DNA of 64,000 bases, from contig NZ_CP045119.1 in the NCBI RefSeq assembly GCF_011492945.1, forward strand, positions 2,046,001 through 2,110,000, written 5' to 3'. The notes beneath the pieces are model-generated. The model ran no database searches, was not told where the DNA came from, and saw nothing but the letters and a program-made list of their open reading frames with translations. This document shows, in pieces, positions 1-64,000 of the stretch (its first letter is position 1; every line of letters begins with the position of its first letter). The DNA comes from Rubrobacter tropicus (GTDB lineage: Bacteria > Actinomycetota > Rubrobacteria > Rubrobacterales > Rubrobacteraceae). A program made the translations under genes and the position numbers.

Positions 1-2
1 CG

Positions 3-467
3 GTGGCCGGTTACGGCCGGACCACGGACGCATACCACGTGACCGCCCCCGACGAGCAGGGCCGCGGCGTTGAGCGCGCGATGCTAAGGGCCCTCGAAGA
101 CTCGGGCCTTACCGCCGAGGAGGTCGGGCACGTCAACGCCCACGCGACCGCCACCCCAACAGGCGACGCGCCGGAAACAAAGGCGATCTCCCGGGTCATG
201 CCCCACGCCAGGGTCTCGGGAACGAAGTCCATGACGGGCCACTCCTTCGGGGCCGTCGGCGCCACCGAGGGGATTATGTGCGCCCTCGCGCTGAAGCAGA
301 AGATCCTGCCTCCCACCATCAACCTGGAGAACCTCGCTGAGGATTGCGAGGAGCTGGACTACGTGGTGGGGGAGGCGGCCGAGGCGCCGGATCTCAAGGC
401 GGCGATCTCGAACTCCATGGGGTTCGGCGGGCACAACGTCGTGGTTGCGTTCACAAGTGTAGAATAG
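3..467 (+). CDS. fabF: Beta-ketoacyl-ACP synthase II, C-terminal part
   Basis: This is the C-terminal 154 residues of a condensing enzyme that extends acyl-ACP with malonyl-ACP in type II fatty acid synthesis in the cytoplasm; the 5' end lies outside the window. Visible motifs are NAHATATPTGD, whose His is one of the two active-site histidines (usually NAHGTST), the second active-site His in KSMTGHSFGAVG, and the C-terminal FGGHN loop. The nucleophilic Cys is in the missing part. It ends 8 bp before rnc, the usual fabF-rnc order, so co-transcription is likely. KAS II is favoured over other KAS enzymes by the intact TGH and FGGHN motifs. Confidence 0.93.
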   Translation: MAGYGRTTDAYHVTAPDEQGRGVERAMLRALEDSGLTAEEVGHVNAHATATPTGDAPETKAISRVMPHARVSGTKSMTGHSFGAVGATEGIMCALALKQKILPPTINLENLAEDCEELDYVVGEAAEAPDLKAAISNSMGFGGHNVVVAFTSVE

Positions 468-475
468 AGAGCGTT

Positions 476-1135
476 ATGTCTATAAGGGACCTCATAGCGA
501 TCCTGCCAGAGCCGCTCAGGCTGCGTTCGCTGACCCACCCTAGCGTGGCGGACCCTTACGAATCGAACGGACGCCTCGAATTCCTCGGCGACTCGGTCTT
601 GAACAACCGGGTCGCCGAACTCGTCTTCCACGGCTACCCCGAACTCCTCGAGGGCGACCTGACCCGCATCCGGGCGCACCTGGTCAGAAAGTCGTTTTTG
701 GCGACCGTCGGCCGGCGCGAGGGCATAGAGGAGATCATAGAGACCTCCGTCATAAACGACTCGGTGGTGGCCGACACCGTCGAGGCCATCATAGGAGCCG
801 CCTACCTCATAGACCGCGACCTGGTTCTTCAGACGGTGGACGAGATCTTCAACCCCTCCGAGGTCGACACGGACGAGCTGCGCGACTGGAAGACCCTCCT
901 GCAGGAGACCCTCCAGGCCGACGGCCTCCGGCCCACCTACCGCGTCAACTCCAAACAGGGCCCGGCCCACCGCCCGAGCTTCGTCTCCGGCGTCTCCGTG
1001 GAAGGCCGCGAGGTCGCGACTGGCGAAGGCCCCTCCATCAAGGAGAGCGAACAATCCGCCGCCCGCGCCGCGCTCGAAATCCTCGGCATAAGGCCCGTCC
1101 CGCGCGAGTCCGTCGAGGTTCACGTAGGCGCGTAG
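476..1135 (+). CDS. rnc: Ribonuclease III
   Basis: This 219-residue protein is a double-strand-specific endoribonuclease that processes rRNA precursors and structured mRNAs. The RNase III signature RLEFLGDS is at residues 33-40 with metal ligands Glu35 and Asp39; a second pair, Asp100 and Glu103, is in VVADTVEAII. The Glu often found two residues before the signature (NERLEFLGD) is Gly here. The C-terminal third is a double-stranded RNA-binding domain ending in KESEQSAARAALEIL. I chose the ATG at 476 because it starts just before the catalytic domain; longer in-frame readings would overlap fabF heavily. The family is usually 220-250 residues, so it looks complete. Confidence 0.94.
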   Translation: MSIRDLIAILPEPLRLRSLTHPSVADPYESNGRLEFLGDSVLNNRVAELVFHGYPELLEGDLTRIRAHLVRKSFLATVGRREGIEEIIETSVINDSVVADTVEAIIGAAYLIDRDLVLQTVDEIFNPSEVDTDELRDWKTLLQETLQADGLRPTYRVNSKQGPAHRPSFVSGVSVEGREVATGEGPSIKESEQSAARAALEILGIRPVPRESVEVHVGA

Positions 1136-1140
1136 GGGCC

Positions 1141-1155
1141 GCTCGCTTCGCGAGC
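1141..1155. terminator. Short GC hairpin after rnc
   Basis: A perfect 6-bp stem with a 3-base loop (GCTCGC-TTC-GCGAGC) starts 5 bp after the rnc stop. It is not followed by a T run, so rho-independent function is doubtful. The following bases include a GTCAGCC/GTCAGC direct repeat that recurs near 28890. Confidence 0.35.
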
Positions 1156-1270
1156 TTGTCAGCCTGTCAGCATCTCGGCTCTCTGGATCAGAATCATTCA
1201 TCAGGGGGATGTGTTCGCCTGCTTTCTGTGCCTATGGTGCCCGTCGAAGAAGCGATAACGGAGGACGCTT

Positions 1271-2254
1271 ATGAGGGCGATCGTGTACACAAAATACGGA
1301 GCGCCGGACGTACTCGAGCTGAGGGAGGTGGAGAGGCCCGCCCCCGGTGACGACCAGGTGCTGATAAAGATCCGTGCGGCAGCGGTCACGCCGACGGATT
1401 GCGCGTTTCGGAGGGGCGATCCCTTGATCAGGCTCTTCTTCGGCCCGCTGGAACCGAGGAAGAAGATACTCGGGACCGAGTTCTCGGGTGAGATCGAGGC
1501 GGTCGGCCGCGACGTGGCGCGATTCGGCGTCGGCGACCAGATCTTTGCTGCCACGGGAACGGGCTTCGGCGCTTATGCCGAGTACGTCGTCCTGCCCGAA
1601 GAAGGGGCGATCGCGATAAGACCGTCCAACGTGACGCCCGGCGAGGCCGCCGCCGTCTGCGACGGGGCGATGACGGCGTTGCCCTTCCTCAGGGACAAGG
1701 GAGGAATCCGGACCGGGCACAGGGTCCTGGTCAACGGCGCTTCCGGGTCGGTGGGCGCTTACGGCGTGCAGCTTGCCAGGTACTTCGGGGCTGAGGTTAC
1801 GGGGGTCTGCAGCACCGCGAACGTGGAACTGGTGAGGTCGCTCGGGGCCAAGGAGGTCATCGACTACACGAAGGAGGACTTCACCGCGGCGGGCCGGACC
1901 TACGACATCATCTTCGACGCCGTAGGCAAGAGCTCGTTCTCGCGCGCAAGGGGCTCGCTCACTCATGGCGGAGTCTATCTCTCGACCGTGCCAACGCCCG
2001 CGATGTTTCTTCGGATGTTGTGGAATCTAAAGCCCGGTGGAAAGAAGGCGAAGCTCGCGGCCACGGGGATGAGGCCGGCGCGCGAGAAGACGCGGGATCT
2101 CGCCTTCCTGAGGGAGCTAGTGGAGGCCGGGGAGATCAAGCCGGTCCTGGACCGGCAATACCCGATGGAACGGGCCGCCGAAGCGCACGTTTACGTCGAG
2201 ACCGGGCACAAGAGGGGGGGCGTGGTGATGACGATGGAACGCGACGTAGGGTAG
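1271..2254 (+). CDS. Zinc-independent MDR oxidoreductase (quinone oxidoreductase-like)
   Basis: This 327-residue protein belongs to the medium-chain dehydrogenase/reductase superfamily. The N-terminal GroES-like fold runs from MRAIVYTKYGAPDVLELREV to about residue 120, with the GTEFSGEIEAVGRDV signature near residue 70. The Rossmann NAD(P)-binding motif VLVNGASGSVGAYGVQLAR is near residues 155-175. The GHE zinc-site motif and structural-zinc cysteines of classical alcohol dehydrogenases are absent, which points to an NADPH-dependent quinone or enone reductase. The substrate cannot be told from sequence. An SD-like GGAGG lies just upstream of the ATG. It stands alone between rnc and ridA. Confidence 0.85.
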   Translation: MRAIVYTKYGAPDVLELREVERPAPGDDQVLIKIRAAAVTPTDCAFRRGDPLIRLFFGPLEPRKKILGTEFSGEIEAVGRDVARFGVGDQIFAATGTGFGAYAEYVVLPEEGAIAIRPSNVTPGEAAAVCDGAMTALPFLRDKGGIRTGHRVLVNGASGSVGAYGVQLARYFGAEVTGVCSTANVELVRSLGAKEVIDYTKEDFTAAGRTYDIIFDAVGKSSFSRARGSLTHGGVYLSTVPTPAMFLRMLWNLKPGGKKAKLAATGMRPAREKTRDLAFLRELVEAGEIKPVLDRQYPMERAAEAHVYVETGHKRGGVVMTMERDVG

Positions 2255-2623
2255 GGGCATGATCGGGACAGAATCCAGCCGGTCGAGGTCCGAACTCCGG
2301 GACCCTCGCGCAACCGCGGCCGTTCGGCCTCGACGACCTCTGCGAGGCGGGATGACCGAAAGCACCGAGGCCGGGAGATTACGCGCCGAGGGACCCCAGG
2401 CTGCCACACGGGCTCCAGCAGACCTTGTTCACGTACCATGAGGCTTGGGCCTGATGGACACCGCGGGCTCACCCGTCGCCTGGTCTGTTCTACGCGAAGC
2501 GGTAGAAGAGGTCGGTCGCGTGGAGCGTTTCGTTGACCGTGAAACGAGACCCTTCAGCCACGGGCCACGGGGTGGAGACGGAGGAGTCGGCCCGCCCGGG
2601 TCGAGGTGACCCCGACCTTCGGT
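2255..2623. other. Intergenic stretch with no supported gene
   Basis: These 369 bases lie between the MDR oxidoreductase and the 3' end of the reverse-strand ridA. Open frames here show no recognisable domain and no convincing ribosome binding site. Composition stays GC-rich. A reverse-strand frame ending near 2490 might be the tail of a decayed gene, but nothing supports that firmly. Confidence 0.5.
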
Positions 2624-3031
2624 TCAGTCGATGACCGCGGTGGCCTCGACCTCGACCAGTATGTCGGGGGCGGCGAGCGCACTGACGCCCAGCCCCGTGA
2701 GCGGCGGGACCGGGGCGACCCCCAGCTTCTCGGACGCCCGGGCAATTCCCTCCATCACCGTGGGCATCTTCTCGGGCGTCCAGTCTACGAGGTAGACGGT
2801 CAACTTTGCCACGTCGTCGAACGAGGCCCCGGCCCCGGCCAGGGCGATGGAGACGTTGAGGTAGCACTGCTCGACCTGGGCGGCGAGGTCGCCTCGGCCG
2901 ACCGTGACCCCGTCGGCGTCCCAGGCGACCTGGCCGGCGACGAAGACCAGCTTCGATCCGGTGGCCACCGACACCTGCCGGTAGAGGTCGACCTCCGGCA
3001 GTCCTTCGGGGTTTACCAGGGTAATGGGCAT
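2624..3031 (-). CDS. RidA/YjgF/YER057c/UK114 family protein
   Basis: This 135-residue protein (MPITLVNPEGLPEVDLYRQV...) belongs to the RidA family, whose characterised members deaminate reactive enamine/imine intermediates from PLP enzymes. The family fold is evident from SKLVFVAGQVAWDADG, AAQVEQCYLNVSIALAGAGASFDDV and the C-terminal DILVEVEATAVID. The substrate-anchoring Arg of canonical RidA, usually in an R.C.EV-type context near the C-terminus, is not evident, so it may be a non-deaminating subgroup. The ATG start at 3031 has AAGGAG a few bases upstream on the reverse strand. It is monocistronic and faces the MDR gene. Confidence 0.85.
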   Translation of the reverse strand: MPITLVNPEGLPEVDLYRQVSVATGSKLVFVAGQVAWDADGVTVGRGDLAAQVEQCYLNVSIALAGAGASFDDVAKLTVYLVDWTPEKMPTVMEGIARASEKLGVAPVPPLTGLGVSALAAPDILVEVEATAVID

Positions 3032-3560
3032 GCTTGCTCCTTCTCGTGAGAACCCGCAGTCTCGGGACCCGAATACTGTAGCAGTGCAATGCTCTGTATA
3101 CTGGTGCCGTGGGCTGTTTCCCCGGTCGCCGGCGGCCCCCCGCCGCGCCAGACGCTCGACCCACGGCATCCCCATGCTAACCGCGCCGGTGAACGGCGCG
3201 GGAGACCGGTTCGACGGATGTTGCACCTCGGTCGAGCAGGGCCGGCAGCAACCAATCCCACCCGCCGAGGGGCCGTGGGCCGAGTAGAGCAAGAGCGCAA
3301 CAGCGAGTCCCACCACGGCCCTCGGGGAGGATCGGCCGCGTTGGATTCGCGACAGGGGGCGCCGCTTGTCCCCGTCGCGGAGTTTGTGCCGACGTGGTTC
3401 CGGCTGTAGGCCGGGCATCTTCCGGCCATTGACGGGCACGCCATACGTGCCGGACTCAAGAGGCGAGGTTTGGGGGGATCGGGGGGAAGGGCGCTGACAA
3501 GCATTTTGCTCCACTTTTCCGCGTGCTTTCTGTGGTCAAGTTGCGTAAAATGCTCGTTTA
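3032..3560. other. Divergent intergenic region between ridA and smc
   Basis: This 529-bp region separates the reverse-strand ridA from smc. No frame has recognisable protein content. It must hold the ridA promoter at its left side and the smc promoter at its right end. No tRNA, structured RNA or repeat is evident. Confidence 0.5.
3546..3551 (+). promoter_or_regulatory. Probable -10 element for smc
   Basis: TAAAAT stands in a GC-rich background, 9 bases before the GTG start of smc. Transcription would begin at or almost at the start codon, and no Shine-Dalgarno precedes the GTG, so the mRNA could be leaderless. No good -35 hexamer is visible. Confidence 0.4.
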
Positions 3561-6500
3561 GTGCTTTCGGCGATCTATATCAAGGGCTTCAAGACGTTCG
3601 CCAGGCCGGTGAGGATGCCGCTCGAAGGTGGGATCACCGCGATAGTCGGTCCCAACGGCTCGGGCAAGAGCAACATCACGGACGCGGTGTTGTTTGCTTT
3701 GGGGGAGCAGAGTCCGGGTGTTCTACGGGCGGGTGCCATGGGGGATTTGATCTTCTCGGGCTCCGAGTCGCTTCCGGCCGCGAGCGCCGCGGAGGTAACG
3801 CTGGTCTTCGACAACGCTTCCGGGGAGATCTCGCTGCCCTACGAGGAGGTTTCGATTACGCGCCGCATCTCCCGCGTCGGCGAGACGGAGTATCGCATCA
3901 ACGGCTCCCGCTCCCGTCTTGCCGACGTGCGGGCGGTGGCCGGGGAGGCCGGCCTCGGCCGCCACAGTATCCTGCGCCAGGGTTCGGTTGACGCGATCGT
4001 CGCCGGCGGGGCCGCGGCCTGCCGCCTGGCGCTGGAAGAGGCTGCTGGTCTCGGTGTGTACCGCAGGCGGCGCCTCTCGGCCAGCCGTCGCCTGGAGAGG
4101 GCCGACGACCAGTTGGAGAAGAGCCGGCAACTGGAGACGGAACTGGCTACGCAACTTCGGAGGATCCAGACGGAAGCCGAAGCCGCCAGGCGCTACAGGG
4201 AGATCGAGTCCCGCTACCGCGAGCTCTCCCTCGCCCACCTCTACCGGGTTGCCAACCGCGAGCTCTCGGACCTCAGGGAACGGCTGCGCGCCGGCCGGTC
4301 CCGGGTCGACAGATTGGACGAGACTGAGCGTGGCCTGCGCGACGAGGGCGAGAAGATAGAGCAACGCCTGCGCGACATCTCGCGCCGCGCCAACGAGACC
4401 GAGCGGCGCGCGGAGGCGCTCGAAGACGCCGCCGAGGATCTCCGCTCGGAGAACCTGCGGGCCGACCGCGCCCTGCTCAGGCTGGATTCCGGCGCCGACC
4501 GCGAGGGCGAGCGGCGCCTCGTGCTCCGCCGGCTGCAGGAGGAGCTGCGCCGGACCTCCGAAAGCCTGGAACAGCTCCGTGGGAGGGCCGGTAGCCTGGA
4601 ACCAGACGTCATCAAGGCGAGGGAGAGCGCTGAAGAAAAGGCGCGGGCCGCCCAGGTCGCCGCCCGCAAAAGCTCTGGCTCCGAGAGGGAGAGGTCGCGC
4701 CTAGCCGCGGAGTTGGACAGGCTGCGCGCCAGGCTCGCCGGTCTCGACCCGGCGGGCCCCACGCCGGACGTCCCGGAGGAGGATCTCGCCCGTCTCCGGC
4801 GCGCCATCGAGGAATTGCGGGGCCTGCGCGAGCATCGTTCGGGCGATCGGGTGCGCCGTCTCGCCGAGGAGGTTTCGGAGTCTCTGGGGCGCGCGGAGGC
4901 GCGCTTCGAGGAGGTGAGCCACAGGCGCGGGGGGCTCGCCGCGGCCGTGGGACGTTCGGAGTCGAGGGTCAGGTCGCTGCGGGCGGCGGCGCCGGCGGGG
5001 GACGCCACGCGGCTCTATGAGGTGATCCGGGCCCGGCCGGGCTACGAGGCGGCCGTCGAGGCCGCCCTCGGCGAGCATGGCGCGGGCGTTCTCGCGGAGA
5101 ACCTGGACAAGGGTATGCTCATGCTCTCCGAGGCAGACCCCGTCGCCTTGAGGCTCGACGCCGAGGACGTGAAGCCCGACGGCCACGCTCCCGGCACGCC
5201 CCTCTCCGAGTGCGTCGACGTGCTCGACGGACGCTACACGGGCGCCGTAGAGCGCCTGCTCGGCGGCATCTTCGTCGTGGACAGCCCGAACGACGGCGCC
5301 AACCTGAACGGCCACGTCGCCGTGACCACGGACGGCCTCCGCCTCACCAGGACCAGCGTCAGCCGCCGGCCCGGGCCCGGAAACTTCGAGCGGGAGGCCC
5401 GACTCGGGGCCGAGCTGGAGATCCTCGACGCCCTTAAGAACGGGCCGGGCGGGACGTTGTACGACGCGCGCGGCACTATACAGTCCGCCTCAGAACGCCT
5501 CACCGCCGTCTCACAGACCGCGAACGCGCTGCGCGGCCTCTCCGAGCGCGCGCGGCGGGCCCGCTCCGCCCTTGTGACGGAGGCCGTCCGCCGCCTGGGC
5601 GCGGCCGAGACCTCGCGGCGCAAAAAGCTCGACAGGCAGCGCCAGGCGGGGGAACTGGCTGGCAGTATCTCCTCGGCCGACCGCGAGCTCTCCGAAGCGG
5701 AAAAGTCGGCACGCTCCGACCGCGAGGCCGCCGCCGCCGCGACCGCCGCCGCGGAATCCGCCAGGGCCGCCGCCCAGGACTCGGACCGGCGCCTTCGGTC
5801 CCTGCGGGCCGCTATCTCCGACGGAAAAAAGCGCGAGGCGGCCTTCCGACGGAGGTTGGAGAAGGCAACGTCCTCCGCCCCCGATACCGTCTCCCCGCGC
5901 GACCTGGCGAAGAGGGCCGCGGACCTCTCCGCGGCCCTCCTCTCCGCCGTGCGCGAGCGCCGGAACGGCCTGCGCCAGACTCGGGCCGGGCTCTCGGAGG
6001 CCCAAGGCCGGGTCTCGGAAGAGCGTTCGCAACTCTCGCGCCGGGCCGTCGAGACAGCAGGGGAGCTTGCCACGGCCCGCGCCGAAGCCGCCCGCTTCTC
6101 GGAGGAGGTCGCGAGGGCCGAGGCGGACGCGGCCGCTTCGCTCGAGGAGATCCAGACGGAGTGGGGCAGCACGCTGGAAGCGGCCCGCCTGCAGGCCGAG
6201 CGCCACCCCGAGGAGACCGATGCCGAACGCCAGAAGCTGGCCCGCCAGCTCAAACGCTTCGGCGACGTCAACCTCCTGGCCCTTTCCCAGGAACAGGAAC
6301 TGCGCGAACGCCACGAGTTCGTCGCAGCCCAGCGCGCCGACGCCGAAGAAGCAACGGCCGAACTTAACCGCATAATACACTCGGTGGACAGGGAGATAGA
6401 GGTACGGTTCTCGCAGACCTTCGGGAGGGTACGGGAGGCGTTCGGGGAGATCGTGCCGAGGATGTTGCAGGGGGCTTCGGGGATTTTAGAGTTGTCCGAG

Positions 6501-6881
6501 GAGGGGGTCGAGATCGGGCTCCGGCTGGGGCGTAAGGGTTGGAGGCCGCTCAGGGTTCTCTCGGGCGGGGAGCGGGCTCTGCTCGCGCTCTCTTTCCTGT
6601 TCAGCATCTTCTTGAGCCGTCCGATGGGCGGATCGGGGGCCTTTTGTATCTTGGACGAGGCGGAGGCTGCCTTGGACGACGTGAACCTGGCGCGTTTTCT
6701 CTCTGTGGTAGACTCTCACCGATCCGGCGGACAGTACCTGCTGGTCACCCACCAGAAGCGGACGATGGCCGCTGCGGACGTGCTTTACGGGGTGGTCCAG
6801 GACGCCTCCGGTGCCACCACTGTCGTATCTAAACGTTTGCAGGGAGAGAGAGAAGTCGCCCATGGCGCGCTCTTGGCGTAA
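3561..6881 (+). CDS. smc: Chromosome segregation protein SMC
   Basis: This 1106-residue ATPase is the core of the bacterial condensin that organises and segregates the chromosome with ScpA and ScpB (not in this window). The N-terminal Walker A motif GPNGSGKSN is near residue 30. Two long coiled-coil arms rich in Arg, Glu and Ala flank a hinge at about residues 490-620 (DATRLYEVIRARPGYEAAVE onward). The C-terminal head has the ABC signature LSGGERALLAL, Walker B CILDEAEAALDD and the H-loop LLVTHQKRTM. Length is slightly below the usual 1150-1200. GTG is the start, with no Shine-Dalgarno. The 3' end overlaps ftsY by 20 bp. Confidence 0.96.
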   Translation: MLSAIYIKGFKTFARPVRMPLEGGITAIVGPNGSGKSNITDAVLFALGEQSPGVLRAGAMGDLIFSGSESLPAASAAEVTLVFDNASGEISLPYEEVSITRRISRVGETEYRINGSRSRLADVRAVAGEAGLGRHSILRQGSVDAIVAGGAAACRLALEEAAGLGVYRRRRLSASRRLERADDQLEKSRQLETELATQLRRIQTEAEAARRYREIESRYRELSLAHLYRVANRELSDLRERLRAGRSRVDRLDETERGLRDEGEKIEQRLRDISRRANETERRAEALEDAAEDLRSENLRADRALLRLDSGADREGERRLVLRRLQEELRRTSESLEQLRGRAGSLEPDVIKARESAEEKARAAQVAARKSSGSERERSRLAAELDRLRARLAGLDPAGPTPDVPEEDLARLRRAIEELRGLREHRSGDRVRRLAEEVSESLGRAEARFEEVSHRRGGLAAAVGRSESRVRSLRAAAPAGDATRLYEVIRARPGYEAAVEAALGEHGAGVLAENLDKGMLMLSEADPVALRLDAEDVKPDGHAPGTPLSECVDVLDGRYTGAVERLLGGIFVVDSPNDGANLNGHVAVTTDGLRLTRTSVSRRPGPGNFEREARLGAELEILDALKNGPGGTLYDARGTIQSASERLTAVSQTANALRGLSERARRARSALVTEAVRRLGAAETSRRKKLDRQRQAGELAGSISSADRELSEAEKSARSDREAAAAATAAAESARAAAQDSDRRLRSLRAAISDGKKREAAFRRRLEKATSSAPDTVSPRDLAKRAADLSAALLSAVRERRNGLRQTRAGLSEAQGRVSEERSQLSRRAVETAGELATARAEAARFSEEVARAEADAAASLEEIQTEWGSTLEAARLQAERHPEETDAERQKLARQLKRFGDVNLLALSQEQELRERHEFVAAQRADAEEATAELNRIIHSVDREIEVRFSQTFGRVREAFGEIVPRMLQGASGILELSEEGVEIGLRLGRKGWRPLRVLSGGERALLALSFLFSIFLSRPMGGSGAFCILDEAEAALDDVNLARFLSVVDSHRSGGQYLLVTHQKRTMAAADVLYGVVQDASGATTVVSKRLQGEREVAHGALLA

Positions 6882-8121
6882 CTTTTTCAGACGCAGCAAG
6901 GACGAACCCGAGGAGCAGGGTCCTACTACCGAGACGGAAGCCCCGCCGGACGCGGAAGCGTCCGCCAACGGTACGGAGTCCCCGGTTGCCGACCCCGAGC
7001 CCGTGACCCCGGAAGACCCGTCGGAGACCGTGGCGCCTTCCGTCGAAGACGAGCCCGTAGAACCTTCGCAAGAAGAGGCCGCGGAGCCGGTCGAGCCTCC
7101 CCGTGAGGAAGTTCTGGAGCCGGAGTCCGAGCCTGAGGTCGTCGAGGCGTTGCCGGAGCCGACCGCCGTCGAGGAGGCGCCCGATGCCGGGGCGGCCGCC
7201 GAGGAGCAAGAGTCGGCCGGGTGGTTCGGGAGGCTGCGGCAGGGGTTGTCCCGGAGCCGGGAGTCCTTTGTCGGGCAGCTCAACGCGGCCGTCGCGGAGT
7301 TCAAGGACGCCGAGGACGAGGAGTTCTGGGAGAGGGTGGAGGAGATACTGGTCTCCTCCGACGTCGGGGTGCCGACCACGGCGAAGCTGGTCGCCGAGCT
7401 GGAGCAGGAGGCGTTGCGCAGGAACATCACCAGCGGCGCCGAGCTCAAGAGGCTCATGGTGGAGCACGCGACGAAGATGCTCGAAGGGCCCGTCGAGTTG
7501 GATATTTCGCACAAGCCGACCGTGATCCTGATGGTCGGCGTCAACGGGACGGGCAAGACGACGACCATCGGCAAGCTCTCGCGCTTCCTGCCCGGAACCA
7601 CGATGTTCGCCGCCGGCGACACCTTCAGGGCCGCCGCCATAGAGCAGCTCCAGCAGTGGGGCGAGAGGACCGGCACGCCGGTCATAGCCAGGGACCGCGG
7701 GGCCGACGCCGCGGCCGTGGCGCACGATTCGATCCAGGCCGCCAGGCGCGAGGGCACGGACGTGCTCCTGATAGATACCGCCGGCAGGCTGCACACCAAG
7801 GTCAACCTCATGGCCGAGCTCGACAAGGTGCATCGCGTGATCGGGCGCCAGATGCCGGGCGCGCCGCACGAGGTGTTGATGACCGTCGACGCCACCACGG
7901 GCCAGAACGGCCTCAGGCAGGCGAAGATGTTCCAGGAGGTAGCCGGGCTCACCGGCATTATCCTCACCAAGCTCGACGGCACGGCCAAGGGCGGCATCGC
8001 CCTCGCCATCGCGAACGAGGTGGGGGTTCCCATAAAGCTGGTCTCCGTGGGAGAGAAGGTCGAGGACTTGCACCCCTTCGACGCCAGGGAGTTCGCGGAA
8101 GCATTGTTTGGAGATCTCTAG
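6862..8121 (+). CDS. ftsY: Signal recognition particle receptor FtsY
   Basis: This 419-residue GTPase docks SRP-ribosome complexes at the membrane for co-translational insertion. Residues 1 to about 130 form an acidic A domain rich in Glu, Pro and Ala, preceded by a basic/aromatic start (MARSWRNFFRRSK) likely to touch lipids. The NG domain follows, with G1 GVNGTGKTTTIGKL, the SRP-family box DTFRAAAIEQL, G3 DTAGRL and G4 TKLDGTAKGG. The ATG at 6862 is preceded by an AGGGAGAGAGAG purine run, which favours it over an in-frame start about 50 bp upstream. It overlaps the smc end, and ffh begins at the next base after its stop. Confidence 0.95.
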   Translation: MARSWRNFFRRSKDEPEEQGPTTETEAPPDAEASANGTESPVADPEPVTPEDPSETVAPSVEDEPVEPSQEEAAEPVEPPREEVLEPESEPEVVEALPEPTAVEEAPDAGAAAEEQESAGWFGRLRQGLSRSRESFVGQLNAAVAEFKDAEDEEFWERVEEILVSSDVGVPTTAKLVAELEQEALRRNITSGAELKRLMVEHATKMLEGPVELDISHKPTVILMVGVNGTGKTTTIGKLSRFLPGTTMFAAGDTFRAAAIEQLQQWGERTGTPVIARDRGADAAAVAHDSIQAARREGTDVLLIDTAGRLHTKVNLMAELDKVHRVIGRQMPGAPHEVLMTVDATTGQNGLRQAKMFQEVAGLTGIILTKLDGTAKGGIALAIANEVGVPIKLVSVGEKVEDLHPFDAREFAEALFGDL

Positions 8122-9453
8122 ATGTTCGATACCTTAGGCGACAGGCTCAACAAGGCGCTCGACGGGGTCCGCGGCAGCGGCAACCTGACCGAGGACCAGG
8201 TAAAGAAGGTGACGCGCGAGATCCGGCTCGCCCTGCTCGAGGCGGACGTGAACTACGGCGTCGTAAAGGAGTTCGTCTCGAACGTCAGGGAGCGGGCGAC
8301 CGGGGCCGACGTCTCCAAGGCGCTCAGTCCCGGCCAGCAGGTGGTCAAGATCGTCAACGAGGAGCTGGCGAACCTGATGGGCGGGACCTCGCACAAGCTC
8401 TCCTTCGCGTCGCGCCCGCCCACGGTGGTCATGCTCGCCGGCCTCAACGGTCACGGCAAGACGACGACGGCGGGCAAGCTGGCGCTCTTCGTGCGGAAGC
8501 TCGGGAAGAACCCTTATCTCGTCGCCTGCGACACTTACCGTCCGGCCGCCATAGAGCAGTTGCAGCAGATCGGGCGCGAGTTGTCCGTTCCGGTCTACAC
8601 GGAGGGGACGGGGCCTAAGCCGGAGGAGATCGCCGAGCGGGGCATCAAGGAGGCGAGGGAGGGCGGCTACGACTTCGTCATCGTGGACACGGCGGGCCGG
8701 CAGGTCGTCGACATGGACATGATGGAGGAGATCAAGCGCGTCCGCAGCGTCTCGAAGCCCCACTCCGTGCTCCTCGTTCTCGACGTGGTGACGGGCCAGA
8801 ACGCCGTCGACGTGGCGCAGGCGTTCAAGGAGTACGCGGACTTCGACGGGATGGTGCTCACCAAGCTCGACGGCGACGCGCGCGGCGGGGCGGCGTTATC
8901 CGTCGTCTCGGTGACGGAGCGGCCGATAAGGTTCGCCTCCGAGGGCGAGAAAATGAGCGAGTTCGACTACTTCTATCCGGATCGGATGGCCGGGCGCATA
9001 CTCGGGATGGGCGACGTCATGACGCTCATCGAGAAGGCCGAGCAGCAGATGGACCGGGAGGAGGCGCAGGCCGACGCCCAGCGGCTGATGAGCGGCAAGT
9101 TCACGTTCGAGGACTTCTTGAAGCAGATGCAGATGATCAAGAGGATGGGCCCGATCTCGGGCCTGCTCGGCATGATCCCGGGCCTCGGCAAGCAGCTAAA
9201 AGGCGTGGAGATAGACGACAACCAGCTCGCGAGGGTCGAGGCTATGGTAACCTCCATGACCGTCAAGGAGCGCCGCAACCCGAAATTGTTGCAGAACCCG
9301 AGCCGGGCGCGCAGGATCGCGCGCGGCTCCGGCGCCACGCAGCAGGACGTGCAGAAGCTCGTCAAGCAGTTCGGCGAGATGCAGAAGATGATGAAGCAGA
9401 TGGGCAAGGGCGGCGGGATGCCGAAGTTGCCCGGGCTGTCCGGACGCAGGTAG
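8122..9453 (+). CDS. ffh: Signal recognition particle protein Ffh
   Basis: This 443-residue protein is the SRP GTPase that binds signal peptides and 4.5S RNA and partners with FtsY. The N and G domains show [13 protein letters not shown], the box [17 protein letters not shown] and [10 protein letters not shown]. The methionine-rich M domain begins near residue 325 and contains [16 protein letters not shown] and the RNA-binding [11 protein letters not shown], ending in a [13 protein letters not shown] tail. Its ATG directly follows the ftsY stop, which implies translational coupling of receptor and SRP protein. The 4.5S RNA gene is not seen here. Confidence 0.96.
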
Positions 9454-9473
9454 AAAACCGAGAGGAGACAGGT

Positions 9474-9716
9474 ATGGCGGTAAAGATCAGGCTCGCGAGG
9501 CACGGCTCGAAGGGGAACCCCTTCTACAGGATAGTGGTCGCCGACGCCCGCAGCCCGCGCGACGGCGCGTTCATAGACAGGATAGGCACCTACGACCCGC
9601 AGGCAGAGCCCTCGGCCATCACGGTCGACGAGGAGAAGGCGCGCGACTGGATCGGCAAGGGCGCCCAGCCCACGGACCAGGTCCGCAACCTCCTGAAGAT
9701 CTCCGGCGTCCTGTAG
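9474..9716 (+). CDS. rpsP: 30S ribosomal protein S16
   Basis: This 80-residue ribosomal protein binds 16S rRNA in the body of the small subunit. The N-terminal [26 protein letters not shown] and the following [13 protein letters not shown] are diagnostic. GAGGAGACAG is a strong ribosome binding site before the ATG. It begins the block rpsP-khpA-rimM-trmD-rplS, a conserved order in actinobacteria and Firmicutes. Confidence 0.97.
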
Positions 9717-9724
9717 AGGACGCC

Positions 9725-9964
9725 GTGGAACGACTGGAGAACCTCCTGCTTCTCCTCGTCCGGCCCATAGTGGACGAGCCGGACAGGGTCGAAGTATCCG
9801 CAACCGAATCCGACTCGCACGTGGACCTCGAGCTCACCGTCGCGCCAGACGACATCGGAAGGGTCATAGGACGCGGGGGGCGCACGATCCGGGCCATCCG
9901 TACGGTCGTGAAGGCCGCCTCGGTGAAGGTCGGCAAGCGCGCCAACGTGGAGGTCTCGGACTAG
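9725..9964 (+). CDS. khpA: KH-domain RNA-binding protein KhpA
   Basis: This 79-residue protein is a single KH domain with the GxxG RNA-binding loop in DDIGRVIGRGGRTIRAIR near residues 45-60. KhpA proteins pair with KhpB and bind many RNAs in Gram-positive bacteria. The GTG start at 9725 follows a GAGGA Shine-Dalgarno in the 8-bp gap after rpsP. Its place between rpsP and rimM is the classic one for this family. Confidence 0.92.
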   Translation: MERLENLLLLLVRPIVDEPDRVEVSATESDSHVDLELTVAPDDIGRVIGRGGRTIRAIRTVVKAASVKVGKRANVEVSD

Positions 9965-9969
9965 CCCCC

Positions 9970-10458
9970 GTGGCGGACCTCCCCGACCCGGTGACGATCG
10001 GCGTGATCGTCGGCCCCCACGGCGTGCGCGGCACGGTAAGGGTGCGGCCCTCGGGGTCGGGCGACCACCTCCGGGACGGCATCTCGCCCCAGGTGGCGGG
10101 CGTGCGACGCAAGATCCTGGCCTCCCGCCCCACCCCGAAGGGTTTTCTGTTGGAACTCGAAGGCGTCGGCGACCGACCCGGGGCGGCGAGCCTCAAGGGC
10201 GAGCCTCTCCTGCTCGACAGGTCCGAGCTCGATAGCCCGGAGGAGGGCGAGTTCTACGTCGGCGACCTGGTCGGCCTGACGGCGATGGACGAGGCGGGGG
10301 AGAGGATCGGCGAGGTGAAGGAGACCTTCGAGACGGCGGCGCACGAAGTGCTGGTGATCCGAACCGGCGGGGAAGAGTTGTTCGTACCCTTCACCATGGA
10401 GCACGTCCCCACCCTGGACCTCGCGGGCCGCAGCCTCGTCGTGCGCCCGCCGGAGTAG
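9970..10458 (+). CDS. rimM: 16S rRNA processing protein RimM
   Basis: This 162-residue factor assists maturation of the 30S head and binds S19. The N-terminal domain begins VTIGVIVGPHGVRGTVRV and the C-terminal PRC-barrel spans about residues 90-160 (EGEFYVGDLVGLTAMDEAGERIGEVKE through FVPFTMEHVPTLDL). The start is GTG, 5 bp after khpA, with no strong Shine-Dalgarno, so coupling to the upstream gene is likely. The length matches the family. Confidence 0.94.
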   Translation: MADLPDPVTIGVIVGPHGVRGTVRVRPSGSGDHLRDGISPQVAGVRRKILASRPTPKGFLLELEGVGDRPGAASLKGEPLLLDRSELDSPEEGEFYVGDLVGLTAMDEAGERIGEVKETFETAAHEVLVIRTGGEELFVPFTMEHVPTLDLAGRSLVVRPPE

Positions 10459-10462
10459 GATC

Positions 10463-11152
10463 TTGAACATCGACGTCTTTTGCGTTTTCCCCGAGGCGGT
10501 CGACGCCGCCCTGCGCGTCGGCGTCGTCGGACGCGCGATAGAGCGCGGCGTCGTAGGCTACAGGAGCTTCGATCTCAGGGACTTCTCCCCGAACGGCCGC
10601 ATCGACGACATGCCCTACGGCGGCGGCGCCGGGATGGTGGTGCGCGTCGACGTCGTTGCCCGCGCCTTCGAGGAGGTCTACGGCGCGCCGGCCAGGGAGG
10701 TTCGGAACACTCGCCGTGTCGTGCTCACGGAGCCGGCGGGACGCCCGCTCGTGCAGGCGTACGTGGACGACATCGCCGCCGGACCCGACCTTACGGTCGT
10801 CTGCGGGAGGTATGGGGGAGTCGACGAGCGCGTCCGGACGGAGCTTTGCACCGAAGCCGTTTCGCTCGGGGATTTCGTGCTCTCGGGCGGGGAGATCGTG
10901 GCCTCCGCGCTCGCCGACGCGGTGGTCAGGCGCCTCGACGGGGTGCTAGGAAACGCGGAGAGCCTAATCGGGGAGTCCTTCTCCGGGGAGGGCGTGGTTG
11001 GGCCGCCGATGTACACGCGGCCGGCCGTCTGGGATGGAGAGGAGGTGCCCGGCGTGCTATTATCCGGCAATCATGCGGAGATCCGCGCCTGGCGCGAGCG
11101 GGAGTCTCGGACCAGGTCGGAGGCGAGGGGGACCGGCCGCCGGTCCCCGTGA
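10463..11152 (+). CDS. trmD: tRNA (guanine-N1-)-methyltransferase TrmD
   Basis: This 229-residue SPOUT-class enzyme methylates G37 of tRNAs and so prevents +1 frameshifting. The trefoil-knot motifs LTEPAGRPL, VVCGRYGGVDERV and FVLSGGEIVA are near residues 90-145. PMYTRPAVWDGEEVPGVLLSGNHAEI near the end is the usual C-terminal signature. The TTG start at 10463 lies 4 bp after rimM and behind GGAGTAGGA. The protein looks complete. Confidence 0.95.
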   Translation: MNIDVFCVFPEAVDAALRVGVVGRAIERGVVGYRSFDLRDFSPNGRIDDMPYGGGAGMVVRVDVVARAFEEVYGAPAREVRNTRRVVLTEPAGRPLVQAYVDDIAAGPDLTVVCGRYGGVDERVRTELCTEAVSLGDFVLSGGEIVASALADAVVRRLDGVLGNAESLIGESFSGEGVVGPPMYTRPAVWDGEEVPGVLLSGNHAEIRAWRERESRTRSEARGTGRRSP

Positions 11153-11188
11153 CCGTTCGTAGGAACACCCACGAGAGGAGCAAGACAA

Positions 11189-11515
11189 ATGATAACGAGC
11201 GAGAATTTGCAGCAGAGGGACGTCGTCTTCAAGCCGGGCGACACGGTGAAGGTCCACTACCGCGTCATAGAGGGCAACCGCGAGAGGGTGCAGGTCTTCG
11301 AGGGCCTGTGTATCGCCCGCAAGGGCGGAGGTATCGACGAGACGTTCACCGTCAGGAAGAACTCCTTCGGGGTACACGTGGAGAGGATCTTCCCTCTACA
11401 CTCGCCCAAGATCGCGCAGATAGAGGTCTCCCGCCGGGGCGCCGTGCGCCGCGCGAAGCTCTACTACATCCGCGACAAGGTAGGCAAGAAGGCCCGCGTC
11501 AAGAAGGCCCGCTAG
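11189..11515 (+). CDS. rplS: 50S ribosomal protein L19
   Basis: This 108-residue protein lies at the subunit interface of the ribosome. Recognisable stretches are [48 protein letters not shown] and [23 protein letters not shown]. The ATG is preceded by GAGAGGAGCAAG. It follows trmD by 36 bp, the normal order. Confidence 0.97.
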
Positions 11516-11528
11516 AACCGCACGACCG

Positions 11529-12155
11529 TTGCGGGCCGCCCCCGGCACGGCACGCCGCCCGGACGCGGCCCCGCTCTACGCCTTCGACGCCGCCTGGACG
11601 CTCGACCGCGGCGGCCCGCTCGCGGGCGCCGACGAGGCGGGCCGCGGCGCCCTCGCCGGACCGCTCGTCGCCGCAGCCGTCGTTCTGGGCGAGACGCAGC
11701 TCTCCGAGGTGAACGATTCGAAGACGCTCCGGGCCGGCCGCCGCGAAGCGGTCTTCGCGGACGTTCTGCGCCGCGCCGAGGCCGTCTCAGTCGTCGCTTT
11801 TCCGGCGTGGTGGATCGACCGCCACGGCGTGGGCCGCGCGAACCGCGAGGCCCTCACGAGGGTTATCGAAGCCCTAAGATCCCGCGCCCGCTGCGCCCTC
11901 GCCGACGGAAACCTGAAGCTGGGGCCCGACGTGGAGTGCCTGCCGCGGGCGGATACCAGGAGCGCCGCCGTCGCCGCCGCGAGCGTCGTGGCGAAGGTCC
12001 TTCGTGACGGCGCCATGCGCGAGCTGGCCTCGACCCACTCCGCCTACGGCTTCGAGAGGCACGCCGGCTACGGGACCGAGCACCACAGGGCGGCCCTCGC
12101 CCGGTACGGCCCGTGCCGGGTCCACCGCCTGAGCTACGCCGGGGTCTTGGGCTGA
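11529..12155 (+). CDS. rnhB: Ribonuclease HII
   Basis: This 208-residue endonuclease cleaves the RNA strand of RNA-DNA hybrids and starts removal of misincorporated ribonucleotides. The motif AGADEAGRGALAGPLVAAAVVL holds the first Asp-Glu catalytic pair near residues 37-38. Further active-site Asp residues lie in ALADGNLKL and near PRADTRSAAVAAASVVAKV. The C-terminal GFERHAGYGTEHHRAAL is typical. The start is TTG at 11529, 13 bp after rplS, and is the least certain part. The end overlaps the open frame of yraN. Confidence 0.93.
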   Translation: MRAAPGTARRPDAAPLYAFDAAWTLDRGGPLAGADEAGRGALAGPLVAAAVVLGETQLSEVNDSKTLRAGRREAVFADVLRRAEAVSVVAFPAWWIDRHGVGRANREALTRVIEALRSRARCALADGNLKLGPDVECLPRADTRSAAVAAASVVAKVLRDGAMRELASTHSAYGFERHAGYGTEHHRAALARYGPCRVHRLSYAGVLG

Positions 12156-12502
12156 ACAACCGCCCGAGCGGGAAGCGCGGCGAGAGGCTCGCCCGCCGCT
12201 TCCTCGAAGAGCGGGGCTACACCGTCGTCGACCAGAACTACCGCACCCGCCACGGCGAGCTCGACCTCGTAGCAAGCAAGGACGGCACCCTCGTCGTGGT
12301 CGAGGTCAAGCTCCGGCGCGGCACGGGCTTCGGGGACCCGCTCGAGGCCATCACCCTCCGCAAGCAGCGGACTATACGCGCGATCACTGAAGAGTACCTC
12401 CTGGAAAAGTCCCCAACGTTCCACACCCTGCGCTTCGACGCCATCGGCATTCTTGCCCGCAGCGACGGGGTGCGGATCTCACACGTTACGGACGCCTTCT
12501 GA
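12113..12502 (+). CDS. UPF0102 family nuclease-like protein YraN
   Basis: This is a small protein of the YraN/UPF0102 family with a predicted PD-(D/E)XK-type nuclease fold; its cellular role is poorly known. The core GERLARRFLEERGYTVVDQNYR and HGELDLVASKDGTLVVVEVKLRR contains the Glu-Leu-Asp and Glu-Val-Lys residues expected at the active site. The GTG at 12113 overlaps rnhB by 43 bp and adds a non-conserved leader. A CTG at 12152 overlaps the rnhB stop as CTGA and would give a 116-residue protein of normal size, so the true start may be CTG. rnhB-yraN-comM-dprA is a well-known order. Confidence 0.85.
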   Translation: MPGPPPELRRGLGLNNRPSGKRGERLARRFLEERGYTVVDQNYRTRHGELDLVASKDGTLVVVEVKLRRGTGFGDPLEAITLRKQRTIRAITEEYLLEKSPTFHTLRFDAIGILARSDGVRISHVTDAF

Positions 12503-12541
12503 TGCTTGTCGTATAAAATTTTAAACAACAGTATAAAATAC

Positions 12542-12571
12542 TAGACAAAACTAGCCCGTTTGGGCTATACT
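12542..12571 (+). promoter_or_regulatory. Sigma-70-type promoter for the comM-dprA-sigma operon
   Basis: TAGACA (12542-12547) and TATACT (12566-12571) are separated by 18 bp. They lie in a strikingly AT-rich stretch from about 12510 to 12560 that includes two GTATAAAAT copies, against a GC-rich background. The spacer holds a perfect TAGCCC-GTTT-GGGCTA hairpin that could be an operator. Confidence 0.6.
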
Positions 12572-12645
12572 GCCTGGGCTCTGTGGAGGAGTCTCTGGAG
12601 GTGAGGGATGAACGGGGCCGCGCTCGTTGGCGGGGTTGTTTTCTG

Positions 12646-14154
12646 ATGTCCGTTTGCAGGGTTAGAAGTCTGAGCCTGTTCGGGATCGACGCGCTGCCGG
12701 TCGAGGTCGAGGTGGACGTGAGCGCGGGCCTGCCCGGGTTCTCGATAGTGGGTTTGCCCGATGCGGCGGTGCAGGAGGCCAGGGAGAGGGTGCGGGTTGC
12801 GATCTCCAATTCAGGATACAAGTTCCCGACCAAGAAGGTGATCGTCAACCTTGCCCCCGCCAACCTCCGCAAGGAGGGGGCCGCCTTCGACCTTCCGATG
12901 GCGCTCGGCATACTCGCCGCGTCGGGGAGCCTGCCCCCCTCCGGCCTGGAGGACGTGGGCGTGGTCGGGGAGCTCTCGCTAGACGGCGGGCTGCGGGCGG
13001 TGAGGGGCGCCCTGTCGATGGCCGAGGCCGCCAGGCTTGGCGGGCTGCGGCGTTTAGTGTTGCCAGAAAAGAACGCCGGGGAGGCGGCCGCTTCGGGCGG
13101 AATAGAGGTATACGGGGTCGGGGGACTGCGGGAGGCTGCGGCGTTTTTGGCTTCCGGAAACGGGGTCGAGCCGGCCGAGCCGTGGTCTGAGAACGGGGAG
13201 GAGCCAGCACCCGCGGAGGACTTCGCAGACGTGGCGGGCCAGGGGTACGCGAAGAGGGCGCTCGAGGTCGCGGCGGCCGGTGGGCATAACGTGGTGATGA
13301 GCGGGCCGCCGGGTTCGGGCAAGACCATGCTCGCCCGCAGGATGCCGGGGATTCTGCCGCCCTTAAGTCTCGGGGAGAGGATCGAGGTGACCAAGGTCCA
13401 CAGCGCGGGTGGGGAGGCCAACGGGTCGCTGCTGCGGGTGAGACCGTTCAGGGCGCCGCACCACACGATATCGACCGCGGGGTTGGCTGGCGGGGGAAGC
13501 AACCCGCGTCCGGGCGAGGTCTCCCTGGCCCATCACGGGGTGCTGTTTCTGGACGAGTTCCCCGAGTTCGGGCGCAGGACGCTCGAGGTCTTGCGGCAGC
13601 CGCTCGAGGACGGGTACGTGACCATCTCGCGGGTTGCGGCGACCTTGAGTTACCCGGCCAGGGTAACGCTGTTGTGCTCGATGAATCCCTGTCCGTGCGG
13701 GTACGCCGGGGATGCTCGGCGGGCGTGCCGGTGCACGCCCGGCCAGATCGAACGCTACCAGGGCCGCATCTCTGGGCCCCTGATCGACCGCATGGACCTC
13801 TTCGTCGACGTGCCGCGCCTCTCGCGCGAAGAACTGAGGGGCGGTCCTCGGGCCGAGCCTTCGCGGGCCATAAGGGAGCGGGTGACCGCGGCCCGGCGGG
13901 CCCAGTTGGATCGGCAGGGGTCACCGAACTGCGCCCTCTCCGGCCGCGTCCTCAGGGCCGCGTGCGGCTTGCGGGGGGACGCCGAGGCGTTGTTCGCGCG
14001 GGCCATAGACCGGATGGGCCTCTCCGGGCGCGGTCACGACAGGGTGCTGCGCGTCGCGAGGACCGTGGCCGACCTCTCGGGCGAGGGGGACATAGCCGTC
14101 GAGCACCTCGCCGAAGCCCTCAACTACAGGAGGGCGTACGGTGCCGGAGGTTAG
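12646..14154 (+). CDS. comM: ComM/YifB family AAA ATPase (Mg chelatase-like)
   Basis: This 502-residue AAA+ protein is related to ComM, a hexameric helicase that promotes branch migration during natural transformation. The N-terminal Lon-like domain starts VRSLSLFGIDALPVEVEVDVSAGLPG. Walker A GPPGSGKTMLARRMPGILPP is near residues 220-240, Walker B FLDEFPEF near 305, and a Cys cluster CSMNPCPCG near 345. I chose the ATG at 12646: the upstream in-frame GTG at 12583 is only 12 bases from the -10 box and adds non-conserved residues. Its 3' end overlaps dprA by 14 bp, consistent with a competence-type operon. Confidence 0.92.
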   Translation: MSVCRVRSLSLFGIDALPVEVEVDVSAGLPGFSIVGLPDAAVQEARERVRVAISNSGYKFPTKKVIVNLAPANLRKEGAAFDLPMALGILAASGSLPPSGLEDVGVVGELSLDGGLRAVRGALSMAEAARLGGLRRLVLPEKNAGEAAASGGIEVYGVGGLREAAAFLASGNGVEPAEPWSENGEEPAPAEDFADVAGQGYAKRALEVAAAGGHNVVMSGPPGSGKTMLARRMPGILPPLSLGERIEVTKVHSAGGEANGSLLRVRPFRAPHHTISTAGLAGGGSNPRPGEVSLAHHGVLFLDEFPEFGRRTLEVLRQPLEDGYVTISRVAATLSYPARVTLLCSMNPCPCGYAGDARRACRCTPGQIERYQGRISGPLIDRMDLFVDVPRLSREELRGGPRAEPSRAIRERVTAARRAQLDRQGSPNCALSGRVLRAACGLRGDAEALFARAIDRMGLSGRGHDRVLRVARTVADLSGEGDIAVEHLAEALNYRRAYGAGG

Positions 14155-15274
14155 GGAGGGAGAAGCGTACCTGTTTCTGTCCCTCTTGCAGGCCAGGGTC
14201 GGCGGTAGTCTGGTCTCGCGCCTCGCGGGCGGGCGCGTAAAGGACGTTCTCGAGAAGCCCGCGGCCCGGATCTCGCGCGAGATGAACCTGACCGAGAGGG
14301 CCGCCCGCGCCCTTGCCGAGATGAGGCAGACCTTCGAGGCCCGAGCCCTCCTGGGACGGCTGGGACACGCGGGAGTCCAGACAATAACGCTGGCCGACGA
14401 GGCGTATCCGGCGCGCTTGAGGGTCGCCCCGGATCCGCCGCCGGCCCTCTTCGTTCGAGGCCGACTGGCGCCGGAGGCCCTGGTGGCGCTCGTGGGTTCG
14501 CGTAAGGCGACGCCGGCCGGGGTCGAGATGGCGCGCTCGCTCGGGCGGGAGCTCGCGGCTAGGGGCGTCTGCGTGGTGAGCGGGCTGGCGCTCGGGGTCG
14601 ACGCGGCGGCCCACGAGGGCGCCCTTGAGGCAGGGGGCGAAACGATGGGCGTGCTCGGCTGCGGTATCGACGTCGTTTACCCGAGGGCCAACAGGGGTCT
14701 GTTCCGGCGCGTGGAGGAACGCGGGGCGCTCGTCTCCGAGTACGCTCCGGGGGAGGCGCCGCTCGCGTGGCGGTTCCCGGCACGTAACAGGATCATCGCC
14801 GGCCTCTCCGACGCGGTCGTGGTCGTCGAGGCGCCGGAGAAGAGCGGCGCCCTCATCACGGCGCGCCACGCGCTGGACGCCGGAAGGGACGTCTGGGCCG
14901 TGCCGGGGCCTCCCGGCGTGCCCGAGTGCCGCGGCTCGAACAGGCTGCTGGCCGACGGCGCGGGAGTGCTGTGGGACTTGCCGGAGTTCCTCGATGCCGT
15001 TGCGGGCCGGGCCGGGGATAAACCGCCGCCCGGCCCGGCACCCGAGGAGCCTGCCGCTCCAGAGCCCGCGCTACCCGACCCGCCGATAGGGTTGCCGGAG
15101 GAAGAGGCCGGGGTGTTGCGGGGGGTGGATTTTCGGTCCGTGGGGGCAGACGTGGTGGCAGGCCGGACGGGGGTGGAAATGAAAGTCGTGCTAAGCGCGC
15201 TCGCCATGCTGGAGATCAAGGGTTACGTGGCCCGCGACGCGGCGGGCAACTTCGCGCGGCGGTCGGCCTCGTGA
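14141..15274 (+). CDS. dprA: DNA-processing protein DprA
   Basis: This 377-residue protein binds incoming single-stranded DNA and loads RecA during transformation. The Rossmann-type domain includes ALVGSRKATPAGVEMARSL, CVVSGLALGVDAAAHEGAL, GVLGCGIDVVYPRANR, FPARNRIIAGLSDAVVVVEA and SGALITARHALDAGRDVWAVPG. A Pro-rich linker (residues ~290-315) leads to a C-terminal winged-helix (DVVAGRTGVEMKVVLSALAMLEIKG). The GTG start lies inside the end of comM. The gene ends in a 4-bp overlap with the sigma gene, so the three should be co-expressed. Confidence 0.94.
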   Translation: MPEVREGEAYLFLSLLQARVGGSLVSRLAGGRVKDVLEKPAARISREMNLTERAARALAEMRQTFEARALLGRLGHAGVQTITLADEAYPARLRVAPDPPPALFVRGRLAPEALVALVGSRKATPAGVEMARSLGRELAARGVCVVSGLALGVDAAAHEGALEAGGETMGVLGCGIDVVYPRANRGLFRRVEERGALVSEYAPGEAPLAWRFPARNRIIAGLSDAVVVVEAPEKSGALITARHALDAGRDVWAVPGPPGVPECRGSNRLLADGAGVLWDLPEFLDAVAGRAGDKPPPGPAPEEPAAPEPALPDPPIGLPEEEAGVLRGVDFRSVGADVVAGRTGVEMKVVLSALAMLEIKGYVARDAAGNFARRSAS

Positions 15275-16110
15275 CGCGGCAGAACCTTGGGTCCCTGTGG
15301 GCGCGGTACCGAAGGGTAAGGGAGCGGGCGGCGGGGATTGCCTGTCCCACCGAGCGGCGGCTCGTGGACCGCGAGGCCACGATGCTGCGGGACAGGCTCG
15401 TCGTCAACTACTCGCCGCTCGCGCGGTACGTGGCCGGCAGGATCTTCGCCCGGTCACCCGGGCCCGTCGACCGGGAAGACCTCGTCTCGTGGGGGTTGTT
15501 CGGGCTGCTCGGGGCCGTCGAGACCTACGATCCGTCCAGGCCTGCCAAGTTCGAGACCTACGCCATATCCAAGATCCGGTGGTCCATCCTCGACGAGCTG
15601 CGAAAGACCGACCCGCTCCCACGCACTACCCGGCTGCGCGTCCAGCGGGTGGAGCGCGCCCGTTGCGAGCTCGCGCAATGCTACGGCAGGTCGCCGACGG
15701 AGTCCGAGGTCGCTGTGAGGTTGGGCGTATCGATAGCTGACCACCGGGCTTTTCTGGAGAAGGTCGCGAGGTCGAGGGTCGGGTCGCTGGAGGCGCGTTC
15801 CGGCTGTGATCCCGCCGAGGGCGGGCTGCACGAGCTCGTGGCCGACCAGTTCGGGGCCGACCCTGCGCAGTCCGTCGAGAGTTCGGAGCTCAGGTCCCTT
15901 CTCGTCCGCGCTATAGAGGGGCTGGGCGAGCAAGAGCGGGTGGTCACGACCTTCTACTACTACGAGGGCCTGACGCTGCGCGAGATCGGCGGCGCCCTCG
16001 GCCTGACGGAGGGCAGGATCTCCCAGATACTCCGGGCCTCCCGCCTGAGGCTCCGCGAGGCCCTCCTGGAGATGGCGAGTTTTCCGGAGAGCCTTTCGGT
16101 GGATTCGTAG
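15271..16110 (+). CDS. whiG: FliA/WhiG-type RNA polymerase sigma factor
   Basis: This 279-residue sigma-70 family protein has regions 2, 3 and 4 but no region 1. Region 2 is DREDLVSWGLFGLLGAVETYDPSRPAKFETYAISKIRWSI (about residues 65-110), and region 4 is EGLTLREIGGALGLTEGRISQILRASR (about 230-260). DELRKTDPLPR after region 2 and the lack of an actinobacterial SigF N-terminus fit the FliA/WhiG group. In Streptomyces whiG is also close to dprA and rpsB. From memory, WhiG of Rubrobacter radiotolerans is controlled by a cyclic-di-GMP-bound RsiG anti-sigma and governs type IV pili; no RsiG gene is seen here. The GTG start overlaps the dprA stop. Confidence 0.85.
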   Translation: MTRQNLGSLWARYRRVRERAAGIACPTERRLVDREATMLRDRLVVNYSPLARYVAGRIFARSPGPVDREDLVSWGLFGLLGAVETYDPSRPAKFETYAISKIRWSILDELRKTDPLPRTTRLRVQRVERARCELAQCYGRSPTESEVAVRLGVSIADHRAFLEKVARSRVGSLEARSGCDPAEGGLHELVADQFGADPAQSVESSELRSLLVRAIEGLGEQERVVTTFYYYEGLTLREIGGALGLTEGRISQILRASRLRLREALLEMASFPESLSVDS

Positions 16111-16189
16111 CCACTGGTGCCTCTTCCCGGCGGTGTAGAATGCCGGGCATTCGGAAAGGGAGACAGGTTATACCCGCGCGGATTCTCAA

Positions 16190-16951
16190 TTGATAGCGTT
16201 CCTTGCCGGGCTTCTGGGGCTCGTCGTCGGGAGCTTCTTGAACGTGGTGATCCACCGCGTACCACTCCGCCGGTCGATAGTATGGCCGGGTTCCCGGTGC
16301 CCGGACTGCGGCGCTCCGATCCGGGCGCCGGACAACGTGCCGGTCGTCTCGTACGCGCTCCTCGGGGGACGGTGCCGGAGTTGCAAGTCGCGCATCTCCC
16401 TCCGATACCCGCTCGTCGAGGCCCTTACAGGGGTGCTCTTCGCGGCGGCGGCCCTCAGGTTCGGGTTCGGCCTGCCTCTACTCTCGGCGCTGGTCCTGAT
16501 CGGGACGCTAGTCGCGCTGGCCGGCATAGACCTGGAGCATCGCCTGCTCCCGAACGTAATAGTCGGCCCGGCGGCGGTGGCCGGATTGGCCCTCTCCATC
16601 CTGATCAACCCCGGGGCGTGGTGGGTGTATACCGTCTCCGCCCTCGCCGTTTCGGGCGGGTTGTTCGCGCTCGCCATCGCCTACCCCGGCGGCATGGGGA
16701 TGGGGGACGTCAAGATGGGCGGGATGCTCGGGACGTTTCTGGGGCCGTACGCGGCCCTGGCGGTCTTCCTCGGCGCGCTCGTCGGCTCCGTCACCGCTGG
16801 GCTCCTCATGGCGGGTGGAAAGATAGACCGCCGCGCTGCGCTTCCCTTCGGGGTGTTTCTCGCCGTCGGGGGGATCTTGGTCCTCTTTGCGGGACCATAC
16901 CTCTGGGGGTTCTACCTCGAATTCGCAGCAAGGCTCGTTGGTGGGCCGTGA
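16190..16951 (+). CDS. pilD: Type IV prepilin peptidase/N-methyltransferase
   Basis: This 253-residue polytopic aspartyl protease cleaves and N-methylates prepilins at the inner membrane. The N-terminal GLVVGSFLNVVIHRVPLRRS leads to a cytoplasmic zinc loop with two CxxC motifs (CPDC and CRSC, about residues 37-65). Catalytic Asp residues lie in LAGIDLEHRLLPN and GMGMGDVKMGG (the GxGD motif). Around seven hydrophobic segments follow. The start is TTG at 16190. A TAGAAT -10-like box at 16136-16141 suggests its own promoter. It should process the five prepilin-like proteins encoded at 19-22.7 kb. Confidence 0.93.
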   Translation: MIAFLAGLLGLVVGSFLNVVIHRVPLRRSIVWPGSRCPDCGAPIRAPDNVPVVSYALLGGRCRSCKSRISLRYPLVEALTGVLFAAAALRFGFGLPLLSALVLIGTLVALAGIDLEHRLLPNVIVGPAAVAGLALSILINPGAWWVYTVSALAVSGGLFALAIAYPGGMGMGDVKMGGMLGTFLGPYAALAVFLGALVGSVTAGLLMAGGKIDRRAALPFGVFLAVGGILVLFAGPYLWGFYLEFAARLVGGP

Positions 16952-16975
16952 ACCCGGATCGGGGCGCGGTTCGTC

Positions 16976-17360
16976 TCTACTACGGCGGTTTGCGGAAGGA
17001 CCGAACCTCGTTGTCTGTGAGGCACTTAGTGCGGTTTGCGGAAGCACCGGGCCCGTCTAAAACCCGGGCTTTCGGGTTCCAAGGTTCTTGGGTTCTCAGG
17101 TTCTAAGGCGGTTTGCGGAGGTATCGAGCCTACCGCGAGCAGCCATCCGGGTTCTCGGGTTCTCAGGGGAGGAAGGTCGGGGCCCGCCCGCGGCTTCGGG
17201 GCGCGCCCCTGAAAGCCTCGGTGCCCCGTGGGCGGCGAGGGTCAGTTTTTCCGCAAACCGCCGTAAGGGGTGGCGGGTCGGGGCTTGCTCGCGGGTTTCG
17301 TGGCCCACCCCTCGAAACCTCGAGAACACCGAAGGCCGGTCCTCGTGCAAACCGCTCTAG
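16976..17360. repeat. Cluster of GCGGTTTGCGG repeats (element A)
   Basis: The region between pilD and the Asp23 gene has no gene. It contains GCGGTTTGCGG on the plus strand at 16985, 17031 and 17108, the inverse CCGCAAACCGC at 17251, and a shorter inverse at 17347. The outer pair (TACGGCGGTTTGCGG ... CCGCAAACCGCCGTA) gives 15-bp inverted termini. The interior carries GGTCGGGGCCCGCCCGCGGC and GGCGCGCCCC blocks nearly identical to the element at 36279-36470. A degenerate tandem copy follows to 17360, and runs like AACCTAAAGACCTAAAAGCC continue to about 17453. It looks like a non-autonomous mobile palindrome that has inserted into a relative or been partly duplicated. Confidence 0.75.
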
Positions 17361-17500
17361 GTCTCTTGGGTTTTGAAGCGTGGGCCGGGAGACTGCAGGC
17401 AGGCTCCACCCCACCCCTTTAGAACCTGAAAACCTAAAGACCTAAAAGCCTATTCGTGATGGGCTTGAGTCTTCTGCGGTCCGTGCCAGGCACCCGAGCT

Positions 17501-17914
17501 TTACTGCTCGAAAGCAAGGTCGTTGACGACGATATTGACCTCCGTGACGTGCAGGCCGGTTAGGCTTTCGACGCGGGAGATCACGTTCCGGCGCAATTCC
17601 TGGGCGACGCTTGCGATGTTCTTGCCGTAGTCGACGTTGATGGTCAAATCGACGGCCGCCTGGCTCTCGCCGACCTCTACGGAGATGCCGCGCGGCCGGC
17701 CCGACCCGCCCGTGATGTTGCCCAGGAACTCGCCGACGGTCGGGGAGCTGTCGCCAGGGAGCCTGGTGCCCCCGTGGGAGAGGTGCGCGCCGCCGACCTC
17801 CCCGGCGGCGGCGTTCGCGATGGCGAGCACCACCCCGTCCCCGATCTTCGTGGTCCCGCGGTCTCCCTGCAGCGGGCTCGCGCCCGCGCGCTCCTGGCTC
17901 GTCTCCGTCACCAT
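17501..17914 (-). CDS. Asp23/Gls24 family envelope stress response protein
   Basis: This 137-residue protein belongs to the Asp23/Gls24 (DUF322) family, small membrane-associated proteins linked to alkaline and envelope stress in Gram-positives. The N-terminal part (about 40 residues) is polar; the conserved domain covers GDGVVLAIANAAAGEVGGAHLS and AVDLTINVDYGKNIASVAQELRRNVISRVESLTGLHVTEVNIVVNDL. The ATG at 17914 is only one base from AGGAGG; the next codon, GTG at 17911, has better spacing and may be the real start. It is divergent from the riboswitch-sigma unit, so their promoters share about 120 bp. Confidence 0.88.
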   Translation of the reverse strand: MVTETSQERAGASPLQGDRGTTKIGDGVVLAIANAAAGEVGGAHLSHGGTRLPGDSSPTVGEFLGNITGGSGRPRGISVEVGESQAAVDLTINVDYGKNIASVAQELRRNVISRVESLTGLHVTEVNIVVNDLAFEQ

Positions 17915-18035
17915 TCCTCCTTTTCGATCCCGGATGCAGTCGTAGCATACCCGCTGCGGTGTTTTCGTTCCCGCGTGGGGTTGTAAACGCGACCACATTC
18001 CCCATACGAATCGGAAAAACAGTCTATCGGCAGGA

Positions 18036-18064
18036 TTGTTTCTTTCAGCCTGGCCGTATACAAT
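18036..18064 (+). promoter_or_regulatory. Promoter of the riboswitch-sigma-pilin unit
   Basis: TTGTTT (18036-18041) and TACAAT (18059-18064) are separated by 17 bp. The transcript would start a few bases before the cyclic-di-GMP aptamer, which fits a riboswitch leader. Confidence 0.6.
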
Positions 18065-18069
18065 GCTCC

Positions 18070-18148
18070 GGTTACGAAAAGGCAAACCCGCCGCGAGGCG
18101 GGGGCGCAAAGCCACGGGCCTCACGTAGGCAGCCGGGTTGCCGAAAAG
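18070..18148 (+). ncRNA. Cyclic-di-GMP-I riboswitch (GEMM-I) 1
   Basis: The aptamer core is directly readable: GGCAAACC (from 18081), a stem capped by the GNRA tetraloop GCGA, GGCGCAAAGCCACGGGCC, a short second arm, then TAGGCAGCCGGGTTGCC ending near 18142. These match the conserved GEMM-I joints, tetraloop and tetraloop receptor of the class I cyclic-di-GMP riboswitch. It sits between a promoter and a sigma factor gene, followed by minor pilin genes. Whether binding turns expression on or off is not clear from sequence. Confidence 0.93.
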
Positions 18149-18177
18149 GGAGATTCGATGCGGATTACTACTCGTCC

Positions 18178-18200
18178 GGCCGGTTACGCGAGTACCGGCC
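18178..18200 (+). promoter_or_regulatory. Hairpin in the expression platform of riboswitch 1
   Basis: GGCCGGT and ACCGGCC form a perfect 7-bp stem around a 9-base loop, 30 bases after the aptamer and 28 bases before the sigma start codon. A strong T run is missing (TTGCCC follows), so it could be a weak terminator or a block to ribosome access. Confidence 0.45.
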
Positions 18201-18228
18201 TTGCCCGTGCGGCGGTTCGTGCTGTGGC

Positions 18229-18984
18229 ATGGGGTCGATGAGGATGGTGGCGGGCGCCGCGGAACGGGGTCGGCAAGACGCGGCGGCCCTGATCCGGACC
18301 CACAGAGAGACCGGGGACAGGAAGGCCATAGAAACGATACTAGATATGCACGGGGGGCTAGTCGCCCACCTTGCCGGGCGGCACGCAAGGGTTTCGGACG
18401 AGGCCTACGAGGACCTGATACAGGTCGCCCACGTGGGGCTCATGAAGGCCGTAAAGAACTACGAAGACGCCCCGGGCGCGGGGTTCGCGACCTACGCTTA
18501 CGCCGTGGTGGACGGTGAGATCCGCCACCACCTCCGCGACACCCAGCTCGTAAAGAAACCCCGCTGGTCGCGCGGCCTCTACTCCAAAGTCACCTCGGCG
18601 GCGGCGCGGCTCGAAGCAGACCTCGGCCGCAGGCCCGAACTCGAAGAGATAGCCGAAGAGGTCAACGTCTCGCCAGACGGCATCGTCGAGTTGATGAAGC
18701 TCTACCACGACACGAGCGTCGTCTCGCTCGACGGCGCCGAGGAAGAGGGCATTGACCTCTCGGCCATCAGGAGCATCCACCACGAGAGTTTCTCTCTCCC
18801 GATAGAGGACCGCATCGTGCTGGAGCAGGCCATAGAGTCGTTGAGCGAGATCCAACGCAGAGTCGTCTACCTGTTCTTCTACAAGGACCTAACGCAGACG
18901 GAGGTCGGAAAACGGCTCGGGCTCTCGCAGCGAAAGGTGTCGCGGCTCGTCGCTTCTTCTGTGAAGTCGCTGAGAACGCTCTGA
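18229..18984 (+). CDS. SigF/SigB-type alternative sigma factor under riboswitch control
   Basis: This 251-residue sigma-70 family protein has region 2 (YEDLIQVAHVGLMKAVKNYEDAPGAGFATYAYAVVDGEIRHHLRD), region 3 (LEADLGRRPELEEIAEEVNVSPDGIVELM) and region 4 (KDLTQTEVGKRLGLSQRKVSRLVASSVKSL). The region 2 wording resembles the SigB/SigF/SigG group more than WhiG. Three in-frame ATGs (18229, 18238, 18244) are possible; I took the first, and the 5' end is uncertain. No anti-sigma gene is adjacent. Only 12 bp separate it from the first minor pilin gene, so a single RNA beginning with the cyclic-di-GMP riboswitch probably encodes both. Its target promoters are unknown. Confidence 0.88.
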   Translation: MGSMRMVAGAAERGRQDAAALIRTHRETGDRKAIETILDMHGGLVAHLAGRHARVSDEAYEDLIQVAHVGLMKAVKNYEDAPGAGFATYAYAVVDGEIRHHLRDTQLVKKPRWSRGLYSKVTSAAARLEADLGRRPELEEIAEEVNVSPDGIVELMKLYHDTSVVSLDGAEEEGIDLSAIRSIHHESFSLPIEDRIVLEQAIESLSEIQRRVVYLFFYKDLTQTEVGKRLGLSQRKVSRLVASSVKSLRTL

Positions 18985-18996
18985 AGCGGTGGATTG

Positions 18997-19578
18997 ATGG
19001 AGTCGAGCAGCTGGCGCCTTGATGACAGTGGCCGCCCGGTGGGCGAGTGGGGATTCACGCTGCCGGAGGTTGTAATCACCATCGTCGTCCTGGGTGTCCT
19101 TATGGGCATCGCCAGCTCTACCTGGTTCAGCGTGATAGAGAGCAGGGCCGTGGACTCCGCAGCCAACCAGTTGGCGTCTGATCTGCGGCTCGCCCATACC
19201 AGGTCCACCAACCAGTTGGCGAACTGGCGCGTCGTCCTCTCGCCCGAGAAAGCCAAGGAGAGCATGGGCCCCGACTACTATCTGGTAAAGATGACGAGCT
19301 CGGGCGGCGTTGCCGCGGGCACCGCCATAGATCGCACCCTGCCGGACAATACAAAGGTCGTGGGTGTGCCGGCGCTCCAGGACGATGCCGCCGTCACCAC
19401 CTTATACTCGACCCTGGGATTATCCGGGCCCACCCGATCGCTGGAGTTCTCTCCGGACGGGTCGATGCGAAACGTGACGGTCGGCGCCGGATCCAACGAG
19501 ATCCGGGTGACGGTAGATGGCAACCCTACGACTAGACTAGAGTTCGTAGATGTGACCTCGAGGATAAAGGTTGACTAG
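18997..19578 (+). CDS. Type IV minor pilin, GspH/FimT-like
   Basis: This 193-residue protein has a polar leader ending in Gly, then FTLPEVVITIVVLGVLMGIASSTWFSVIES, the class III pilin signal and transmembrane alpha helix with Glu5 present. PilD would cut before the Phe. The downstream half is a beta-rich pseudopilin domain (ANQLASDLRLAHTRSTNQ...) of the GspH/FimT kind. A TTG one codon earlier is an alternative start. It is the first of four tightly spaced minor pilin genes. Confidence 0.85.
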   Translation: MESSSWRLDDSGRPVGEWGFTLPEVVITIVVLGVLMGIASSTWFSVIESRAVDSAANQLASDLRLAHTRSTNQLANWRVVLSPEKAKESMGPDYYLVKMTSSGGVAAGTAIDRTLPDNTKVVGVPALQDDAAVTTLYSTLGLSGPTRSLEFSPDGSMRNVTVGAGSNEIRVTVDGNPTTRLEFVDVTSRIKVD

Positions 19579-20005
19579 ATTTCTCAAGGGCGAATCCGGC
19601 TACTCGCTGGTCGAGGTGATGGTGGCAATCATGATCCTCGCCGTCGCGATCATACCGATGGTTAGCATGTTCGACGCGGGCCTCAACGCGGCCGTCGCGG
19701 GGAGCAACTACGATCAGGCGCGGGCGCTCGCGAACGAGAAGCTGGAGGAAACCAAGGCTCTGACCCTTCCGGCCGCGCTTGCCCGTTACCCGGTGGGAAG
19801 CTCCACCGACTGCAACCCCGCGCCTCCCGCAGGCTCTCCTTTCGCGTCTCCGTCGGGTGGCTGCGAAGTGACGACCCAGTACATGCGCCTCGGTCCATCC
19901 GCCGTAGAGCCTGCCGGTTACCAGACGAACCTGATCCAGGTCAGCGTGACCGTGGATTGGGCGTCCGGTGGTAATTACGAGGTCACGGGGTTGGTCGCCA
20001 AGTGA
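19571..20005 (+). CDS. Type IV minor pilin, PilV-like
   Basis: This 144-residue protein begins MTRFLKGESGYSLVEVMVAIMILAVAIIPMVSMFDAG: a short basic leader, Gly-Tyr cleavage site, Glu at position 5 and a hydrophobic helix. The PilV-type stretch NYDQARALANEKLEETKAL follows. Two Cys residues near the middle may form a disulfide outside the cell. The TTG start overlaps the previous gene by 8 bp. Minor pilins of this kind prime pilus assembly. Confidence 0.85.
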   Translation: MTRFLKGESGYSLVEVMVAIMILAVAIIPMVSMFDAGLNAAVAGSNYDQARALANEKLEETKALTLPAALARYPVGSSTDCNPAPPAGSPFASPSGGCEVTTQYMRLGPSAVEPAGYQTNLIQVSVTVDWASGGNYEVTGLVAK

Positions 20006-20640
20006 AGTGCCTCAAGGTGAAGGTGCGGCGGTCACTCGCGGAGGAGGACGGATTCACCCTCACGGAGTTAATGGTAACGATCCTGTTGATGTCTGTTGCT
20101 ATGGGTGCCCTCTACTCCGTCTTCGACATGAGCTTGCGGGTGTTCAGCTTCGGTAACGACAAGACCGAGGCGGTAGAAAACGCCCGGCTGGGGCTGGAGC
20201 GGATGGAGCGCGAGATCCGGACCGCCTACCCGTACAACAAGCTCGACGGGGTCAGCACCAACGACAATCTCCTCGGTGGTTACTCACCCTCGAGTGCGGT
20301 GACGCCGAACCCTTCACCCTCGATCACCTTCTTCAACGACCTGAACGGCAACCACGCAGAAGATCCTTCGGAGCGCGTGACTTATGGCTTGAACGGGGAT
20401 TCTCCTCCAGCGCTCCTGCGCAATGGTAAGCCTCTGGTCGAGTTCGTCAGGCCCGGCGGGCTCAGCTTTACGTTCTGCGAGAGCGTGGATAGCTGCGATC
20501 CCGCGTCTCCTCCGTCCATAACCGAGGGACAGATGAAGCTGGTGCACATAGAACTCAGGGTCCAGGTGGACCGCGGGATCTCCGGGCCGGCCACTCAGAC
20601 CCTTGCTACCGACGTAAAATTGAGGAACCGGCTCAGATGA
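20002..20640 (+). CDS. Type IV minor pilin, PilW-like
   Basis: This 212-residue prepilin has the leader ...SLAEEDG followed by FTLTELMVTILLMSVAMGALYSVFDMSLRVF with Glu5. NARLGLERMEREIRTAYP is characteristic of PilW/GspJ-like minor pilins. Two Cys residues lie in FCESVDSCDP. The GTG start overlaps the previous stop by 4 bp, and its own stop overlaps the next ATG by 4 bp, so the order FimT-PilV-PilW-PilX is strongly coupled. Confidence 0.85.
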   Translation: MKCLKVKVRRSLAEEDGFTLTELMVTILLMSVAMGALYSVFDMSLRVFSFGNDKTEAVENARLGLERMEREIRTAYPYNKLDGVSTNDNLLGGYSPSSAVTPNPSPSITFFNDLNGNHAEDPSERVTYGLNGDSPPALLRNGKPLVEFVRPGGLSFTFCESVDSCDPASPPSITEGQMKLVHIELRVQVDRGISGPATQTLATDVKLRNRLR

Positions 20641-22160
20641 AGGCGCGAAGTTTGAAGAGAGGCGAGGCCGGAATCGCCCTGCCCATGGCCATCTTCGTGA
20701 TGGTGATAGTCGGAGTGATGGGAGCGGGGCTTCTGGTCTTCGTGCGCAACGACCTAGAGACCGTAGTGGAAGTGAACCGGGGGCAGCGCGCGCTGGAGAT
20801 AGCGGAGGCCGGCGTAATGGCCGCGAAGCAGCAACAACTCTCCGACGTGGTGCGCCAACATTACGATAACGATTACACGAACGACTGCTCTCCGGGCCGG
20901 CGGATCGGGGCGGATTGGTCTCCTTCGGCGACCGTGTGGGCGGATCCGAGCACCTGTTCCGGTGCCACCGTAACGCGCCAGCCAGGGGTTAGCCGGGAGT
21001 TCGGAGGTGGACGATTCAACGTGACCATCCGGTGCTTCGATCAGCTCAACGATCCGGTCTCCGACCCGTGCGGCGGCGTGGATGAGGACGCTCCCGTTAG
21101 CGTCGAGGCCGGGAAGCGGTCTTACTTCAAGATAACCTCCACCGGCTATTACCCGGCCGACGGCACGGGAGCGGTCCGCACGGTGCAGGCGATATTCCAT
21201 ACGAACCGCCTAGACGTGCCGACGGCCTACTACACGCCACAAACGATACGGTTTAACGGCAACGTAGACCTGAGCGGTGTCAGCTTCTTCGCCGGAGAAG
21301 ATATCGTTCTCGGGAATGCCGACCTTGCGAACGGGCCCGCCGATCCCGCGGCCTTGTATAGGGACTGGGATACCACCAACCCGCTCAACTTCACTCCGAC
21401 TTCCAACCTCAACACCTCGCCGCGGCGCACGGCGCCAGATCCGGCCTCGCCCAGAGTAGACAAGGCCGGGCTTGGCGCAGAGGGACTTATCTGCAACAGC
21501 GCGGGTAATTGCGATGGTCCCTCCGACAGTGTCGCCGACGGAATAAACAACTACGACTCCACGACGGCGACCAGGGGCTCGCAGCAGAGGTTCGTCAGAA
21601 AGTTGCCGGACGACCTGGACGACCCCAACCCGGCAAAGACGATCTCCCATCCATTTGACCCGTACGCGGAGTTCGACCTGACCTCGCTGGAGCAGATCGC
21701 CCGAAGCCAGTGCGTCGGAGGCGCGTGCAACTACTACGAGGGTTCCGTGAATATCGACGACAGCCCGACTTCCGGTAGCGACGTGCAGTATCCCGAGAAC
21801 TCGACCGATCAGACCGTGTTCTACGTGGACGCTAAAGGCGGAGACGTCACCTATACCGCGAGCTTTCCCTCCGGGCCTGGCAAGGGACTGATCGTTGTAG
21901 AAAACGGAGACCTCGATATCAGGAACAGCTCCAACGGGTTTGACGGCGTGATCATCGTAACGGGAAACGGCACGACGACCGGGAGCTACACCAACAGCGG
22001 CAACAGGACCGTCAAGGGTTTCGTCATCGCCGAGAACGAGATGACGATCGGCGGGACCGTAGACCCGTTCTCCGTAGTCGGCGAGTTCAGCCAGCGCGCC
22101 GGCTTCTACAACATGAGGCAGTGGAGCTGGCGCGAGTGCTACAGCGTAGGCTGCACCTAG
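20637..22160 (+). CDS. PilX-like large minor pilin / tip protein
   Basis: This 507-residue protein has a basic start and an N-terminal membrane helix (GIALPMAIFVMVIVGVMGAGLLVFVRNDLETVVEVNRGQRALEIAEAGV) as in PilX-type proteins, but no canonical Glu5 prepilin signal. The rest is a long extracellular domain rich in Asn, Asp, Gly and Thr, with several Cys residues and repeated hydrophobic strands (GLIVVENGDLDIRNSSNGFDGVIIV) suggesting a beta-solenoid-like fold. Large PilX-type proteins often sit at the pilus tip; adhesion is inference only. It ends the minor pilin cluster. Confidence 0.75.
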   Translation: MKARSLKRGEAGIALPMAIFVMVIVGVMGAGLLVFVRNDLETVVEVNRGQRALEIAEAGVMAAKQQQLSDVVRQHYDNDYTNDCSPGRRIGADWSPSATVWADPSTCSGATVTRQPGVSREFGGGRFNVTIRCFDQLNDPVSDPCGGVDEDAPVSVEAGKRSYFKITSTGYYPADGTGAVRTVQAIFHTNRLDVPTAYYTPQTIRFNGNVDLSGVSFFAGEDIVLGNADLANGPADPAALYRDWDTTNPLNFTPTSNLNTSPRRTAPDPASPRVDKAGLGAEGLICNSAGNCDGPSDSVADGINNYDSTTATRGSQQRFVRKLPDDLDDPNPAKTISHPFDPYAEFDLTSLEQIARSQCVGGACNYYEGSVNIDDSPTSGSDVQYPENSTDQTVFYVDAKGGDVTYTASFPSGPGKGLIVVENGDLDIRNSSNGFDGVIIVTGNGTTTGSYTNSGNRTVKGFVIAENEMTIGGTVDPFSVVGEFSQRAGFYNMRQWSWRECYSVGCT

Positions 22161-22293
22161 AAAAGCCCGCTTACGCTTCCAACAGATCCCCCCAACCGAA
22201 AAATTTCCAGGAGGGCGTCTAGAAGATGCATAAGTGGGCTCAACTACGATAGGCAAGTTAGCAGCAACACACATCGTCGGAAAGGAGAACCGC

Positions 22294-22722
22294 ATGCTGC
22301 GCTGGTTTGGCAAGAGGTTGCGAGAGATGCAGGAGGTGCCCCGTGACGAGCGCGGCTTTACCCTCATCGAGCTCCTAGTCGTGGTGATCATCATCGGTAT
22401 ACTGGCGGCCATCGCCATACCGGCCTTTCTCGCCCAGAGGGAGCGAGCCCAAGTAGCCAACCTCGAGAGTGATTTGCGGAATGCTGGTACTGCCTTCACC
22501 CAGTGCATAACGGAGACAAGTACCTTTGCCAGCTGTGACGAGCAGGATGAGCTTGAGGGCTACGGCTACAACAAGAGCGCGGACGTCACCTTTGGTGGCG
22601 TTACAGGGAACGCCGATGCTGGGGTGATCACCGCCAGCCACGTCGACAACACCGATGTCGACGGCAACTTCAACAGTGGCACCGGACAGGTTACCGTCAA
22701 CAGCGACGCACCTACTCCGTAA
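22294..22722 (+). CDS. pilA: Type IV major pilin (PilA-like)
   Basis: This 142-residue prepilin has an 18-20 residue leader ending ...RDERG, then FTLIELLVVVIIIGILAAIA, the canonical type IVa N-terminus with Glu5. The processed protein of about 120 residues includes two Cys (TQCITE and FASCDE) likely to form a disulfide. AAAGGAGAA precedes the ATG at 22294. The 130-bp upstream gap and the terminator after the gene suggest that it is a separate, highly expressed unit. It is the most canonical prepilin in the cluster, hence the major subunit assignment. Confidence 0.9.
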   Translation: MLRWFGKRLREMQEVPRDERGFTLIELLVVVIIIGILAAIAIPAFLAQRERAQVANLESDLRNAGTAFTQCITETSTFASCDEQDELEGYGYNKSADVTFGGVTGNADAGVITASHVDNTDVDGNFNSGTGQVTVNSDAPTP

Positions 22723-22745
22723 CTCCTGACCACCTCGATTCATCG

Positions 22746-22771
22746 GGCGCCCCTCCAGGGGCGCCTTCTCT
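22746..22771 (+). terminator. Rho-independent terminator after pilA
   Basis: GGCGCCCC and GGGGCGCC form an 8-bp stem around TCCA, followed by TTCTCT, beginning 24 bases after the pilA stop. Confidence 0.75.
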
Positions 22772-22847
22772 GTGCCCTATTTGGCACATACGTGCCACGC
22801 GAGAATGGGCCATCTGGGGGATGCGTTCGCTCCGGTAGAAATCCACA

Positions 22848-23150
22848 ATGCCCTGCATGGCTACGGCGCATCCTATAAAAGAGAAACGGAGTCGGACTGG
22901 GAACAAGGCTAGGCTGGGGTTGCCCTGGAACGTCGTCCTGCACAATGACTGGAACAACTCGATGCCGAGGGTCGTCGTGGTGCTCAAGAGGGCGATCCCC
23001 GGCATGACGTACAAGAGGGCAGCCGCGGTCATGTACGAGGCGCACAGGAATGGCCGGGCTGTGGTGAAGAGTTGCCACAAAGAGCTGGCGGAGCTTTACG
23101 AGGAACGCCTGCTCGGTAAGGGCCTGAGCGCGAGCATAGAGCCCGCCTGA
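22848..23150 (+). CDS. clpS: ATP-dependent Clp protease adaptor ClpS
   Basis: This 100-residue protein is the N-end rule adaptor that hands substrates to a Clp ATPase. The core PWNVVLHNDWNNSMPRVVVVLKRAIPGMTYKRAAAVMYEAHRNGRAVV contains the Asn-Asp substrate pocket and the family's His-Asn pair, and ELAELYEERLLGKGLSASIEPA is the expected end. The start is ATG at 22848 or 22857; no strong Shine-Dalgarno is visible. No clp gene lies next to it. It separates the pilin and signalling parts of the cluster. Confidence 0.9.
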   Translation: MPCMATAHPIKEKRSRTGNKARLGLPWNVVLHNDWNNSMPRVVVVLKRAIPGMTYKRAAAVMYEAHRNGRAVVKSCHKELAELYEERLLGKGLSASIEPA

Positions 23151-23299
23151 CGCGAGGCGTTTCTCTACAAGCTACGCGCCCGACATTCGCTGTGGATGTG
23201 CGGGGCGCATGACCCGCGGGGCGCGACACAGTCTGTCTTCGCGAGAGCCCCGATGCTTTTCGCGGCCTGATCCGACCGCGCGGTTCTACAAGTGCGCTC

Positions 23300-23329
23300 T
23301 TGTATCATTTCTCGTGGTGGGGGTACACT
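23300..23329 (+). promoter_or_regulatory. Promoter of riboswitch 2
   Basis: TTGTAT (23300-23305) and TACACT (23324-23329) are 18 bp apart, just before the second cyclic-di-GMP aptamer. Confidence 0.55.
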
Positions 23330-23333
23330 GGAA

Positions 23334-23412
23334 GCGGACAAAGGCAAACCTGCCGCGAGGCAGGGACGCAAAGCCACGGGTCTCGCGAGAGCAGATAGCC
23401 GGGTTGCCGACG
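23334..23412 (+). ncRNA. Cyclic-di-GMP-I riboswitch (GEMM-I) 2
   Basis: The aptamer starts AAAGGCAAACC (23340s), has a CCTGCC-GCGA-GGCAGG stem with a GNRA loop, GGACGCAAAGCCACGGG, a short CTCGCGAG arm, and ATAGCCGGGTTGCCG ending near 23410. It closely resembles riboswitch 1 and the GEMM-I consensus. It precedes the response regulator/GGDEF-EAL/kinase operon. A CTCCCG/CGGGAG hairpin at 23476-23497 could be part of its expression platform. About 165 bases of leader separate it from the first gene. Confidence 0.92.
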
Positions 23413-23579
23413 ATGTGGGCTGATTCGCCAGCGACTCTGATCACCCTCTCGCCTATCCGAATCGCAGTTTATGGTCTCCCGGGCCAAGGGTCGGGAGTAG
23501 CTAGACAGGAACGCTCCGGGATCTCGGGGCGGTTGCGCGCACGTCGGCCGATGGGTCGAGAAGGGTGGTCTCAACCGAA

Positions 23580-24026
23580 ATGCCCAATACGGAACCCATC
23601 GAGATCCTGCTGGTCGAGGACAACCTGGGGGATGCGCGGCTGGCGCGGGAGGCGCTGAAGGAGAGCAAGGTCCGGAATAACCTGCACCACGTCGCTGACG
23701 GGGTGGAGGCAATGCGGTTCTTGCGGAGGCGGGAGGGGTATGCCGGCGTGTCTTTGCCGGACTTGATCCTGCTCGACCTGAACATGCCGCGCAAGGACGG
23801 CCGCGAGGTGCTCGCGGAGATCAAGGAGGACCCTCAGCTGCGTCTGATCCCGGTGGTGGTTCTGACTACGTCCGAGGCGGAGCGGGATCTTATCAAGAGC
23901 TACGACTTGCACGCCAACGCCTACGTCGTGAAGCCCATTGATCTGGACCGGTTTATCGAGATCGTGCGGGCCATAGAGCACTTCTGGTTCTCGGTCGTGA
24001 AGCTGCCGCAGGGGAACGGTGGCTAG
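23580..24026 (+). CDS. CheY/Rcp1-like response regulator
   Basis: This 148-residue stand-alone receiver has the acidic pair in [13 protein letters not shown], the phospho-acceptor Asp in [15 protein letters not shown], the Thr switch in [10 protein letters not shown] and the conserved Lys in AYVVKPIDL. The loop GYAGVSLPD before the acceptor strand is typical of Rcp1-type regulators paired with phytochrome-like or PAS/GAF kinases. ATG at 23580 is chosen; a GTG at 23565 lies closer to a GAGAAGG stretch and is possible. It overlaps the next receiver gene by 8 bp and is downstream of riboswitch 2. Confidence 0.9.
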
Positions 24027-25760
24027 CGAAACCAACGGGGCGCGGCGGGAGACCGTCGGCGTGCTGCTGGTCGAGGACAACCCCGGCGACGCGCGGCTGG
24101 TGGAGATTATGCTCTCCGAGCCCGGCCTGATGTGGGACTTCGAGATAAGCCACACGGCCCGGCTCGGGGACGCCGTCGAGGAGCTCGAACGGTCGGAGTT
24201 CGACGTGGTGCTGCTCGACCTCTCGCTGCCCGACTCCCAGGGGATGGAGACGGTGGAGAGGGTGCGGACGGTGGCGTCGCGGACGCCTGTAGTCGTGCTC
24301 AGCGGCCGGGACGACGAGGAGATAGCGCTTCTGGCCCTCCAGGGCGGGGCCGAGGACTATCTGGTGAAGGGGCGGGGGACGGGGAGCTCGTCGCCCGGTC
24401 GATCCGGTACGCGATCCAGCGCAAAAAGGCCGAGGAGAGGCTGGCCTACCTCGCCCAGTACGACCCGCTGACGGGCCTCGCCAACCGCGCCCTGTTCCAG
24501 GACCGCCTCCAGCAGGCCGTGGCCCGCGCGGAGAGGTCGGGGGTGCCGCTCGCGCTGGTGTTCGTGGACCTGGACCGCTTCAAGGCCGTCAACGACACTT
24601 TCGGGCACGACTGCGGGGACGCGTTGCTCCGGGAGGTGGCAAGGCGCATCAGGGACCGCGTCCGCGAGAGCGACACCGTGGCCCGCCTGGGCGGCGACGA
24701 GTTCGCCCTTATCCTCGAGAACCTCTCCGAAGCGGAGGACGCCGCGCGCGTGGCCCAGGACGTGCAGAGGCGCCTGCTGGAGCCGGTCCTCCTCGCCGGG
24801 GACCAGATACCGGTGTCGGCGAGCATGGGCATAGCGTTGTGGCCGGCTTCCGGGAGGGAGAGGTTGCTAAAGGACGCCGATGCCGCCATGTACCGGGCCA
24901 AGCGCCAGGGAGGCAACGGGCACCGGTTCTACACCGAGGAGATGAACGCCCAGGCGACGGCCCGCCTGACGCTGGAGAGGGACCTGCGACGGGCCCTCCA
25001 GGACGAACAGTTCGTACTGTACTACCAGCCCCAGGTAGACCTCTCGACGGGCAGGATAGTGGGTGCCGAGGCCCTCCTGCGCTGGCGGCACGTCGAACGG
25101 GGGCTCGTGTCGCCGGGCGAGTTTATCCCCATCCTGGAAGAGTCGCGCCTCATAAATTCCGTGGGCCGGTGGGTGCTCGGCTCGGCGTGCCGGCAGGGCA
25201 GGGCGTGGCGGGAGGCGGGGCTGCCGCCCCTGCGCGTCTCCGTCAACCTCTCCGCGCGCCAGTTCGGCCGCAGGGACCTCGCGGACGACATAGCCGGGGC
25301 GCTCGCCGAGGGCGGGATGGAGCAGGAGAACCTGGAGCTCGAGATAACCGAGAGCCTGCTCATGGAGGACCCGGAGACCGCGCTCGCGACCCTCGGGAGG
25401 CTCAGGACGGAGCTCGGGGGAGTCGGAATCTCGATAGACGACTTCGGCACCGGCTACTCCTCGCTCTACCGCCTCAAGGCGCTGCCCGTGCAGCGGATCA
25501 AGATCGACCGCTCCTTTATCCGGGGCGTACCGGAGGACCGCGAGGACGCGGCGATCACGGCCGCCGTGATCGGGCTGGCCCACGACCTCAGCCTCAGGGT
25601 GGTCGCGGAGGGCGTCGAGACGGCGGAGCAACTCGCCTTCTTGCGCGCCCACGGCTGCGACGAGGCCCAGGGCTTCTTTTTCGGGAGGCCGGTTCCGGCG
25701 GAAGAGTTCGCCGCGTTACTGGCAGGGAATGGCCCCGGCGCGAAGGACCGCCCACGATGA
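24019..25760 (+). pseudogene. Receiver-GGDEF-EAL cyclic-di-GMP enzyme, one reading-frame break
   Basis: Read across one missing base, this would be a ~580-residue protein that makes and/or degrades cyclic-di-GMP. The receiver (LLVEDNPGDARL, LLDLSLPDSQG, EDYLVKG) is in one frame to about 24371; then the frame must slip in a G run (24374-24378). The GGDEF domain is intact, with the active site RLGGDEFAL and a product-inhibition RxxD (RESD) five residues before it. The EAL domain is also intact: EALLRWRH, ELEITESLL, DDFGTGYSS, KIDRSFI, EGVET. Both catalytic sites look functional. GTG at 24019 is the start. The break may be an assembly indel, a real mutation, or -1 frameshifting. Confidence 0.8.
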
Positions 25761-28700
25761 CGGGTCCCGCGGTCGTCATGCTCGACCACGCGGGGAGAGT
25801 TACCGCCTGGAATGAGGGCGCTGAACTCCTCTACGGGTACGCGGCGCGGGAGATCGTGGGAGAGCATCTCGGGTTCTTGTACGACGATCCCGAACGGGCC
25901 GAGAAGGACCTGGGCGCGGCGGCGCGGAAGGGTTGGCTCGGGGTGGAGGGTCCGCGCTTGCGGGCGGACGGGACCAGGTTTCGCGCGGCCGTCGAGATCT
26001 CGGCCCAGCGGGACGCCCTGGGCGACCTGGTCGGTTTTACAGCCGTCGTCGGCAAGGAGGACGACGCGGGCGAGTCGCGCTTTTTGGCGGAGTCGGGCCG
26101 CGTCCTGTCCTCCTCGCTGGACTACAGGGAGACGCTGTCGAAGCTGGCCGGCCTGGCCGTCCCGCGTCTCGCGGACTGGTGCGTCGTGGACGTGCTCGAC
26201 GAAGAAGGCGGCATCAACAACGTCGCCACGGCGCACCGGGATCCCGAGAAGGCGGCCCTGGCGCGGCGGTGGCGGGAGCGTTATCCGCCCGACCCGGAGG
26301 CGAAGCGGGGGGCCCCGCAAGTCCTCCGGACCGGCCGGCCCGAGCTCGTCCCCGAGATACCCCCGGGTTGCTTGAAGCGGCCGCCCGGGACGACGAGCAT
26401 CGGCGGCTGCTGCAGACGCTGGACCTTTCTTCGTACATGGCGGTTCCCCTCCTGGCGCGGGGCCGGATTCTCGGCGTGATCACGCTCGTGGCCGAGTCTG
26501 GCCGCCGTTACGGGCCGGACGATCTCGAACTGGCTGAAGACCTCGCGGCCCGCGCCGCGCTCGCGGTGGACAACGCCAGGCTCTACGAGGGGGCGCAGCG
26601 TGAGATCTCCATCCGCGAGCGCGCCGAGGGCGAGCTGAAGAGGGCGGAGGCGCGCTACCGGGCTCTCGTCGAGCAGATGCCGGCGGTCACCTACATCGAG
26701 GCGCTCGATGAGGGAAAGCGCGGCACCGAAATCGTCTACGCGAGCCCCCAGATAGAGGGCCTCTTCGGGTACACGGCCGAGGAGTGGATGTCGGATCCCG
26801 GCCTGTTTGTCCGCCTCCTTCATCCGGACGACCGCGAGAGGGTGCTCGCCGAGGACGAGCGCACCGAGCGCACGGGCGAGCCGTTCCGGGAGGAATACCG
26901 CCAGTACACCAGGGACGGCCGGATCGTCTGGGTGAGGGACGAGGCGACCCTCGTGCCCGACGAGGAGGGGCATCCCCTCTACTGGCAGGGTGTGATCCTG
27001 GATGTCACGGAGCGGAAGCGGACCGAGGAGGCCCTGCGCCTCAGCGAGGAGCGCTACCGGGCCGTGATCGAACGCGCTGCCGAGGGTATCTACCTGTTGG
27101 ACGCCAAGACCGCCCGCGTTGTCGACGCCAACCCCGCCTTCTGCCGCCTCCTGGGCTACACCCGGGACGAGGTCATCGGCATGTCCGTCTACGACCTACT
27201 CGACCACGACCGCGAGGAGATAGCGCACAACATCGACACGACACCTGCGGGGGCGAGTCGGGAGGTGGGCGAGCGGCGCTACCGCCGCCGCGACGGTTCG
27301 CTGCTGCACGTGGTCTCGAACGGCAGCGCGATGTTCCACGAGGGGCGCAGGGTCATCAGCATCCTGATGCACGACGTGACGGAGCGGAAACGCGCGGAGG
27401 AAGCCCTGAGGCGCAGCGAGGCCAGCCTCCGCGCGGCCCAGGCGATGGCGAGCATCGGGGACTGGGAGTACGACTTGATCCGGGACACCTCGCGCTGGTC
27501 CGAAGAGCTGTACCACATCTTCGGCCTCCCGGGTGGGGAGGCGGCACCGGATTTCCGGGCGTTCTTCGAGCTCGTCCATCCGGACGACCGGGCGGCCGTC
27601 CGGCGGGAGGTCTTCGGGGTCCTGCGCGGTGGGGAGGAGTCGAGCCGGGACTACCGGATCGTGCGTCCTCGGGGCGGAGTCCGCAACGTTCACACGGAGT
27701 ATAGGGTGACGAGGGACGTTTCAGGACGGGCCCTGGGTATGGTCGGCACGATCCAGGACATCACGGACCGCAAGCGGGCCGAGGAGGCGGTGCGGGAGAG
27801 CGAGCGGCGCTTCAGGGCTCTCTTCGAGAACTCGGGCGACGCGCTGATCGTACACGACAGATCCGGCAAAGTGGTGGACTGCAACAGGGAGGCGTGCCGG
27901 TCTCTCGGTTACACCCGCGAGGAGTTTCTGACCCTCCGCGTCAGGGACTTCTCGGTGGACGTGCTCTCGGAGGAAGAGAAGGCGTCGCTGGGGGAAGACA
28001 CGCCCTGGGGGCGGGCGATGCGGACGGCGCCCGGTGAGATCGTCGGTTTCCACGAGAACGTACACAGGCGCAAGGACGGCACAACCTTCCCCGTCGAGGT
28101 CGGCATCGGCTCCATCGACATCGGTGGCAGGCGCCTGATCTTCGCCTCGGCCCGCGACATAACAGAGCGCAAACGGGCAGAGGCCGAGCTCGACGCGCTG
28201 GTCGAGGAGCTGCGCCGGTCGAACGCCGAGCTCGAACAGTTCGCCTACGTGGCCTCGCACGACCTCCAGGAACCCCTGCGTATGGTCTCGAGCTTCACCC
28301 AACTGCTCCGCCGCCGCTACGGCGGGCAACTCGACGAGACCGCAGACGAGTTCATAGAATACGCCGTTGACGGGGCCAACCGCATGCAGACGCTCATCAA
28401 CGCGCTGCTCGAGTACTCGCGCCTCGGGACCAGGGGTAGCCCCCACGCTCCCGTCGACACCGAAAAGGCCTTCGACGCGGCCATCGCCAACCTGAGGAAC
28501 GCCGTCGAGGAGAGCGGGGCCGAGATCGTCTCGGGCGGGCTTCCGGTCGTAAACGGCGACGAGGTCCAACTCATGCAATTGTTCCAGAACCTTATAGCCA
28601 ACGCCATCAAGTTCCGCGGGAGGAGCCCCCGCTAGTGCGCGTCTGTGCCAGCCGGCGGGCAGGGAGTGGGTCTTCTCCGTCGAGGACAACGGGATCGGGA

Positions 28701-28891
28701 TCGCCCCCGAGTACCTGGAGAGGATCTTCGTCATCTTCCAGCGCCTCCACGGCCGGGAGGACTACTCCGGCACCGGCATAGGCCTCGCCCTCTGCAAAAA
28801 GATAGTCGAACGCCACGGAGGGAGGATCTGGGTGGACTCAGAACCCGGCCAGGGCAGCACCTTCTATTTCACCCTGCCTCCCGCAGGGTGA
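25757..28891 (+). pseudogene. Multi-PAS/GAF hybrid-sensing histidine kinase, several frame breaks
   Basis: The ATG overlaps the EAL stop (ATGA). Read through breaks, this is a ~1045-residue kinase: PAS, GAF (about 26100-26590), four further PAS domains (each ending in a DVTERKR-like hinge), HisKA with the phospho-His in ASHDLQEPLRM, and HATPase with [22 protein letters not shown] and [18 protein letters not shown]. The first break is in a C run at 26360-26364; two more lie between about 28616 and 28664. The region 25933-28635 is the longest open piece, with everything from the end of GAF through the N box. It probably phosphorylates one or both receivers upstream. Confidence 0.78.
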
Positions 28892-29054
28892 GCTCGTCAG
28901 CCCCTCAGCTTGATGCCCCGCAAATCCCGACCGGGCAACGCGATGCGGAGCCGTTGGGGTGTCGTGACGCGTATCGTATACAGACGACTGGCCGACGTGC
29001 TGAGAGGCGCGAAGCGCCGGGCTGAGAGCGCAGGGCGTAGCGCGCTGACAGACT
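28892..29054. terminator. Convergent intergenic region with hairpins
   Basis: The kinase and the reverse-strand pilT converge here. ACCCTGC/GCAGGGT (28871-28889) forms a stem over the kinase stop, and GGCGC-GAA-GCGCC (29006-29018) one on the pilT side. The left part GAGCTCGTCAGCCCCTCAGC and the right part containing GCTGAGAG and GCTGACAG are roughly inverted. No T runs, so terminator strength is uncertain. Confidence 0.45.
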
Positions 29055-30134
29055 TTACAACCCCAGCGATTGGACCATCAGCTTGAAGTCCTGGGGGCGG
29101 CTGGCGGCGGTCAGGCCGTCCTGGTAGGAGATGCGGTCTTCTTCCACGAGCTTCAGGAGGGCCTGGTCGAAGGTCTGCATCCCGTAGTACTCGCCCTCGG
29201 AGATTGCTTCCTGGATCTGGCCGGTCTGGAGCGGGTCCATTATGAAGTCCTGGATGCGCCCGGTCGTTACCATTACTTCGCACGCGGCGACCCTACCGCC
29301 GTTTTTGGTTCTGAGCAGGCGCTGGCCTATGATGCCCTTGAGGGTGCCGGCGAGCATGGTACGGACCTGGCCCCGCTCGTGGGGCGGGAAGAGGTCGATC
29401 ATGCGGTTTATGGTCTCGGTCGCGTCGACCGTGTGGAGGGTGGAGAGGACGAGGTGGCCGGTCTCGGCTGCGGAGAGGGCGATCTGGGCCGTCTCGGCGT
29501 CCCGGATCTCGCCGATCTGGATGATGTCGGGGTCCTGGCGAAGCACCCGCCTGAGCGCCCTGGCGAAGGAGAGGGTGTCCGTGCCGACCTCCCGCTGGTT
29601 TATGATGCTCTTCTCGTCGCGGTGCATGAACTCTATCGGGTCCTCGATGGTGACGATGTGCTTGCGGGAGGAGCGGTTGACGAGGTCGATCATCGAGGCG
29701 AGGGTCGTCGACTTGCCGCTGCCGGTGGTGCCGGTTACGAGGATGATGCCGCGTTCCTCCATGGCGAGGCGCCGGATCACGTCCGGCAGATCCAGATCCT
29801 CGAACTTCGGGACCCCGAAGGGGATGAACCGCATTACTATCGAGACGGACCCGCGCTGCTTGAACGCGTTTACCCTGAACCTGCCGACACCGGGCACGGA
29901 GTAGGAGAAGTCCGCCTCCCCGTCCCGCTCGAACTCCTCGACGAGCCCGGGGGGGATGATGCTGTTGAGCATCTGGGCCGTGTCCTCGGGCCCGAGCCTC
30001 TCCTGGCCCTCGACGGGCGTTAGCAGGCCGCGCACCCGGACCATCGGCTCTATGCCGACCTTGAGGTGCAGGTCGCTGCCGCCCATCCCGGTCAACCGGC
30101 CTACGAGCGTGTCGACGCTTGCGCTGTCTATCAT
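29055..30134 (-). CDS. pilT: Type IV pilus retraction ATPase PilT
   Basis: This 359-residue hexameric ATPase depolymerises pili. It has no long N-terminal domain; motifs are Walker A GTTGSGKSTT (near residue 135), the Asp box IVTIEDPIEF, Walker B IIQIGEIRD, the His box GHLVLSTLHTVDA and the PilT-type AGTLKGIIGQRLL. The start at 30134 has GAGGAGAC upstream on the reverse strand. It is divergent from pilB with 185 bp between. A second pilT-like gene lies at 32791; this copy may have a distinct role. Confidence 0.9.
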   Translation of the reverse strand: MIDSASVDTLVGRLTGMGGSDLHLKVGIEPMVRVRGLLTPVEGQERLGPEDTAQMLNSIIPPGLVEEFERDGEADFSYSVPGVGRFRVNAFKQRGSVSIVMRFIPFGVPKFEDLDLPDVIRRLAMEERGIILVTGTTGSGKSTTLASMIDLVNRSSRKHIVTIEDPIEFMHRDEKSIINQREVGTDTLSFARALRRVLRQDPDIIQIGEIRDAETAQIALSAAETGHLVLSTLHTVDATETINRMIDLFPPHERGQVRTMLAGTLKGIIGQRLLRTKNGGRVAACEVMVTTGRIQDFIMDPLQTGQIQEAISEGEYYGMQTFDQALLKLVEEDRISYQDGLTAASRPQDFKLMVQSLGL

Positions 30135-30319
30135 TCTCGGTGTCTCCTCGTACCCGTGTCTCCAAACACGAAGCCTCTCGGGCTCAAGTATGCCAGCGGA
30201 GGCGGGTCGATGCCCATACAGTTCGCGGCGCGTGGGGTGTTGTACACTTCCGGACGGAGGGGGCGCTCCCGGTCCGGACCCTCCGGCCTCCGCGATGGCC
30301 CGCATGAGTAGGAGAGATC

Positions 30320-32758
30320 GTGTTCGGTTGGAACACATCCACCAAGATCAATAAGAAGGGCGCGGAGGGCGCGACCCCGACGAAGGCGGCCGTGGCCGGC
30401 GGGGCGCTTCCCGTCTCCGACAAGATCGGAGAGATCCTCTTGTCCGAGGGCACCGTTACCCGCGAGCAGATCGACCTGGCGCTCACCATGCAGCGTAACG
30501 ACCCCCGAAGACTCGGGGAGATACTTCTTTCGCTGGGTTACGTCACGGCGGAAGACCTCGGACGGGCGGTCGCGCGGGACCAGAAGCTCGAGTTCGTGGA
30601 GATCCGGGAGCTCCCCCCGGACGCAGTGGATCCCGACGCCATTAACCTCCTGGATGAAGGCATACTCCGCAAGCACAAGGCCCTGCCGTTGCGGTTCGAG
30701 AACGGGCACGTAGTCGTCGCCATGGCCGACCCTACCGACCTCTACGCCGTCGAGGACTTGAGGCTGCTCGCCGGCCACGCCGTTCGTCCCGTGGTCGTCA
30801 CCGAGGAAGACCTGAACGGTGCCTTCCTCCACCTCTTCGGCGGTGTAGAGTCTCCGTCAGGTCCGGACGAGTACCCGGAGGACGAGGAGGGGCCGCTTGA
30901 CGACCCTTACCCGGGCGCCGGGAACGGCGGAGCCGTCGAGGAGGCCGTCGTCGAAGCGCCAATGGAGCCTGTCGAACCGGAGCCGGCCGCGGAGATAGAG
31001 CCGGAAGAGCTCGTTCTGGGGCAAGAGGGGGAAATCGAAGAGGCGGCGAGGTCCGGTTCTCAGGTCCATGCGGGGACCGTCGGGGGTAGGATCGGCGACA
31101 TCCTGGTTGCGGCGGGGGATATCATGCCGGAGCAGCTCGAGGAGGCGCTCGCGCTCCAGCGCGAAGACCGGAGGGAGATCGGGCAGATCCTGCTCTCTTT
31201 GGGCTACGTCGGCAAGGCCGTCCTCGCCCGGGCGCTGGCGGCGAGGTTGCGCCTGGAGTACGTCGAGATCACCGAGCGCGACGTGGACCGCGCGGCCACG
31301 AGCCTCGTCGACCCGCGGGTGCTTCGCAAGTACGGGGCGATGCCGATGAGGGTGGAGGGCGGCCGGCTGGTTGTCGCCATGAGCGAGCCCAACAACTTCT
31401 ACGCGCTCGAGGACATCAGGATGATCTCGGGCTACCCCATCACCCCCGTCGTCGCCGTGGACGACGACATAAGACGGGTCCAGAACAAAGTGTTCGCGAT
31501 GAGCGCCGAGGTCTCGGAACTGCTGGAAGAGGCGCCCGGAAGCCAGACCGCAGAGGACGTGGGCGAGCTCGAGCTCGGCAACGAAAGCGCCGAGAACGCG
31601 CCCATCGTGCGCCTCGTGAGTTCGATTCTGCAGCAGGCCGTCGGGGAGGAGGCCTCGGACATCCACATAGAGCCGCGCGCCAGGGCGCTAACGGTTAGGA
31701 TGAGGGTGGACGGCGTGCTCCGCGAGGTGATGAGCGTGCCCCCGCGGCTCCAGAACGGCGTGGTCGCCCGCATCAAGATCCTCGCCAACCTCAACATCGC
31801 CGAGCGGAGGGTCCCCCAGGACGGCCGCTTCTCGGTGCGGCTAGGGGAGCAGAAGGTCGACCTCAGGGCAGCGTCCCTGCCTACCGTCTTCGGCGAGAAG
31901 ATCGTGCTGCGACTGCTCAACACGTCGAGCATCGACGTTGACCTGAAAGCGCTGGGCTTCGCCCCCGGGGCGCTCGCGCAGTACCGCGAAATCTTCCAGA
32001 AACCGTACGGCACGATCCTGGTGACGGGACCTACCGGCAGCGGCAAGTCGACCACCCTCTACGCGACGCTCGGCGAGCTCAATTCTCCGGAGAAGAACAT
32101 CATCACCGTCGAGGACCCGGTCGAGTACAGGATGCCAGGCGTGAACCAGATCCAGGTAAACCCCGGCGTCGGCCTGACCTTCGCCTCGGGCCTGCGTAGC
32201 ATCCTCCGCTCGGACCCGGACGTGCTCATGATTGGTGAGATAAGGGACCGCGAGACGGCCAAGATCAGCGTAGAGGCGGCCCTCACCGGACACCTCGTCC
32301 TCGCCACCCTCCACACGAACGACGCGCCCGCCGCCGTCACCCGCCTTACGGACATGGGCGTCGAGCCGTTCCTGACGGCCTCGGCCGTCGACTGCGTCAT
32401 CGCCCAGCGCCTCGCCCGCAGGCTCTGCGAGAGGTGCAAGCGGCCCACAGAGGTGGACGAGGAAACGCTCTCCCGGGTGCGGTTCCCATTCAAACACGCC
32501 CCCGAGGACGCCCTGGATTTCCACGAGGCAGTGGGGTGCGACCGTTGCGGTGGCACGGGGTACAGGGGGCGAATGGGCATCTACGAGATGCTGGTAATCA
32601 CGGACGAGATTAAAGAGCTGGTGCTCGGGCGCGTCTCGACCGGGGAGGTCAGCCGGGTGGCCGAGGGTAAGGGCATGGTACGCCTGCGGGAGGACGGCCT
32701 GATCAAGGCCGCCAGGGGCGAGACCACCATCGAAGAGGTCCTGAGAACAGTGGTATAG
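30320..32758 (+). CDS. pilB: Type IV pilus extension ATPase PilB with two MshEN domains
   Basis: This 812-residue ATPase drives pilus polymerisation. Two MshEN (GspE N-terminal) modules precede the motor. Module 1 (about residues 34-180) has KIGEILLSEG...Q then RLGEILLSLG...Q; module 2 (about 255-405) has RIGDILVAAG...Q then EIGQILLSLG, with Arg where the last Gln is expected. They are joined by an acidic linker. MshEN modules in related ATPases bind cyclic-di-GMP. The motor shows GPTGSGKSTT (near 570), the Asp box ITVEDPVEYRMPGVNQ, Walker B LMIGEIRD, and a zinc tetracysteine (CERCKR and CDRCGG). GTG at 30320 follows TAGGAGAG. It heads pilB-pilT2-pilC. Confidence 0.93.
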   Translation: MFGWNTSTKINKKGAEGATPTKAAVAGGALPVSDKIGEILLSEGTVTREQIDLALTMQRNDPRRLGEILLSLGYVTAEDLGRAVARDQKLEFVEIRELPPDAVDPDAINLLDEGILRKHKALPLRFENGHVVVAMADPTDLYAVEDLRLLAGHAVRPVVVTEEDLNGAFLHLFGGVESPSGPDEYPEDEEGPLDDPYPGAGNGGAVEEAVVEAPMEPVEPEPAAEIEPEELVLGQEGEIEEAARSGSQVHAGTVGGRIGDILVAAGDIMPEQLEEALALQREDRREIGQILLSLGYVGKAVLARALAARLRLEYVEITERDVDRAATSLVDPRVLRKYGAMPMRVEGGRLVVAMSEPNNFYALEDIRMISGYPITPVVAVDDDIRRVQNKVFAMSAEVSELLEEAPGSQTAEDVGELELGNESAENAPIVRLVSSILQQAVGEEASDIHIEPRARALTVRMRVDGVLREVMSVPPRLQNGVVARIKILANLNIAERRVPQDGRFSVRLGEQKVDLRAASLPTVFGEKIVLRLLNTSSIDVDLKALGFAPGALAQYREIFQKPYGTILVTGPTGSGKSTTLYATLGELNSPEKNIITVEDPVEYRMPGVNQIQVNPGVGLTFASGLRSILRSDPDVLMIGEIRDRETAKISVEAALTGHLVLATLHTNDAPAAVTRLTDMGVEPFLTASAVDCVIAQRLARRLCERCKRPTEVDEETLSRVRFPFKHAPEDALDFHEAVGCDRCGGTGYRGRMGIYEMLVITDEIKELVLGRVSTGEVSRVAEGKGMVRLREDGLIKAARGETTIEEVLRTVV

Positions 32759-32790
32759 GTGGCCTGCATACGCGTGACGACGGAGGACGG

Positions 32791-33912
32791 ATGATACAGA
32801 CGGGGCTCAACGACTACCTTTTCGACGCGATCCGGATGGGGGCGAGCGACCTCCATATAACTGCGGGTCTGCCCCCGATGGTGCGCCTGAGCGGCAAGGT
32901 GCAGGCGCTCGATTATGAGCCCTTCACCCCGAACGCGACCCGGGAGATGGTCTACGACATCCTCTCAAGCGACCAGCGCCAGCGCCTGGAGAACGAGTGG
33001 GAGCTGGACTTCTCCTACACGCTGCCGCGCACGGCCCGCTTCAGGGTGAACGTCTACTTCCAGAAGGGCGCCATCGGGGCCGCCTTCAGGACCATCCCGC
33101 ACGAGATAAAGACCCTGGGAGAGCTCGGGCTGCCGAAGGCCGTCGAGGACATGACGGAGAGGCCGCGGGGGCTCGTCCTTGTAACGGGGCCGACGGGGAG
33201 CGGCAAATCGACGACGCTCGCGTCCATGATCGACAGGATCAACGAGACCAGAAGCGAGCACATAATGAGCGTGGAGGACCCGATAGAGTTCCTCCACGCC
33301 CACAAGAAGTGCATAGTCAACCAGCGCGAGGTAAACCAGGACACCAAGAGCTTCGCCCAGGCGCTCAAGCACGTCCTGCGCCAGGACCCCGACGTGATCC
33401 TCGTCGGCGAGATGCGCGACCTGGAGACGATCTCGCTCGCCGTAACCGCCGCCGAGACCGGCCACCTCGTCTTCGGTACTCTCCACACCCAGGACGCACC
33501 CCAGACGGTCGACCGCATCATAGACGTTTTCCCGTCCCACCAGCAGTCCCAGATCAGAACCCAGCTCGCAAACGCCCTGCAGGGCGTCATCACCCAGACG
33601 CTCGTGCCCCGGCGCGGGGGCGAGGGGAGGGTCGCCGCCTGCGAGGTGCTCGTCCCGACGCCGGGCGTCAGGAACCTCATAAGGGAGGGGAAGAACCACC
33701 AGATCTACTCGGCCATGCAGACCGGCGGCAAGTTCGGGATGCAGACGATGGACGCCGCCCTCGTCGACCTGTTGCGCCGGAACCTGATCTCCCGCGAAGA
33801 GGCCGAGAAGCGGGCCTCGAACCCCGAGGAGTTGCGCCGTCTGGCCGGCGGCAGCTCCCTGGGCGCGAACTCGAAATCGAGCGCCGGCGGCTACGCGGCG
33901 TTCAGGAAGTAG
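32791..33912 (+). CDS. pilT: Type IV pilus retraction ATPase PilT (second copy)
   Basis: This 373-residue PilT paralogue has MGASDLHITAGLPPMVRLSGKV at the N-terminus, Walker A GPTGSGKSTT, IMSVEDPIEF, Walker B VILVGEMRD, the His box GHLVFGTLHTQDA and the PilT end ANALQGVITQTLVPR. The C-terminal tail rich in Ser and Gly is non-conserved. ATG at 32791 follows GGAGGAC. It lies 32 bp after pilB and 6 bp before pilC, the textbook pilB-pilT-pilC order, so this is the more canonical of the two copies. Confidence 0.94.
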   Translation: MIQTGLNDYLFDAIRMGASDLHITAGLPPMVRLSGKVQALDYEPFTPNATREMVYDILSSDQRQRLENEWELDFSYTLPRTARFRVNVYFQKGAIGAAFRTIPHEIKTLGELGLPKAVEDMTERPRGLVLVTGPTGSGKSTTLASMIDRINETRSEHIMSVEDPIEFLHAHKKCIVNQREVNQDTKSFAQALKHVLRQDPDVILVGEMRDLETISLAVTAAETGHLVFGTLHTQDAPQTVDRIIDVFPSHQQSQIRTQLANALQGVITQTLVPRRGGEGRVAACEVLVPTPGVRNLIREGKNHQIYSAMQTGGKFGMQTMDAALVDLLRRNLISREEAEKRASNPEELRRLAGGSSLGANSKSSAGGYAAFRK

Positions 33913-33918
33913 CGGCCC

Positions 33919-35130
33919 GTGGCCACGTTCGCCTACAAGGCGCGCAACCGCCAGGGAGAGGTCCTCCAGGACCAGATGGACGGGACCGACAAGATGTCCG
34001 TCGCTTCGCAGCTCAGGCAGCAGGGCCTGCTCGTCATAGACATCAAGGAGCAGGGCGTCGCCCAGAAGGACATCCTGGAGCCCTTCAAGAAGGTCAAGCC
34101 CGCCGACCTCGTCGTCTTCACCCGCCAGTTCGCCACCATGATCAACGCCGGACTGCCCATCGTCCGGTCGCTCTACGTCCTCTCCGAACAGACCGAGAAC
34201 CCCAAACTTCAGGAGGTCATAGTCGCGGTTCGCAAGGATGTGGAGGCCGGGCTGGCGCTCTCCGAGGCCCTAGAGAAGCACCCAAAGGTCTTCTCGCGGC
34301 TCTACGTTGAGATGGTAAGGGCCGGCGAGATCGGGGGCATCCTCGACGGGGTACTTCTCCGCATCGCCGACCAGCTGGAGGACGACCAGGAACTCCGACG
34401 AAAGGTCAAGAGCGCGATGACCTACCCGGTCATAGTGCTCGTGCTCGCCGTGCTCGCGGCCTCGTTCATGCTCATCTTTATAGTGCCGATCTTCGCGAGG
34501 ATGTTCGAGGACCTCGGCGGCACCCTGCCGCTCCCCACCCGAATCGCCATGGGCATCTCGGGCGTGCTGACCAGCATCTTCGGCGTCTTTATCTACGGGG
34601 CCCTGATCGGGGGCGTCGTCTTCTTTCTCCGCTGGAAGAACACCGAGAACGGCCGGAAATGGTGGGGCAAGGTCTCCCTGAAGCTGCCCGTGAAGATAGG
34701 CGACGTTATCCAGAAGGTCGCCCTCGCCCGCTTCGCCCGGACTCTAGGCACCCTGAGCGCGGCGGGTGTCCCGATCTTGCAGGCCATCGAGATCACGGCC
34801 GCCTCCTCGGGCAACTGGGTCGTCGAGAACGCGCTGCTCAAGACCCGCGAGGCGATCCGGGAGGGCATCCCCATCTACCGGCCGCTGGAGTCAGAGCCCG
34901 TCTTCCCGCCCATGGTGACGCGCATGATCGCCGTCGGAGAAGAGACCGGAGACCTCGACGGGATGCTCACCAAGATAGCGGAGTTTTACGAGTCGGAGGT
35001 GGATGCCACGGTAAAGGCCCTTACCTCCATCATCGAGCCGCTCATGATCGTCGTGGTGGGCGGCATCGTCGGGGGCATCATAGTCGCCATGTACCTCCCG
35101 ATGTTCAAGATCTTCGAGCTCGTGGAGTGA
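33919..35130 (+). CDS. pilC: Type IV pilus inner-membrane platform protein PilC
   Basis: This 403-residue GspF/PilC family protein couples the ATPases to pilin assembly in the membrane. The N-terminus ATFAYKARNRQGEVLQDQMD is typical. Two cytoplasmic GspF repeats (about residues 70-190 and 270-390) contain FTRQFATMINAGLPIVRSLYVL and FARTLGTLSAAGVPILQAIEIT. Three membrane helices are seen (VIVLVLAVLAASFMLIFIVPIF, GVFIYGALIGGVVFFL, IVVVGGIVGGIIVAMYLPMF). The GTG start is preceded by AGGAAG. PilM, PilN and PilO do not follow, so they must be elsewhere. Confidence 0.95.
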   Translation: MATFAYKARNRQGEVLQDQMDGTDKMSVASQLRQQGLLVIDIKEQGVAQKDILEPFKKVKPADLVVFTRQFATMINAGLPIVRSLYVLSEQTENPKLQEVIVAVRKDVEAGLALSEALEKHPKVFSRLYVEMVRAGEIGGILDGVLLRIADQLEDDQELRRKVKSAMTYPVIVLVLAVLAASFMLIFIVPIFARMFEDLGGTLPLPTRIAMGISGVLTSIFGVFIYGALIGGVVFFLRWKNTENGRKWWGKVSLKLPVKIGDVIQKVALARFARTLGTLSAAGVPILQAIEITAASSGNWVVENALLKTREAIREGIPIYRPLESEPVFPPMVTRMIAVGEETGDLDGMLTKIAEFYESEVDATVKALTSIIEPLMIVVVGGIVGGIIVAMYLPMFKIFELVE

Positions 35131-35222
35131 GCTGTTTGTAGGTGCTCATCAAATTTTCCAGTTTCTCGGGACAGTTTCTAGTGGCGTTCTAGCAACGTCT
35201 CGCCGGGTCTTGGTTGGAGGCT

Positions 35223-35250
35223 TGTTTTGTACAGCGATACGCTGTACAGT
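35223..35250 (+). promoter_or_regulatory. Promoter/operator of the toxin-antitoxin pair
   Basis: TGTACAGCG-ATA-CGCTGTACA (35228-35248) is a perfect 9+3+9 palindrome. It overlaps a promoter TTGTTT (35223-35228)-N16-TACAGT (35245-35250). It lies 75 bp before the antitoxin start, as expected for autoregulation. Confidence 0.7.
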
Positions 35251-35324
35251 GTGTTTCGCAGGTGGATAGAGTTTTGCTTACCGTCCCTTCGGACGCTTCG
35301 GAGATCTTGGAAGAGGAGAGGCCG

Positions 35325-35654
35325 GTGGTTGAGGTGAAGGATCAGAAGAGGCTCGATCTTAGGGTGTCGAGTACAGAGAAGGAGACGATCGCAAGAGCGG
35401 CCGCGCTCAGCGGGCACACGATCTCGGAGTTCATTCGTGGCACGATGCTCGCCGCGGCCAACAAGGAAATCCGGGAGCACGAGGTCATCCGGCTCACGAA
35501 TGAGGGGAGCCGAGCATTCGTCGCGGCCCTTATGGAGCCGCCGGAGCCGAATGAGAATCTTCGTCGGCTTGCGCGGGAGTCCAGGCTCGCGCGACCTCCG
35601 AAGGATAGTGGGCGGACCGACGAGGCTTCTACCACGGAGACCCCCGTCCTTTAG
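35325..35654 (+). CDS. DUF1778-family antitoxin (TacA/AtaR-like)
   Basis: This 109-residue protein has the DUF1778 ribbon-helix-helix region RLDLRVSSTEKETIARAAALSGHTISEFIRGTMLAAANKEI followed by a toxin-neutralising C-terminal tail ending in a Pro-rich segment. Such antitoxins bind the operator and the GNAT toxin. I chose the GTG at 35325 because AAGAGGAGAG precedes it; longer readings go back to 35214 and would take in the operator. It is followed after 24 bp by the toxin gene. Confidence 0.85.
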   Translation: MVEVKDQKRLDLRVSSTEKETIARAAALSGHTISEFIRGTMLAAANKEIREHEVIRLTNEGSRAFVAALMEPPEPNENLRRLARESRLARPPKDSGRTDEASTTETPVL

Positions 35655-35678
35655 CCGACGGGCAGCCGGAGATCGCGG

Positions 35679-36269
35679 GTGGCTTCAGATGAGGGGGCTG
35701 ACGAGCGGCGCTACTGCTTCGAGGTACTCTCTGAGGAGCACAAGTCACTAAGAGGGGCATTCTGTTGCGGTGAGGACGCGCTCGACGGGTATCTGCAAAG
35801 GCAGGCCCGTCAGGACATGAAGAGAGGTCTGTCTGTCGCTCATGTCCTTCGCGACAAGGAGCAAGAGCGCATAGCTGGCTACTACACGCTCTCATCGGAG
35901 GTGATCGAGCGAGGGGAGTTGCCAGCAGCGCTCGAGCGGGGATTTGGAAGGAATCGGGTATTCCCCGCAATCCTCCTCGGCAGGCTTGCCGTGGATCTCG
36001 AATACCAAGGCGAAGGCTTGGGGCGTGAATTGCTGCTCGACGCGCTCTACCGGGCGCTCGAACTCTCTCGAACGTCCGTGGGTGCGATGGCCGTACTCGT
36101 CGACGCTCTACACGAAAAGGCGCAAGAGTTCTATACTCGCTATGGTTTCGAGCAGCTGGACATACTCGAACAGAATGAGGGCGCAGGGACTCGAACCTCT
36201 GGGGAGCCGGGTCCCGGCCATCCCAAGCGCCGGCTGTATCTCCCCATGAAGAGCATCACGCGATTGTGA
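35679..36269 (+). CDS. GNAT-family acetyltransferase toxin (TacT/AtaT-like)
   Basis: This 196-residue N-acetyltransferase resembles TacT/AtaT toxins, which acetylate aminoacyl-tRNAs and stop translation. The N-terminal part FEVLSEEHKSLRGAFCCGEDALDGYLQRQARQD matches these toxins (commonly FxCGxxxLDxYL). The acetyl-CoA loop is RLAVDLEYQGEGLGRELLLDAL and the Tyr/Phe motif EFYTRYGFEQL. An insertion of Gly, Pro and Thr residues before the C-terminal strand LYLPMKSI is unusual. The GTG start is likely. Pairing with DUF1778 strengthens the call. Confidence 0.87.
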   Translation: MASDEGADERRYCFEVLSEEHKSLRGAFCCGEDALDGYLQRQARQDMKRGLSVAHVLRDKEQERIAGYYTLSSEVIERGELPAALERGFGRNRVFPAILLGRLAVDLEYQGEGLGRELLLDALYRALELSRTSVGAMAVLVDALHEKAQEFYTRYGFEQLDILEQNEGAGTRTSGEPGPGHPKRRLYLPMKSITRL

Positions 36270-36278
36270 GAACCCGCA

Positions 36279-36470
36279 GCTTACAGCGGTTTGCGGGATC
36301 ATCGAGCCCGTTGGGGGTAGGTTTGCAGGTTCTTAGGCTTTGAGGTTCCGAGGGGTGGCGGGTCGGGGCCCGCCCGCGGCCTCGTGGCGCGCCCCTAAAA
36401 ACCTCAAGGCCTCAAAACCCAAAAACCTCACCAACGATGAGGGTCGGTCTCTCCGCAAACCGCTGTAAGC
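36279..36470. repeat. 192-bp palindromic element with 18-bp perfect terminal inverted repeats (element B)
   Basis: GCTTACAGCGGTTTGCGG (36279-36296) and its exact reverse complement (36453-36470) bound an element without coding content. The interior has AGGTTTGCAGGTTCTTAGG on the left and a complementary CCTCAAAACCCAAAAACCT on the right, so the whole folds into one long hairpin. A GC-rich centre (GGTCGGGGCCCGCCCGCGGC) is shared with the cluster at 16976-17360. It begins 9 bp after the toxin stop, suggesting insertion or association with the toxin-antitoxin module. Confidence 0.8.
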
Positions 36471-36787
36471 CCGCCTTTCCAGAAAAATTTCAACTATCCT
36501 GAGGGAAATCACACCCGAGTGCGTGGGAAGCCCTCGTGAATCAGGCTGGTTACCTTCTTCAGCGCTCTCGACTACGACGAGAACCTGAACGTCGACCTTT
36601 TTCTAGATGCATTGTCCCCCCTGTGCTAGTATCTTCGAGGTTTAGGCGGCGGTAGAAAGCCGTCGCCGCTCAACACGCACGCCCGCCGGAGGTCTTCGAG
36701 ACCCGGGTGGTGGTCCCTCGGCTAGAGAAGCGGGCGGATTGCGAGGCGCGGGCGGAGGACGTCAACCACCAAAGAGAGGTAAAGAGC
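36471..36787 (+). promoter_or_regulatory. rpsB promoter and leader region
   Basis: No gene is evident here. A TAGTAT -10-like box lies near 36628 in an AT-richer stretch, followed by a leader of about 150 bases with GCGGCGGTAGAAAGCCGTCGCCGC at 36647-36670, which can form a hairpin. Autogenous control by S2 is common in bacteria, but no specific motif was recognised. Confidence 0.4.
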
Positions 36788-37861
36788 ATGGAAGGCACAA
36801 CCGACCGGGTCGGCATCAGGGATCTGCTCGAGGCGGGGGTCCACTTCGGGCACCAGGCCAAGCGCTGGAACCCCAAGATGAAGCGCTACATCTTCGCGCA
36901 GCGCACCGGCGTTCACATAATAGATCTGGACCAGACGATCACGCTGCTAGAGCGGGCGCTCAAGTTCGTGCGCGGCGTGGCCGAGGCGAACCGCGAGGTC
37001 CTCTTCGTCGGGACGAAGAAGCAGGCCCAGATCCCGCTTGCCGAGCAGGCCATAAGAAGCGGGCAGCCGTACGTGGCCGAGCGTTACATCGGCGGGATGC
37101 TCACCAACTTCCAGACCATCCTGCCGCGCATCCAGTACTTCACGGAACTCGCCAGGAGGGTCGAGGAGACTCCCGAGGAGGAGAAGACCGGCAAGGACTG
37201 GTTCGCGCTGAACCGCGAGTACCAGAAGCTCAGGCGCAACTTCGCCGGGCTCACGGAGATGGAGAAGCTCCCGGGCGCCATCTTCGTCGTCGACCCGAAG
37301 CGGGAAGAGCTGATGGTCAAGGAGGCGAACCGGCTCAAAATACCGGTGGTCGCCCTCACGGACACCAACTGCGACCCCGAGGTCGTCGACTACGTAATCC
37401 CCGGCAACGACGACGCGATCCGGGCCATCGGCCTGATCTCGCGCCTGATGGCCGACGCCATCGTCGAGGGCCGCGGCGAGGAGGTCGCCGTCGAGGACCG
37501 CCCCGTGCCGCCGGTGATCGAAGAAGCCCTCGTAACCGAGGAGGAGCAGCTCTCGAAGGCCGCCGACGAGGCGAAGGTTTCGGAGCCCGCCGCGGAGCCC
37601 GCCCCCAACGGGAACGGCGCCGCGAGCGCCCAGGCGGAGCCTGAAGCGCCCGTTCCGGCCGAGGACGCGCCCGCGAACGGGGCGGAGCCCGTCGCGGAAG
37701 CCGCCGAAGAGCCGGTGGCGCAGGCCGCCGACGAGGCCGCTGCCGAGGAGCCTGCGGTCGAGGAGCCCGCGGTCGAGGAGCCTGCGGCTGATGAAGCCCC
37801 CGCCGACGAGGCCGAGGCCTCCGATGGTGGGCAGGAGAACGAAGAGAACGAGGAGAAGTAG
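36788..37861 (+). CDS. rpsB: 30S ribosomal protein S2 with long acidic C-terminal tail
   Basis: This 357-residue protein includes a normal S2 core ([92 protein letters not shown]) over about 230 residues, then about 125 residues of Ala, Glu, Pro and Asp with [19 protein letters not shown] repeats. The family is usually 230-260 residues. GAGAGG lies just before the ATG at 36788. It begins rpsB-tsf-pyrH-frr. Confidence 0.96.
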
Positions 37862-37866
37862 GAGCT

Positions 37867-39830
<1,964 letters not shown>

Positions 39831-39833
39831 CTT

Positions 39834-40562
39834 CTGGAACCCGCCGCGAAACCCGCCCCCGCCGGCTTCGACCCGAAGTCGGCGCCCCGCCACGTCGCCA
39901 TCATCATGGACGGCAACGGCCGCTGGGCCCAGCGCCGCTGGCTGCCCCGCGCCGCCGGCCACCGCGAAGGCGTCGCGGTCTTGACCCCCCTCCTCGAAGC
40001 GGCCGGTAAGGCAGGCGTAAAGACCCTCACCCTCTACGCGTTCTCGACCGAGAACTGGAAGCGGCCCCCGAAAGAGGTCAAGACCCTCATGCGCCTGTTT
40101 TTGGAGACGGCCCGAAAGCAGGTGCCCACGCTCAACGAACGGGGCGCGCGCTTGCGCTTCCTCGGCCGCCGCGAGGGGCTTCCCGAAAGCGTCTTGGAAG
40201 CGTTGACGCAGGCCGAGGAGTTGACCGCCGAAAACGAGAAACTCGACGTCTACATAGCGCTCAACTACGGGGGGCGGGCCGAGATCGTTGACGCCGCGCG
40301 GCGGATAGTGGAGGACGGCCTCTCGCCGGAAGCGGTGGACGAGGAGACGTTCGCCAGTTACCTGTACGCGCCCGAGGCGCCGGAGGTCGACCTCGTGATC
40401 CGGACGAGCGGCGAGCTTCGCGTCTCCAACTTCTTGCTCTGGCAGATCGCCTACGCGGAGTTCTACGTCACCGAAACCCTCTGGCCCGACTTCTCGGCAG
40501 AAGAGTTCACGCGGGCCCTCGAAGACTTCGCCTCCCGGTCCCGGCGCCGGGGCGGCGCCTGA
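39834..40562 (+). CDS. uppS: Isoprenyl (undecaprenyl) diphosphate synthase, CTG start
   Basis: This ~242-residue cis-prenyltransferase makes the polyprenyl carrier lipid for cell wall synthesis. Motifs are HVAIIMDGNGRWAQRR with the catalytic Asp, YAFSTENWKRP, and VDLVIRTSGELRVSNFLLWQ. No ATG, GTG or TTG precedes MDGNGRW in frame after the frr stop; starting at that ATG would cut the first beta strand (HVAII). A CTG at 39834 has GGAGG at 39821-39825, spacing 8, and gives the expected leader. It lies 3 bp after frr and 6 bp before cdsA. Confidence 0.93.
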   Translation: MEPAAKPAPAGFDPKSAPRHVAIIMDGNGRWAQRRWLPRAAGHREGVAVLTPLLEAAGKAGVKTLTLYAFSTENWKRPPKEVKTLMRLFLETARKQVPTLNERGARLRFLGRREGLPESVLEALTQAEELTAENEKLDVYIALNYGGRAEIVDAARRIVEDGLSPEAVDEETFASYLYAPEAPEVDLVIRTSGELRVSNFLLWQIAYAEFYVTETLWPDFSAEEFTRALEDFASRSRRRGGA

Positions 40563-40568
40563 GGCCCC

Positions 40569-41342
40569 GTGCTCCGGTGGCGAACCGTCACCGCCCTGGT
40601 GCTGGCGCCCATCGCCCTGGCCGCCATCATGATCGGCGAGGCCGCCGTGCTCGCCTTGGTGCTCGTCGTGATCGCCGGGGCGGCCTACGAGCTCTCCAGG
40701 GCATTGAAGCCGCTCCCCTTCGTCGCCGCGTTCGGGGCCGGCGCTATTCCGGTCCTCCTATCTATACCGTACAAGCAGACCGGCATCCTGGCCGGCGCCG
40801 TGGCCGGACTCCCCTGGGCCCTGATGTGGCTCGCGGGCAAACCGGAGACGCGGACGCTGCGGGCCGTGCTCGCCGTGCTGCTGATGGCGATGTGGGTCGG
40901 GGTGCCGCTTGCCCACCTCGGGTTGTACCCGGGCAGTCCCAGGGAGGTCTTCGTGCTCACCATGATCGCGGTGGTGGGACCCTGGATCTCCGACTCGGGC
41001 GCCTACTTCGCCGGACGCTTCTACGGCCGTCACCCCCTCTTCCCGAAGCTCAGCCCGAAGAAGACCGTCGAGGGAAGCATCGGCGGCCTCCTGCTGACGG
41101 TCGTCGTGATCTCGCCCTTCGCCTACGCCTTTCTGGAATACACGATGGTAAAGGCGCTCGTGATGGGGGTGAGCGTCTCCCTCGCGAGTCAGGGCGGGGA
41201 CCTCTTCGAGTCCGTCCTCAAACGCATCCTCGACGTGAAGGACCTCGGCCGCTTCCTGCCGGGCCACGGCGGCGTGCTCGACAGGATAGACAGCCTCCTC
41301 TTTACGGTTCCGGCGGTATACTACATCTCGTTGCTCGTATGA
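40569..41342 (+). CDS. cdsA: Phosphatidate cytidylyltransferase
   Basis: This 257-residue multi-pass membrane enzyme makes CDP-diacylglycerol from phosphatidate and CTP. About seven hydrophobic segments are visible. The C-terminal family signature VLKRILDVKDLGRFLPGHGGVLDRIDSL and the upstream WISDSGAYFAGRFYGRHPL and LSPKKTVEGSIGG are intact. The start is GTG at 40569. It lies between uppS and dxr, a common order. Confidence 0.94.
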   Translation: MLRWRTVTALVLAPIALAAIMIGEAAVLALVLVVIAGAAYELSRALKPLPFVAAFGAGAIPVLLSIPYKQTGILAGAVAGLPWALMWLAGKPETRTLRAVLAVLLMAMWVGVPLAHLGLYPGSPREVFVLTMIAVVGPWISDSGAYFAGRFYGRHPLFPKLSPKKTVEGSIGGLLLTVVVISPFAYAFLEYTMVKALVMGVSVSLASQGGDLFESVLKRILDVKDLGRFLPGHGGVLDRIDSLLFTVPAVYYISLLV

Positions 41343-41361
41343 GATTTCTTCCCACACCCTC

Positions 41362-42504
41362 GTGAAGCGGCGCCTCACCATCCTGGGCTCCACAGGCAGC
41401 ATCGGCCTCCAGGCCCTCGACGTCGTCCGCGCCCACCCCGACCGGTTCGAGGTTGTAGGCCTCTCCGCCGGCCGGAGCGCGGACGTGCTCCGAGAGCAGG
41501 CCGCCGAGTTCTCCCCGGACTTCGTGGCCCTCGAAAACGGGGACGCGACGGTCCTAAACGATCTGCCCTGCGAGGTCATCTCCGGGCCCGGCTCCGCCGA
41601 GCGCCTCTCCGAAGTCCCCGCGGAGGTCGTCTTGAACGGCATAGTCGGCTTCGCCGGCCTCGCCGCCACCGTGGGGGCGCTCGGGGCCGGCAACCGGGTG
41701 GCGCTCGCGAACAAGGAGTCCCTGATCGCCGGCGGCGAATGGGTGATGTCCCTCGCCAAAGACAACCCCCTGATCCCGGTAGACTCCGAGCACTCGGCGA
41801 TCTTCCAGTGCCTGGCGGATCGAACCGATGAAGAAGTGCGGGGCATCCTGCTTACCGCCTCGGGCGGACCTTTCTTCTCGACGGACAAAGCGCGGCTCAT
41901 GGAGGTCGGCCCCGAGGACGCCCTGGCGCACCCGACCTGGAAGATGGGGCCGAAGATCACCATAGACTCGGCGACGATGATGAACAAGGGCCTCGAAGTC
42001 ATCGAGGCCCACCACCTCTTCGGCGCCGACTACGACGACGTACACGTGGTCGTACACCGCCAGTCGGTGGTCCACGGCGGCGTGATGTTCGTGGACGGCT
42101 CGGTCGTCCTCCACGCTGCCCTCCCCGACATGCGGCTCCCGATCTCCTACGGCGTCCTCTACCCCGACAGGGTGGACGTCGGCGCCGCCCCCGTCCCGTT
42201 CGACGGCGCCTCCTGGACCTTCGAAGAGCCGCGCAGCGACGTCTTCAGGTGCCTGCCGCTCGCCGTCGAGGCCGGCAAGGCCGGGGGGGCCTACCCCGTC
42301 GCGCTCAACGCGGCGAACGAGGTGGCGGTCGAGGCATTCCTGGACGGTCGGATACAATTCCTTTCTATAGCAGACGCGATCGAGGAGGTCCTCGCAACCG
42401 TGCCGGACTTCGGCAAGATGCAAAGCATGGAAGCAATAACCGCCGTGGACGCCTGGGCCAGAGACGAGGCCAGGCTCAAGATCGAGCGGGGCGTAAACGC
42501 GTGA
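41362..42504 (+). CDS. dxr: 1-deoxy-D-xylulose 5-phosphate reductoisomerase
   Basis: This 380-residue enzyme catalyses the second step of the MEP isoprenoid pathway with NADPH. The N-terminal nucleotide motif is LTILGSTGSIGLQALDVV; NRVALANKESLIAGG, PVDSEHSAIFQCL and TASGGPFF are active-site segments. The C-terminal helical domain follows. The GTG start is 20 bp after cdsA. It overlaps rseP by 4 bp; ispG of the same pathway is two genes on. Confidence 0.96.
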   Translation: MKRRLTILGSTGSIGLQALDVVRAHPDRFEVVGLSAGRSADVLREQAAEFSPDFVALENGDATVLNDLPCEVISGPGSAERLSEVPAEVVLNGIVGFAGLAATVGALGAGNRVALANKESLIAGGEWVMSLAKDNPLIPVDSEHSAIFQCLADRTDEEVRGILLTASGGPFFSTDKARLMEVGPEDALAHPTWKMGPKITIDSATMMNKGLEVIEAHHLFGADYDDVHVVVHRQSVVHGGVMFVDGSVVLHAALPDMRLPISYGVLYPDRVDVGAAPVPFDGASWTFEEPRSDVFRCLPLAVEAGKAGGAYPVALNAANEVAVEAFLDGRIQFLSIADAIEEVLATVPDFGKMQSMEAITAVDAWARDEARLKIERGVNA

Positions 42505-43538
42505 CCTTCGCCCTCGGCATCCTCGGCCTGATCTTCCTGATAGTCATCCACGAGCTCGGCCACATGCTCACCGCCAAGGCCGTCGGCGTGCGCGTCCCCG
42601 AGTTCGGCATCGGCTTCGGCCCGGCCCTCTTCAAAAAGAAGTTCGGCAAAACCGTCTATTCTTTCCGCATAATACTCCTGGGCGGGTTCGCTAAGATGGC
42701 GGGGATGGGGGATGGGGAGGAGGGGCCCGACACGTACAACGCGAAGTCGCCGTGGAGGCGGGCGGCGATCATCTTCGCCGGGCCGCTGGCGAACATCCTG
42801 GCGGCGATCATCATCTTCGCGGGTATCTACATGGCGGGCGTGCCCAGGGCGACCACGGAGATCGCCGAGGTAGTCCCCGACTCTCTGGCCTCCGAGGCCG
42901 GCATTCAGAGGGGCGACCGCATAGTCTCGGTGGACGGGGAGCGCTCCAGGAACTGGGAGGCTTTCGTCCAGGACGTGGGGCAGAAGGAGCCTGGGGACCG
43001 GGTGGAACTCGTGGTCAGGCGCGACGGCGAGGAGCGGACCGTCTCGGGCGAGCTCATAGCCGACCCCGAGAACCCCGACCGGGCGCTCGTGGGGGTCAGG
43101 CCGGTGGCTGTCGAGGACACCTACGGGCCCGTTGCGGCTCTCGGGCAGGCCGTGGCCCGGTGCGTGGAGATCACGGCGACGCTCGGCGGGTTTATCGTCG
43201 ACCTCGTGACGGGGCAGAAATCCTTCTTCGACAACGTGAGCGGGCCGGTTGGGATCACGTCGGTGGCGAGCACGTCGGTGGCGCAGGGGTTCTTCCTGCC
43301 GCTGCTCGCTATCATTAGCCTCAACCTGGCGCTCTTCAACCTGCTCCCGTTCCTGCCGCTCGACGGGGGGCACCTGTTCTTCATTGCGGCCGAGAAGCTG
43401 CTCGGGAGGCCCGTGAGCCAGGAGACCATGGGCCGGTTCGCGGCGGTGGGTGTCGCGCTGGTGCTGATGCTCTTCGTCTTCGCAACCTACGCGGACCTTA
43501 GTAAAATCTTCACGGGACAGCCGTTCATCCCGGAGTAG
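42501..43538 (+). CDS. rseP: Site-2 zinc metalloprotease RseP
   Basis: This 345-residue intramembrane protease cleaves within the membrane (anti-sigma factors and signal peptides in relatives). The first helix holds HELGH at about residues 14-18, a single PDZ domain spans about 115-190 (VVPDSLASEAGIQRGDRIVSVDGERSRNW), and the last conserved helix has NLLPFLPLDGGHL. Four membrane segments are predicted. The GTG at 42501 overlaps the dxr stop. The family usually sits between dxr and ispG, as here. Confidence 0.94.
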   Translation: MTFALGILGLIFLIVIHELGHMLTAKAVGVRVPEFGIGFGPALFKKKFGKTVYSFRIILLGGFAKMAGMGDGEEGPDTYNAKSPWRRAAIIFAGPLANILAAIIIFAGIYMAGVPRATTEIAEVVPDSLASEAGIQRGDRIVSVDGERSRNWEAFVQDVGQKEPGDRVELVVRRDGEERTVSGELIADPENPDRALVGVRPVAVEDTYGPVAALGQAVARCVEITATLGGFIVDLVTGQKSFFDNVSGPVGITSVASTSVAQGFFLPLLAIISLNLALFNLLPFLPLDGGHLFFIAAEKLLGRPVSQETMGRFAAVGVALVLMLFVFATYADLSKIFTGQPFIPE

Positions 43539-43568
43539 GATCACAGCGACGTAGATTTTGGGAGTGAG

Positions 43569-44642
43569 ATGACTGAGGCAGCGGTACGCGAACGTCCGGT
43601 GACGAGCAGGCAGATAAAGGTCGGGGACGTGCCGATCGGGGGCGGCGCCCCGGTGGTCGTCCAGTCGATGACCAACACCATGACCTACGACGTCGAGGAG
43701 ACCGTCCAGCAGGTCTACGACCTGAACGCGGCCGGAGCAGAGTTGGTCCGCGTGTCCGTCAACGGCTCCAAGGCGCTCAAGGGGTTTCGCGAGGTCGTCT
43801 GGCGCTCTCCCGTGCCCCTGATCGCGGACATCCACTTCGACTACCGAATGGCCCTCGGCGCCGCCGACGCGGGCGCCGCCTGCGTGCGCATCAACCCGGG
43901 CAACGTCGGCAACGACGACCGCTACCGCCAGGTCATCGAGAAGTGCCAGGAGACCGGCGTCGCCATGCGCATCGGCGTCAACTCCGGCTCCGTCGAGAAG
44001 AAGTACTGGGACCTCCCCAAGCACGAGGCGCTCGTCGCGAGCGCGCTCCACAAGGTCGAGATCGCCGAGGAGATGGACTTCTTTAATTTCAAGGTATCCC
44101 TCAAGGCGAGCCACGTCCCCGAGATGGTAGAGGCGAACCGGCAATTCCGCGAGCACTCGGACGCTCCGCTGCATCTGGGCGTAACAGAAGCTGGAACCAA
44201 GCTCACCGGCGCCATAAAGACCGCGGCGGCGCTCGGCCAGCTACTCCCCTACGGCATAGGCGACACCATCCGCGTCTCGCTCGCCGAGGACCCGGTCGAG
44301 GAGATACCCGTGGCGTACCAGATCCTCTCTTCCCTGGACCTCCGTCACCGCGGCCCCAACGTCATAGCCTGCCCGAGCTGCGCGAGGACGCTGGGCTTCG
44401 ACGTGATCGGCATGGCCGCCAAGGTCGAGAACAGGCTCAAGCACTTCGAGGACCACTTCACCGTGGCCGTTATGGGCTGCATCGTGAACGGTCCCGGCGA
44501 GGCGAGGGACGCAGATTACGGGGTGGCTGGGGGCAAGGACGACGGCGTGATCTTCTCCAAGGGAGAGCCCTTGCGCAAGGTCGGGCGCGACGAGATCTAC
44601 GACGCCCTCTTCGAGGAGATAGAGAAGGACGGCCGCAAGTAA
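43569..44642 (+). CDS. ispG: 4-hydroxy-3-methylbut-2-enyl diphosphate synthase
   Basis: This 357-residue iron-sulfur enzyme performs the penultimate step of the MEP pathway. The TIM barrel begins VTSRQIKVGDVPIGGGAPVVVQSMTNT; cluster cysteines lie in ACPSCART and MGCIVNGPGEARDADYG. GGAGTGAG precedes the ATG. The length is that of the short bacterial form. It ends the rpsB-ispG run. Confidence 0.95.
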   Translation: MTEAAVRERPVTSRQIKVGDVPIGGGAPVVVQSMTNTMTYDVEETVQQVYDLNAAGAELVRVSVNGSKALKGFREVVWRSPVPLIADIHFDYRMALGAADAGAACVRINPGNVGNDDRYRQVIEKCQETGVAMRIGVNSGSVEKKYWDLPKHEALVASALHKVEIAEEMDFFNFKVSLKASHVPEMVEANRQFREHSDAPLHLGVTEAGTKLTGAIKTAAALGQLLPYGIGDTIRVSLAEDPVEEIPVAYQILSSLDLRHRGPNVIACPSCARTLGFDVIGMAAKVENRLKHFEDHFTVAVMGCIVNGPGEARDADYGVAGGKDDGVIFSKGEPLRKVGRDEIYDALFEEIEKDGRK

Positions 44643-44701
44643 CGGCCTGGAACCGGACTACGAAACTGCTTGCGGCAGGCGTTGCCGGAGTATCGGCGAC
44701 G

Positions 44702-45064
44702 TTGTTGCTCTACTTCGTCCTGATGGTCGTGCAGATCGTCAACGCCGACGATGCCTGCGAGAGCTACCCGCAAACCGTCCCCGGGGCGGACTTCGAGGAC
44801 GTTCGCGGTTTCGGCTTCGAAAACTCGTTTCTTAACCTGGGTGGCCGCTGCACCTATCATATGGACGACGGGTCGGTCGTGATTACCCGCGAGCCCGGGT
44901 GGGGGTTTTCGGGGACGATCGCCGGCTTTGCGGTGATGATCGCGGCCGCGGTCACCTTCCTGGTAAGGCGGAAGGGCCACCCCGGCGTGCTTTACGGTCT
45001 TACAGCGTTGGTCGCGCCGCCTTTAGGGCTTGCCCTGGCGCTCGCCGCGCCCCGCAGGGCCTGA
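44702..45064 (+). CDS. Small membrane protein of unknown function
   Basis: I do not recognise this ~120-residue protein. It has an N-terminal hydrophobic segment (LLLYFVLMVVQIV), a short extracytoplasmic region with two Cys and acidic residues, then a second and third hydrophobic segment (GTIAGFAVMIAAAVTFLV and TALVAPPLGLALALAA). The open frame continues upstream to the ispG stop and begins with basic residues and more hydrophobic sequence there, so the real start may be earlier with a rare codon. It sits between ispG and the rimP promoter. Confidence 0.55.
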   Translation: MLLYFVLMVVQIVNADDACESYPQTVPGADFEDVRGFGFENSFLNLGGRCTYHMDDGSVVITREPGWGFSGTIAGFAVMIAAAVTFLVRRKGHPGVLYGLTALVAPPLGLALALAAPRRA

Positions 45065-45093
45065 CGCGGGCGCCCTCGCAGAGCCGGGTTCCC

Positions 45094-45121
45094 TTGTAAC
45101 CTACATACTCTGATGTAAAAT
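45094..45121 (+). promoter_or_regulatory. Promoter of the rimP-nusA-infB operon
   Basis: TTGTAA (45094-45099) and TAAAAT (45116-45121) are 16 bp apart in a locally AT-rich segment, 65 bp before rimP. Confidence 0.6.
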
Positions 45122-45185
45122 TCTATCTGCTGTATTGGAGCAAGGGGTCCCCTGGGCCCGTTGCTTTTTTTATCGTTCGGAGAAG

Positions 45186-45635
45186 GTGAGAGAGACGGCG
45201 AGGCTGGAGAGATTGGCCGAGGTTGTGGAGGGCGCGTTGCCCGCGGGCAGCGAGCTCGTCGACGCCCGTTTTTCGGGCGGACCGCTGCTGACGCTGCTCG
45301 TGGACCGCGAGGATGGGCCGGTCGACCACGAGTTTTGCAGAAGGATCGCCACGGCCGTCGGGCCCGCGGTCGAGGGCGAGGGTTACGACGGCCCGGTAGA
45401 AGTCTCCTCGCCCGGAATAGACCGGCCGCTCACGAAGCCCGAGCACTTTCGGCGTTTCGTGGGGCACGAGGCCAGGGTCCGGCTCGGCGAGCCGCTGGAC
45501 GGCCGGCGCAACTTCGCCGGGACCATCCAGGGCGCCGGCGACGAGGCCTTCACGCTAAAACTCTTGGAGGGGGGAGCTGAGGTGGAGCTGCCGTTTGGCG
45601 CCGTCACCCGCGCGAACCTCAAGGAGGACATATAA
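45186..45635 (+). CDS. rimP: Ribosome maturation factor RimP
   Basis: This 149-residue factor assists early 30S assembly. The N-terminal domain has GSELVDARFSGGPLLTLLVDREDGPVDHEFCRRIATAV, followed by the family hallmark VEVSSPGIDRPLTKPEHFRRFVG and the C-terminal SH3-like domain. I chose GTG at 45186, just after GGAGAAG; an in-frame TTG at 45135 would add non-conserved residues. rimP-nusA-infB is a conserved operon. Confidence 0.93.
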   Translation: MRETARLERLAEVVEGALPAGSELVDARFSGGPLLTLLVDREDGPVDHEFCRRIATAVGPAVEGEGYDGPVEVSSPGIDRPLTKPEHFRRFVGHEARVRLGEPLDGRRNFAGTIQGAGDEAFTLKLLEGGAEVELPFGAVTRANLKEDI

Positions 45636-45639
45636 CCAG

Positions 45640-46773
45640 ATGAACACGGCACTGTTGTCGGCACTGCACGAGATAGAGAACGACAAGGGCATCCCCTTCG
45701 AGACCGTCAAAGGGGTGCTCGAAGAGTCCCTGCTCGCGGCCTACGAGGGTCGCGAGGGGGCCGTCGAGGATGCCCGCGTGGTCCTGGACGAGGAGACCGG
45801 CGACCTCAGGGTAATGAAGGAAGACGAGGACATAACGCCGCACGACTTCACCCGCATCGCCGCCCAGGTGATGCGCCAGACGTTCTACCAGCGGCTCAAC
45901 GAGGTCCACAACGAGCAGCTCCTCGAAGAGTACGGGGAGCGCATGGGGGACATCGTCACCGGCATCGTCCAGCAGGCCCACAGGCGCATGACGCTGGTCG
46001 ACCTCGGGCGGGTAGAGGCCATTCTGCCCGCCAGCGAGCAGGTGCCCCAGGAGCGTTACGAGAACGGCCAGCGCCTCAAGGTGTACCTGCTCGAGATCCG
46101 GGAAGGCGGGCGGGGCCCGAGCCTGACCGTCAGCCGCCGCAACGAGGGGCTCCTCAAAGAACTCTTCCGGCTGGAGGTGCCGGAGATATACGACGGGCTC
46201 GTGGAGATCCGGGCCGTCGCCCGCGAGGCGGGCCTTCGCTCGAAGGTGGCCGTCTGGTCCAACGAGCAGGGCGTGGACCCCGTCGGCGCGTGCGTCGGGC
46301 CGCGGGGGAGCCGGGTGCGGGCGGTCGTCTCCGAGCTTCGCAACGAGAAGATAGACATCATCCAGTGGGACCCCGAGCCCGCGCGGTTCATAGCGAAGGC
46401 CTTGAGCCCGGCGAGGGTGCGCGAGGTCTACCTGGACGAAGACGAGAAGCAGGCGGAGGTGATCGTGCCGGACGACCAGCTCTCGCTGGCGATCGGCCGC
46501 GAGGGCCAGAACGCCCGCCTAGCGGTGAAGTTGACCGACTGGAAGATAGACATAAAGCCCGAGAGCCAGGCGACGGAGTACGAGGACACGGAGGAAGAGG
46601 AGTGGGAGCCCGACACGGACTCCCAGATGCACCGCTGCCGCGCGGTCCTCTCCAACGGTCGCAGGTGCGCCAACATGGCGCTCCCAGGCTCGCTGTTCTG
46701 CGGCATCCCGTCGCACCAGGAGCAGGCCTCCGAGTTCGAGGGCATGGTAGAGGGTAGGGGATCTGATGAGTAA
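45640..46773 (+). CDS. nusA: Transcription termination/antitermination factor NusA with a C-terminal Cys/His cluster
   Basis: This 377-residue RNA polymerase-binding protein has the N-terminal domain (MNTALLSALHEIENDKGIPFETV), S1 (GDIVTGIVQQAHRRMTLVDLGRVEAILP, near 115-180), and two KH domains (VGACVGPRGSRVRAVVSEL and LAIGREGQNARLAVKL). After the last KH, an acidic linker leads to a ~35-residue tail with CRAVLSNGRRC ... LFCGIPSH, a likely zinc-binding Cys3His module not normal for NusA. AAGGAGG lies 12 bases before the ATG. The end overlaps infB by 8 bp. No ylxR gene is between them. Confidence 0.95.
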   Translation: MNTALLSALHEIENDKGIPFETVKGVLEESLLAAYEGREGAVEDARVVLDEETGDLRVMKEDEDITPHDFTRIAAQVMRQTFYQRLNEVHNEQLLEEYGERMGDIVTGIVQQAHRRMTLVDLGRVEAILPASEQVPQERYENGQRLKVYLLEIREGGRGPSLTVSRRNEGLLKELFRLEVPEIYDGLVEIRAVAREAGLRSKVAVWSNEQGVDPVGACVGPRGSRVRAVVSELRNEKIDIIQWDPEPARFIAKALSPARVREVYLDEDEKQAEVIVPDDQLSLAIGREGQNARLAVKLTDWKIDIKPESQATEYEDTEEEEWEPDTDSQMHRCRAVLSNGRRCANMALPGSLFCGIPSHQEQASEFEGMVEGRGSDE

Positions 46774-48925
46774 GCGCGTATACGAGATTGCCAGGGAACT
46801 GAACCTGGAGAACAAGGAAGTCATTGGCCGCCTGCAGGACGCCGGGGAGGACGTGAAGAGCCACTCCTCCTCCGTGGAGGATTCGGTCTACGAGCGGGTC
46901 TTCGGCTCCGGAACCAACGGCGCCGCCAACGGCCGCTCGGCCGCCCAGGAGGCCGAAGCGCAGGAGGCCCGCGAGGCCGCCGAGAAGTCCGGGCACGGGG
47001 CCACGATCCAGGAGGCCCCGGCCGAGAAGCCGGTCTCCGAACCGAAGAAGGGCCGCAGCCAGAAGAAGCGTCGCCGCGTCGTCATCGACGCGAGCGCCAG
47101 GAACCGCGGCGCCCGCCCGACCGCGGCCCCCGCCGCGCCGCGCGAGCAGGAGTCAGCACCCGTCGCCGAGAAAGAGGAGTCGGCGGACGCCGGGGTCCGC
47201 GTCGAGCCCGGGGCGACCGTCAAGGACCTCGGGGACGCTCTAGAGGTTCCGCCGACCAGGATCATCCAGGTCTTGATGGGCCTGGGGGAGATGAAGACGC
47301 TTACCCAGACGCTCTCCATCGAGGAGATCGAGCTGATAGCCGAAGAGCTCGGCGTGAAGGTCGAGATCGGGGCGGTCGAAGAGCCTGCCCCCGAAGAGGT
47401 ACTCCCCGACGACGACCCGGCCGACCTCGAAGAGAAGCCCCCGGTCGTGACCGTCATGGGCCACGTCGACCACGGCAAGACGAGCCTGCTCGACCGTATC
47501 CGCCACGAGAACGTCCAGTCCGGCGAGGCGGGCGGCATAACCCAGCACATCGGCGCCTACCAGGTCGAGAGCGACGGCCGCAAGGTCACGTTTATCGACA
47601 CCCCGGGCCACGAGGCGTTCACCGAGATGCGCGCCCGCGGGGCCAAGGTCACGGACGTGGTAGTCCTCGTGGTCGCCGCGGACGACGGGATCATGCCCCA
47701 GACCCAGGAGGCCATAGAGCACGCCCAGGCGGCCGGTGTCCCGATGGTCGTCGCCCTCAACAAGATCGACGTCCCGAACGCCAACCAGGATCGGGTCCTC
47801 GGGGAACTCTCCGAGCGTGGCCTGATGCCCGAGGCCTACGGCGGCGAGACCGTCACCGTTCCCGTCTCCGCCAAGACCGGCGAGGGGATAGACGAGCTGC
47901 TCGAGAACATCCTGGTCGTCGCCGAGCTCGAAGACCTCAAGGCGAACCCGCACGCACCCGCGAGCGGGTACGTCGTCGAGGGCGAGCGCGACCCCGGCCG
48001 CGGTCCGGTCGCGACGCTTCTACTCAGCCGCGGCACCTTGAACAAGGGTGACGTGGTGCTCGCAGGCACGGCGTATGGACGTGTCCGGGCGATGCTGGAT
48101 TACACCGGCAAGCGCGTCAAGGACGCGGGCCCCGGGACCCCGGTCGAGATCCTTGGCCTCTCCGGCGTCCCCGAGGCGGGAACCCGCTTCGAGGTCGTCG
48201 ACCACGAGAGGCTCGCCCGCGACAGGGCCCAGCAGGCAGAGGAGAAGCTCCGCCGCCAGGAGCTCGCCCAGGGCGGCTCGCGCCGCTCGTTGGAGGACCT
48301 GCTCGGCGAGGGCGGGATGCAGGACCTCAACCTCGTCATAAAGGCCGACGTCGCGGGTTCCGTGGAGGCCTTGAAGGAGGCGCTCGCCAAGCTCTCGACC
48401 GACGAGGTGCGCGTCAACATCGTGCGCAGCGGGGTCGGGGCGCTCACCGACTCGGACGTCATGCTCGGGTCCGCGAGCGACGGCATCCTGCTCGGGTTCA
48501 ACGTGAGGCCTACCAACACGGCCAAGCAGGTAGCCGAGCGCGAGGGCGTCGAGATCCGGACCTACGACGTCATATACAAGGCCCTGGAGGAGATCGAGTC
48601 CGCCATGCGCGGCATGCTCGCCCCCGAGGAGCGCGAGCAGGAGACCGGCACGGCCGAGGTCCGCCAGACCTTCCGCGTCCCCAACGCGGGCGTGGTCGCC
48701 GGCTGCATGGTCACGAGCGGGGAGATCTTCCGCAACAACCGCGTCCGGCTGGTCCGCGACGGCACCGTCGTCTACGAGGGCAACATAGCCTCCCTGAGGC
48801 GCTTCAAGGACGACGCCCGCTCGGTGCGCGAGGGGTTCGAGTGCGGTATCGGCATCGAGAACTTCGACGACGTCAAGGAAGGCGACGTGCTCGAGTTCTT
48901 CGAGATCATAGAGGTCCCGAGGTAA
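46766..48925 (+). CDS. infB: Translation initiation factor IF-2
   Basis: This 719-residue GTPase positions initiator tRNA on the 30S. The N-terminus [27 protein letters not shown] is the IF2_N domain; a charged linker with KKRRRVVID follows, then a second IF2_N ([32 protein letters not shown]). G motifs are [30 protein letters not shown] and the SAKTGEGI box. Domains II-IV end [15 protein letters not shown]. The length is short for actinobacteria (about 900-1000) due to a short linker. Confidence 0.96.
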
Positions 48926-48934
48926 CCCCGTCCT

Positions 48935-49216
48935 TTGTTCTGCAACGTAAGGCTGGAGCTGGACCTTCCCTACGCCTCCAGCCTGAAGGACAAGCGCCAG
49001 ACGGTCCGCTCTTTACGGGACCGTCTGCGCCGCAAGAACGTCTCCATCGTCGAGTCCGGAAACCAGGACTTCTGGCAAAGAGCGACGCTGGAGTTCGCGC
49101 TCGCGGCGGTCTCCAGGGGGGCCGCGGAGGAGAAGCGGGAAGAAGTCAGGCGCATGCTCCTCAACTACGACGAGGTCATGATCTCGGACTGGCGCGAGGA
49201 GTTCGTGAAACTTTGA
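48935..49216 (+). CDS. DUF503/YlxP-like protein
   Basis: This 93-residue protein belongs to the DUF503 (YlxP) family found between infB and rbfA in many Gram-positives; a role with ribosome maturation is suspected, not proven. Typical are LPYASSLKDKRQTVRSLRDRLRRKNVSIVESGNQDFWQRATLEFALAA and MLLNYDEVMISDW. The start is TTG at 48935, 10 bp after infB. Confidence 0.88.
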   Translation: MFCNVRLELDLPYASSLKDKRQTVRSLRDRLRRKNVSIVESGNQDFWQRATLEFALAAVSRGAAEEKREEVRRMLLNYDEVMISDWREEFVKL

Positions 49217-49229
49217 TAGGGGTGGCCGC

Positions 49230-49583
49230 ATGAGCGACAGGACCCGCAAGGTCGAGTCCCAACTGAAGGAGATAGCGGGCGAGGAGCTCGCCGGCCTCTC
49301 GGACCCGCGCATCCAGGGCCTCGTCACGGTCACGGGCGTCAGGGTGAGCCCCGATCTGGCCCAGGCCACGGTCTTCTACAGCGTCCTCGAGGGCGAGGAT
49401 GAGGAGGCCGCCCACGAGGGCCTGCAGAGCGCCGCCGGGCGCGTCCAGGCGGCCGTCGGCCGCCAGACCCGCCTCAGGCGCACGCCGAGGCTCCGCTTCG
49501 AGCCGGACCCCGTGGTCGACAGAGCAATGAGCATAGAGGCAGCCCTCAGGGAGGTTAGAAACAGTGACGACGCAAACGGCTAA
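49230..49583 (+). CDS. rbfA: 30S ribosome-binding factor RbfA
   Basis: This 117-residue KH-fold protein matures the 16S 5' end. It starts RTRKVESQLKEIAGEELAGLSDPRIQGLVTVTGVRVSPDLAQATVFYSVL and ends LRFEPDPVVDRAMSIEAALREV, all typical. The ATG at 49230 follows AGGGGTGG. It overlaps nrnA by 20 bp. Confidence 0.94.
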   Translation: MSDRTRKVESQLKEIAGEELAGLSDPRIQGLVTVTGVRVSPDLAQATVFYSVLEGEDEEAAHEGLQSAAGRVQAAVGRQTRLRRTPRLRFEPDPVVDRAMSIEAALREVRNSDDANG

Positions 49584-50526
49584 CAACTCGCTCCGCGAGG
49601 TCTCGGACTTCTTGAAGACGCTGGACCGGGTGGCGATCACGACGCACGTCGGCGCCGACGGCGACGCCATAGGCGCATCGGCCGCCCTCCTGCGCCTGAT
49701 GCGCAGGCTCGGCGCCGAGGCCGTCTTCTGCCACGCAGAACCCGTGCCGGAGTACCTCAAGTGGCTCCTGCCGGACGAGGCCCTGACGGAGATACCGGCC
49801 GGCCACGACCTGCTCGTGGTAGACACCTCCCGCGCCGACCGGACGGGCGTCCCGATCCCCGATTCCGGCGCTCGCCTGAACCTGGATCACCACGAGGACA
49901 ACCCGTTCTACGCCGGGCTGAACCTGGTCGACGCCAGGGCCGCCGCGAGCGCCGAGGTCGTCTCCCGCCTCTACAGGGAGCTCGGCGTCGGGTTCGACAA
50001 GGAGGCGGCCCAGGCCATCTATGTCGGCGTCAAGACCGACACGGGCGGCTTCAACTTCCGCAACATCTCGCCCACAGCCCACGAGCTCGTCGCCGATCTG
50101 CTCCGTGCGGGCGTGGTGCCCGCCGAGGTCTCCGAGCGGATCAACCGCCGCGGCAGCCTGGAGCAGCTCAGGATCGTCGGCGTCTCGCTCGCGAACGCCG
50201 TGCGTTACGGCGAGGTCCTGATCTCGACGGTGGACAACGACGATTACGCCCGAACCGGTGCCGGCGAGCTCGACTCGAAGGAGGCCATAGACCAGCTCCG
50301 CACCGTCGAGGGCATCGACATGGTCGCCCACCTGCGCGAGGTCCCGCAGGGGACCAAGGGTTCCCTGCGTTCGGAGACCATAGACGTCGGCGAGATCGCC
50401 CGCACCTTCGGGGGCGGCGGCCACAAGCTGGCCGCGGGCTACACCACGGCCAGCCGGCCGGCCGAAGCCAAAGAAGAACTGCTCGGCGTGCTGAGGGACG
50501 TCGTGGACCTCGGGGAAGCAAGATAG
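49564..50526 (+). CDS. nrnA: Bifunctional oligoribonuclease/pAp phosphatase NrnA (DHH family)
   Basis: This 320-residue DHH/DHHA1 phosphoesterase degrades nanoRNA and 3'-phosphoadenosine 5'-phosphate; some relatives also cleave pGpG, the breakdown product of cyclic-di-GMP. Motifs are THVGADGDAIGASAAL, LLVVDTSRADRTG, LNLDHHEDNPFY, and the DHHA1 end FGGGGHKLAAGYTT. GTG at 49564 begins inside rbfA. It overlaps the likely truB start. Confidence 0.93.
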   Translation: MTTQTANNSLREVSDFLKTLDRVAITTHVGADGDAIGASAALLRLMRRLGAEAVFCHAEPVPEYLKWLLPDEALTEIPAGHDLLVVDTSRADRTGVPIPDSGARLNLDHHEDNPFYAGLNLVDARAAASAEVVSRLYRELGVGFDKEAAQAIYVGVKTDTGGFNFRNISPTAHELVADLLRAGVVPAEVSERINRRGSLEQLRIVGVSLANAVRYGEVLISTVDNDDYARTGAGELDSKEAIDQLRTVEGIDMVAHLREVPQGTKGSLRSETIDVGEIARTFGGGGHKLAAGYTTASRPAEAKEELLGVLRDVVDLGEAR

Positions 50527-51401
50527 CCGACGGGCGGCCATCAGGCGCCCTGCTGCTCGACAAGCCGACCGGCCTCACGAGCGCCCGCGCCCTATCCAAA
50601 GTCAAGCGGCTACTCCCGAAGGGGACCAGGATCGGGCACACGGGCACCCTCGACCCGCTCGCCTCGGGCCTGCTGGTGCTCCTGATCGGGCGCGCCACCC
50701 GCCTCGCCCGCTACGTGACACCCCTCGACAAGTCCTACACGACGACGGCCCGCGTCGGCGTCGTCTCGACTACCCTGGACGCCGAGGGTGAGCTCTCACC
50801 GGTCGAGGGCCCGATCCCGGACGAGGTCGCCATCCGCGCCGAACTCCCGAACTTCACGGGCAACATCCTCCAGACCCCACCGATGACCTCGGCCCTCAAG
50901 GTCGGGGGAAAACGCCTCTACGACCTCCACCGCCGCGGCATCGAGGTCGAGCGGGAAGCCAGGCCGGTCGAGATCCACACCCTCGACCTCGTCTCCACCG
51001 ACCCGGCCGAACGCACGGCCACCTTCGAGGTCTCCTGCAGCAGCGGCACCTACGTCCGGTCCCTGATCTCCGACCTCTTCCACGCCCTCGGCTCCGGCGC
51101 CTACCTCACGACCCTCCGCCGTACCCGCGTAGGCGACCTCCCCGTCTCCCACGCGATCCCCCACGACGACCTGACCGACGACAACATAAATAACCGCATA
51201 ATACAGAATGATGCGGTGCTGGGGCGTTTGCCCCGGGTAGAGGTACCGGAAGAGGCGAGGGGGGCCGTCTGCAACGGGCGCAAGTTTCCTGCTTTCGGGG
51301 TTGAAGGGAGTTACCGGGTGGTTGCGGGCGGGGAGTTGCTCGCCGTTTACCGGGACGAGGGGGATCTGGCGAGGGCCGAGGTGGTGCTTTGCGCCCCGTA
51401 G
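50523..51401 (+). CDS. truB: tRNA pseudouridine(55) synthase TruB, non-canonical start
   Basis: This enzyme makes pseudouridine 55 in the T loop of tRNAs. Motifs are GALLLDKPTGLTSARAL, IGHTGTLDPLASGLLVLLIG with the catalytic Asp, KSYTTTARVG, QTPPMTSALKVGGKRLYDLHRRG and SCSSGTYVRSLISDL. No ATG, GTG or TTG lies in frame near the N-terminus. The candidates are ATA at 50523, overlapping the nrnA stop as ATAG, or CTG at 50550, which would start in LLLDKP. I give the longer form. An indel in the sequence is the other explanation. The end overlaps ribF by 13 bp. Confidence 0.9.
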   Translation: MADGRPSGALLLDKPTGLTSARALSKVKRLLPKGTRIGHTGTLDPLASGLLVLLIGRATRLARYVTPLDKSYTTTARVGVVSTTLDAEGELSPVEGPIPDEVAIRAELPNFTGNILQTPPMTSALKVGGKRLYDLHRRGIEVEREARPVEIHTLDLVSTDPAERTATFEVSCSSGTYVRSLISDLFHALGSGAYLTTLRRTRVGDLPVSHAIPHDDLTDDNINNRIIQNDAVLGRLPRVEVPEEARGAVCNGRKFPAFGVEGSYRVVAGGELLAVYRDEGDLARAEVVLCAP

Positions 51402-52282
51402 TCGTGGCCCTCGGCAACTTCGACGGTGTCCACCTCGGGCATCAGGCCGTGCTCGGGCGCGCGGTCGAGGAGGCGAGGGGGTTGGATGGGATGGTCGTCG
51501 CGGCGACCTTCTGGCCGCATCCCCGGTCCGTGCTCGGGGCCGGAGCGTCGCCCGGCTTGCTCACCACCGTCGAGGGGCGCCGCGAGGCGTTGGCGGAGTA
51601 CGGGGCCGACGAGGTCAGGACGATACGGTTCGACCTGGAGCTCTCCAGGAAGAGCCCGGAGGAGTTCGTGGCGGACGTTCTCGTCGGGGAGCTCGGGGCG
51701 CGGGCCGTGGTCGTCGGAGAGAACTTCCGGTTCGGCTACAAGGCGTCCGGGGATTTCGAGGAGTTGCGGCGTCTCATGCGCGAGCACGGGGGAGACGCTT
51801 ACGCGGTCGAGGTACGGGGGGACGGGGGTGAGATCAGCTCCACGCGCATCCGTTCGCTGCTCCTGGAAGGCGATGTGACCGGCGCCGCAGAGCTGCTCGG
51901 GAGGCCCTACTCGGTCAGGGGCGAGGTCGAAGTCGGGGATAGGCGGGGGAGGACCATCGGGTTCCCGACGGCCAACGTGAGGCCCGATCCGGCCGTCATC
52001 GTGCCGGCGAGGGGGGTTTACGCGTGCTTCGTTCGGGTCGGGGGAAGATCCTATGCTGCCTGCACCAACGTCGGGGTCGCGCCGACCTTCGAGCGGGGCG
52101 AGAACAGGATCGAGGCCCACCTGTTAGATTTTGCGGGGGATCTGTACGGGCAGGTAGTCGACGTGTCGTTCCTTTCGCGCATACGCGGCGAGCGGCGGTT
52201 CTCCGGCGTAGAAGAGCTCAAGGCCCAGATCGGGCGCGACGTCGAGGAGGCACGCGGGATCACGCGGGAGGCATCTCGATGA
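51389..52282 (+). CDS. ribF: Bifunctional riboflavin kinase/FAD synthetase
   Basis: This 297-residue enzyme makes FMN and FAD. The N-terminal adenylyltransferase has VVVALGNFDGVHLGHQAVLG, AATFWPHPRSVLG, VVGENFRFGYKASGD and the SSTRIR end. The C-terminal riboflavin kinase has GRPYSVRGEVEVGDRRGRTIGFPTANV and GVYACFVRVGG. The TTG at 51389 overlaps truB. The truB-ribF-rpsO-pnp order is widespread. Confidence 0.94.
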   Translation: MRPVVVALGNFDGVHLGHQAVLGRAVEEARGLDGMVVAATFWPHPRSVLGAGASPGLLTTVEGRREALAEYGADEVRTIRFDLELSRKSPEEFVADVLVGELGARAVVVGENFRFGYKASGDFEELRRLMREHGGDAYAVEVRGDGGEISSTRIRSLLLEGDVTGAAELLGRPYSVRGEVEVGDRRGRTIGFPTANVRPDPAVIVPARGVYACFVRVGGRSYAACTNVGVAPTFERGENRIEAHLLDFAGDLYGQVVDVSFLSRIRGERRFSGVEELKAQIGRDVEEARGITREASR

Positions 52283-52385
52283 GCGAACTTTATCCCGGAG
52301 ATGCCATTAGGTACGTGTGGTAGCATAACGGGTCGAATAGAGTGAAATCACAAGAGAGTAAAGAACACAGAGGAGAAGGAAGAAG

Positions 52386-52652
52386 TTGGCTGTCGTAGAA
52401 GGCAAGCAAGAAATTATTCAGGAGCATCGGACGCACGAGGGCGACACGGGGTCGCCGGAGGTTCAGGTCGCGGTGCTCACCAAGCGCATCTCGCACCTGA
52501 CGGACCACTTGCGCACCCACAAGCACGATTTCCATTCCCGCCGGGGTCTGCTCAAGCTGGTCGGCAAGCGCCGGCGTCTGCTCAAGTACCTTCAGAGTAA
52601 GGACGTCGAGCGCTACAGGTCGCTTATCGCCAGGCTCGGCCTGCGCCGATAG
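52386..52652 (+). CDS. rpsO: 30S ribosomal protein S15
   Basis: This 88-residue protein binds the central domain of 16S r[60 protein letters not shown] is diagnostic. The TTG start follows GAGGAGAAGGAAG. About 100 bp separate it from ribF, with a TAGCAT box near 52322 that could be a -10 element; S15 autoregulation is common but no motif was recognised. Confidence 0.97.
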
Positions 52653-52689
52653 GTCCGGCCACCCCACCAGAAACAAGAGGAGACAACAC

Positions 52690-54747
52690 ATGCGTCTAGA
52701 GATACCAGTAGGCGAGCGCTCCGTCGTGCTCGAAACCGGCAAGCTTGCCAAACAGGCCGGCGGCTCGGTTACGGCCCAGCTCGGGGACACCGTCCTGCTC
52801 TCGACGGCCACCCGCTCGGCCAACCCGCGGCCCGGGGCGACGTTTTTGCCCTTGAGCGTGGACATAGAAGAGCGAATGACCGCGGCGGGCAAGATCCCGG
52901 GCGGTTTCCTCAAGCGCGAGGGGCGTCCTTCTGACAGGGCCGTCCTCACTTCGAGGCTCACCGACAGGCCCATCAGGCCGCTCTTCCCCAAGGGTTACCA
53001 CCACGAGATCCAGGTAATAGGCACCGTGCTGGTCGCCGACCAGGACACCCCCTACGACACCGTCAGCATGGTCGGCGCTTCCGCGGCGCTCGCGCTCTCG
53101 GACCTACCGTTCGACGGCCCGATCGGCGCCGTGCGCGTCGGCCGTTCGCTCGACGGGGACTTCATCCTAAACCCGACCTACTCCCAGATAGCCGAGAGCG
53201 ACCTCGACCTCGTGGTCGCCGGCACCAAAGAGGCCATCACTATGGTCGAGGCCGGCGCGAACGAGGTGCCCGAGGACGTAATGGTGGAGGCCCTGCAGCT
53301 CGCGCAGGAGACCGTGATGGCGCAGGCGCAGGCCATAGACGCCTGGGCCGCCGAGCACGGCAAGCCCAAGCAGCCCGTCGAGGAGCCGGAGGAGAACCCG
53401 TTTCTCGCGGACTTCCGGGCCCAGTACTTCGACAGGATCAAGGACGGCATCGTCCAGACCGACCGGAGGGCGCGCCGCGAGGCGCTATCCGACCTCAAGA
53501 ACGAGCTCGTAGAGGGCCGCGACGAGGAGGAGATCCCGCAGATCTCCGCCGCCCTGTCGACGCTCGAAAAAGAGGCGTTCCGGGCGCTCTATTTGCAGGA
53601 CCGCAAGCGGACCGACCTGAGGGCCTTTGACGAGATCCGTCCGACTACCGCCGAGGTCTCGGTGCTGCCGAGGGTCCACGGCACGGGGCTCTTTACGCGC
53701 GGTGAGACGCAGGTCTTGAGCTCTCTGGCGCTGGCCGACCTCGGCCTCTCGCAGCGGCTCGACACCATCGAGCCCCAGACGGGCAAGCGCTACATGCACC
53801 ACTACAACTTTCCGCCCTACTCCACGGGCGAGACCGGCCGCGTCGGCAGCCCGAGGCGGCGTGAGATCGGGCACGGGGCGCTCGCCGAGCGCGCCCTGCT
53901 CCCGGTGGTCCCGGGCGAGGAAGAGTTCCCCTACGCCCTGCGCATCATCTCCGAGGTCCTGGAGTCGAACGGCTCCTCCTCGATGGCCAGCGTCTGCGGC
54001 TCGACGCTCGCGCTCATGGACGGCGGCGTGCCGATCAAGGCCCCCGTCGCGGGTGTTGCGATGGGCCTCGTCAAGGAGGGCGACGAATACGTCATCATGT
54101 CGGACATCCAGGGTCTCGAGGACCATCTGGGCGACATGGACTTCAAGGTCGCCGGCACGGCCGACGGCATCACGGCGCTGCAGATGGACATGAAGATCAC
54201 GGGTGTGTCCGCCCGGCTCTTGCAGGAGGCACTCGGGCAGGCCAAAGAAGGCCGGTTGCAGATACTAGATATCCTGCGCGGCGCCATCTCCGAGCCCCGT
54301 TCGGAGGTCTCCGAGTTCGCGCCCAGGGTCGAGGTGCTGCGCATCCCGAAGGAGAAGATCGGGATGCTCATAGGCCCCGGCGGCAAGACCATCAACGCGC
54401 TCCAGGACCAGTTCGGCGTCAATATCTCCGTCGAGGACGACGGCATGGTCCACGTGGCCGGCGACGGCGCGGTGGCCAAGGAGGCCGCGGGCGCCATCAA
54501 GGGCATGATGAAGGACGTCGAGGCCGGCGACATCTACAACGGCAAGGTCGTCAAGACCACGAACTTCGGCGCTTTCGTCGAGCTCACCCCCGGCCGCGAC
54601 GGCCTGGTCCACATCTCCAGGCTCGCCCCGGGCAAGCAGCGGGTCGAGCGGGTCGAGGACGTCGTCACCGAGGGCGACCTCGTCAAGGTGCGGGTGCTCG
54701 AGATCGACAAGCAGAACCGCATCTCGCTAGAGAAGCTGGAGGACTAG
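52690..54747 (+). CDS. pnp: Polyribonucleotide nucleotidyltransferase
   Basis: This 685-residue phosphorolytic 3'-5' exoribonuclease has two RNase PH domains (MRLEIPVGERSVVLETGKLAKQAGGSV and AEVSVLPRVHGTGLFTRGETQVL), a linking alpha domain, a KH domain (KIGMLIGPGGKTINALQDQFGVNISVEDDG near 555-585) and a C-terminal S1 domain (GKVVKTTNFGAFVELTPGRDGLVHISRL). Catalytic FKVAGTADGITALQMDMKI is present. AGAGGAGACAAC precedes the ATG. It overlaps the M16 gene by 1 bp. Confidence 0.96.
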   Translation: MRLEIPVGERSVVLETGKLAKQAGGSVTAQLGDTVLLSTATRSANPRPGATFLPLSVDIEERMTAAGKIPGGFLKREGRPSDRAVLTSRLTDRPIRPLFPKGYHHEIQVIGTVLVADQDTPYDTVSMVGASAALALSDLPFDGPIGAVRVGRSLDGDFILNPTYSQIAESDLDLVVAGTKEAITMVEAGANEVPEDVMVEALQLAQETVMAQAQAIDAWAAEHGKPKQPVEEPEENPFLADFRAQYFDRIKDGIVQTDRRARREALSDLKNELVEGRDEEEIPQISAALSTLEKEAFRALYLQDRKRTDLRAFDEIRPTTAEVSVLPRVHGTGLFTRGETQVLSSLALADLGLSQRLDTIEPQTGKRYMHHYNFPPYSTGETGRVGSPRRREIGHGALAERALLPVVPGEEEFPYALRIISEVLESNGSSSMASVCGSTLALMDGGVPIKAPVAGVAMGLVKEGDEYVIMSDIQGLEDHLGDMDFKVAGTADGITALQMDMKITGVSARLLQEALGQAKEGRLQILDILRGAISEPRSEVSEFAPRVEVLRIPKEKIGMLIGPGGKTINALQDQFGVNISVEDDGMVHVAGDGAVAKEAAGAIKGMMKDVEAGDIYNGKVVKTTNFGAFVELTPGRDGLVHISRLAPGKQRVERVEDVVTEGDLVKVRVLEIDKQNRISLEKLED

Positions 54748-56003
54748 TGGCGGACAAGAACGTCAGAAGGCGGGAGCTTCCGGGGGGCCTCAGGGTCTTC
54801 TCGGAGCCCCTCTCGGAGGCCACCAGCGTCTCTCTTGGCGTCTGGATCCGGGCCGGCTCCCGCGACGAGCGGGACGACGTGGCCGGCATAACCCACCTCA
54901 TGGAGCACATGCTCTTCAAGGGGACGCCCGAGCTCGACGCCCTCGGCATAGCCCAGGCCTTCGAGGGCATCGGCGCGCAGGAGAACGCGGCCACCGGCGA
55001 GGAGTACACCGTGCTCTACGCCCGCTTTCTTCCCGAGCACCTCGAAAGGGCGCTCGACGTGATGGGGGACATGGTGCTTCGTCCCACCTTCGCGGACCTG
55101 GAGCGGGAGCGGGAGGTGATAGTCGAGGAGATCAAGATGTACGAGGACCGTCCGGACCAGATGGCCGACGAGTACCTCTCCGGCTTGATCTTCCACGGCG
55201 ACCCGCTGGGACGGCCCATTATCGGCTCCGCCGAGACGGTCCGCGGCGTCGACCACGAGACCCTGAAGTCTTTCCACCAGAACACCTACACGGCCGCCAA
55301 CGTCTTCGTCGTGGGCGCCGGCAAACTAGACCCCGACGAGCTGGAGCGGATGGTCGAGGAGAAGCTCGGCGGCCTGCCAGCCGGGGACCCTTTTCCCCGC
55401 AACGCGCGTCCGGGCGAGCCCGAGAGCCGCGTCCACTACAAGTTCAAGGAGACCGAGCAGTACCACGTCTCCGTGGGCTCGTTGGGCATCCCCGCGAGCA
55501 GCGAGGACCGCTTCGCGATGGCCGCGCTCAACAACGTCTTCGGCGGTGGCATGAGCAGCCGGCTGTTCCAGGAGGTCCGCGAGAAGCGGGGCCTGGCCTA
55601 CGCCGTCTACTCCTACCACCAGGCCTACTCCGACGCCGGCGCCATAAAGACCTACGTCGGCTCCACCACCGGAAACGTCGAAGAGGCCATAGAGACCATA
55701 GTCCGCGAGATGGGCAAGATGCGAAACGAGCCCGTGGACGCCGAGGAGCTGGAGCGAACAAAGCAGCAGCTAAAGAGCTCGACCCTCCTCGCCCTGGAGA
55801 GCACCGCGGCCAGGATGAACCGCGTGGGACGCAGCGTCATCCTCGACACCGAGCTGCTCTCCCCGGAAGAGATAGCAGAGCGCATAGAAGCCGTCACCGC
55901 AGACGCCATCATGCGCCTCGCAAACGAACACTTAGACACAAAGAAAATGTACCTCTCAGCCGTCGGCCCGAAAGAGCTCGACCTGGGGAGGTACCTGGGA
56001 TAG
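54747..56003 (+). CDS. M16 family zinc peptidase (mitochondrial processing peptidase-like)
   Basis: This 418-residue insulinase-type protease has the inverted zinc motif HLMEH near residues 50-54, the downstream Glu in EREREVIVEEIKMYEDRPDQ, and the C-terminal domain with FGGGMSSRLFQEVREKRGLAYAVYSYH. The physiological substrate is unknown; such genes follow pnp in many Gram-positives. The GTG start overlaps the pnp stop by one base. Confidence 0.92.
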   Translation: MADKNVRRRELPGGLRVFSEPLSEATSVSLGVWIRAGSRDERDDVAGITHLMEHMLFKGTPELDALGIAQAFEGIGAQENAATGEEYTVLYARFLPEHLERALDVMGDMVLRPTFADLEREREVIVEEIKMYEDRPDQMADEYLSGLIFHGDPLGRPIIGSAETVRGVDHETLKSFHQNTYTAANVFVVGAGKLDPDELERMVEEKLGGLPAGDPFPRNARPGEPESRVHYKFKETEQYHVSVGSLGIPASSEDRFAMAALNNVFGGGMSSRLFQEVREKRGLAYAVYSYHQAYSDAGAIKTYVGSTTGNVEEAIETIVREMGKMRNEPVDAEELERTKQQLKSSTLLALESTAARMNRVGRSVILDTELLSPEEIAERIEAVTADAIMRLANEHLDTKKMYLSAVGPKELDLGRYLG

Positions 56004-56096
56004 GTTTCAGGCTACAGGCTTCAGGTCGCCTCCTTCGGAGGCTCTCAGGATTTTCCTGATGCCTGAAACCTGATGCCTGAAACCTCCAAAGGAGGT
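56002..56096 (+). promoter_or_regulatory. Alternative-hairpin leader before rnjA
   Basis: AGGTTTCAGGCTACAGGCTTCAGG (56002-56025; listed here by its first and last bases) pairs with 56062-56085 at 21 of 24 positions. Between them lies GCCTCC-TTC-GGAGGC. The right arm continues into ACCTCC (56082-56087), AAA, GGAGGT (56091-56096), where GGAGGT is the rnjA Shine-Dalgarno. The two hairpins exclude each other, so the long stem could free the ribosome site. Confidence 0.6.
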
Positions 56097-56104
56097 AATT
56101 CACG

Positions 56105-57769
56105 CTGAGAGATAAAAACGCCTTGCAGGTCGTGCCCTTGGGAGGATTGGGCGAGATCGGCAAGAATATGACCGCCGTTCGCCAGTCGAGCGGCATGATC
56201 CTCGTCGACGCCGGGATGTCTTTCCCGGACGAGGAGATGCCTGGTATCGACCTGGTGCTGCCGGACTTTACGTTCCTGCGCGAGCACGCCGACGAGCTAA
56301 AGGGGGTGGTTCTCACCCACGGGCACGAGGACCACGTGGGCTCGTTGCCCTACCTTTTGCGCGAGTTCAACGTTCCGGTGTACGGGACCAAGCTGACGCT
56401 CGGGCTCGTGCGGAGCAAGCTGCAGGAGTTCGGGATAAAGAAGGGGGACCTGCGCGAGATCAAGGCCGGGGACACCCAGAACCTGGGCGGCTTCGGCCTC
56501 GAGTTCATAAACGTCAACCACTCCATCCCGGACGCCATAGCCATCGCGATCCGCACGACCGCGGGTTTGATCCTGTTCTCCGGGGACTACAAGATCGACC
56601 TGACCCCGATCGAGGGCGACCCGATGGACCTCGGCCGCCTCGCGGAGCTCGGTAACGAGGGCGTGCTCGCGTACTTCGGCGACTCCACGAACTCCGAGCG
56701 GCCCGGTTTCGTGCCGTCCGAGAGGATCGTCGGGGAGACGCTCAACGACGTGTTCCAGAAGGCGAAGGGCAGGATCATCGTGGCCTCCTTCGCCTCCCAC
56801 ATCCACCGCGTGAGCCAGGTCGTCGAGGCCGCCAAAAAGCACAACAGGCTCGTGGGTGTTGCCGGACGGTCCATGGTCCGCAACGTCCAGATAGCGCGCG
56901 ACCTCGGATACCTGGATCTTCCGGACAACATGTTCGTGGACCAGCAGCGGGACTTCGGCAGGATCCCGGACTCCGAGATCGTCGTGATGATGACGGGCTC
57001 GCAGGGCGAGCCGCTCGCCGCGCTCAGCCGGGTCGCCAACGGCACCCACCGCTCTATAGAGGCCGGTCCAGGCGACACCGTCGTCATAGCGGCCCACCCG
57101 ATACCGGGCAACGAGCGGGGCGTCTCGCGCACTATCAACAACCTGATGAAGCGGGGGGCCGAGGTCTGCTACAGCCCCCTGATGCCCGTCCACGTCTCCG
57201 GCCACGCGGCCCAGGAGGAACAGAAGATAGTCCTCTCGCTGCTCAAGCCCCGCTACCTGGTGCCGGTCCACGGCGAGTTCCGCCACCTGCGCCACCACGC
57301 GAACACGGCGATGACGCTCGGAATACCCGAGGAGAACATCTTTATCCTGGAGAACGGCGACAGGCTCGAGTTCAAGAACGGCAAGGCCCGCCGCGACGAA
57401 AGCGTCTCCGCCGGCATGTTCCTGGTCGACGGCGGGGGCCTCGCAGAGGGCGCCTCCGGGGTGATGCGCGAGCGCCAGCAGCTCTCCGAGGACGGCATGT
57501 TCATAGTCGTCGCCAGGGTCAACGCCCAGAACGGCCAGCTTCTCGGACCCCCTGACCTGATCTCGCGCGGCTTCGTCAGCCCTCAGGGCTCGAACGGCCT
57601 CATGGAGCAGTCCACGGAAACCGTCCGTAAAACCCTCGAGCGGACCGCCAAGGGCCGCGTCACCGACCGCGGCGAGCTCAAAAACGCCGTGCGTAAGGAC
57701 CTCTCCAGCTTTCTCTCCAACAAGACCGGGAAGCGCCCGATCATCCTTCCGCTAATAGTAGAGGTCTAG
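56105..57769 (+). CDS. rnj: Ribonuclease J, probable CTG start
   Basis: This ~554-residue beta-lactamase-fold/beta-CASP nuclease has 5'-3' exo- and endo-RNase activity. Motifs are VVPLGGLGEIGKNM, the zinc motif LTHGHEDHVGSLPYLL, FSGDYKIDLTP, DSTNSERPGF and the CASP part (FASHIHRVSQVV, MTGSQGEPLAAL, SGHAAQEEQ). No ATG is near. CTG at 56105 has AAAGGAGGT at 56088-56096 with spacing 8 and adds LRDKNA before LQVVPLGG; the TTG at 56123 has no such site. The leader may regulate it. Confidence 0.93.
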   Translation: MRDKNALQVVPLGGLGEIGKNMTAVRQSSGMILVDAGMSFPDEEMPGIDLVLPDFTFLREHADELKGVVLTHGHEDHVGSLPYLLREFNVPVYGTKLTLGLVRSKLQEFGIKKGDLREIKAGDTQNLGGFGLEFINVNHSIPDAIAIAIRTTAGLILFSGDYKIDLTPIEGDPMDLGRLAELGNEGVLAYFGDSTNSERPGFVPSERIVGETLNDVFQKAKGRIIVASFASHIHRVSQVVEAAKKHNRLVGVAGRSMVRNVQIARDLGYLDLPDNMFVDQQRDFGRIPDSEIVVMMTGSQGEPLAALSRVANGTHRSIEAGPGDTVVIAAHPIPGNERGVSRTINNLMKRGAEVCYSPLMPVHVSGHAAQEEQKIVLSLLKPRYLVPVHGEFRHLRHHANTAMTLGIPEENIFILENGDRLEFKNGKARRDESVSAGMFLVDGGGLAEGASGVMRERQQLSEDGMFIVVARVNAQNGQLLGPPDLISRGFVSPQGSNGLMEQSTETVRKTLERTAKGRVTDRGELKNAVRKDLSSFLSNKTGKRPIILPLIVEV

Positions 57770-57786
57770 CCCTAGACCTCTACTAT
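57755..57786. terminator. Perfect 15-bp hairpin across the end of rnjA
   Basis: ATAGTAGAGGTCTAG (57755-57769, ending with the rnjA stop) is followed by CC and its exact reverse complement (57772-57786). No T run follows. It could stop transcription, protect the 3' end, or be a processing site. Confidence 0.6.
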
Positions 57787-57834
57787 ATGGTGCGGTTGAG
57801 GGTCCGGCCCGCTGGTTTAGGCTAGACTTCTACC

Positions 57835-58611
57835 GTGGCTACACACAGAAGCGCCCCGAAAAAGACGGCAAAGAAGGCGTCCCCGAACAAGGGTCGCGCC
57901 AAAGGGACCCGCAAGAAGGCCCAGCCCCCCTTGATGGAAGGCCTGCGGGAGGCCGTAAGCCGCGAGGCGGTCGGCATCGCGCTGCTCGCCCTGGGTCTGT
58001 TTTTCAGCGCCGCCTTCTTTACCGGGCGGGGGCTTTTCTGGGGAAGCCGGCCTCTTCGTGGCGCGCAACCTCCTGGGCGAGGCCGGCCTGGCGTTGGCGC
58101 CGCTCGCCGCGCTGGGCGGGCTGCTGCTTCTTCTAGACCGGTTGCCCGGAAGGGCTGTTATCGGTACGGCCCTGCTCCTTACGGGGGCCGCGACGACCTT
58201 CGGGGCCGCCATGCCCCGGCGCCTGCTTTTCGCGAGCGAGGCTTACCCCGACGCGGGCGGCGCCGTCGGCAGCGCCGTCTACTACGCCGTAGACCTCGTC
58301 GGCGGTACTATCGGGACCGTGCTCACCCTCGGGCTTCTCTACGCCCTCGGCCTCTCCCTGCTCACCGGCGTCGGCTTCGCGGCCGCGCTCACGGCCCTGC
58401 GCGACGGCGCGATCCACCTTGCCGACTACGCCCGAAGGTTTGGGGAGAGCCTTCGAGACGGCGGTAAGTCCCGAACGGACAAACCGGCCGCCGTGCGGGA
58501 GCGGCCGGCCGAGCCGCCGGCGGAGCCCGAGGTGCGCGACCTGCACGAGGAGTTGGCGCCCGAACCCCCGCGCCGCCCGAGGAGGAAGACGCGCCGACGC
58601 GGGAGTTCGAG
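57835..58611 (+). pseudogene. ftsK: FtsK/SpoIIIE N-terminal membrane part, frame breaks
   Basis: This is the 5' part of a DNA translocase interrupted twice. It starts at GTG 57835 with a basic Lys/Ala-rich segment and a membrane helix (VGIALLALGLFFSAAFF). The frame then slips near a G run at 58040-58043, after which ARNLLGEAGLALAPLAALGGLLLLL and further helices are open to about 58570. A second slip near 58564-58582 joins the acidic linker to the motor at 58612. Because FtsK is usually essential and the breaks lie in G/C runs, sequence error is a good possibility. Four or so membrane segments can be seen. Confidence 0.75.
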
Positions 58612-60108
58612 GTGGTGTTGCCGGAGAGCTCCGGGGGGCTGCCGCTCGAGGAGGCCCGTCCGGTCGAGCCGGGGGAGTACACGCCGCCGTCCTTCGGCCT
58701 GCTGGAGGTCGGGCACGGGGTCCCGGAGCACGACGCGGAAGGGACCAGCGAACGCCTGACGCGGGCGCTCGCGGACCTCGGGGTCGAGGCGCGCGTGATC
58801 CGGGCCGTCGTAGGCCCCCGCGTTACCCGCTACGAGCTGCGGCTCGGCAGCGGGGTCAAGGTGGGCAAGGTCAGGAACCTGCAGCAAGACATAGCCTACG
58901 CCCTGGCCGCCACGGAGGTCAGGATACTCGCCCCGATCCCCGGCAAGAGCGCGGTCGGGGTCGAGGTGCCGAACACGAGACCGGCCAAGGTAACCTTGGG
59001 CGACGTCTTCAGGGAGTACCCCGAAGCGAACGACTGGACCCTGCCCGTGGCCCTCGGCAAGGACATCTCCGGCCGGGCCGTGTTCTTCGACCTGGCCGAG
59101 ATGCCGCACCTGCTCGTCGCCGGCACCACGGGAAGCGGGAAAAGCGTGATGCTCAACGGGTTGCTCACCTCGCTTCTGCTGACCACCGATCCTCGCCAGG
59201 TCAAGATGGTCCTCATAGACCCCAAAAGGGTGGAGCTCTCGCCGTTCGGGCGGGTGCCGCACCTCATAACCCCCGTCGTCACGGACGTCAAGAAGGCCGC
59301 CAACGCGTTGCAGTGGGCCGTCGCCGAGATGGAGCGGCGCTACGAGGTTTTGGAGAGGATGGGGTCGCGGTCGCTGGAGGGCTACAACATAAGGGCCGAG
59401 ACGCAGATGCCCTACGTGGTGATCGTCATAGACGAGCTCGCCGACCTCATGATGCAGGCAGGCGCCAAGGTCGAGGACTCCATAGTGAGGCTCGCCCAGA
59501 AGGCGAGGGCCGTGGGCATCCACCTCGTCGTCGCGACCCAGAGGCCGAGCGTCGACGTCATAACCGGCATGATCAAGGCTAACATCCCGAGCCGGATCGC
59601 CTTCGCCGTCTCGAGTCAGGTGGATTCGCGCGTGATCCTGGACGGCGGCGGCGCCGAGTTTTTGCTCGGCATGGGCGACATGCTCTTCAAGCCCGTCTCC
59701 GCCCTGAGAAGCTCCAGGGTGCAGGGCGCCTTTATCTCGGAGAACGAGGTCGAGCGGGTGGTGGGCGCCTCCGAGGACGCCGCCTCGGGCAGGGCCGAGC
59801 CCCACTTCGTCGAGGAGGTCACCCAGCAGCCGAAAAGCGACAAGGAGGAGACGGACGAGCCCGAGGACGACCTCTTGCCCGAGGCGGCGAGCTTCGTCGT
59901 GCAGACCCAGCAGGCCTCCGTGAGCGCCGTGCAGCGGCGCTTTCGGGTCGGGTATTCGCGGGCCGGCAGGATCATCGACGCGCTAGAGCGCAAGGGCATC
60001 GTCGGCCCGTACGAGGGCTCGAAGAGCCGCGCCGTCGTGGCGAGCGCGCTAGATATCGAGTCCATGTTCGAGGGCGGGGAACCGGGCGACAAACCCGAGG
60101 GCTGGTAG
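58612..60108 (+). CDS. ftsK: DNA translocase FtsK/SpoIIIE motor and gamma domain
   Basis: These 498 residues form the alpha-beta motor and gamma parts of FtsK. Walker A is LVAGTTGSGKSVMLNGLL, Walker B YVVIVIDELADLMM, with ATQRPSVDVITGMIKANIPSRIAFAV and DGGGAEFLLGMGDMLF following. The C-terminal winged-helix gamma domain (SAVQRRFRVGYSRAGRIIDALERKGIVGP) reads polar DNA sites. The GTG at 58612 is only the first start in this frame; the protein probably continues from the upstream membrane part. Confidence 0.9.
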   Translation: MVLPESSGGLPLEEARPVEPGEYTPPSFGLLEVGHGVPEHDAEGTSERLTRALADLGVEARVIRAVVGPRVTRYELRLGSGVKVGKVRNLQQDIAYALAATEVRILAPIPGKSAVGVEVPNTRPAKVTLGDVFREYPEANDWTLPVALGKDISGRAVFFDLAEMPHLLVAGTTGSGKSVMLNGLLTSLLLTTDPRQVKMVLIDPKRVELSPFGRVPHLITPVVTDVKKAANALQWAVAEMERRYEVLERMGSRSLEGYNIRAETQMPYVVIVIDELADLMMQAGAKVEDSIVRLAQKARAVGIHLVVATQRPSVDVITGMIKANIPSRIAFAVSSQVDSRVILDGGGAEFLLGMGDMLFKPVSALRSSRVQGAFISENEVERVVGASEDAASGRAEPHFVEEVTQQPKSDKEETDEPEDDLLPEAASFVVQTQQASVSAVQRRFRVGYSRAGRIIDALERKGIVGPYEGSKSRAVVASALDIESMFEGGEPGDKPEGW

Positions 60109-60133
60109 CGTCTATGGTAGGCTTTTAGGCTGC

Positions 60134-60979
60134 ATGGAAGACGGCAATCACACACCCGGCTCGTCCAACGGCGAAGGCAAGATCGGGCGCGTTCTGGAGC
60201 GGGCCAGGCGGGACAGGGGCCTCTCATTAGAAGAGGCCGAGCGGGCTACCAAGATCCGCAAACGCTACCTCGTCGGCCTCGAAGAGGACGACTACACGGT
60301 CCTCCCCGACGCGGTCTACGCCCAGGGTTTCTTGAAGACGTACGCCAACTTCCTGGGCCTCGACGGCGCGGGGCTCTCCCAAGAGCTCAGGACCCGCAGA
60401 AAGCCGCGCCGGGAACGGGGGTTGAGCTACGCGCCCCCCGAGAGCGAGTTCGAGCGGCCGATCATCAACCCGGGCGGCGTCTCGGGCGCCCGCAAGCGCA
60501 AGATACCGCGCTCTACCATCATCGCCTTCGGCGTAGCCGCCCTCGTCATAGCCGCCCTTATCGGGGCCCTGTACTTCGTGGGCCTGAACGTCAGGGCCTC
60601 GACCGGGGACGACGTCCGGGCGGAGGCCCCGGCCAACGAGGAAGACCAGAGGGCGTCCGGCGGAGGGGCGGGGCAAGGCGGGGAACGGCCCGCGTCCGGG
60701 GAGCAGGTCGCCAACGAGGCAGCGCTCGACACGCTCAGGGTCGGGGTGAGCGTGGAGGGGTCGCCGGCCTGGATCCGGGTCCGCTCCGACTCCGAGACGG
60801 TCTTCGAGCGGGTGGCCGAGCCCGGGTACTCCAGGACTTTCGAGGCGCGGCGCGTGGTCGGCATCGAGGCGGGGAACGCCGGCGCCGTCTCCGTCGAGGT
60901 CAACGGCCAGGACGTGGGCCCCCTCGGAGACCCCGGACAGGTGCTCGACAAGAGCTACACCCTGAAGTCCGCGGGCTGA
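60134..60979 (+). CDS. RodZ-like helix-turn-helix membrane protein
   Basis: This 281-residue protein has an N-terminal Xre-type HTH ([61 protein letters not shown], about residues 17-78), a basic stretch before one membrane helix ([24 protein letters not shown], near 137-160), an acidic Ser/Gly linker, and a C-terminal DUF4115-like beta domain ending YTLKSAG. RodZ organises MreB in rods; if no mreB exists, a shape or envelope role is only inferred. Genes like this sit before pgsA/recA in Firmicutes. Confidence 0.85.
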
Positions 60980-61002
60980 GAGGCCCCCACCCGGAAACCC
61001 TC

Positions 61003-61031
61003 TTGGGAGGCCCCCGGCGCTGCAGTATAAT
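61003..61031 (+). promoter_or_regulatory. recA promoter
   Basis: TTGGGA (61003-61008) and TATAAT (61026-61031) are 17 bp apart. No clear LexA-type box is seen around it. Confidence 0.65.
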
Positions 61032-61092
61032 TTCCTGCGAGGAATACCGATCACGCAAGAGCCATCGACGCACGCGTTTCGTGGAGGATGCA

Positions 61093-62208
61093 TTGGACAA
61101 GAGCAAAGCAATAGACGCCGCGGTATCCCAGATAGAGCGGCAGTTCGGCAAGGGCTCCATCATGAGGATGGGCGACGACGAGAGGCCAAAGGTCCCGGCC
61201 ATCTCCACGGGCGCCCTCGCGCTCGATTTGGCGCTCGGTGTCGGGGGATTGCCGCGGGGCAGGATCGTCGAGATCTTCGGCCCCGAGTCCAGCGGTAAGA
61301 CCACCCTCGCCCTGCACGTTATAGCGGAGGCCCAGAAGTCCGGCGGCCTGTGCGCCTTCGTCGACGCCGAGCACGCCATCGACCCGGACTACGCCCAGGC
61401 GATCGGGGTGAACCTGGAAGACCTCTACTTCTCCCAGCCGGACAACGGCGAGCAGGCCCTCGAGATAGCCGACACCCTCATCCGCTCCGGCGCCCTCGAC
61501 GTCGTCGTTATCGACTCCGTCGCCGCCCTCGTGCCCCGCGCCGAGATAGAGGGCGAGATGGGCGACTCCCACGTGGGGCTTCAGGCCAGGCTCATGAGCC
61601 AGGCCTTGCGGAAGCTCTCGGGCTCCCTCAACCGCTCGGGGACGACGGCCATCTTCATAAACCAGCTTCGGGAGAAGATCGGGGTGATGTTCGGCTCCCC
61701 CGAGACGACGCCGGGCGGCCGCGCCCTGAAGTTCTACTCCAGCGTCAGGCTCGACATCCGGCGCATCGGCGCCCTGAAGGCCGGCAACGACACGGTCGGC
61801 AACCAGACGCGGGTCAAGGTCGTCAAGAACAAGGTGGCGCCGCCGTTCAAGGTCGTCGAGTTCGACGTCATGTACGGCGAGGGCATCTCCCGCGAGGGGA
61901 GCCTGCTCGACATCGGCATCGAGAACGGGGTGGTCCAGAAGTCCGGCGCCTGGTTCGCCTACGGCGACGAGCGGCTCGGGCAGGGCCGCGAGAACGCCAA
62001 GACGTTCCTCAAGGAGAACGAGGGCGTCCGCAACCGCGTCCTCGCCGACATCTACGACAAGCTCGGCTTCGACAACCCGAACGCCGGGGCGAACGCCGGG
62101 GCGAACGCCGGGGCGAACGCCGACGGCGCTAACGGGTCCGCAGAGAGGGCCAACGGCGTCGCGGACCAGGACCTCGTCGCGGAGGCCCCGGCGGGTCGGC
62201 CGGTCTAA
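61093..62208 (+). CDS. recA: Recombinase RecA
   Basis: This 371-residue ATPase forms filaments on ssDNA for recombination and SOS. Motifs are Walker [12 protein letters not shown] near residue 68, [29 protein letters not shown]-like [26 protein letters not shown], and [17 protein letters not shown] at 61093 has GGAGG five bases upstream; a GTG at 61081 lacks spacing. The C-terminal tail has ANAG repeats encoded by a 12-bp tandem repeat (62090-62125). Confidence 0.96.
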
Positions 62209-62220
62209 GGGCGGTCCGGT

Positions 62221-62829
62221 TTGCCCGAGATCACGGGCGCGAAGGAGCGGCGGAACCGGGTCAGGATCTCCGTGGACGGGGAGTTCTGGGCCGAGCTGGA
62301 CGCCGCAGTCGCACGAGAACGCGGCCTCCGTGAGGGGGCCGCGTTCTCGTGCGAGGAGCTCGAGGAAGCCAGGGTGGCGGGGGAGAGGCCGCTCGCCATG
62401 GGCCGGGCCCTGAACCTGCTCGGCTACCGCGCGCGGTCCGAGGGGGAGGTCCGAGAGAGGCTCGGGCGTTACGGGTACGCGTCAGGGACCATCGAGGTCG
62501 TCGTTGCCCGCCTGTTCGAGCTCGGTTACCTGGACGACGAGGAGTTCGCCCGCCAGAAGGCGCGGGAGAAGGCGCAGCGATACGGGCCCAGGCGGGTCTC
62601 CGCCGACCTGCTCAAGAGCGGGGTCGGGCGGGAGGTGGCAGCGGTGGCTGTCGAAGAAGAGTTCGCCGGTCGGTCCGAGCTCGAGGACGCTAGAAGTGCT
62701 GTGGCGCGGCGGTATAATGGGGTGGGATCCGAGGCCGAGGCGCGCAGGGTCTACGGTTTTCTGGCGCGTCGCGGTTACTCGGCCGGGGTCTGCGCCGAGG
62801 TCGCCGGGGAGCATCGGGGACGGGCGTAG
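62221..62829 (+). CDS. recX: Regulatory protein RecX
   Basis: This 202-residue protein modulates RecA filaments. Three-helix repeats include ALNLLGYRARSEGEVRERLGRYGY, LFELGYLDDEEFARQKAREKAQRYGPRRVSADLLKSGV and VYGFLARRGYSAGVCAEV, with the family's LxxRxxSxxEVxxxL pattern. TTG at 62221 is 12 bp after recA, so co-transcription is expected. Confidence 0.92.
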   Translation: MPEITGAKERRNRVRISVDGEFWAELDAAVARERGLREGAAFSCEELEEARVAGERPLAMGRALNLLGYRARSEGEVRERLGRYGYASGTIEVVVARLFELGYLDDEEFARQKAREKAQRYGPRRVSADLLKSGVGREVAAVAVEEEFAGRSELEDARSAVARRYNGVGSEAEARRVYGFLARRGYSAGVCAEVAGEHRGRA

Positions 62830-62899
62830 TCCCAACAAGGACTGTCCATTTAACTCGATGCCGGGCCTCGAAACAGGGGCCCGTTGAAGGAGACAACCC

Positions 62900-64000
62900 G
62901 TGAATGTTCTGTTACTGGTCCTCGGGCTTGCCGTTGGCGCGATCGCCGGAACGGCGGTCGGCTACTTCGTCTGCAGATCTCGCATGCAGGCCAGCCAGAC
63001 CCAGGCCCGCTCCGACGCCCGCTCCATAGTAGAAGACGCCCGCCGCGAGGCCGAAGCCGCCCGTCGCGAGGCCGAGCTCGCCGCCAAGGAATCCGCGCTC
63101 AAGCTCAAAGACGACGCCGAGGCCGAGATCCGATCCCGCCGCGCCGAAGTCTCGCGCGTCGAGGAGCGCCTGGACAACCGCGACGCCGCCCTCGAACGCC
63201 GCGAGGGCGAGCTCGAAGCCCGCCGCAGGCGCCTGGGCGAAGACGAAGAGGCGCTCGCCCGCAGAAAGGAAGAGCTGCAGCAGAGAGAATCCGAGCAGCT
63301 CAGGATCCTCGAAGAGCTCTCCGGCCTCACGCGCGACGAGGCCGAGCGCCGCCTCTTCTCCGGCCTCGAATCCGAGCTCGAGACCGACCTCGGGAAGATG
63401 GTGAGGGACATGACCATCGAGGCCGAGGAGAAGGCCGACCAGGAGGCCCGCAGGCTCATCTCCACCACGATGGAGAGGGTTGCCTCGGACCTGACTTCGG
63501 AGTCGACGGTAAAGGCCGTCAGCCTTCCGTCGGACGACATGAAGGGCAGGGTCATAGGCCGCGAGGGCAGGAACATCCGGGCCTTCGAGGCCGCGACGGG
63601 CGTGGACGTCATAATCGACGACACGCCCGAGACGGTCGTGATCTCGTGCTTCGACCCCGTCCGCAGGGAGGTCGCCAGGGTTGCCATGGGCCGCCTGGTG
63701 CAGGACGGCCGCATCCACCCTGGGCGCATCGAGGGCATCGTCGCCAAGGCGAAGAAGGACGTCGAGAAGGAGATGAAGGCCGCCGGGCGCCAGGCGCTCT
63801 ACGACGCCAAGATCACGGGCAACATGCACAACGACCTGACCCGCCTGCTCGGCGCCCTGAAGTACCGCACCTCTTACGGCCAGAACGTTCTCGCCCACTC
63901 CGTGGAGGTGGCCAACATCTGCGGCATGATGGCCCAGGAACTCGGCGCCAACGCCAAGCTCGCCCGCAGGGCCGCCCTCCTCCACGACGTCGGCAAGGCT
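62900..64000 (+). CDS. rny: Ribonuclease Y, N-terminal part
   Basis: Read to the window end, these 367 residues are RNase Y, the membrane-anchored mRNA decay endonuclease. An N-terminal helix (VLLLVLGLAVGAIAGTAVGYFV) is followed by a long Glu/Arg/Ala coiled coil (about 30-190), the KH domain (VSLPSDDMKGRVIGREGRNIRAFEAATGVDVIID) and the HD domain (YGQNVLAHSVEVANICGMMAQEL ... AALLHDVGKA) reaching the His-Asp pair. GTG at 62900 follows GAAGGAGAC. The 3' end lies beyond the window. Confidence 0.94.
   Translation, partial: MNVLLLVLGLAVGAIAGTAVGYFVCRSRMQASQTQARSDARSIVEDARREAEAARREAELAAKESALKLKDDAEAEIRSRRAEVSRVEERLDNRDAALERREGELEARRRRLGEDEEALARRKEELQQRESEQLRILEELSGLTRDEAERRLFSGLESELETDLGKMVRDMTIEAEEKADQEARRLISTTMERVASDLTSESTVKAVSLPSDDMKGRVIGREGRNIRAFEAATGVDVIIDDTPETVVISCFDPVRREVARVAMGRLVQDGRIHPGRIEGIVAKAKKDVEKEMKAAGRQALYDAKITGNMHNDLTRLLGALKYRTSYGQNVLAHSVEVANICGMMAQELGANAKLARRAALLHDVGKA

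Follow-up and report, generated by a model that had tools for sequence, protein, structure and literature searches.

The window, i.e. the whole 64-kb stretch of DNA analysed, carries a type IV pilus locus in which a sigma factor gene and a row of minor pilin genes lie behind a promoter, a riboswitch aptamer and a short leader ORF. A second aptamer, genes for c-di-GMP turnover, pilB and a gene for WhiG are found in the same region, and the features discussed below are as follows, with the basis of each assignment in brackets:

15271–16110 (+), neighbouring gene for WhiG, the c-di-GMP/RsiG-controlled sigma factor (PDB, NCBIfam)
18036–18064 (+), SigA-like promoter, TTGTTT - 17 nt - TACAAT (read from the sequence)
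18072–18146 (+), c-di-GMP-I-GGC riboswitch aptamer, RF03167 (cmscan against Rfam)
18146–18153 (+), Shine-Dalgarno (SD) sequence AAAGGGAG adjoining the 3' end of the aptamer (sequence)
18158–18241 (+), leader ORF of 27 codons, MRITTRPAGYASTGLARAAVRAVAWGR (sequence)
18178–18200 (+), 7-bp hairpin GGCCGGT/ACCGGCC inside the leader ORF (sequence)
18238–18984 (+), sigma factor gene of the SigB/SigF/SigG group in the type IV pilus cluster (Pfam, TIGR02980, PDB)
18997–19578 (+), GspH/N_methyl minor pilin (Pfam PF12019, PF07963)
19571–20005 (+), minor pilin, overlapping the preceding gene (Pfam PF07963)
20002–20640 (+), minor pilin, overlapping the preceding gene (Pfam PF07963)
20637–22160 (+), PilX-like large pilus-cluster protein, overlapping the preceding gene (sequence and position)
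22294–22722 (+), probable major pilin, GFTLIELLVV (Pfam PF07963, 39.2 bits)
23334–23412 (+), second c-di-GMP-I-GGC aptamer (cmscan, 68.9 bits, E 3.4e-14)
23565–25760 (+), response regulators and GGDEF-EAL genes for c-di-GMP turnover (Pfam, NCBIfam)
30320–32758 (+), PilB with MshEN c-di-GMP-binding domains (TIGR02538, NF053729, PF05157)

The sigma factor gene and its pilus setting

A start of the sigma gene at 18238 is favoured by the overlap of this ATG with the leader stop, 18229, 18244 and 18247 being alternatives. The product matches the Pfam models Sigma70_r2, r3 and r4 above their cut-offs, and its best NCBIfam model is TIGR02980 (168.3 bits, yet under the cut-off of 234), so that by profile it belongs with SigB/SigF/SigG as a related group and not as a certified TIGR02980 member. 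Its best PDB match is SigF (1l0o_C, 105 bits), with R. radiotolerans WhiG at 45 bits, and the FliA_WhiG model gives 115 bits against a cut-off of 189.6; being closer to SigF and below that cut-off, the protein was rejected as a WhiG. The SigF/SigB-type sigma gene that an earlier note on this DNA had read behind the aptamer is borne out by these matches.

Orthologues were found in 22 of 39 Rubrobacteraceae genomes, often located after pilC, and more distant homologues (37–45 %) in Thermoleophilia-type MAGs. Within the 39 genomes, pilB is present in 21 of the 22 sigma-positive vs 7 of the 17 sigma-negative ones (P 3e-4), and this distribution marks the gene as one of the conserved type IV pilus genes of Rubrobacteraceae. 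A role in pilus expression is plausible by analogy with SigF of Synechocystis PCC 6803, a SigB-like (SigB/F-type group 3) sigma factor linked to type IV pili, for which the available part of PMC2758279 reports direct pilA transcription; unlike at the window locus, direct pilA recognition has been shown there, and that part of the source describes no riboswitch. In Rubrobacter sp. MGR_bin253 (L050/L138), the sigma ORF runs in frame, with no stop, into a GspH-like minor pilin, which is either a true fusion or an assembly or sequence error.

The minor pilin cluster begins, as the earlier note had it, 12 bp after the sigma gene (stop at 18984, ATG at 18997), and the successive pilin genes overlap by 4–8 nt; a Pfam search with the 20637–22160 product gave no match. 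This overlapping or abutting order supports a single predicted operon behind the aptamer, comprising the sigma gene and four minor pilin genes.

Several further predicted c-di-GMP inputs converge on the pilus locus. The second aptamer is located around 150 nt ahead of the response-regulator and GGDEF-EAL genes and has no SD adjoining it. The product of the neighbouring whiG gene finds its best PDB match in R. radiotolerans WhiG (7lq4_A, 190.7 bits) and exceeds the FliA_WhiG cut-off, while a gene for RsiG, recognized by its motif and the solved structure, lies in the same genome around 9 kb past the window. PilB carries its MshEN domains, which are absent from the PilB of some relatives, in a long N-terminal part (NF053729, 102.7 bits vs a cut-off of 38). 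With these domains added to the second aptamer, WhiG-RsiG and the GGDEF-EAL operon, the putative inputs number four.

Promoter, aptamer and leader ORF

The -35 box TTGTTT (18036–18041) and the -10 box TACAAT (18059–18064) predict an RNA start at around 18070, i.e. transcription would begin at the first base of the aptamer. With 8/12 in generic consensus scoring, this promoter is absent from the list of a generic scan because it falls under the threshold of at least 9/12; that scan listed nothing on either strand between 17000 and 21000. The promoter that the earlier note had proposed ahead of the aptamer is thus in place, and a promoter between 18150 and 18229, which it had named as a possible bypass of the aptamer, was not found. 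Among the aptamers of the family, 28 of 67 have a TATAAT-like -10 box (at least 5/6) in the preceding 45 nt, mostly 13–16 nt ahead of the aptamer, compared with 0–5 of about 66 in offset controls.

An Rfam cmscan of the whole window, after removal of two overlapping weaker matches from the same clan, left the two aptamers listed above, both c-di-GMP-I-GGC. The earlier note had placed a GEMM-I aptamer at 18070–18148 and named the covariance-model search that could speak against it; the match at 18072–18146 covers the full model (positions 1–80 of 80) with 74.4 bits (E 8.5e-16), above the gathering score of 59. None of 14 control genomes had a c-di-GMP-I-family match in the same search, while the window's own genome (4.58 Mb) holds eight c-di-GMP-I elements, seven of them over the cut-off. 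A hand reading of the cmscan alignment, covering this one of the 127 aptamers examined, finds the contact residues for c-di-GMP present, at positions that we take to be the equivalents of Vc2 G20, A47 and C92. What the suffix GGC in the Rfam name stands for was not found in the literature searched. By fold and sequence, then, the aptamer ahead of the sigma gene is confirmed as a real c-di-GMP-I-class RNA element, with c-di-GMP as its putative ligand.

The SD abuts the aptamer, as in a translational riboswitch, and it serves the leader ORF, whose ATG at 18158 stands 11 nt past the aptamer, a spacing typical of the family. Across the family, an SD core lies within -4 to +8 of the aptamer end in 44 of 66 cases vs 17 % of control windows, and the start codon mostly follows SD-bearing aptamers at about +7 to +16. 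Considering this adjacency and spacing, it is the leader ORF, not the sigma gene, that stands where the regulated ORF would be expected. The earlier note's statement that the aptamer precedes the sigma gene therefore holds as far as the operon is concerned, while the immediate output is the leader ORF and not the sigma start. The leader stop (TGA, 18239–18241) overlaps the sigma ATG at 18238 as ATGA.

The arrangement recurs in one congener (G024, CADDZK010000188.1), in which an aptamer, a leader ORF, the sigma gene (64–65 % identity with that of the window), a pilin-type sequence, a second aptamer and a response regulator follow in this order. Only this congener and the window's own genome, one of the two being a MAG, have an aptamer upstream of the sigma gene among the 22 orthologue loci, so the idea of a standard aptamer on every orthologue was rejected. 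Correspondingly, this sigma gene follows 2 of the 127 actinobacterial aptamers examined, i.e. those of the window and of G024, in support of the rarity that the earlier note had ascribed to a riboswitch on a sigma gene. To our knowledge, sigma factor genes are rare riboswitch targets.

In G024, the leader ORF has 46 codons and stops just within the sigma gene, in a frame offset unlike that of the window; since the leader-to-sigma frames differ between the two species, the leaders are not a broken fusion, and a leader derived from a broken sigma N-terminus was rejected. The nine residues after the leader start (RITTRPAGY in the window, RTISRPRVY in G024) give a BLOSUM score of 19 (shuffle P 1e-4) over DNA that is identical at 16 of 30 bases, with scores of 0 and 4 in the other frames, a similarity that, coming from two sequences, is suggestive only. 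The leader/sigma overlap is compatible with chance under shuffling (P 0.72 and 0.27) and was rejected as statistical proof of coupling. In another relative (G007, L045/L132), the sigma gene ends around 1.1 kb ahead of a c-di-GMP-I aptamer of 57.7 bits, seen at about 3359–3441 of L045.

WhiG-type promoters and aptamers among relatives

In the R. radiotolerans system (PMC8325347), RsiG armed with c-di-GMP holds on to WhiG, and pilus and DGC/PDE genes are expressed from WhiG-type promoters (TAAA / GCCGATAA); the main text of that paper makes no mention of riboswitches. Promoters of this type, which in the relatives are consensus matches, lie upstream of 26 of 67 family aptamers at up to two mismatches, compared with a dinucleotide-shuffle mean of 0.54 (maximum 3) and none in offset controls. 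With spacers of 15–17 nt, they accompany 24 of 30 aptamers from the other Rubrobacteraceae genera vs 1 of 37 from the window's genus (g1; Fisher 1e-11), a comparison that samples higher-scoring aptamers from related, phylogenetically non-independent genomes and includes near-identical upstream regions (L096/L101/L115 and L107/L109). Within g1, SigA-like -10 boxes are found upstream of 26 of the 37 aptamers, and exact WhiG sites number 0–4 per g1 genome vs up to 37 in other genera. A changed DNA-contact helix of WhiG in g1 (DPLPRTTR vs DPLPRRER or DWVPRRVR) was considered and set aside as suggestive only.

Beyond the family, WhiG-type promoters accompany 27 of 60 aptamers from other actinobacterial families (shuffle mean 0.41). 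There, an aptamer precedes a type IV pilin gene in 18 of 58 cases (L228–L287), 15 of the 18 with a WhiG-type promoter. Other aptamer targets within the family include secreted hydrolases (GH16, GH26, GH5 and subtilase), RTX and beta-helix proteins, as well as signalling proteins such as a hybrid histidine kinase.

As for the sigma orthologues themselves, a WhiG-type promoter lies directly upstream in L041, L043, L050, L055, L057 and L059, and others have one kilobases upstream on the sense strand, at about 4.4–4.8 kb in the Thermoleophilia-type loci; for pilC-sigma operons, the search placed it several kilobases ahead or gave no match. The + strand of the window has no TAAA-N15/16-GCCGATAA promoter at up to two mismatches. 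Judged by a WhiG-type promoter upstream, the window sigma operon thus falls outside the WhiG-RsiG regulon, to which the operons of several relatives would belong.

A possible RNA switch on a pilus sigma factor

Our data suggest the following course of events. A housekeeping-type promoter would start an mRNA whose first 75 nt or so form a c-di-GMP-I-class aptamer; as the 3' edge of the aptamer abuts the leader SD, binding of c-di-GMP would change the access of the 30S subunit to it, i.e. control would be translational. Translation of the leader would be coupled through the ATGA overlap to that of a pilus-dedicated SigB/F-type sigma factor, and the coupling would extend to the minor pilin operon through its overlapping or closely spaced genes. 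We infer that an RNA may in this way gate a whole regulon. In most related genera, the sigma gene would be served by WhiG-type promoters and shut by c-di-GMP through the anti-sigma factor RsiG. In the window genome and one congener, it would have left WhiG control and gained c-di-GMP control by RNA, so that the ligand was kept and the regulatory layer changed from the WhiG-RsiG protein switch to an RNA switch. Taken as a whole, from aptamer-leader control over coupled sigma and pilin genes to the replacement of WhiG by RNA, this account seems to us moderately probable.

The most economical reading of the relatives is that a pilus sigma factor formerly in the WhiG-c-di-GMP circuit exchanged its WhiG promoter for one of SigA type together with a c-di-GMP riboswitch, a direction of change that is drawn from the distribution and not from a reconstructed tree. 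The same swap is the most economical account of the second aptamer at 23334–23412 with its GGDEF-EAL operon, DGC/PDE genes being the other class of WhiG targets besides pilus genes (PMC8325347). It is tempting to speculate, with somewhat less than even confidence, that an old actinobacterial two-layer logic placed WhiG promoters, closed by c-di-GMP via RsiG, and a c-di-GMP riboswitch on the same RNAs of pilin, surface and c-di-GMP-turnover genes, and that g1 dropped the WhiG layer and put the RNA layer on the pilus sigma factor, with the ligand unchanged.

The sign of the control is a guess that leans slightly towards repression by c-di-GMP; repression is weakly favoured because the SD sits at the edge of a short P1 and the co-occurrence with WhiG would make a double OFF coherent. 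An alternative fold in which aptamer strands bury the leader SD was seen for the window as well as for G024, the two folds being different, and such SD-hiding folds would make c-di-GMP an activator. Across the family, SD sequestration showed no excess over shuffled tails and was rejected as a family-wide rule.

The strongest competing explanation, though it has perhaps one chance in a few, keeps the aptamer in control of the sigma and pilin genes and leaves the leader ORF untranslated and without a role, the sigma gene starting somewhere within 18229–18247 with a weak SD of its own. The GGGG 3 nt ahead of 18238 and the GAGG ahead of 18247 would allow this, as would a leader/sigma overlap within chance, but the strong SD and ATG at family-typical spacing, and a peptide start that resembles that of G024 despite the 16/30 DNA identity, point to a translated leader. 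Rather less probable is transcription attenuation, by which the hairpin at 18178–18200 or a Rho-dependent site would stop the RNA before the sigma gene and the leader ORF would be incidental. The earlier note had suggested a platform hairpin here, and a stable 7-bp hairpin does lie between the aptamer and the sigma start; since it has no T-run and is absent from the terminator-like list of the terminator scan, an intrinsic terminator was rejected, and the hairpin proved to be located inside the leader ORF. Untranslated GC-rich leader RNA could be Rho-sensitive, yet the SD adjacency in 44 of 66 relatives favours translation, and in G024 the region after the aptamer folds differently.

Two further explanations concern the aptamer itself. 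That it is a GEMM-I variant for another cyclic dinucleotide, e.g. 3',3'-cGAMP, is improbable: natural GEMM-I variants of Geobacter are reported to sense cGAMP (PMC8835794), and the matched Rfam family is itself a variant (GGC), but the residues at the G20, A47 and C92 equivalents are as in c-di-GMP-I and the locus is rich in c-di-GMP enzymes and receptors. Least probable of all, and by our estimate very unlikely, is a chance or decayed insertion, i.e. an aptamer that arrived recently and has no regulatory role. Its presence ahead of the sigma gene in so few orthologue loci would fit such an origin; against it, the congener retains the two aptamers of the locus in spite of the modest sigma identity, the covariance-model scores are strong, and promoter and SD lie at family-typical positions.

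Several known systems come close to the one proposed here. In sequence, fold and contact residues, and in its place upstream of surface and c-di-GMP genes, the window aptamer resembles other c-di-GMP-I (GEMM-I, RF03167) elements; it differs from the usual ones by a target that is a sigma operon reached via a short leader ORF, by a minimal P1, by an RNA start predicted at the aptamer and by the abutting SD. With the Rubrobacter WhiG-RsiG switch (PMC8325347), it shares the organism family and what would be a sigma factor through which c-di-GMP governs type IV pilus and DGC/PDE genes; there, however, the sensor is an anti-sigma protein, whereas the putative sensor of the window is an RNA on a SigB/F-type sigma gene that has no WhiG-type promoter. 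In Clostridioides difficile, riboswitches likewise place surface genes and type IV pili under c-di-GMP at the RNA level (PMC6200980, PMC11477304), but differ in organism, platform and targets, and a sigma factor operon with minor pilins under such a riboswitch was not found in the literature searched. The wider circuit appears to be new, having no precedent in that literature, outside which most subscription journals lie.

If the account is true, one messenger would control an entire sigma regulon by way of an RNA, and close relatives would show a regulatory input swapped from an anti-sigma protein to an RNA with the signal unchanged. The frequent sharing of transcripts by WhiG-type promoters and c-di-GMP riboswitches in Actinobacteria is directly testable and could make them a model in which to study how a second messenger acts at two layers on biofilms and pili.

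Some minor observations concern paralogues. Besides PilT at 32791–33912, a PilT-family ATPase is encoded at 29055–30338 (-), and a second PilB (62 %) lies elsewhere in the window's genome (G000) at C1:2027193-2028788, with the PilB of the window following around 49 kb downstream; this points to a further type IV pilus system. A second WhiG-like paralogue (around 50 % identity) was seen at G000:C1:3970596-3971384 and G024:C144:87-851, the latter divergent from the sole aptamer of the genus that has a WhiG-type promoter.
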